Shown here: piece by piece, positions 1 through 23,472 of the stretch | How positions within the stretch are numbered: position 1 is the first letter of the stretch | Layout of the letters: each line of letters begins with the position of its first letter | Program-made: the position numbers and the translations under genes | Source of the DNA: a virus | IMG/VR virus record: IMGVR_UViG_3300044990_000211 | Location: 1 to 23,472 of that record | DNA: 23,472 nucleotides | Strand: one strand, 5' to 3' | Notes under the pieces: model-generated | Told to the model about the DNA's origin: nothing | Database searches by the model: none | What the model saw: only the letters and a program-made list of their open reading frames with translations

Positions 1-126
1 GATCAAAATTTAGTTCGTGGCTTGAAGGGTTTTCAGATTGGAATTGGCGGAGTGAATTGGAATTGGTTGCAACATTATTTTATACCAGTAATGTGGCAAC
101 CATTGCCTAATTCACCTGATGGATAA
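1..126 (+). CDS. C-terminal end of a small cassette-type protein (partial)
   Basis: Frame 1 is open from the first base to a TAA at 124-126, giving 41 residues of a gene whose start lies outside the window. The tail reads ...GGVNWNWLQHYFIPVMWQPL then PNSPDG. The W-x-PLP-x-x-P ending resembles the C-terminus of DUF551-type small proteins (TxWMPLPxPP), but this is a weak likeness. The stop codon lies inside the left arm (GATAAC) of the attC-like site at 121-209, which is the usual layout of an integron cassette gene. Frame 3 is also open to 108-110, so the choice of frame rests on the stop position and the PLP motif. No function can be assigned. Confidence 0.45.
   Translation, partial: DQNLVRGLKGFQIGIGGVNWNWLQHYFIPVMWQPLPNSPDG
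65..101. repeat. 12-bp inverted repeat, one mismatch
   Basis: GGTTGCAACATT (65-76) pairs with AATGTGGCAACC (90-101) at 11 of 12 positions around a 13-base loop containing TTTTATA. The only mismatch is A71/G95. It lies inside the probable coding end of the first partial gene, so it may be coincidental or act as a hairpin in the 3' end of that transcript. No T tract follows the second arm, so it is not a classical terminator. Confidence 0.5.
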
Positions 127-209
127 CCTCAGCGGTAACCGAGTCGCCGCCAAGATACTCGGATTGAGAACTAGGTGACCGGCGACTTCGGTTCACCGCT
201 TTGTTATCG
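121..209 (+). other. attC-like integron recombination site
   Basis: The outer arms GATAAC (122-127) and GTTATC (203-208) are complementary and carry the AAC/GTT triplets of attC R boxes. A short unpaired spacer (128-130 opposite 201-202) separates them from a long inner stem: 131-149 pairs with 180-200 over about 19 bp. The pairing leaves exactly two unpaired bases, both on the right arm (C194 and T187 or T188), like the extrahelical bases that set strand choice in real attC sites. The remaining loop is 150-179. The preceding gene stops within the left arm, and the next gene begins 13 bases after the right arm. R boxes are GGATAAC and GTTATCG rather than a perfect RYYYAAC/GTTRRRY, so the assignment is by architecture. 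Recombination would be expected between G203 and T204. Confidence 0.66.
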
Positions 210-221
210 GGAGATTGGATT

Positions 222-572
222 ATGACAATGCCGCATTTAATGAATTGCGACCATTTGGATTCGGGCTGGTGTTTGGATTGCGTAAAGAAGCTACAGGACG
301 GATGGGAGGAGCGATTCAACGACGCAATCGCTAATGTTCGTTTTCAGCACAACGACGCTGAATGCAAGGCAGTTGGTGAGCTTCTGGAGTATCTGCGACA
401 GTGGCCTGCGAAAACGGGGTGTAACGATCTCGTCATCGAGGGGAAGCTGGAGGTCTATTGGAATGATTGTGTCATGGGAACCATTGAGGACGATGGAGAC
501 GGAGCGTTCTACTATTACCCGCTAGCATTCGGTCAACGCGGCCAGAACGAGCAGGGTCGCAAAAACATTTGA
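222..572 (+). CDS. Small Cys/His-motif hypothetical protein, cassette type
   Basis: This is a 116-residue protein of unknown function. ATG222 was chosen over TTG201 because GGGAG at 209-213 lies 8 bases before it, and TTG201 would start within the attC-like arm. The N-terminus contains C9-x-H11, then W16-C17-x2-C20 followed by VKKL, a compact possible zinc-binding motif found in small hypothetical proteins that I associate with planctomycete genomes. The rest is acidic with aromatic patches (EVYWNDC, FYYYPLAF) and no membrane segment or signal peptide. It sits between an attC-like site and a second GATAAC sequence that starts one base after its stop, so it has the layout of a mobile gene cassette rather than a phage structural gene. 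Confidence 0.72.
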   Translation: MTMPHLMNCDHLDSGWCLDCVKKLQDGWEERFNDAIANVRFQHNDAECKAVGELLEYLRQWPAKTGCNDLVIEGKLEVYWNDCVMGTIEDDGDGAFYYYPLAFGQRGQNEQGRKNI

Positions 573-590
573 CGATAACTATCAATTCAT

Positions 591-637
591 CACGGCTGAG
601 CCGTGCGGAATGTCGCAAGGAACACGGCTGAGCCGTG
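591..637. repeat. Two identical 15-bp palindromes
   Basis: CACGGCTGAGCCGTG occurs at 591-605 and again at 623-637, 32 bases start to start, about three helical turns. Each copy is self-complementary (7-bp arms around a central G). The two copies can also pair with each other at 14 of 15 positions, and outer CGATA (573-577) / TATCG (643-647) could extend that fold. It could be a tandem operator, a cruciform, or a decayed attC-like structure. Confidence 0.75.
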
Positions 638-701
638 AATCATATCGATTCTTACTACCGACACAAAATAGCGAATTTGTGCGGCATCTTCGAATCGGGT
701 A

Positions 702-717
702 TCCTTTCCGTAAAGGA
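702..717 (+). promoter_or_regulatory. Hairpin masking the ribosome binding site of the 727 gene
   Basis: TCCTTT (702-707) is a perfect complement of AAAGGA (712-717) across a 4-base loop (CCGT). AAAGGA is the Shine-Dalgarno sequence of the ATG at 727 (about 9 bases away), so folding would hide it. This could restrain translation of a holin-like protein. Confidence 0.5.
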
Positions 718-726
718 ACCCTCGCC

Positions 727-921
727 ATGAACGCCGGACAATTCGTGCAATCGAAGAGAAACATTGCCTCAGTCGTTGCTTTGCTTGGCATCGCTTGGCA
801 GATCTACCAATTGATTTCCTCTGGTCAGCCGATTCCGAACGAACTCGTCATGTCGGCGGTTGCAATCGTTTCGGCTTGGATCGTCGGCGATTCTATTCGA
901 CCGACGATGCCGAAGGAGTGA
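727..921 (+). CDS. Small two-segment membrane protein, holin candidate
   Basis: This 64-residue protein starts at ATG727 behind AAAGGA; the upstream in-frame ATG610 would run through a palindromic region and is less likely. It has a basic N-terminus (SKR, 9-11), a hydrophobic stretch at about 13-30, a short GQPIPNE turn at 33-39 and a second hydrophobic stretch at about 40-55, ending in charged residues. Small proteins with two membrane segments and a charged tail are typical of class II holins. It is first in a tight cluster of membrane proteins and a peptidase, which supports a lysis role, but there is no family-specific motif. It could equally be a generic phage membrane protein. Confidence 0.6.
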   Translation: MNAGQFVQSKRNIASVVALLGIAWQIYQLISSGQPIPNELVMSAVAIVSAWIVGDSIRPTMPKE

Positions 922-927
922 TGCACG

Positions 928-1194
928 GTGAGTCTCGACCAACGCCGAATACGCAAGATTCGTCTGCACGCTAGAGCTGCCTTTATCAAATCGGGCGGTT
1001 CAGTCGAGGATGCGATCTCGCTTTTTCAAGAGGATGCTGAGATCAGGTCCATCGATCCGGCGATGATTGCCCTTATCATTCAGATCGCTATTGCGTTTTT
1101 CGAGTACTGGCAATCTCGAAACCTGACGGAACCTAGCGTCGTTGCCGATCTCTTGGAACCGTACATAACTGAGGACGAAAACGATGCCGACTAA
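928..1194 (+). CDS. Small protein with one hydrophobic segment
   Basis: The likely start is GTG928, with GGAG at 914-917; the gene begins 6 bases after the previous stop. It encodes 88 residues: a strongly basic N-terminus (DQRRIRKIRLHARAAF), an amphipathic middle, a hydrophobic segment at about 43-60 (DPAMIALIIQIAIAFFEYW) and an acidic C-terminus (EDENDAD). The basic-in, acidic-out arrangement fits a single-pass membrane protein. I do not recognise the family. Its position between a holin candidate and another membrane protein suggests membrane or lysis work. The last 11 bases overlap the next gene. Confidence 0.6.
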   Translation: MSLDQRRIRKIRLHARAAFIKSGGSVEDAISLFQEDAEIRSIDPAMIALIIQIAIAFFEYWQSRNLTEPSVVADLLEPYITEDENDAD

Positions 1195-1561
1195 GGAACC
1201 CGCGTCTTGGATACCGTGGATCATTATCGGCATCATGGGTGCCATGCTCTACCAGCAGCAACCCAAACCTGTCCCGCAACCTGCAGGACAATCGATCGAG
1301 CGTGTTGTCCAGAAGACTCACGCCGATACTTCCAAGAACTACGCCAGCGTATTTCGCAGTGCGGCAGACAAAGTAGCCAGCGGCGAGATCAAGGACGAGG
1401 AAGCACTCTACAACTTTTTGAAGAAGGATTTGGACGATGCACGCATCAATGCGTCTGCTGATCTCGATAAGTTGCTTGATAGCAACATTCCCACTCTCAT
1501 CGACGACGGCACTCGAGGTGCCGTGTCTAGCTTTCTCCGACGCATTGGAGGTGCATGGTGA
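1184..1561 (+). CDS. Membrane-anchored hypothetical protein
   Basis: This 125-residue protein overlaps the previous gene by 11 bases and the next by up to 7. Residues 8-25 (SWIPWIIIGIMGAMLYQQQ) form one hydrophobic anchor, followed by a Pro/Gln-rich linker (QQQPKPVPQPAGQ) and a largely helical, charged domain of about 85 residues. The N-terminal anchor with a proline-rich linker suggests an inner-membrane protein whose bulk faces the periplasm, as in some spanin or lysis accessory proteins. No cysteine lipobox is seen. The function is inferred only from layout and neighbours. Confidence 0.62.
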   Translation: MPTKEPASWIPWIIIGIMGAMLYQQQPKPVPQPAGQSIERVVQKTHADTSKNYASVFRSAADKVASGEIKDEEALYNFLKKDLDDARINASADLDKLLDSNIPTLIDDGTRGAVSSFLRRIGGAW

Positions 1562-2412
1562 GTCAACAGGATCTGACATTCACAGAACCACCGGAGGAGT
1601 TCACCGGCTATCGGATCGACCTAGAGAACAGAGTTGCCCTGGAGGCCGATGCAACGCCGTTTCTGGTGGCGTCGAGCGATTACCTAGCTCCGGAGCAGAT
1701 AGACCCGCGTGGGAAGGTAAGGCACGACAAGCAGTTCAATATGGGCAGTTGCCAAGGGTTCAGCTTGGCGAACTCTTGCGAGTACCTGTTGCTGCTTGCA
1801 ATGAGGCTCAAGGAGTACAGCGGCGAGCATCAGTTCTCCAGCCTTTACGCTTACCTCGAGTCGCAAAGGTTCGATGGGCTATTAGGTCGAGATGTCGGTA
1901 GCACAATCGGCGGCGGGCTTAAAGTCGCACGCGACGTTGGCATGTTGCCCGAGAAGGCACTGCCGTATCGGACGCCGTATCCGTCGAATGCACGGTCGAT
2001 GATTACCGATGCGATGCGAACGCAGGCGTCGACGTTCAAGATTCGATCGTTCAGTTGGCTTAAAAGCTATCAGCAAATCTTTGATTACCTCGCTTCTGGT
2101 GCGGGTGCAGTCCACACAGGAACCGTGTGGAACAATTCGTTCTACGCATCGAACGGTGTGCTGGAAAATGTCAGCCTAAGCAACGGCGGGGGTCATGCAA
2201 CGGCATGGCTTGGCTACTCGACACGCAAGGACCGATCAGGTCGCAAGCACATCTGGCGACTCAATTCGCACAACGACTCTTGGACTGAGCTATCGCCAAC
2301 GGTCATCGATCGGCTTTGCGGTCATCCGTATACCGCGATCGTCGGCATATCGGACATGTCAACGCCTGGACCTCGAAACGTGGACTGGATCAAGGAGAGT
2401 GTATTCGCATGA
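1555..2412 (+). CDS. Papain-like (C1 family) cysteine peptidase
   Basis: The 285-residue product carries the full catalytic set of the papain fold. Gln60 lies six residues before Cys66 in Q-F-N-M-G-S-C-Q-G-F-S (compare papain Q...SCWAFS). His214 is in NGGGHA and Asn237 in WRLNSHNDSW. Other C1 landmarks are visible: SLYAYLESQRFDG near 96-108, GSTIGGGLKVARDVGMLPE at 115-133 and a PY at 137. There is no signal peptide and no long propeptide, so it would act without classical processing. The start is ATG1555 or the adjacent GTG1558, overlapping the previous stop. It sits inside a run of small membrane proteins and may attack host envelope proteins during lysis or entry; that role is inference. 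The peptidase assignment itself is strong. Confidence 0.88.
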   Translation: MVSQQDLTFTEPPEEFTGYRIDLENRVALEADATPFLVASSDYLAPEQIDPRGKVRHDKQFNMGSCQGFSLANSCEYLLLLAMRLKEYSGEHQFSSLYAYLESQRFDGLLGRDVGSTIGGGLKVARDVGMLPEKALPYRTPYPSNARSMITDAMRTQASTFKIRSFSWLKSYQQIFDYLASGAGAVHTGTVWNNSFYASNGVLENVSLSNGGGHATAWLGYSTRKDRSGRKHIWRLNSHNDSWTELSPTVIDRLCGHPYTAIVGISDMSTPGPRNVDWIKESVFA

Positions 2413-2651
2413 CGCAGGAATCTTTGCTTGTCATTCTCGGCGGTGCGGTCATGTCCAGTCTCGTAGGTGCGACGGTGTATTTGTTCCATCGCTTTGAGAA
2501 GGCGAAGGAGGAGTTGATTCAAAAATTTGAATCGGATCTTTCGGTCGTCAACTTGCGACTCAAGGACTGCGAAGACGACCGCAATGCACTTCGGAATCAG
2601 ATCCTGGCGATTCATAAAGAGATGGCTGAACTCAAGCAGAGGATTGCATAG
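2409..2651 (+). CDS. Membrane-anchored coiled-coil protein, spanin-like candidate
   Basis: The ATG at 2409 overlaps the peptidase stop (ATGA). The 80-residue protein has an N-terminal hydrophobic segment at about 6-26 and then an uninterrupted charged helix at 29-78 with heptad-like spacing (EKAKEELIQKFESDL, LRLKDCEDDRNALRNQ, EMAELKQ). This is the shape of an inner-membrane spanin subunit or a tail-associated coiled coil. No partner lipoprotein gene is nested in it. The layout after a peptidase favours a lysis role, without proof. Confidence 0.65.
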   Translation: MTQESLLVILGGAVMSSLVGATVYLFHRFEKAKEELIQKFESDLSVVNLRLKDCEDDRNALRNQILAIHKEMAELKQRIA

Positions 2652-3134
2652 ATGACGCTACAACAACTCATCGAATCAGTGCCAAGTTGGAGTACTAAGA
2701 CTCCCGAGGCAATATATGACGAATTGAACGATGCCTCAATATTGTTAGAAGACCACGAACTTTACACTTGGGCGGGTGTTTCTGAAGTGATTGGCGATGT
2801 CGGCGCATCAGCCTTGTGCGATGCTTTAATTGCTGGAAATAAACTATGGGCAGTTCACCAACTCGGTGGTAGAGGTCTTGATCTTGCAAATCCCGAGATA
2901 CAACAGCAACTGTACTATCTTGATTCAATGGGCGTACCGGGGATGGCAACATTAGCCTTGCACGTTCGACGACAAGTCAGCAAGCTCCAACAAGCTGGGA
3001 TCGAAACCACGGTTGCCGAGGTAGGATTAGTGCAGCGGAAACGAATCCTCGAAAACGATGCAATCAATCGCCTACAAGCGTACCGCGAGGCGTTGTCAGC
3101 TTGGAATGGCAACGGAAAGGAACCAGTGCTGTAG
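2652..3134 (+). CDS. Phage hypothetical protein, tail-adjacent type
   Basis: ATG2652 follows the previous TAG directly. The 160-residue product is soluble and mainly helical. A recognisable core reads WAGVSEVIGDVGASALCDAL, followed by WAVHQLGGRGLDL. I associate this pattern with small proteins encoded near tail fibre genes of siphophages, but I know no function. The C-terminal half is charged and helical (QRKRILENDAINRLQAYREALSAWNGN). Composition is noticeably more A+T-rich than the capsid genes. It joins the next gene with a TAG-ATG junction, so the two are probably co-translated. Confidence 0.68.
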   Translation: MTLQQLIESVPSWSTKTPEAIYDELNDASILLEDHELYTWAGVSEVIGDVGASALCDALIAGNKLWAVHQLGGRGLDLANPEIQQQLYYLDSMGVPGMATLALHVRRQVSKLQQAGIETTVAEVGLVQRKRILENDAINRLQAYREALSAWNGNGKEPVL

Positions 3135-3803
3135 ATGGCAATTACATTTGTTGGTGCAAATTCTGCCGAAGCAACATCGCTCACACTTCCTGCACATCAA
3201 AAAAACGATTTAATTGTAATCTGCGCAATGCGCGGCTCATTAGTTCCGTCGATTCCGACCGCTGGTTGGATAGTTATTAACACTCGACTTTCAAACAGCT
3301 ACGGACATGTCGTGGCGTACAAGATTGCTTCATCTTCTGGTGAACCGTCTGGAACTTGGACTAGCGCCTTGTTGTTGGCATCTGCTGTTTATAGAGACGA
3401 CTCTGAGTTTTTATCAGTAGGCAACTGTACTACAGGTGGACAGTCTGGGACCACAAGTGTAATTTACGGTGGATTAGGGGTTCGCACTGCTGGAAGCACT
3501 GCTACTTCCAGAATGAGAACAAGTGCAGGGTATGTTGTCGGTTACGGCGGTTGCTCTGTAGCAAATGGTGGCGCTCAAATAGCTCCAAGCAGCATGGTAA
3601 ACCGAACATCAATTTCCGGTGCGGCTGTGAATCAAATTGCTATTCACGATACAAATTCGGAGGTATCTAGTTACAGCAGTGAAACTGTAACTGTAAGCTC
3701 AAGCACTGTTTGGGCGATCACGTTTGAAATACATCGCAGCGGTATTTTGCTTTCCTCGGGAGCAAACATGTCGCTAGTAGGTCCAGGAGGCTTGGTTTAC
3801 TAA
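3135..3803 (+). CDS. Beta-rich phage structural protein, probably tail or fibre
   Basis: The 222-residue product starts directly after the previous stop. It begins MAITFVGANSAEATSLTLP and then HQKNDLIVICAMR, an opening common in phage and prophage tail-associated proteins. The rest is rich in Ser, Thr, Gly and Val with alternating hydrophobic residues, as in extracellular beta-sandwich or fibre domains. It ends in a short Gly/Ser-rich tail (SSGANMSLVGPGGLVY). There is no signal peptide, which fits virion assembly in the cytoplasm. The stop overlaps the next start by one base (TAATG). A receptor-binding or fibre role is plausible but unproven. Confidence 0.65.
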   Translation: MAITFVGANSAEATSLTLPAHQKNDLIVICAMRGSLVPSIPTAGWIVINTRLSNSYGHVVAYKIASSSGEPSGTWTSALLLASAVYRDDSEFLSVGNCTTGGQSGTTSVIYGGLGVRTAGSTATSRMRTSAGYVVGYGGCSVANGGAQIAPSSMVNRTSISGAAVNQIAIHDTNSEVSSYSSETVTVSSSTVWAITFEIHRSGILLSSGANMSLVGPGGLVY

Positions 3804-4957
3804 TGAGTCAATACCTGGGTGACTTTGCAACGGGTTCAACCATTCGCGGTGCATTCAATACACGCAAGAGCGACGGCACTCCGATTACGCTCGCAGGAAC
3901 TCCTGCGCTGTCGGTCTACAAAGACGGCAACACAACCGAGACCACTACCGGCGTTACGCTAACGGTAGATTTCGATTCGCGAACTGGACATCATCTGTTC
4001 GCGATTGATACGAGCGATGCTTTTTATTCGAGCGGTTCCGATTTTCGAGTCGTAATCACAACTGGCACTGTTGATTCAATCAGCGTGATCGGTGTTCAGG
4101 TTTGCTCGTTTTCGCTGTTAAATCGACTTACGTCAAATAGTATCGCCGATGCAGTCTGGGATGAACCGTACAATCAGCACACTACAGCGGGAAGCTTTGG
4201 TAAGTTGATGGACTTACTGCGTAAGTCGAACATGGTGCTAGAGGCAACCGTGCAGGCATCGCCAGCACCAACGGCGACCACGTTCAACGTGACAGGATTG
4301 AACTATCCGACAGGTGCATTTGAACATGCGGTATTATTCTTCGCCGACGATGCAACTCTCGCCGAGCAAAACAGTCCAATCCTGACGTTCACGAACAATG
4401 GCAACGGCACGCAGACGATTGTACTGGAAGAGGCACGGACGGCAGCTCCTGTCGCTGGCGATAAGGTGCTGATCGACGCTACGAGCCACGTTCATGCGAT
4501 TGCGGATATACAATCAGGTCTTGCATTGCAGACGACGAGTCTGGCGATCAAGGCGAAGACGGATTTGATAACGGCAGGGCAAGTTACCTATACGAGTCCA
4601 GTCGGAGGGACCGGCAAGATTTCGATCCCGATTATCATCGGTGACGATTACCTTGCGGCAAACGCAAGAGCCTTTGAATGGACTATAACAGCAAGGACTG
4701 GAGTGGTAGTTGGCACTGCCTCTTGTCGCTTTGGTGGAACAAATGAAGAGCTAAACAAGTCCTGGCTTGTGACGGGCACGGTCAGCGACATCGGGGGTGG
4801 TCAGTGGAAGCTATCTTTCGATTTGACGAAGACCGTGACAGGGGCATTAGCAGAAGGGTATTATCGTTGGTCAGTCGAACTCTTAAGCGCAGGTGGAACC
4901 GAGATCACGGAGGTGTTCAGCGGTCGAAATGTTGAGGTTCGGAATAAGCAAACGTGA
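3803..4957 (+). CDS. Tail/baseplate structural protein
   Basis: The 384-residue product starts in a TAATG junction. Residues 1-105 form a beta-rich domain (DFATGSTIRGAFNTRKSDGTP; ALSVYKDGN; GHHLFAIDTSD) of a type seen in phage upper-baseplate or fibre proteins, where polarised strands lead to IADAVWDEPYNQHTTAGSFG (114-133). That ADAVWDE...HTTAGSFG segment is a recurrent linker motif in phage tail structural proteins. A second beta region (about 140-240) and an Ig-like C-terminal region (about 260-380, GYYRWSVEL, EVFSGRNVEV) follow. A 153-bp gap with hairpins comes next, so this is probably the last gene of its transcription unit. Structural role likely; the exact virion position is unknown. 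Confidence 0.68.
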   Translation: MSQYLGDFATGSTIRGAFNTRKSDGTPITLAGTPALSVYKDGNTTETTTGVTLTVDFDSRTGHHLFAIDTSDAFYSSGSDFRVVITTGTVDSISVIGVQVCSFSLLNRLTSNSIADAVWDEPYNQHTTAGSFGKLMDLLRKSNMVLEATVQASPAPTATTFNVTGLNYPTGAFEHAVLFFADDATLAEQNSPILTFTNNGNGTQTIVLEEARTAAPVAGDKVLIDATSHVHAIADIQSGLALQTTSLAIKAKTDLITAGQVTYTSPVGGTGKISIPIIIGDDYLAANARAFEWTITARTGVVVGTASCRFGGTNEELNKSWLVTGTVSDIGGGQWKLSFDLTKTVTGALAEGYYRWSVELLSAGGTEITEVFSGRNVEVRNKQT

Positions 4958-5110
4958 TACTACCCCCCCCATTTAAGGGTCCTTCCAAAAGGGGGGAAAT
5001 TGATTGGGCCAGAAAATTGCCCTATTTTACGCGAGAAAGTTAGGGTAAAAATTTTGTAATGTTGCGGCGGTAGTAAGATTTGCTTATCTTGGGGGCATTG
5101 GGGGTCATGT
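4958..5110 (+). promoter_or_regulatory. Intergenic region with C8/G6 runs and inverted repeats
   Basis: No gene is seen. The gap separates the tail-type gene from the putative DNA-modification module. It holds C8 at 4963-4970, G6 at 4991-4996, GGGC/GCCC (5006-5009, 5019-5022) followed by TATTTT, TTTTAC/GTAAAA (5025-5030, 5045-5050), AAGAT/ATCTT (5075-5079, 5086-5090) and a tandem TTGGGGG (5089-5095, 5098-5104). The last of these supplies the G-rich ribosome binding site of the next gene. This is the most likely place in the window for a transcription-unit boundary. No convincing sigma70 promoter can be picked out. Confidence 0.5.
4963..5028 (+). terminator. Possible weak intrinsic terminator(s)
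   Basis: CCTTCC (4981-4986) can pair with GGGGGG (4991-4996) over AAAA using G-U pairs, or C8 at 4963-4970 can pair with the same G6 over a 20-base loop. A second small stem, GGGC (5006-5009) with GCCC (5019-5022), is followed by TATTTT. Position right after a long gene supports termination, but neither stem is strong. Confidence 0.35.
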
Positions 5111-5902
5111 ATGCAAATCGAAAAACGGTCGGTCAGTCAATTATCAAACGATCCGGCAAACGCACGAAAGCACAGCGAACGCAACATTCAAGCTATTGTC
5201 GGATCTCTTCGAAGATTCGGGATGCAGAAACCTCTAGTCATCGATTCCTCGGGCGTGGTTCGTGCCGGGAATGGAACTCTTGAGGCAGCACGCCAGCTCG
5301 GGTGGGAAACGATCGATTGCGTTGTTACCGATTTAAAGGGCTCTGACGCTATCGCCTACGCGATCGCAGACAATCGGACGGCTGAACTAGCCGAATGGGA
5401 CGACGACGTTCTAGCGGCTCAGCTAAACGGCTTGTTGGCTGATGACGAAGAGTTGCTCAATGCAGCAGGATTCACTGAAGAAGATTTAGCGTCATTGCTT
5501 GGCGATCTAGACGGTGACGGAACGACAGACTCAGGAGAACAAAGCCAGTACACTAATAAGATCACGGCCCCGATTTATGAACCCAAGGGTGAAAAACCTC
5601 CTATTTCAGAGTTGTCAGACAAGACAAAAACAAACGAATTGTGTGACGAGATACGAAAGACGGACTTGCCTGATGATGTTTGCAACTTTTTGTTGACGGC
5701 AGCACAGCGGCATACGGTGTTTAACTTTCGGAACATCGCTGAGTTCTACTGCCATGCGTCGGCGGACGTTCAGCACCTGATGGAACGCTCGGGGCTGATC
5801 ATCATCGACATGGACAAAGCAATCGCGAACGGGTTTGTTCATCTCTCGGAGCGACTTGGAGCAATCGCAGACCTTGAACTAAGCGAGGCCGAAGATGCGT
5901 GA
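5111..5902 (+). CDS. ParB/Srx-fold protein with phage-specific C-terminal domain
   Basis: The 263-residue protein has an N-terminal ParB-like nuclease fold: DPANARKHS (14-22), SLRRFGMQKPLVID (32-45), RAGNGTLEAA (51-60) and ADNR (86-89). The usual G-H-x-R box is replaced by GNGT, as in the ParB-like domains found beside phage DNA methylases. An acidic linker with DLDGDGTTD (132-140) follows. The C-terminal domain (about 147-250: ITAPIYEPKGEKPPISEL; AAQRHTVFNFRNIAEFYCHAS; QHLMERSGLIIIDMDKAIANGFVHL) recurs in phage ParB-like proteins next to glycosyltransferases. No methylase domain is attached. It overlaps the TAGT gene by 8 bases, so the two are coupled. A DNA-binding, guiding or nuclease role in base modification is inferred. 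ATG5111 is used with the G-rich sequence just upstream. Confidence 0.82.
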   Translation: MQIEKRSVSQLSNDPANARKHSERNIQAIVGSLRRFGMQKPLVIDSSGVVRAGNGTLEAARQLGWETIDCVVTDLKGSDAIAYAIADNRTAELAEWDDDVLAAQLNGLLADDEELLNAAGFTEEDLASLLGDLDGDGTTDSGEQSQYTNKITAPIYEPKGEKPPISELSDKTKTNELCDEIRKTDLPDDVCNFLLTAAQRHTVFNFRNIAEFYCHASADVQHLMERSGLIIIDMDKAIANGFVHLSERLGAIADLELSEAEDA

Positions 5903-6752
5903 TGATTTTTGTGTTTTCATTTTGACGCACGGAAGGCCGGATCGTGTTCACACTTATGACACGATGATAAAGGCTGGCTATACTGGCAAGGTTTACATCG
6001 TACTTGACAACGAGGACAAGCAAGCAGAAGGTTACCGCAATCGATTCGGCGACAAGGTATTGCAATTTAACAAAGAGGAATGGGCAGCAAAAACAGACGA
6101 AGGTGATAACTTTAATCATCGCAAAGCGATCGTGTACGCGCGAAACGCATGCTGGGATTTAGCAAAGCAAGTCGGGTGTCACTACTTTCTTCAATTCGAT
6201 GATGATTACACAAATTTCGAAATACGAATGCCTGGGAAGGGGGTTTCTGGGTACGTTAGAGTAAAGACAAGTCTTGATGATGCGATTTGCTCTATGGTTG
6301 ATTTTTATGAAAGATCAAAAGCATATTCAATTGCCATGTCTCAGGGCGGAGACTTTATAGGCGGAACAGGATCAAACAAAGGGCTTCGCCGTAAGTGCAT
6401 GAATAGCTGGTTTTGCGATATTGAAAAGCCGATTCAATTTTTTGGTCACATGAACGAAGATGTTTCAGCGTATGTCACGCAAGGGCATAGGGGCAAGCTA
6501 TTCTTAACGGTGATGCCTCTAAAGCTTGTTCAAAAGCCTACGCAAGTAACGCCCGGCGGAATGTCTGATCTTTATTTAAGTAGCGGCACCTACGCAAAAT
6601 CGTTTTATACCGTCATGGCTGCGCCGTCTTGCGTTCAGATCGGAGCAATGGGCGACCCGCGAGGCAGCGGCTATCGTATCCACCACAAAATCAACTGGCA
6701 CAAGGCAGTGCCGAAAATCATCGACGAGAAGTACAGGAAGGCGAGGCAATGA
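5895..6752 (+). CDS. TET-associated-type glycosyltransferase (TAGT family)
   Basis: The 285-residue product opens MRDDFCVFILTHGRPDRVHT and contains LDNED (37-41), DEGDNFNHRKAIVYARNACW (68-87), the nucleotide-sugar/metal motif FDDDY (101-105), HMNEDV (185-190) and a C-terminal RIHHKINWHKAVPKII (261-276). This set matches the GT-A-like family described beside TET/JBP oxygenases and ParB-like genes in phages, thought to attach sugars to oxidised DNA bases. No TET/JBP oxygenase or hydroxymethylase is in the window. The gene overlaps both neighbours (8 bases left, ATGA right), forming a unit with the ParB-like and GT75-like genes. Its base composition is more A+T-rich than the head genes, which may mean separate acquisition. 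Family call is confident; donor, acceptor and even DNA as substrate are inferred. Confidence 0.83.
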   Translation: MRDDFCVFILTHGRPDRVHTYDTMIKAGYTGKVYIVLDNEDKQAEGYRNRFGDKVLQFNKEEWAAKTDEGDNFNHRKAIVYARNACWDLAKQVGCHYFLQFDDDYTNFEIRMPGKGVSGYVRVKTSLDDAICSMVDFYERSKAYSIAMSQGGDFIGGTGSNKGLRRKCMNSWFCDIEKPIQFFGHMNEDVSAYVTQGHRGKLFLTVMPLKLVQKPTQVTPGGMSDLYLSSGTYAKSFYTVMAAPSCVQIGAMGDPRGSGYRIHHKINWHKAVPKIIDEKYRKARQ

Positions 6753-7525
6753 AAACAATCGTCGTTGTCCCCTGGCACAATCGCAACCAGCTCGATTCAT
6801 TCATCGACGCGTGGAACGTTTCCTTTTCAGACGAAAGGATTCTTTTTCAGCAGGACCGAGACAAAAGCGGTTGTGCATTAACAAAAAACGCCGGAATGCG
6901 TAGGGCGATCGACGACGGGGCTGAGATCCTAATTGTTCTCGATGACGACTGCTTTCCCACCGAAGGGCAGACGCTCGACGCCTTCATTCGTGACCACCAA
7001 GCGGCACTAAAGCCGCAGCCGGTCGAGATGTTCGAAGTCGTGACAGATCCACCAAGCCGGGGAACGCCGTATTTCAATCGGACCATCACGATGCCCGTGG
7101 CTGCCAGTATGGGGTTCTGGTCTGAGATTGGAGACTATGACGCTCCAGGGCAATTAGTTCACGGGTCGCGGCATCCTATGACGTTCAGCCGCAAGGCAAT
7201 GCACGGGCGATACTTTCCACTCTGCGGGATGAATCTGGCGTTTAGGGCGAGTGAATGGCCGTGGTGTCAGTTCGTAAACGTGCCGAGGTTCGACGACATC
7301 TGGCAGGGATTCCTTTGGCAGAAGAAAGCCTATGCCGCTGGTCAATGTTTTAATCTTGGTGGGCCTATCGTCAGGCATTCAAGACAAAGCAACGTTTGGG
7401 CGAACCTAAGAGACGAGTCTGTAAGCATTGAAAAAAACGAAAGCCTATGGAAAGACATACACAGCATCGAGGACGATTCGCACGCCTCAATTCTGTTTAG
7501 GCTTGGGCTTTCGGTCACTCAATGA
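6749..7525 (+). CDS. GT75-like protein (reversibly glycosylated polypeptide / UDP-arabinopyranose mutase family)
   Basis: The start is ATG6749, overlapping the TAGT stop (ATGA); an ATG at 6629 in frame lies deep in the TAGT gene and is rejected. The 258-residue product has an N-terminal VVVPWHNRNQ strand-loop, LDDDCFP (64-70, the DxD metal/nucleotide site), PYFNRTITMPVAASMGFWSE then IGDYDAPGQLVHG, with DYDAP at 129-133, FPLCGMNLAF (156-165), FDDIWQGF (181-188) and VRHSRQSNVWANL (208-220). The order and spacing follow plant RGP proteins (DDDC, DYDAPTQLV, FPMCGMNLAF, YDDMWAGW, HSKASNPFVNL). Family members interconvert or bind UDP-pentoses. Here it probably supplies or transfers a sugar with the neighbouring TAGT enzyme. 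At 258 residues it is shorter than plant forms (about 350). Confidence 0.8.
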   Translation: MKTIVVVPWHNRNQLDSFIDAWNVSFSDERILFQQDRDKSGCALTKNAGMRRAIDDGAEILIVLDDDCFPTEGQTLDAFIRDHQAALKPQPVEMFEVVTDPPSRGTPYFNRTITMPVAASMGFWSEIGDYDAPGQLVHGSRHPMTFSRKAMHGRYFPLCGMNLAFRASEWPWCQFVNVPRFDDIWQGFLWQKKAYAAGQCFNLGGPIVRHSRQSNVWANLRDESVSIEKNESLWKDIHSIEDDSHASILFRLGLSVTQ

Positions 7526-7526
7526 A

Positions 7527-7931
7527 ATGCCAATCCGTGACACCCGTTTAATGGAGCGAGCATTGCGAGAACGATGGCCGATACCGCAAGAACTTCGAGA
7601 ACGAATCGTACTAAACCTGATCGCTATCGTTGCGAACAAGAGTCTTTCTCCGAGAGAACGAACCTCGGCTGCGAAAGCCTTACTTCACGCCGATCAGCTC
7701 AATGTCGAGCAGGAAAAAATGGAGCAGCTAGACGAGCATGAGTATCGCGCCCGACTGGTACAACTCGCTCGACAACTCCCGCTTGGAGAAGTTGCTAGGC
7801 TTGCGGACGAACGAGGTGTTAGCCTCGACGGCGAAGCAACCGAAGGACGAACGGACGCAGCAAGCAACGCTGATGGCACGCAAGAGAGCGGCAGCGAGGG
7901 ACATCGTAATTCCGATCCCCCTCAACCCTAA
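7527..7931 (+). CDS. Small terminase subunit candidate
   Basis: The 134-residue reading begins at ATG7527; ATG7551 (MERALRERW) is a possible alternative. Earlier in-frame ATG7428 overlaps the GT75-like gene and is unlikely. Residues about 10-75 are helical and basic (RLMERALRERWPIPQELRERIVLNL, SLSPRERTSAAKALLHADQLN), fitting a DNA-binding and oligomerisation core. A second helical stretch follows (EYRARLVQLARQLPLGEVARLADERGV). The last 30 residues are low-complexity (Gly, Ser, Asp, Asn). Position directly before the large terminase supports TerS; sequence alone does not prove it. Its last 194 bases overlap the start of the large terminase frame. The DNA recognition site (cos or pac) is usually near this gene but cannot be identified by eye. 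Confidence 0.62.
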   Translation: MPIRDTRLMERALRERWPIPQELRERIVLNLIAIVANKSLSPRERTSAAKALLHADQLNVEQEKMEQLDEHEYRARLVQLARQLPLGEVARLADERGVSLDGEATEGRTDAASNADGTQESGSEGHRNSDPPQP

Positions 7932-9963
7932 TCGTCGTATTGCAGCACTCGCCGATCCAATCCTATTTATGACGACCTATTTCGGCGATGTGTTCTTTGA
8001 GGCTTTTACTCAAGACCGCCGAGACATGGTTCGTTCAATCGTCGATGCGGCACTCTACGGAGGCGACCAAGCTATCGCTGGTCCTCGAGGCGAAGGTAAG
8101 ACTCGCAACGCACTTTATGCGGCATTGTTCCTGATGCTGAATCGGATGTCGTCCTTCCCGGTCGTTATCGGCAAGAGTCAGGCAAAGTCTCAATCGGAAC
8201 TGCGGTCCATCAAAGACAAACTCCAGCAAGCCGAGATCTTTGCACAAGACTTTCCAGAGATCGCTATTCCGTTTCGGGCGGTAGGAGGTTGGTCGTCTCG
8301 GGCGAGAATGCAAACGGTCGCAGGCAAGAATACCAACATGGAGATCGCAGCAGATCGTCTCATCTTTCCAACGATCGAACCTTGGCAGTTGCCTAGCAAC
8401 TGGCCGAAGGAGATCGAACCTGTAGCTTGCGGTCAAATCTTCTCCTGCGTCGGGATCGACGGACCGATTCGCGGTATGGTCTTTCGAGATCGACGACCGA
8501 CGATCGCTATTATCGACGACATCGAAGATCGAGAGGCGGCAAACTCTGAGGCAGTTATCGAGAAGAATGAAGAGATCCTAGAACAAGACATTGCCGGTCT
8601 AGGTCAATCCTCTGAAAGAATACCTCGGGTCATGCTTTGTACGATCCAGAATCGTAAGTGCATCGCTTACCGCTTTACCGATCCGCAAGCCAAGCCGAGT
8701 TGGAGGGGCAAGCGTTATAGGAAGATGTTAAAGGAACCTGATCGTCTCGATCTAGTGGAACAGTACATTCAAATGCGACAGGCGAGAAAAGAAGACGACC
8801 CGGATGCAAGGGAAGCGTTTCGATTCTGGCGAGTCAATCGAGCAGACCTAGAGGAAGGTTGCGAGATAAGCAACTCTCAGAGCTATTCGAAGAAGAAGCA
8901 CTCGGACGGCGAACCGCTAGAGTTGTCTGCGATTCAAGCCTACTACAACCGAGTCGCAGACCTGGGGCGAAAGGCAGTTGCGACAGAGATCGACAACGAT
9001 CCTTCGGAAGAAGCGGGTCCAGTAGGTTCCGGTCTGACGGTCGGCATTGTCAAGGATCGAATTAGCGGACTCGAACGACGACAGCTACCGGCAAACACGA
9101 TCGCACTCACGGCAGGGATCGACCTGGGGAAGTATCGATGCTACTGGTCGATTTGTGCGTGGTGGTCAGGTGCTGGCGGTTGTGTGGTTGACTACGGAGT
9201 TCTGGAAGTCACCGACACCGATCGCGGCATGGACAACGATGCAAGCGAGCCTCAGATTTACAAGGCACTCCTGGACTGGAGAGACTCGCAGAATCGCAAG
9301 CAGTTCGTCGATGCAACTGGAACAGAACGCAAGCTTGATTTCGTGCTAGTCGATTCGGGTACATTTACAAACGCTGCCTACGAGTTCGTTCGTCAGGTAC
9401 GAGGTCCGTATCATGTCTCCAAAGGCATGAACCCATATCATCCTCGCAAGCAGTCAACCGCCGGAGTCTTAGCGTCCGAACACTTGCACGCTCAAAAGCT
9501 AGAGACTTCGAACGTCTGGCTGTACGAACTCGATACTTCGTACTGGAAGCAGTTCGTCCACGAACGATTCCTTACGCCGACATTCGACGAAAACAACATG
9601 CTGCGGCGAGGTTCGCTCTCGTTATTTTCGACGACTGACGGTAGAACTCATAACTCTTTCGCCCATCATATCGTTGCCGAAGAACTTGTAACCGAGTTCA
9701 AAGAAGGCAGGGGCACGAAAACATACTGGCAAGTCCGGAATGAGAACAATCACTGGCTTGACGCAACCTACATGGCGGCGGCAGGAAGTGAGGTGTGCGG
9801 CGTTAGGATGATCGCTCCAAGCGAGAAGGAACTGAGTCCAAGACAGGTAAAAAATGGAAATGACGAAGCAAAAGCGAAAGCAAGAAACAATCGACCCCAA
9901 GTCCAGCACGGTCGAAGAATCCAAGGTCGAGCAGGAGGTTGGATTCCAAAGCGTCGTCGATAA
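7738..9963 (+). CDS. terL: Large terminase subunit (GpA-like ATPase/nuclease)
   Basis: This DNA-packaging motor is 741 residues from ATG7738. Walker A is GPRGEGKT (115-122), and Walker B is IAIIDDIED (256-264) with E263 or D264 as the catalytic acid. GGDQAIAGPRGEGKT, IGKSQAKSQSELRSIK and RVMLCTIQNRKCIAYRFTDP are conserved landmarks of this planctomycete-type branch. The C-terminal RNase H-fold nuclease shows AGIDLG with D462, LVDSG with D539 and HWLDATY with D675. The C-terminus is strongly basic (GRRIQGRAGGWIPKRRR). ATG7873 (MARKRAAARD) is an alternative start that would shorten the overlap with TerS from 194 to 59 bases. I prefer 7738 because relatives carry an N-terminal extension of similar length before the PNRR...LADP motif. 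The 3' end overlaps the next gene by 110 bases. Confidence 0.93.
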   Translation: MSIAPDWYNSLDNSRLEKLLGLRTNEVLASTAKQPKDERTQQATLMARKRAAARDIVIPIPLNPNRRIAALADPILFMTTYFGDVFFEAFTQDRRDMVRSIVDAALYGGDQAIAGPRGEGKTRNALYAALFLMLNRMSSFPVVIGKSQAKSQSELRSIKDKLQQAEIFAQDFPEIAIPFRAVGGWSSRARMQTVAGKNTNMEIAADRLIFPTIEPWQLPSNWPKEIEPVACGQIFSCVGIDGPIRGMVFRDRRPTIAIIDDIEDREAANSEAVIEKNEEILEQDIAGLGQSSERIPRVMLCTIQNRKCIAYRFTDPQAKPSWRGKRYRKMLKEPDRLDLVEQYIQMRQARKEDDPDAREAFRFWRVNRADLEEGCEISNSQSYSKKKHSDGEPLELSAIQAYYNRVADLGRKAVATEIDNDPSEEAGPVGSGLTVGIVKDRISGLERRQLPANTIALTAGIDLGKYRCYWSICAWWSGAGGCVVDYGVLEVTDTDRGMDNDASEPQIYKALLDWRDSQNRKQFVDATGTERKLDFVLVDSGTFTNAAYEFVRQVRGPYHVSKGMNPYHPRKQSTAGVLASEHLHAQKLETSNVWLYELDTSYWKQFVHERFLTPTFDENNMLRRGSLSLFSTTDGRTHNSFAHHIVAEELVTEFKEGRGTKTYWQVRNENNHWLDATYMAAAGSEVCGVRMIAPSEKELSPRQVKNGNDEAKAKARNNRPQVQHGRRIQGRAGGWIPKRRR

Positions 9964-10141
9964 GCAACCAGAAGACAGGGTGCGTCTTCGATTCGTTCCG
10001 AAGGATTGCGAACAGTGCAAGGCGTTGCGCATCGCCAAGAACGAAACGCGATCATTCTCTAGAGTCTACGCGACGGTTGGCGGTGCAAGATATTGCAAAT
10101 GCTATTTCTGCGGTCACACATGGAAAGTATCTAAGTCTTAA
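9854..10141 (+). CDS. Small zinc-ribbon protein
   Basis: The 95-residue product starts at ATG9854 (ATG9860 is a close alternative) and overlaps the terminase end by 110 bases. The first 40 residues are charged and probably disordered. The second half forms a zinc ribbon: KDCEQCKALR, then about 25 residues later YCKCYFCGHTWK, giving CxxC and CxC/CxxC ligand pairs. Small zinc ribbons of this type are often found between terminase and portal genes in Mu-like and planctomycete prophages and may help DNA binding or packaging. The exact role is unknown. Confidence 0.72.
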   Translation: MEMTKQKRKQETIDPKSSTVEESKVEQEVGFQSVVDKQPEDRVRLRFVPKDCEQCKALRIAKNETRSFSRVYATVGGARYCKCYFCGHTWKVSKS

Positions 10142-10182
10142 TAGGACGGTGTTAAAGACTAAGGTGCAATGCTTTTCTCGAT

Positions 10183-10198
10183 CGGTTAGATTTAACCG
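10183..10198 (+). repeat. Hairpin just before the gpW-like start
   Basis: CGGTTA (10183-10188) and TAACCG (10193-10198) pair perfectly over a 4-base loop, ending two bases before the ATG at 10200. The 58-base gap between 10142 and 10199 otherwise shows nothing. It may affect translation initiation of the next gene, for which no clear Shine-Dalgarno sequence is seen. Confidence 0.4.
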
Positions 10199-10199
10199 A

Positions 10200-10412
10200 A
10201 TGGCATCCGCATCCTCGCTTCTCGCTCTTATTGACGCTGCTATCGAAGCTCTACTAGAGGGCGGTGCGTCTTCGTATTCGATCGGTTCTAGGACCGTAAC
10301 GAAACTTGACCTCGGCGCATTGATGGCCGAACGTCGCAAGCTGTTAATTCAGGTTCAACGAGAAACCCAAAGCGGAATCTCTCTAGCAAAACTATCGAGA
10401 GACAAGCGATGA
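10200..10412 (+). CDS. gpW-like small head-tail joining protein
   Basis: ATG10200 gives 70 residues; the longer in-frame ORF beginning at 9939 overlaps TerL and the zinc-ribbon gene and is not supported. The sequence ASSLLALIDAAIEALLEG, SSYSIGSRTVTKLDLGAL, MAERRKLLIQVQRET is two helices around a short beta hairpin (SYSIGSRTVTK), the layout of lambda gpW and related small adaptor proteins. Its place between terminase and portal is the same as in lambda (A-W-B). The stop overlaps the portal start (ATGA), so the two are translated together. Confidence 0.7.
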   Translation: MASASSLLALIDAAIEALLEGGASSYSIGSRTVTKLDLGALMAERRKLLIQVQRETQSGISLAKLSRDKR

Positions 10413-12220
10413 TTTCTAAGTTAATCGATTCGATTGTTGCTGCAGTTTCTCCGGTCGCTGCTATCAGGCGGAAGAAGGCGAGAAAAATGCTGCGATCTTA
10501 CGCCGGAGCAGAGCCTTCGAGAGTTTCCAGCAACAGGCATCCGAAGAATCTTCCTGCCGACTTAGAACTGACTGGACCGTTCGGCGCCGATAAAGTTCGG
10601 GCTTGGTCTCGGGATCTCGTTCGAAACAACTCCTATGCTTGGGGAGTAGTCGATACGATCGTCTCTTCGGTCGTCGGTTGCGGAATCAAAGCACAATCGA
10701 CCTACGAGACTCCAGAAGGCGAAGACCTCGAAGCAATAAACGATCAGCGGGATAAGGTCTGGTCTGAGTGGACTGAGGTTTGCGACGTTAACGGGCAGTA
10801 CACGCTTGACGAAATGCAGGCGGCGATTCAACGGGAAATTGTCGAAGCAGGCGAGGTGCTTGTTCGAATTGTCCGAACTCCTGAACTTAGCTATCGCGGC
10901 ATCCATCGACCTGTCCCGTTGGCACTCGAATTAATCGAAGCAGATCGGCTAGCAGGAGACAAGGACAGTTACATTACGCCACTCTACCCAGAGTCAGAGA
11001 ATCGAATCGTCAGGGGCGTAGAACTCGACGATCTCGGAAGACCTGTTGCGTACTGGGTCTACAAAGACCATCCGCTACAGCCGCACACATTTACCAGAAC
11101 GCCGGAACGGATTCCCGCTAGAGACATATTGCATCTATTCCGCAGAGACCGCATCGGTCAGACTCGCGGCGTATCTTGGTTCTCGCCAGTGCTGTCTTCT
11201 ATCAGAGACCTCGGAACCTATATCGATAACGAACTGATCGCTTCGGCGGTTGCGTCTTGCTACACGATCGCAATCAAGACTGAGACTCCACTAGGTTCGC
11301 TAATCGATCCAGACGGAGGCGACAATACGGACTCGGCAGGAAATCGAGTGCGATACACCGAGCCGGGAATGGTCATGGAACTTCAACCTGGAGAGGATGT
11401 CGTCGGACTCAATCCAGGTCGTCCGAACAGCGGCGCAGAGCCTTGGATTCAACTTATCCTCCGATCGATCGCGGTCGGTACTGGCTTGAGCTATGAGGTC
11501 GTCGCCAGAGACTATTCGCAGACTTCCTACAGTTCTAGTCGAACAAGTCAACTAGAAGACAGGCGACGATTCCGATGCTGGCAACAACATATGATTCGGC
11601 ACTTCCTGCAACCGGCATGGGATGCGTTTTGCGATGCCGCATCAATTCAAGGTGTGCGAGGATTTCCGACGAGTGCGGAACTCTTAGCAGATCGTCGTCG
11701 GTTTGCTCCGGTGGAATGGCAGACTCCAGAATGGGAATGGGTTGACCCGACTAGCGAACAGTCGGCGGCGAAGGATGCGATCGGTTCGTTTATGTCGGAC
11801 TACCAAACTGAACTCGGTTCCAGAGGTCGATCGTGGCGTGCAGTTTTCTATCAGCGAGCCAAGGAAGATCGGTTACGGCAACGGCTAGGCTTGCTGTCTC
11901 CGGAAGAAAAACAACAAGAGATTTCGGCGGCGCAGACTATCGGCATGAAACAACCGGCAAGTCAACCGGCACAAACAGAAACAGAGCGGCAGGAACCCCA
12001 AGCCGGAACTGGCGAGATGTCTGGTCTTTCAACCCTTCAATTCAATCGCAATCGCAAAGCGATTACCAAGACGCTTGACGATCTAGCGACAGGATCGATA
12101 AGCGAAGCAGCAGCGAGAGTCTTTCTGTCGTCGATAGGCATGAGTCTCGACAATGTTGAAGCGTTAATTGCGGATGCGAAAGACGGAACGGTAGACACAC
12201 CGTTGGAGGAAGCGAAATGA
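10409..12220 (+). CDS. Portal protein (lambda gpB family)
   Basis: The 603-residue portal forms the dodecameric ring at the capsid vertex. Family landmarks are AWSRDLVRNNSYAWGVVDTI then VSSVVGCGI (65-93), QREIVEAGEVLVRI (about 140-153), LELIEADRL, GVELDDLGRPVAYWVY, IPARDILHLFRRDRIGQTRG then VSWFSPVL, and YSSSRTSQLEDRRRFRCWQ. A Gln/Glu-rich tail (about 520-550) and a helical C-terminal region follow; the total is somewhat longer than lambda gpB (533). It overlaps the genes on both sides by four bases, so head genes are translationally coupled here. Confidence 0.93.
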   Translation: MISKLIDSIVAAVSPVAAIRRKKARKMLRSYAGAEPSRVSSNRHPKNLPADLELTGPFGADKVRAWSRDLVRNNSYAWGVVDTIVSSVVGCGIKAQSTYETPEGEDLEAINDQRDKVWSEWTEVCDVNGQYTLDEMQAAIQREIVEAGEVLVRIVRTPELSYRGIHRPVPLALELIEADRLAGDKDSYITPLYPESENRIVRGVELDDLGRPVAYWVYKDHPLQPHTFTRTPERIPARDILHLFRRDRIGQTRGVSWFSPVLSSIRDLGTYIDNELIASAVASCYTIAIKTETPLGSLIDPDGGDNTDSAGNRVRYTEPGMVMELQPGEDVVGLNPGRPNSGAEPWIQLILRSIAVGTGLSYEVVARDYSQTSYSSSRTSQLEDRRRFRCWQQHMIRHFLQPAWDAFCDAASIQGVRGFPTSAELLADRRRFAPVEWQTPEWEWVDPTSEQSAAKDAIGSFMSDYQTELGSRGRSWRAVFYQRAKEDRLRQRLGLLSPEEKQQEISAAQTIGMKQPASQPAQTETERQEPQAGTGEMSGLSTLQFNRNRKAITKTLDDLATGSISEAAARVFLSSIGMSLDNVEALIADAKDGTVDTPLEEAK

Positions 12221-12537
12221 TTATCTCGCTAGACTTTGACGATACCTTCACGGCAGATCGAGAAACCTGGACGAAAGTTGCTAGTGTGCTAGCCGATGCT
12301 GGTCACGAAGTGATTTGCATATCGGGTCGAATCGATGAAGAGTCGAATCAAACCGAATTACGTCAGTCGCTACCTGATTCGATAGAAAGAATCTATCTTT
12401 GCGGCGCTGTCTCCAAGAAACACTACGCCGAGACGCATTCGATTCCGGTAGATGTATGGATCGACGACAGCCCGACAAGAATCGTTCAAGCGAAAGATCG
12501 AGTCGTTAGATCGTGTTGTGCAAGGAGGTCTCGATAA
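12217..12537 (+). CDS. HAD-superfamily phosphatase-like protein
   Basis: The 106-residue protein begins MIISLDFDDTFTAD, with the HAD nucleophile pair D6 and D8. SGR at 36-38 is motif II-like, K67/K68 could be the motif III lysine, and WIDDSP (81-86) is the acidic motif IV. It is a minimal, cap-less HAD domain, like those of small phage nucleotidases or polynucleotide 3'-phosphatases. It is wedged between portal and capsid-fusion genes (ATGA overlap left, TAATG right). Substrate is unknown; a role with nucleotides or DNA ends is possible. Confidence 0.8.
   Translation: MIISLDFDDTFTADRETWTKVASVLADAGHEVICISGRIDEESNQTELRQSLPDSIERIYLCGAVSKKHYAETHSIPVDVWIDDSPTRIVQAKDRVVRSCCARRSR
12522..12529 (+). 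promoter_or_regulatory. Near-perfect ribosome binding site for the capsid fusion
   Basis: AAGGAGGT lies 7 bases before the ATG at 12537, inside the 3' end of the HAD gene. It is the strongest Shine-Dalgarno sequence noticed in the window and fits the high expression expected of a capsid protein. It also decides the start: the upstream in-frame ATG at 12513 has nothing comparable. Confidence 0.85.
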
Positions 12538-15134
12538 TGCCTTACAGCACAAAGACAACTGCTGCTTGCCCGATCTCTCGACCTTGGGGAGTCATCAAAG
12601 AAGGCACGGCTCAAGTCATGGGTTGCCATGCTAGCGAGTCCGACGCTAACGAACAGATCGCAGCACTTTACGCAAGCGAAGAAATCGAGCGAGCGAAGTA
12701 CGACGACATCGACTTTTCTCCTCCCGAGGGTGTGCAGGAAGAGGCAGCGAAAGGTTTGGAGTGGCGACAGGAATACAATCGCGGCGGTACGGCTGTCGGT
12801 GTTGCTAGGGCAAGAGACCTCAGCAACGGAAAGTCAGTCAGCCCTGAAACGATTCGACGAATGGTCAGCTACTTTGCACGACACCAAGTAGACAAGAAAG
12901 GCGAAGGGTGGAGTCCAGGCGAGGATGGCTTTCCGAGTGCAGGCCGAATCGCTTGGGCACTTTGGGGCGGAGATCCAGGGCAGGCTTGGTCTGCGAAAGT
13001 GAGTCGATCGATGGATGCAAGAGACAAAACAGAGCGTATCTCGAAGATGCCTAGAATCAAACGATACTTTGAAAACGTCAAGGACGGTCGAGCGGTTATA
13101 GCAACCGAGACTCCGATCGAAATCTACGACGAGACTAGAGGTTGGCTCAGTCAAGTTCTATTGATGGACGGAGTGCAGTTCCGAAACGACAAACGACAAC
13201 TGCCGATTGTTGACTCGCACAACGATAAGACAGTTCGCAATGTCTTCGGGTCAATTCGCAATATTCGGATCGAAGGTGACAAGCTTATAGGCGATGCGGA
13301 CTTTGCATCGGACGAAGACTCGCAGATCGTTGCGACTCGATATGAAGAAGGTCATTTAAACGATTTTAGTATCGACGCAGTAATTATCGAACGAAAGTAT
13401 TTGCGTGAGGGAGAACAATATGTGACAACCTCAGGAACGGTAATAAATGGACCGGCTGAAATTGTCACACGTTGGGAACCGCACAACGCTTCGATTTGTG
13501 CTACAGGCGCAGACCCTAATTCAACTGTAAGACGTTCCTACAACCAAAAGGATATTGAAAGAATGGACGAAGCATTGATGGAACAACTCAAGGCTCTTGG
13601 GTTGCCAGAAGGAATGGAAGATCCAATGGCGATTATTACTTGGATGGCAGACCATATGAAACCGGCTGTCGTCGAAGTCGAAAGCATGGAAGACGAAAAG
13701 AAAGTCGAGAACATGCAAGACGAAGAAATGCCGAAGGTCGAAAGCATGGACCAGAAGGTTGCCGAAGAGGTCGCACGACAACTTAAAGCCGAGAAGGTTC
13801 GGCGAGAAACAATCTACAACAACGTCAAGCTTGCAAGGCTTGAGAGATCCTTTGCCGATCAGTTGATCGACGAGGGAGTTTCCGTAGCGGTTGCAAACGA
13901 AAGGATCATTCGCAAGATGGCAACTCAACCCCTCGGTCAGTCGAACGAATCGTCGGCACACATCGCAGTCACCGAAAGCAGCGACGAAAAGTTGGCAGCA
14001 GCAATGTCTGCCGGACTTATCAAGCGCGCATTTAAGAACGCAAAGATCAAAGCAAAGGCAGAAGATGCTCCTGGCTCGAACGACTTCGCAAACTTGAATC
14101 TTCGCCGATTGGCTTCCTACTGCGTGCAGCGCATGGGAATCAAGACCGATCGAATGACGGATGCCGAGATCGCACGATTGGCGATGGGTTCTCCCGGTGC
14201 TGCAAGTCGATACCGAGTTCAGCGTGATGCTTATCACACGACTGGATCTTTCCCGAACTTGTTGCTTGATGCTGCAAACAAGACTTTGCGTCAAGCTTAC
14301 GAAGAGGCTCCTTACACTTGGAGTCTTTGGGCACGGCAAGCAGCATCGGTCGATGATTTCAAAAACATCAACCGCATTAGCTTCGGCGAGTCGCCTAACT
14401 TGGAAATGGTTCCAGAGGCTCAGGAATACAAAGAGAAGTCGATCAGCGATTCGAAGACCAGTTACAAGGTTGAAAAGTACGGTGCGATCTTTACGATCTC
14501 TTGGGAAACTGTCATCAACGACGACTTGGATGCGATCAGTCGAGTTCCTGCGATGCACGGCAACGCTGCTCGACGAGTCCAGAACAAGGCGGTTTACGAC
14601 ATCCTGTTCACCAACCCAACCATGAGCGATGGACAGTCGCTGTTCTCTGCCTCTCACGCTAGCGGCCGAAACACCAACAGCACTACGGCAGCATTGAACG
14701 TAACGCTTCTGAATGAAATGTTTTCGTTCATGATGTTGCAGAAGGGTCAAAGTTCCGACGCGATCCTCAACATCACTCCTCGCTACTTGCTAGTTCCTGC
14801 GGCATTGTCTGCAACGGCATTGGAACTGGTCAACAGCCAGTCTTACGCACAGACCGGCGGCAACGAAGGAGTCATCAACATCTACGGTGTGAATGGTCAG
14901 CGACCTCTAACCGTGGTTGTCGAACCCCTCATCGACGGTCACGATAACGGTGCTTACTACCTTGCTGCTGATACGTCGCAGATCGACACTGTCGAACTGA
15001 GTTTCCTTAACGGAGAAGAAGCTCCAGTTCTCGAAAGCGATCTGCACTTCGAAACTGATACCTATCGCTATAAGGTTCGCCAGACGTTTGGTGCAGCCGC
15101 AATCGATTGGCGTGGTCTGAGTCGTTGCACTTGA
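12537..15134 (+). CDS. Prohead protease - scaffold - major capsid fusion protein
   Basis: The 865-residue product joins several head functions. Residues about 1-155 hold a domain with GLEWRQEYNRGGTAVGVARA, RDLSNGKSVSPETIRRMVSYFARH and GWSPGEDGFPSAGRIAWALWGGD, a module often found with phage prohead proteases. Residues about 172-335 look like the protease: LPIVDSHND with H228, HLNDFSIDAV with S278, and a later acid/His (E307 or H317). Residues 340-500 are charged and helical, with an acidic Met-rich patch (VESMED, VENMQDEE, VESMDQK) like a scaffold or delta domain. From about 510 to 865 lies an HK97-fold capsid (SFPNLLLDAANKTLRQAYEE; ISWETVINDDLDAISRVP; PRYLLVPAAL; TYRYKVRQTFGAAAIDWRG). Self-cleavage would be expected to release mature capsid protein. 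It starts in TAATG with AAGGAGGT upstream. Confidence 0.9.
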   Translation: MPYSTKTTAACPISRPWGVIKEGTAQVMGCHASESDANEQIAALYASEEIERAKYDDIDFSPPEGVQEEAAKGLEWRQEYNRGGTAVGVARARDLSNGKSVSPETIRRMVSYFARHQVDKKGEGWSPGEDGFPSAGRIAWALWGGDPGQAWSAKVSRSMDARDKTERISKMPRIKRYFENVKDGRAVIATETPIEIYDETRGWLSQVLLMDGVQFRNDKRQLPIVDSHNDKTVRNVFGSIRNIRIEGDKLIGDADFASDEDSQIVATRYEEGHLNDFSIDAVIIERKYLREGEQYVTTSGTVINGPAEIVTRWEPHNASICATGADPNSTVRRSYNQKDIERMDEALMEQLKALGLPEGMEDPMAIITWMADHMKPAVVEVESMEDEKKVENMQDEEMPKVESMDQKVAEEVARQLKAEKVRRETIYNNVKLARLERSFADQLIDEGVSVAVANERIIRKMATQPLGQSNESSAHIAVTESSDEKLAAAMSAGLIKRAFKNAKIKAKAEDAPGSNDFANLNLRRLASYCVQRMGIKTDRMTDAEIARLAMGSPGAASRYRVQRDAYHTTGSFPNLLLDAANKTLRQAYEEAPYTWSLWARQAASVDDFKNINRISFGESPNLEMVPEAQEYKEKSISDSKTSYKVEKYGAIFTISWETVINDDLDAISRVPAMHGNAARRVQNKAVYDILFTNPTMSDGQSLFSASHASGRNTNSTTAALNVTLLNEMFSFMMLQKGQSSDAILNITPRYLLVPAALSATALELVNSQSYAQTGGNEGVINIYGVNGQRPLTVVVEPLIDGHDNGAYYLAADTSQIDTVELSFLNGEEAPVLESDLHFETDTYRYKVRQTFGAAAIDWRGLSRCT

Positions 15135-15183
15135 TCCGTCTAATTAACCTCAACAGAACAACCCTAATTGGAGATCAAACAAG

Positions 15184-15849
15184 ATGGCTGGTGTACAAGA
15201 CTTTGTAGAGTATTTCGACGACTTCATTGGTTCATCCGTGACGTTCCCGACATCGGCGAACATTGGAACGCCGTGGGTCACGGACGTTACTGGTGCTGCT
15301 CCTCCAACTCACGTTAGAGCCGGAACGGAAGCTACTCTGACCTTGACCTCTGCAAGTCAGGCTCAGATCCTTGGTTTGCACCATAACGATGCTTTGGCGT
15401 TCGATATCGACGACATTAGCAGCGTCGAAATGCGAGTTAAGTTGGGAGCAGCAACGTTTACTTCCGGATCGATTTTTGTATTTGGAGTTGGCTCCGCACG
15501 AAACGATACCGCTGATTCAGTTTCAGACCATGCTTGGTTTCGCATGGAAGGTGCGAACAGCACCACTCTCGTCTACGCAGAGACCGACGACGGAACCAGA
15601 GATGTCAACGACGTATCGACAGGAGTTGCACTCGGAACAACCTACAAGCGATTCGTGATCGACTTCTCCGGCGGCAAGTCAAACGTCAAATTCTATATCG
15701 ACGGTCAGCGGGTTTGCTCGACTCAGACTTTCGATATGTCGGCTTATAGCGGCGGTCTTCAGCCGATAATCCAACTGCAAAAAGCTTCAAACACGAACGA
15801 AGACGTCGCTGTTGTCGATTACGTTCTGATTAAGTCGAATCGAGGATAA
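15184..15849 (+). CDS. Beta-sandwich virion protein, capsid decoration candidate
   Basis: The 221-residue protein starts at ATG15184 behind GGAGAT, after a 49-base gap. It begins VEYFDDFIGSSVTFP and has a LamG/concanavalin-like pattern: alternating strands, GLHHNDALAFDIDDISSVEM, VKFYIDGQRVCSTQTFDMS (a typical lectin-like FYIDG turn) and VVDYVLIKSNRG at the end. Position directly after the major capsid gene is where head decoration proteins are encoded. It may coat the capsid; a fibre or glycan-binding role is the main alternative. Confidence 0.68.
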   Translation: MAGVQDFVEYFDDFIGSSVTFPTSANIGTPWVTDVTGAAPPTHVRAGTEATLTLTSASQAQILGLHHNDALAFDIDDISSVEMRVKLGAATFTSGSIFVFGVGSARNDTADSVSDHAWFRMEGANSTTLVYAETDDGTRDVNDVSTGVALGTTYKRFVIDFSGGKSNVKFYIDGQRVCSTQTFDMSAYSGGLQPIIQLQKASNTNEDVAVVDYVLIKSNRG

Positions 15850-15853
15850 GACG

Positions 15854-16201
15854 GTGACACTTAAGGACACCATGCAAGCTGATGCTTCGGCGGTGTTCTG
15901 CAATGTCAACGATTTTGCAGAGGCCGTTACCTACTACAAAAGGAACGGCCTTTCTCGTTCAATCAACGCAGTTGTTCAGCGAGAAGCGTTTGCGATCAAC
16001 CCGGAGGACGGCGACACGATAACGCCGGTCTTCGAGGTCTTCGTTGCTAACGACTCCACCAAAGGAATCGCTAGCGACGAGATTAATATCGGTGGCGATA
16101 TGCTTGAGTTTCCGCAGCGAGTCGGGCAACCGGAGTCTAGGCGGTCTATTGTTCGAATTACTCAGCACGACGAAGGGATGCTTACACTCGAATGTCGCTA
16201 G
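15854..16201 (+). CDS. Head-tail joining protein
   Basis: The 115-residue product starts at GTG15854 five bases after the previous stop. MTLKDTMQADASAVFCNVNDFAEAVTYY opens it, followed by AVVQREAFAINPEDGD and RRSIVRITQHDEGMLTLE. This is the pattern of lambda gpFII-like / head-tail connector proteins encoded after the capsid gene. It would sit between head completion protein and tail tube at assembly. The 3' end overlaps the next gene by 10 bases. Confidence 0.7.
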   Translation: MTLKDTMQADASAVFCNVNDFAEAVTYYKRNGLSRSINAVVQREAFAINPEDGDTITPVFEVFVANDSTKGIASDEINIGGDMLEFPQRVGQPESRRSIVRITQHDEGMLTLECR

Positions 16202-16671
16202 CGATCGTCGAACAAATTTACGAAGTCTTGGTCGATCGCTTGGAAGCAATGCGAGACAATGATACCTACGATATTGGGATCGTCGAGGTGATTCGTCCTA
16301 CTCGGGTTGGCGAGTTCACTCCTAGAGACCGTCAGGTGCTAGTTATTCAAGGCGACGACGAACGAGTGAACGAACTCGACATTCCTGGCAATCCTCCTGG
16401 TATCGCAAGACGACAGACCTTCAATGTACGTTGCCATCTAATGCCTGACGAGACTAGCGGCGAGGATGTCGTGAATCAAGCGGCAGCGGACATAATCCAA
16501 GCAATCACAACGCCGAACTCTACTTGGCATACGATGAACGGACTCGCAATGGACTCCGAGATCGGCAAGTTCGAGTACGTTAATTTCGACGGTGGGCCTG
16601 ACGGAGTAAATGTTCCTGTCTCGGTAACGTATCGCGTTTCAGAATACTCTCCATTCGTGTCGAGGATCTGA
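16192..16671 (+). CDS. Tail terminator (minor tail protein U-like)
   Basis: The 159-residue product overlaps the head-tail joining gene. MSLAIVEQIYEVLVDRLEAM is the N-terminal helix, followed by beta strands with VEVIRPTRVGEFTPRDRQVLVIQGDD, ARRQTFNVRCHLMPDE and VNVPVSVTYRVSEYSPF. The helix-then-beta layout, size and gene order (joining protein - terminator - gp10/Z-like - tube) match lambda gpU-type proteins, which cap the tail and bind the head. Sequence identity to known U proteins is not obvious by eye. Confidence 0.66.
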   Translation: MSLAIVEQIYEVLVDRLEAMRDNDTYDIGIVEVIRPTRVGEFTPRDRQVLVIQGDDERVNELDIPGNPPGIARRQTFNVRCHLMPDETSGEDVVNQAAADIIQAITTPNSTWHTMNGLAMDSEIGKFEYVNFDGGPDGVNVPVSVTYRVSEYSPFVSRI

Positions 16672-16672
16672 A

Positions 16673-17338
16673 ATGGATATCAAGCTAACCGTCAATCAAG
16701 AACAGTTTACGAAGCTACTAACCGAACTTGGCGAGTTTCGGGATGAGCTTCCAAGGCAACTTCGAACGATTGTTTCGAAGGTTGGCAAAACGATACGAGT
16801 CAAGGTCGCGTCGAAACTCGGTCAAGTAATGTACCTCAAGTCGAACGACGGTATGCAGAAGGGCGGCAAGGCGTTTCAGAAAGCAGAGACGCTCAAGAAG
16901 GTTATCAAACGCAAACAAGCTCCGACTGACGAAAACCCGACGGTCATCTTATCTCTGAGCGAGGGTTATCCCTTTCCGCTAAAGTTTTATAACGCCAGAC
17001 CCTATGTCAAAAAGGAAAAGGGCAAGAAACAATTGATGGGCGTTAAGTGGTCGCACAAGCCTGTCAATTACAAACACAAAGGTAACTTTAACGGCATCGT
17101 CGATGATGCATTCATCATTCCGCGATATGGCAATCACGTCTATCGGAAGAATGGTATTCGTCGCCTAGTTCGCGTCGTCGGTCCTGCTCCTGGCGATTAC
17201 TTCGAACAAATCAACGCCGCTGGCATTGCTAGGGCGATCGCAGAAGATCGACTGCCGAAAGAGATTAATCGTCGCATTCGAGAAATCGTCAAGGAAAAAG
17301 AAGGCATCATCAAACTCAAAACTTCAAGGGGTAGATAA
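16673..17338 (+). CDS. Minor tail protein, gpZ / HK97 gp10-like
   Basis: The 221-residue basic protein starts one base after the previous stop. An N-terminal helix (VNQEQFTKLLTELGEFRDEL; LPRQLRTIVSKVGKTIRV) precedes a Lys-rich middle (KKVIKRKQAP, VKKEKGKKQLMGVKW) and a C-terminal helix (IAEDRLPKEINRRIREIVK). This arrangement and position fit the phage neck/tail-completion proteins of the gpZ or gp10 type. The strong positive charge may reflect contact with DNA or the acidic portal-tail joint. Overlaps the tail tube start by one base (TAATG). Confidence 0.65.
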   Translation: MDIKLTVNQEQFTKLLTELGEFRDELPRQLRTIVSKVGKTIRVKVASKLGQVMYLKSNDGMQKGGKAFQKAETLKKVIKRKQAPTDENPTVILSLSEGYPFPLKFYNARPYVKKEKGKKQLMGVKWSHKPVNYKHKGNFNGIVDDAFIIPRYGNHVYRKNGIRRLVRVVGPAPGDYFEQINAAGIARAIAEDRLPKEINRRIREIVKEKEGIIKLKTSRGR

Positions 17339-18273
17339 TGGTACTGCTCAAAAGAAAGCGAATACTAGCGGCGAAGATTGAAACGACATCAGGAACGGCA
17401 ATCTCTCTTGCCGCTGCCGATGCTGCATTCAATGCCTACAACGTGGCAATTCAAACTGACATCGAGAAGACTCCTAGAGAGGGTCAAGGATCGCTCGGGC
17501 ATTTGTCTAGCGTATCAGGCGGCTATAAAGGCAAGGTTACTTTCTCGATCGATCTCGGCTGGGACGGAACATCTGCCGAACCTTCATGGGCAGACACGTT
17601 CCTGCCTGCCTGCGGACTGGTGAAGAACACCAACACATTTAGACCAAGCAGTAGCGTTCCGAGTACATCGGTTAAAACTTTGACGATCGGAATCTACGAA
17701 GACGGACTCTTCAAGTCGATCAAGGGTGCAAGCGGAAACATGAAGCTAAACTGCGAGGCCGGTAAGATGGTCACGGCAGAATTCGAGTTTTCTGGTATTT
17801 GGGTTCCTCCGACTGACGTTGCGTTGATTTCTCCAACCTACCCGACGGTTGCTCCGTTGCGATACGCAAGAGGCGTGACGACATTCAACAGCGTTGCGCT
17901 CAATTGCCAAAGCGTCAGTCTCGATCTCGGCAACACCGTAACCTATCGAGAGTCATCGGAGGCTAGCAATGACTCCGGTTTTATCTCGACGGTCATTACA
18001 AACCGACGACCGATCGTTACGGTCAACCCAGAAGCAAAGCTAGTTGCTACAAGAGACGATTACGGGCAATTTCTTGCATCGACCGAAGCGGCGCTTGTCT
18101 TCGAAATCGGCGGTCCTTCAACTTCGAAGATTGTCTTTACCGCTCCCAAGGCATCGATGGAATCGATCGCCGAAGGAGATCGAAATATGCTTCAGACAAA
18201 CGATATTACGTTCCTGTGCGGTCAGAATGGTTCTACCGTAGATCAGGAAATCGAACTCGTATTCACACCATAA
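17338..18273 (+). CDS. Tail tube protein
   Basis: The 311-residue product begins MVLLKRKRILAAKIETTSGT, a common opening of phage tail tube proteins (a strand leading from the neighbouring subunit). It continues with beta segments GGYKGKVTFSIDLGW, SVKTLTIGIYEDGLFKSIKG, GKMVTAEFEFSGIWVPP and a C-terminal DQEIELVFTP. Its place just before the two-ORF chaperone and the tape measure is the canonical position of the major tail protein. The size suggests one tube domain plus an extra beta domain. Start in a TAATG junction. Confidence 0.82.
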   Translation: MVLLKRKRILAAKIETTSGTAISLAAADAAFNAYNVAIQTDIEKTPREGQGSLGHLSSVSGGYKGKVTFSIDLGWDGTSAEPSWADTFLPACGLVKNTNTFRPSSSVPSTSVKTLTIGIYEDGLFKSIKGASGNMKLNCEAGKMVTAEFEFSGIWVPPTDVALISPTYPTVAPLRYARGVTTFNSVALNCQSVSLDLGNTVTYRESSEASNDSGFISTVITNRRPIVTVNPEAKLVATRDDYGQFLASTEAALVFEIGGPSTSKIVFTAPKASMESIAEGDRNMLQTNDITFLCGQNGSTVDQEIELVFTP

Positions 18274-18277
18274 CTTT

Positions 18278-18625
18278 ATGCCAATCTCGCTTGAACCCAA
18301 CCTAAAGTTTTCCGTCGTTCTGGACTCCGATGCCGACAAACCGGCAGACGTTCGACCGACCTTCTATAGCCGGTCGCTGACGATGCGAGAGCAGCAAAAG
18401 CTATCGGAGGAAATGGACGAATCGCTACGAGATAAAACGACACAGCAAATCTTCCAAGCAACTTGCGATCTGCTGAAAAAGTATCTTGCAGGGTGGGTCA
18501 ACATGGGACCGTTTGCATTCGAAGACTGTGATGTGCAATCTCTCCTAAGCCATAACGAAGCTAGAGAGTTGCTTCGCAAAATACTAGCGAATCAATTCGT
18601 GCAAGCCGACGAAAAAAAAGATTGA
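18278..18625 (+). CDS. Tail assembly chaperone (gpG-like)
   Basis: The 115-residue product starts at ATG18278, four bases after the tail tube stop. It is mainly helical after a short beta start (SLEPNLKFSVVLDSD), with SRSLTMREQQKLSEEMDESL, QIFQATCDLLKKYLAGW and HNEARELLRKILANQFVQ. This helical protein between tail tube and tape measure matches gpG-type chaperones that bind the tape measure during tail assembly. Its last codons (GAA AAA AAA GAT TGA) contain a slippery run, so part of the ribosomes should shift into the next ORF, making a G-T type fusion of about 227 residues. Confidence 0.8.
   Translation: MPISLEPNLKFSVVLDSDADKPADVRPTFYSRSLTMREQQKLSEEMDESLRDKTTQQIFQATCDLLKKYLAGWVNMGPFAFEDCDVQSLLSHNEARELLRKILANQFVQADEKKD
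18613..18620 (+). other. -1 programmed ribosomal frameshift site
   Basis: Eight A's (18612-18619) are followed by G. In the frame of the upstream ORF they read A-AAA-AAA-G, a perfect X-XXY-YYZ slippery sequence, two codons before the TGA at 18623-18625. A -1 slip enters exactly the frame of the following ORF, reading AGA (18619-18621) then TTG. The geometry is that of lambda G/GT, conserved in tailed phages just before the tape measure. No downstream stimulatory structure was identified by eye. Confidence 0.85.
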
Positions 18626-18960
18626 GGGTTGCGGCACTTATTCGACATGGCAAGCTGTGTCGAGCGTGCGGCAACCACTGCGTAGACAAAGGAACGAAAG
18701 AACAGCCGATCGAGATAGAGTGTCCGATGTGTAGCGGCAAAGGTTGCACGCACTGCAACGAAGGAAACGTCGAAATCATGGGTTGCCCAAACGAATACGC
18801 AAAGTCCATGTCGTCAACGATCCACCTTATCGAGTTGTTCGGCAAGGGAGTCTTACCTGTCTCTGGCGGCGCGCTAGATCAGTCCTCTTGGTTCCTCTCG
18901 GCTGAACGCTGCTATCGCATTGAAGAAGCTCTTATAAGGAGCGCATCAGATGGCGAGTGA
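18622..18960 (+). CDS. Tail assembly chaperone T-part, made by frameshift; zinc-finger-like
   Basis: This frame is probably read only through the -1 shift at 18613-18620; its nominal start is TTG18622 within the TTGA junction and has no good ribosome binding site. It adds about 113 residues to the chaperone. The sequence is cysteine-rich near its start: C13, C16, C20, then C34, C37, C42, C45 and C55, including CPMCSGKGCTHC, which resembles a DnaJ-type zinc module. The C-terminal half (MSSTIHLIELFGKGVLPVSG; ERCYRIEEALIRS) is helical. In lambda the T extension binds the tail tube protein. It ends inside the tape measure start, overlapping by 11 bases. Confidence 0.8.
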   Translation: MRVAALIRHGKLCRACGNHCVDKGTKEQPIEIECPMCSGKGCTHCNEGNVEIMGCPNEYAKSMSSTIHLIELFGKGVLPVSGGALDQSSWFLSAERCYRIEEALIRSASDGE

Positions 18961-20575
18961 AGCAGTTCAAGTTATCGTTAGCGCAGACGATCAGGCTAGC
19001 CAGAAGTTTGCGCAGATCGCGGCTAATGCTGAACAATCGGTTCGTAAGATCAAAGACTCAACCAAGGCAACAAAGTCAACAGCCGAGTTTGCTGGAGTCC
19101 TCGGCAACCTAATGGGTGGTTCTGCGTTCGGTCAGATCGCGGGTCAGATAGGACAGATATCGGAAAAGGTTTCTCAATTCTCCGAAGTGTCTACAAAGGG
19201 CGGTGCGGGTGCCTTGGCTTTTAAGGGTGGACTGATTGCGATGGCTGGAGTTCTCGGCTATCAAGTCGGAGCGGCAATCAGCAATGCGGTGCTTGGTCTT
19301 GAAGAATTTAACAAAAATGTCGCTGAAGCAGAAAAGAAAAGCATTGATTTTGCGAACAAGGCGCAGCAGAGCATGCAGCGTTTCTTTGGCGAAGAGATGC
19401 AAGACATAGAGCTAATACGCGATCCAGAGGCGAAAGCCGCAGCATACAAAAGCCTGACCGAAAAAACGAATGCAAACATTAGAGCAACGGAATCTGCAAT
19501 CGCCGACGCACAAAAAAGATTAGAGCACTATTCGTCATGGGCAACCTACTGGAACGAGGAACAAGGGGGGATTTTTGCGAGCCAAGCTAACGAGCGAAGA
19601 GCAGAAAGAAAAAACATTGAGCAAGAAATCGAACAAGCAAGAGAAAGATTATCTCTTCAAATGCAACAACGTCAGTCCATATCGGAGTTGACGAACGAAA
19701 GAGCGAAAGAGCTTGAGGAAATAAAAAAGCGTAACTCAGAACTTGATAAAGAGGAAAGCTATATTGCTGGACTTGAAAAACAGCTGTTGCTGCTAGAAGC
19801 AAAAAATCAAGGGCAAAGCGAATTCAATCAATTAACGGCAGAGCAAAATACGTTCACAGACGAAGGTGCGTTGCAAGCGTCGTACCTTCTCGGCTTGATC
19901 GACGAGCAAAACAAAATCGCAGAAGAAAAAAAGAAAGCCGAGGAAGACGCAAAGAAGTCGCAAGAGGATCAAGTTAGACAGCGAGAGCAACTTGAAAAGC
20001 TATCAAAATCAGAACTAGAAAAACTCGAACTTAAACGAATAGCACTAGAACAAGGTGCGGAAGCCGCCAAGAAGGAAGAGTTGATACGCCAAGGAATGGA
20101 TGCAGGCCTTGCGACAGAGATCGCAGCAAAGGAAGCGGCACTAGAGGCAGAGATTAAAGCGGCAGACGAAAAGCAACGTCGAGAAGAAAAACTTGCCGAG
20201 TCTCGTAAAAAAGTTTTGGACGATCTTGCCAAGCAAAAGGTTTTAATCGAACAGGGCGAAGAAGCCGCGAGATCGTTCGCTTTGCAGCAAGAAGGTTTCG
20301 GCAAAGACGAAGCAGATAGAGTTGCAGCACAGGAAGCGGCACTAAGATCGCAAGAAAAGGAAAAGGAACTTCAGAAGAAACTCGCTCAAGGACCAGGACC
20401 ATTATCTGCCGTCGAATCTCGTCTTCTGACAAGAGGACCGAGTGCCAATCCGATGCTACAGGTCGCAAACCAACAATTGCAGACGCAGACAAGAATAGCT
20501 GTCGCTACAGAGAAGTCGGCGGCGGCTAAGGGTATGCAAGTTCGTTTCGTAGGAGGCGGTGCATTCCGAGCATAG
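18950..20575 (+). CDS. Tape measure protein (short)
   Basis: The 541-residue product starts at ATG18950 after an AAGGAG site. The N-terminus (SEAVQVIVSADDQASQKFAQ) is typical of tape measures. A Gly/Ala-rich hydrophobic part lies at about 45-120 (GVLGNLMGGSAFGQIAGQIG; KGGLIAMAGVLGYQVGAAIS). From about 125 to 490 it is a continuous charged helix rich in Glu, Lys, Gln and Ala. A 67-residue spaced repeat is visible: IALEQGAEAAKK (364) and VLIEQGEEAARS (431), each followed by a ...AAKEAAL / AAQEAAL block. By the usual rule of about 1.5 angstrom per residue the tail would be roughly 80 nm, which is inference. No peptidase or lysozyme domain is seen. Confidence 0.82.
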   Translation: MASEAVQVIVSADDQASQKFAQIAANAEQSVRKIKDSTKATKSTAEFAGVLGNLMGGSAFGQIAGQIGQISEKVSQFSEVSTKGGAGALAFKGGLIAMAGVLGYQVGAAISNAVLGLEEFNKNVAEAEKKSIDFANKAQQSMQRFFGEEMQDIELIRDPEAKAAAYKSLTEKTNANIRATESAIADAQKRLEHYSSWATYWNEEQGGIFASQANERRAERKNIEQEIEQARERLSLQMQQRQSISELTNERAKELEEIKKRNSELDKEESYIAGLEKQLLLLEAKNQGQSEFNQLTAEQNTFTDEGALQASYLLGLIDEQNKIAEEKKKAEEDAKKSQEDQVRQREQLEKLSKSELEKLELKRIALEQGAEAAKKEELIRQGMDAGLATEIAAKEAALEAEIKAADEKQRREEKLAESRKKVLDDLAKQKVLIEQGEEAARSFALQQEGFGKDEADRVAAQEAALRSQEKEKELQKKLAQGPGPLSAVESRLLTRGPSANPMLQVANQQLQTQTRIAVATEKSAAAKGMQVRFVGGGAFRA

Positions 20576-21451
20576 ATGGCAATTAAGTCAGTCGATAAAA
20601 TGTGGTCGAAAGCAAATAGCGATGTGCGGTTGACCGATAACTTTCGCAAGTTTGATATATCCTTTACCTCTGCGTTTCAGATACTGCACGATCCAAACGA
20701 ACCTGACATAAACATCTACCAAGCTCCAGGCATTCCGGCGGCGGGATCGTCTTACGAAGGCTTCCCGTTCTGTTATGCAGACGGTGCAAGCATTGAAAGA
20801 GTCTCGCCGATCTTTTCTATTGTTACTATCACTTACAGCGGAGAGATCGCAAAATCAGTTCAAGGAACAAGTCCGTTATTGTCTCCACCAAAAATCGACT
20901 GGGACGACGTAGAGACCGAAGAGGAAGTAGACGAAGATGCGCTTGGCTTTCCGATCGTCACAAAAAACTACGAACAGATCGCAGGGCTAAAGAGACCAGT
21001 CCCAGATCAGACGGTGACGATTCGACGTAACTTTTCAACCTTTAATCCCTGGATTCAGGCTCGATATAGACAGTCCGTCAACTCAGATACATTCCTCGGG
21101 TGGCCAAGAGGCACTGCGAGATTGACTAAGTTCTCAGCCTCGAATGTATACGATAAAGATATTGGCTACTGGGAAATCACGGCACAAATTCAATTTCGCT
21201 ATCCCTACAAAACGATCGCTGCAAATGCTTGGTGGAAGCGAGTTCGGCATGAAGGATTTTATGTACGCATCGACAAGCCTGGGGGCGGTACTGCAATCGT
21301 GCGAGCGGTCGATAAAGCGCTGCGTGAACCAGTAACGAAACCAGTCTTGTTAGACGAAAACGGATACCAACTCCCAGAAGGTGCGCTGGCGTATTGGCTA
21401 GAATTTCGAATCTTCGACTATCTTCCGTATAATGCTTTAGGACTTTTGTAA
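20576..21451 (+). CDS. Tail tip protein, distal-tail type (uncertain)
   Basis: The 291-residue product begins immediately after the tape measure stop, the usual place of distal tail or minor tail proteins. It is beta-rich and aromatic: FRKFDISFTSAFQIL, GFPFCYADGASIERVSPIFS, VTIRRNFSTFNPWIQARYR, WEITAQIQFRYPYKTIAANA, WWKRVRHEGFYVRIDKPGG, LAYWLEFRIFDYLPYNALGL. An acidic stretch (DWDDVETEEEVDEDAL) lies near 108-122. The repeating strand pattern and position suggest a tail-hub or baseplate component. No family can be named with certainty. Confidence 0.68.
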   Translation: MAIKSVDKMWSKANSDVRLTDNFRKFDISFTSAFQILHDPNEPDINIYQAPGIPAAGSSYEGFPFCYADGASIERVSPIFSIVTITYSGEIAKSVQGTSPLLSPPKIDWDDVETEEEVDEDALGFPIVTKNYEQIAGLKRPVPDQTVTIRRNFSTFNPWIQARYRQSVNSDTFLGWPRGTARLTKFSASNVYDKDIGYWEITAQIQFRYPYKTIAANAWWKRVRHEGFYVRIDKPGGGTAIVRAVDKALREPVTKPVLLDENGYQLPEGALAYWLEFRIFDYLPYNALGLL

Positions 21452-21460
21452 GGATCAATC

Positions 21461-22099
21461 ATGACTCAAATACCGAACAGTTTTATTCAGCTTCCAGATG
21501 GAGTAATTACGTCGGCGACTATTTCGGGAAACGCCGAGATATTGCATACGCAACTTCGGCAGCGAACTCTTCAGACGTTTCCTGTTAACTGGTCTGATTA
21601 TCGAGTCTGGGATGCAAACCACACGAATGCAGTAGGGACAGCCGCTAGCGACGATCTAGCAGTTACGACTGCTGCGCTAACTGGCTCAGGAGCAACGATC
21701 CTTTTAAGTGCCGGTGACTGCAAGAATCTCGGAGCCACTACGAGACGAGTTGCGTTTTTTGTGCCAGTCCCGCCGAATTACGACGATGGAGAAACAATTC
21801 AAATTCGAGTCAGAACCAAGATGGAAACGACCGTTGCAAGCACATCATGCACGGTCGATCTTGAAGCGTTTGTCGTAGGAAGCGGAACGACAGTAGGTTC
21901 GGATCTCGTAACTACCGCAGCAACGGACATGAACTCGCTAACGGCAGCGAACAAAGATTTCACGATTGATGCTTCGTCGGTCAATCCTGGCGATGTTCTT
22001 CAGTGCAGACTCTCAATTGATGTTAGCGATACCGGAACGGGCACGGCGGTAACTCCAGTTATTATTTCGGTTGCGTTGCTTTGCGATACGCGAGGCTAG
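21461..22099 (+). CDS. Beta-rich tail structural protein
   Basis: The 212-residue product starts at ATG21461 after an AAGGATC stretch. It is rich in Thr, Ala, Val and Ser, with long alternating strands (LAVTTAALTGSGATILLSAG; RVAFFVPVPPNYDDGETIQI; TVDLEAFVVGSGTTVGSDLV; VLQCRLSIDVSDTGTGTAVT) as in viral jelly-roll or Ig-like fibre domains. No signal peptide is seen. Function is inferred from its place among tail-tip genes. Confidence 0.65.
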   Translation: MTQIPNSFIQLPDGVITSATISGNAEILHTQLRQRTLQTFPVNWSDYRVWDANHTNAVGTAASDDLAVTTAALTGSGATILLSAGDCKNLGATTRRVAFFVPVPPNYDDGETIQIRVRTKMETTVASTSCTVDLEAFVVGSGTTVGSDLVTTAATDMNSLTAANKDFTIDASSVNPGDVLQCRLSIDVSDTGTGTAVTPVIISVALLCDTRG

Positions 22100-22102
22100 T
22101 TT

Positions 22103-22786
22103 ATGGCAGGCGAAATTGGAGTATTCACGGAACCAAACGCTCGTAGAGTCTGGCAAGCAACGCTAGATGTCGAGCGTTGGCTAGGTCGTAACAGCAATCA
22201 AACGCAAGAACAGCGACACGAGTACATCCAATTCAAGAACGCAAGCGGAGAAACGATTCCGCCTTACGCTTGTATGCAAGTGGACGGCAAAGCAGAGGAA
22301 GCCGGTCGTCATCTTCTAAGAGTCAAAAAACCGTTTTTGTGGACGAACGCACTTGTCGGTCCGTTCCTGTTCAATACGGGTTGGGAGGTCGCAAACGGAG
22401 ATTACGGTACGGCTCAGTTTGGTCCTGTGTTTCGAGCCATAAAAGACAGTAGCGTTACGCTTGGCATCAATGTGCGTATCGGTCCTATCAACAACTCTTG
22501 GAAGGTCGGCAAGGGTTGCATGTACTCAATGATTGAAACCGATACGATCGAGACCGATTGCATTCGTTTCATCAGCAACGAAACTCCGATTCTTGCAATC
22601 ACTGATGCGGCAATACCAGGAAACGGCGACGGGCAAGTTACTAAGAAAGACCCATCATCTGGAGACTGGGTTGCTGGGTCTGTTACTTATACGGTACGAA
22701 ATCCATCGCCAACTGACATCCCAAACGCTGCTCTTGTAATATGCTTTCCTGTAGATGCTAAATGGGCGGCAGTCGCAATCTGCTGA
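22103..22786 (+). CDS. Tail-associated structural protein of unknown function
   Basis: The 227-residue product starts three bases after the previous stop. A helical, charged N-terminus (EPNARRVWQATLDVERWLGR) leads into a beta domain with GETIPPYACMQVDGKAEEAG, FLWTNALVGPFLFNTGWEVANGDYGTAQFG, VRIGPINNSWKVGKGCMY and a C-terminal VTYTVRNPSPTDIPNAALVI strand pair. I recognise the pattern as that of a phage tail-region hypothetical (ASGETIPPYACMQV), without a known activity. It ends on a hydrophobic stretch (KWAAVAIC), followed five bases later by the next gene. Confidence 0.65.
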   Translation: MAGEIGVFTEPNARRVWQATLDVERWLGRNSNQTQEQRHEYIQFKNASGETIPPYACMQVDGKAEEAGRHLLRVKKPFLWTNALVGPFLFNTGWEVANGDYGTAQFGPVFRAIKDSSVTLGINVRIGPINNSWKVGKGCMYSMIETDTIETDCIRFISNETPILAITDAAIPGNGDGQVTKKDPSSGDWVAGSVTYTVRNPSPTDIPNAALVICFPVDAKWAAVAIC

Positions 22787-22791
22787 TACAA

Positions 22792-23472
22792 ATGGGACGA
22801 TTTGGAAACTGTTGCTGTTCTTGTACCATCCACGAAGATGATTTCGACAGAACCCCTGGTACACCTCTGCGTGGACGCTGGTGCGACGAAGAGGGCGATT
22901 ACGAAATAGCAGCGGCAATTATCGACGAGCAGTGCGGAGGAGCGAGATGTTTGGTCGCAAACGCACTTGCCATTCTTAATGTCCAGCATCCAGTGTCCGA
23001 AGGAAGTATGATCGCTTCTTTGGTCACTTGCGATGAAGTGGTTGATAGCGGTGACAAATACAGAGTGCTCGTCAACGTAGATAGAACAGCAAGCGGCGAT
23101 CCGTTGGTGTGCGATTCAGAGAATTACTATTTTGTCGAGTTCGAGGTGCAAGGCACAGCCAATTCTGTTCTGCGGCTGGGGATAGTCAGCGGTGGTGTCG
23201 AAGCAATCCTCAAAGAAGATGACATCATAGGTTTGACTGGAGACACAAGAACTGTTTCGGCGTTTATCACCGACAATGTTTTATGCGGAAGTGTAAGTAA
23301 TGCAGTCTTGTCTCTTGTTTCGACAGTTCATGGTGGCTTGTTCGACAACGGATACTATTCTGGTTTTTCGCTGAGTGAAGTCGGAATGACTATAAGGAAG
23401 TTTTCGTTTTTCAGATATCTTTTAGAGTCAGCTCCGTTTGGCGTATGCAATTCGTGTATTTGCACGTGCGAT
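22792..23472 (+). CDS. Cys-rich tail protein, cut by the window end (partial)
   Basis: From ATG22792 the frame stays open through the last base (227 codons), so this gene continues beyond the window. It begins MGRFGNCCCSCTIHEDDFDR, with three consecutive cysteines, and then RGRWCDEEGDYEIAA and a beta-rich body (YRVLVNVDRTASGDP; NYYFVEFEVQGTANSVLRLG; HGGLFDNGYYSGFSLSEVGM). Another Cys cluster, CNSCICTCD, closes the visible part. The FDR...W...GDYEI pattern is lectin/LamG-like. The CCCxC opening recurs in planctomycete phage tail proteins as far as I recall. It may be a fibre or adhesin-type component. Confidence 0.68.
   Translation, partial: MGRFGNCCCSCTIHEDDFDRTPGTPLRGRWCDEEGDYEIAAAIIDEQCGGARCLVANALAILNVQHPVSEGSMIASLVTCDEVVDSGDKYRVLVNVDRTASGDPLVCDSENYYFVEFEVQGTANSVLRLGIVSGGVEAILKEDDIIGLTGDTRTVSAFITDNVLCGSVSNAVLSLVSTVHGGLFDNGYYSGFSLSEVGMTIRKFSFFRYLLESAPFGVCNSCICTCD

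Follow-up and report, generated by a model that had tools for sequence, protein, structure and literature searches.

The locus analysed here raises the question of why a virus should encode a ParB-like protein, a glycosyltransferase, and a sugar-nucleotide enzyme in overlapping genes directly before its terminase, and which molecule would receive the sugar. The DNA (the window, 23,472 bases) is a fragment from an uncultivated virus record in IMG/VR and contains the following features:

5111..5902, + strand: ParB-like adaptor gene, 263 aa, with an N-terminal ParB/Srx (CTPase) fold and a C-terminal TAGT-linked domain
5549..5851, + strand: TAGT-linked C-terminal domain, aa ~147-247 of the ParB-like protein, peptide YTxKIxxPxYEPxG followed by an all-helical domain
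5895..6752, + strand: TAGT (PF20691) GT-A glycosyltransferase, 285 aa, DDD at aa 102-104
6198..6206, + strand: DDD metal/sugar-nucleotide motif of the TAGT, from residue conservation and sequence reading
6749..7525, + strand: GT75/RGP-like enzyme (PF03214), 258 aa, predicted NDP-pyranose-to-furanose mutase
6941..6949, + strand: DDD motif of the GT75-like enzyme (aa 65-67), conserved in homologues
7058..7060, + strand: Arg104 of the GT75-like enzyme, aligned to the autoglycosylated Arg159 of MtdL, RGxPF/Y context
7527..7931, + strand: small ORF lying between the GT75-like gene and TerL, by its position a putative small terminase
7738..9963, + strand: terminase large subunit, GpA type (ORF; the true start may be at ~7861)

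In coordinates, overlaps, and Pfam and PHROGs matches, these gene calls agree with the original prediction, which had described overlapping ParB-fold, TAGT, and GT75-like genes leading into the terminase. The ParB-like and TAGT genes overlap by 8 nt and the TAGT and GT75-like genes by 4 nt (ATGA). The GT75-like ORF as listed starts with a TTG at 6629, and the ATG at 6749 yields the 258 aa protein that matches the start of the homologues. The small ORF (ATG at 7527) begins within 2 nt of the GT75 end, has no family match in Pfam or PHROGs, and is followed by the GpA-type terminase (GpA_nuclease PF20454, 1.3e-20; phrog_15, 2.8e-31). The TAGT matches PF20691 with 5.7e-33 and 115 bits (cut-off 27.5) and phrog_842 with 1.3e-71, and the GT75-like protein matches the RGP family PF03214 with 1.6e-11 and 44.4 bits (cut-off 23.8). 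The ParB_N match of the ParB-like protein (PF02195, E=1.9e-5, 25.1 bits) is slightly below the cut-off of 26.3. Notwithstanding this score, the ParB/Srx fold is supported by PHROGs (phrog_620, 7e-48; phrog_498, 2.4e-36) and by Foldseek, with which the AlphaFold2 model (pLDDT 83.9) matches ParB/Noc CTPase structures, the best being Myxococcus xanthus ParB (7bnk, 2.5e-7). The same gene order beside the terminase, with close homologues of all three genes, is conserved in about ten further IMG/VR contigs, and the arrangement is therefore not due to chance. However, the proposed three-gene module holds only as far as the adjacency is concerned. Judged by gene content, the conserved unit is the pair of ParB/C-domain and TAGT, and the GT75-like gene is a lineage-specific extra that is also found without a TAGT (loci L041-L043).

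Within the ParB-like protein, the end that matters is, according to sequence comparisons, the C-terminal domain of about 100 residues, which matches no Pfam family and is obligately linked to the TAGT. With this domain as query, all 28 matching records of named phages are also in the list of 36 with a TAGT. The TAGT was found downstream in 31 of 31 loci of a first IMG/VR scan, in 44 of 44 loci of bacterial genomes that span many phyla (43 within 700 nt), and, mostly as the next gene, in all 77 loci analysed out of at least 595 matching stretches of a second IMG/VR scan, whereby the two IMG/VR scans share some contigs and their counts overlap. The ParB-like gene precedes TAGT relatives in viruses of E. 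coli, Salmonella, Nocardia, Lactobacillus, Haloarcula, and Porphyromonas, and the pair is distributed from haloarchaea to Firmicutes. In Vibrio phages of ~195 kb, the ParB-like protein is reduced to its C-terminal ~107 residues (55% identity), encoded as a free-standing gene, and large phages often contain two or three TAGT copies (L025, L029, L108). Over 57 non-redundant pairs, C-domain distances correlate with TAGT distances at r=0.52, compared to r=0.22 for ParB_N. The ParB_N and the C-domain reside in one protein, and yet it is the C-domain whose distances track those of the TAGT better.

The alignment of the C-domain contains eight invariant residues (Y147, Y156, R200, A210, Y213, Q221, D233, and A237), and its helices span residues 172-239 in the AlphaFold2 model. 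The peptide YTxKIxxPxYEPxG is strongly conserved and has low confidence in the monomer model. Being conserved yet unordered, it looks like a partner-binding peptide and probably docks the transferase, so that the C-domain would be an obligate TAGT adaptor forming a physical complex with it. The C-domain is unlikely to be a catalytic hydroxylase, since its model is small, all-helical, and has no recognisable metal site. In the ParB-fold part, the P motif GxxR is absent: the window protein has GNGT at aa 53-56, with a threonine in place of the arginine that many relatives retain. NTP binding is therefore doubtful in this copy.

The pair is found in two genomic layouts, which tie it to DNA metabolism. 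A reduced set of loci was sorted by neighbourhood. Where ParB_N is fused to the C-domain, 54 loci are located within 5 kb of a terminase, none is near replisome genes only, one is near both, and 15 are unassigned. The 16 loci with stand-alone C-domains without ParB_N comprise nine near clamp, DNA polymerase (PolA), or helicase genes, none near a terminase, and seven unassigned cases (Fisher p=4e-11, ignoring relatedness). This suggests that the ParB-fold domain takes, at packaging, the role that falls to the replisome in large phages. Coupling to the replisome has a precedent because the α-glucosyltransferase of T4 binds the gp45 clamp, although the same study does not regard this interaction as the main reason for the predominance of α-glucosylation (PMC13216743).

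The E. coli version of the pair sits in Rac-like prophages with trkG on one side and the terminase on the other. Of 5426 complete E. coli genomes, 1562 contain a sequence match, which covers 80% or more in 887 of them, so that the pair is testable in laboratory strains. The Rac-like prophages have an unshortened ParB-like ORF (276 aa; C-domain E=9e-47), although RefSeq labels ynaK incomplete. In K-12, YnaK corresponds to the first ~75 residues of the ParB-like protein, and the TAGT and the terminase are gone. Among the Lactobacillus delbrueckii phages, both genes are intact in c5, Ld17 has a shortened TAGT and no ParB-like gene, and in Ld25A remnants of both genes are joined in one short gene. 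Judged from these gene remains, the pair is lost as a unit in Ld17 and Ld25A, and the closely related phages with intact and broken pairs offer a natural comparison. The literature passages retrieved on the pair carriers Pv27, phiTY18, and HHTV-2 give neither nucleoside analyses nor restriction results that bear on DNA modification, and published nucleoside data did not turn up for any phage with the pair. The DNA of phage DLP3, which encodes a ParB and an unrelated glycosyltransferase, resists 15 restriction enzymes (PMC7326821). DLP3 is absent from the TAGT matches and was dropped as support for the function of the pair.

Both enzymes have intact sugar-nucleotide sites, as the original prediction presupposed. 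In the TAGT, a GT-A enzyme that probably transfers the sugar to DNA, D103 and D104 of the DDD motif are invariant and D102 is near-invariant among 46 homologues. Its model (pLDDT 88.7) has GT-A matches in the PDB with E-values down to 5e-6. The neighbours in the fold search are generic GT-A enzymes only (TM ~0.45), and no solved structure convincingly matches by sequence. The designation as TET-associated type is a family name only, and no TET gene was seen with a model used without positive control. A profile of the TAGT alignment, run directly against T6 Ggt as one sequence, gave no significant result, but both the window TAGT and the T6 Ggt (1e-8) score above the PF20691 cut-off. The GT75-like protein has no NCBIfam match, and its profile matches include the UDP-arabinopyranose mutase 8cid (1.4e-6) and the MtdL entries 7xpr and 7yua (~3e-4). 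The MtdL residues DDD109-111, Arg159, D195, R257, D260, and H287 correspond to D65-67, R104, D129, R180, D183, and H210, and these mapped catalytic residues are invariant in 15 phage GT75-like homologues (reference PMC9937993). S228/Q229 of MtdL correspond to G160/M161, and for D87 no position was found in the alignment. A loss of the catalytic arginine could be ruled out because MtdL Arg159 aligns with the invariant R104 (RG-x-P-F/Y; PMC9937993). The GT75-like protein is thus predicted to be an NDP-pyranose-to-furanose mutase.

In other lineages different sugar-nucleotide and tailoring genes accompany the pair, as far as can be told from family matches. At locus L108 a UDP-galactopyranose mutase gene overlaps the TAGT (equivalog TIGR00031, 339 bits versus a cut-off of 303.75), nucleotide-sugar epimerase/dehydratase (SDR) genes are part of the module at L100 and L184, and at L197, L202, and L204 a His_Phos+CTP_transf protein (histidine-phosphatase/cytidylyltransferase) is encoded between adaptor and TAGT. 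Cytidylyltransferases follow the TAGT at L026 and L033, and radical-SAM enzymes do so in about ten Clostridia-type loci. Because two unrelated furanose-forming mutases adjoin TAGTs, a furanosyl donor appears favoured in the GT75 and UGM lineages. Arabinose, the sugar suggested originally, is a guess: the residues of the GT75-like protein and the UDP-galactopyranose mutase of the other locus point to a furanosyl donor, which would be the better prediction.

As for the acceptor, no base oxidase or hydroxymethylase was found in the window, as had been noted before, and a dCMP hydroxymethylase was likewise not seen in this fragment. Related records were searched as well, 21 in number, among them the complete genomes of the small phages c5 (31.8 kb), jlb1, HHTV-2, and NTR1 but also several IMG/VR fragments. 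Thymidylate synthase/hydroxymethylase (PF00303) was found in one of the 21, a ~196-kb Vibrio phage, a C5-methylase also in one, Tet_JBP (PF12851) in none of the 21 by a search without positive control, and the 2OG-oxygenase model had no match in 20 records. T4-type α- or β-glucosyltransferases are not annotated in c5, jlb1, HHTV-2, and the Rac-like records. The acceptor may come from an enzyme not yet recognised, the pair may act on a canonical base, or its target may be something other than DNA. This is the main uncertainty of the DNA reading. The known DNA-acting TAGT requires hmC. One tentative solution, which we regard as possible but rather unlikely, is that the adaptor C-domain and the TAGT constitute a self-sufficient DNA glycosyltransferase complex. 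Anchored by a ParB-type element during packaging, or else by the replisome, such a complex would need no hydroxylated base made beforehand. It would attach sugars from furanosyl or other unusual donors to a canonical base in its unmodified state or elsewhere on the DNA, and very many temperate phages, the E. coli Rac-like prophages among them, would then carry a DNA modification of a new class.

The explanation that we consider fairly probable is an adaptor-guided glycosylation of viral DNA, at packaging or at the replisome, with a lineage-specific sugar supply. The ParB-fold domain would tether the adaptor-TAGT complex to DNA near the packaging machinery, and in the lineage of the window the GT75-like enzyme would turn an NDP-pyranose into the NDP-furanose that serves as donor. 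The TAGT would then move the sugar from the nucleotide-sugar to the viral DNA, presumably onto a base, late in infection before or during packaging, and the sugar may shield the DNA from host nucleases. In large phages, the adaptor without ParB domain, encoded beside polymerase, clamp, or helicase genes, would couple the reaction to the replisome. The original interpretation was sensible and is partly supported but it was too narrow.

Terminase adjacency would equally suit a protein substrate, and the main rival is that the TAGT glycosylates a protein such as the ParB-like protein, the terminase, the portal, or the capsid, and that the C-domain is the scaffold for docking or itself the acceptor. 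A base-hydroxylating enzyme is missing in nearly all relatives, the TAGT is strictly linked to one protein domain, and the Foldseek neighbours of its model include the protein/peptide glycosyltransferases COLGALT1 and SunS, at low TM-scores. However, the stand-alone form lies in replisome operons and not among structural genes, and because the types of terminase, portal, and replisome vary among the carriers there is no single conserved protein substrate save the adaptor. In addition, the characterised PF20691 enzyme works on DNA (PMC13216743). We therefore consider a protein target improbable.

Phage nucleotide-sugar enzymes and glycosyltransferases often target O-antigen or capsule (PMC7824862), and it could be imagined that the enzymes alter host surface glycans for receptor masking or seroconversion. 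This is very improbable considering the position next to late packaging or replisome genes, the fusion to a ParB fold, and the conservation of the pair from haloarchaea to Firmicutes, whose envelopes are unrelated; moreover, no membrane or flippase partner was seen adjoining the pair. The ParB annotation itself, and the phages DLP3 and DLP5 with ParB genes, which were thought to lysogenise as phagemids (PMC7326821), might suggest a partition or regulatory factor with an unrelated moron as neighbours. But the conserved part is the non-ParB C-domain, which has no ParB_N in 16 loci, the carriers include integrative Rac-like prophages, and both genes were lost together in Ld17 and Ld25A. A ParA was not seen nearby, nor in the window proteins covered by the Pfam scan, which took in part of the small ORFs, and we give this possibility hardly any credence.

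A large set of solitary TAGTs can now be assigned an obligate partner domain, two reproducible layouts, and various genes for sugar donors and tailoring. That an enzyme for making the acceptor is apparently lacking is now a pointed question. If DNA is indeed the target, a very common DNA modification of temperate phages has been overlooked.

TAGT/TET systems were reportedly named by Iyer 2013 and Burke 2021. We found no description of the pairing and the two layouts in the literature searched, which excludes these founding TAGT papers; they may already mention ParB neighbours, and priority is thus not certain. The characterised PF20691 member, the TAGT of T6/T2, adds a second glucose onto glucosyl-hmC in DNA (PMC13390438, PMC13216743). 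This Ggt (β-glucosyl-HMC-α-glucosyltransferase) shares the Pfam family, the GT-A fold, and the phage origin with the window enzyme, and in T6 it adjoins replication genes. T6, however, has a dCMP hydroxymethylase and an α-glucosyltransferase but no C-domain partner, whereas in the window the partner is present and neither enzyme was found. The arabinosyl-dC system of RB69/Mosigvirus is a similar case in that phage cytosine is glycosylated and the candidate genes for the sugar donor are phage-encoded (PMC6024577, PMC13390438). It differs in that the acceptor 5-hydroxy-dCMP is made by an enzyme of the thymidylate-synthase superfamily, that the putative transferase resembles T4 α-glucosyltransferase, and that no ParB/C-domain or GT75 is reported. 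Phages often encode a ParB fold fused to a DNA methyltransferase, which is an established theme (PMC12704722). The window ParB_N aligns with such phrog_498 fusions, and in both cases a ParB fold would be coupled to a DNA-modifying enzyme. In contrast to the fusions, the window enzyme is a separate glycosyltransferase attached via a dedicated C-domain, and the P-motif arginine is missing. With the GT75 mutases (plant UAM/RGP, bacterial MtdL, and Hyg20) the window protein shares the DDD motif, the autoglycosylated arginine, and invariant equivalents of D195/R257/D260/H287 (PMC9937993), but it is phage-encoded, shorter, and translationally coupled to a putative DNA glycosyltransferase. Solitary TAGTs without α- or β-glucosyltransferase were counted in 288 of 753 phage genomes with T-even-type glycosyltransferases and regarded, without further explanation, as possible novel transferases (Nucleic Acids Res 2026 gkag531, PMC13216743). 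While the accessible text of that study names no partner, a partner domain, two layouts, and sugar-supply genes have been identified here.

GT75/RGP-like genes, encoding predicted NDP-pyranose-to-furanose mutases, are also found in phages without a TAGT glycosyltransferase gene nearby, and the mutase therefore serves other purposes too. Among these carriers is a 595-kb huge phage (PF03214, 1.7e-42). In the comparison loci (L-numbers) these genes, and others close to TAGT, are:

L041:7920-8819, L043:6815-7753 and L130:8770-9705, GT75/RGP-like, no TAGT nearby
L108:3224-7301, overlapping array TAGT-TAGT-C-domain-TAGT-UDP-galactopyranose mutase
L197:5326-6294, also L202 and L204, fusion gene for a histidine phosphatase plus a cytidylyltransferase-like domain
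L094, L096, L104, L107, L110, L115, L121, L123 and L124, radical-SAM gene about 1 kb past TAGT

The L108 array is followed by a phage sliding clamp gene, and the phosphatase fusion gene has the adaptor gene on one side and the TAGT gene on the other in all three loci. In Clostridia-type prophages the radical-SAM gene (CNNxCPYC) sits between TAGT and the terminase, and its product may act in sugar tailoring or acceptor synthesis.

The window also encodes:

1555-2412, protein with the signature of a papain-like cysteine peptidase (GSCQGFSLA, GGHATAW, NSHNDSW; phrog_16701 peptidase, 1.3e-4)
9854-10141, small Cys-rich, zinc-ribbon-like protein (CxxC ... CKCYFCGHTW)
12217-12537, small HAD-like protein (LDFDDTFTADRETW; phrog_4256, function unknown)
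12513-15134, single 865-873-aa ORF that covers both the head maturation protease and the major capsid protein (phrog_4523, 2.7e-135)

The zinc-ribbon-like gene is flanked by the terminase and portal genes, the HAD-like gene by the portal and protease-capsid genes.

In the Rac-like prophage locus of E. coli, RefSeq labels ynaK (L082:19917-20747) as incomplete despite its open 276-aa frame, which includes the C-domain. The adaptor-TAGT pair has decayed in the Lactobacillus phages Ld17 and Ld25A (L211, L212), kin of phage c5, and these decayed pairs provide natural broken controls against phage c5.
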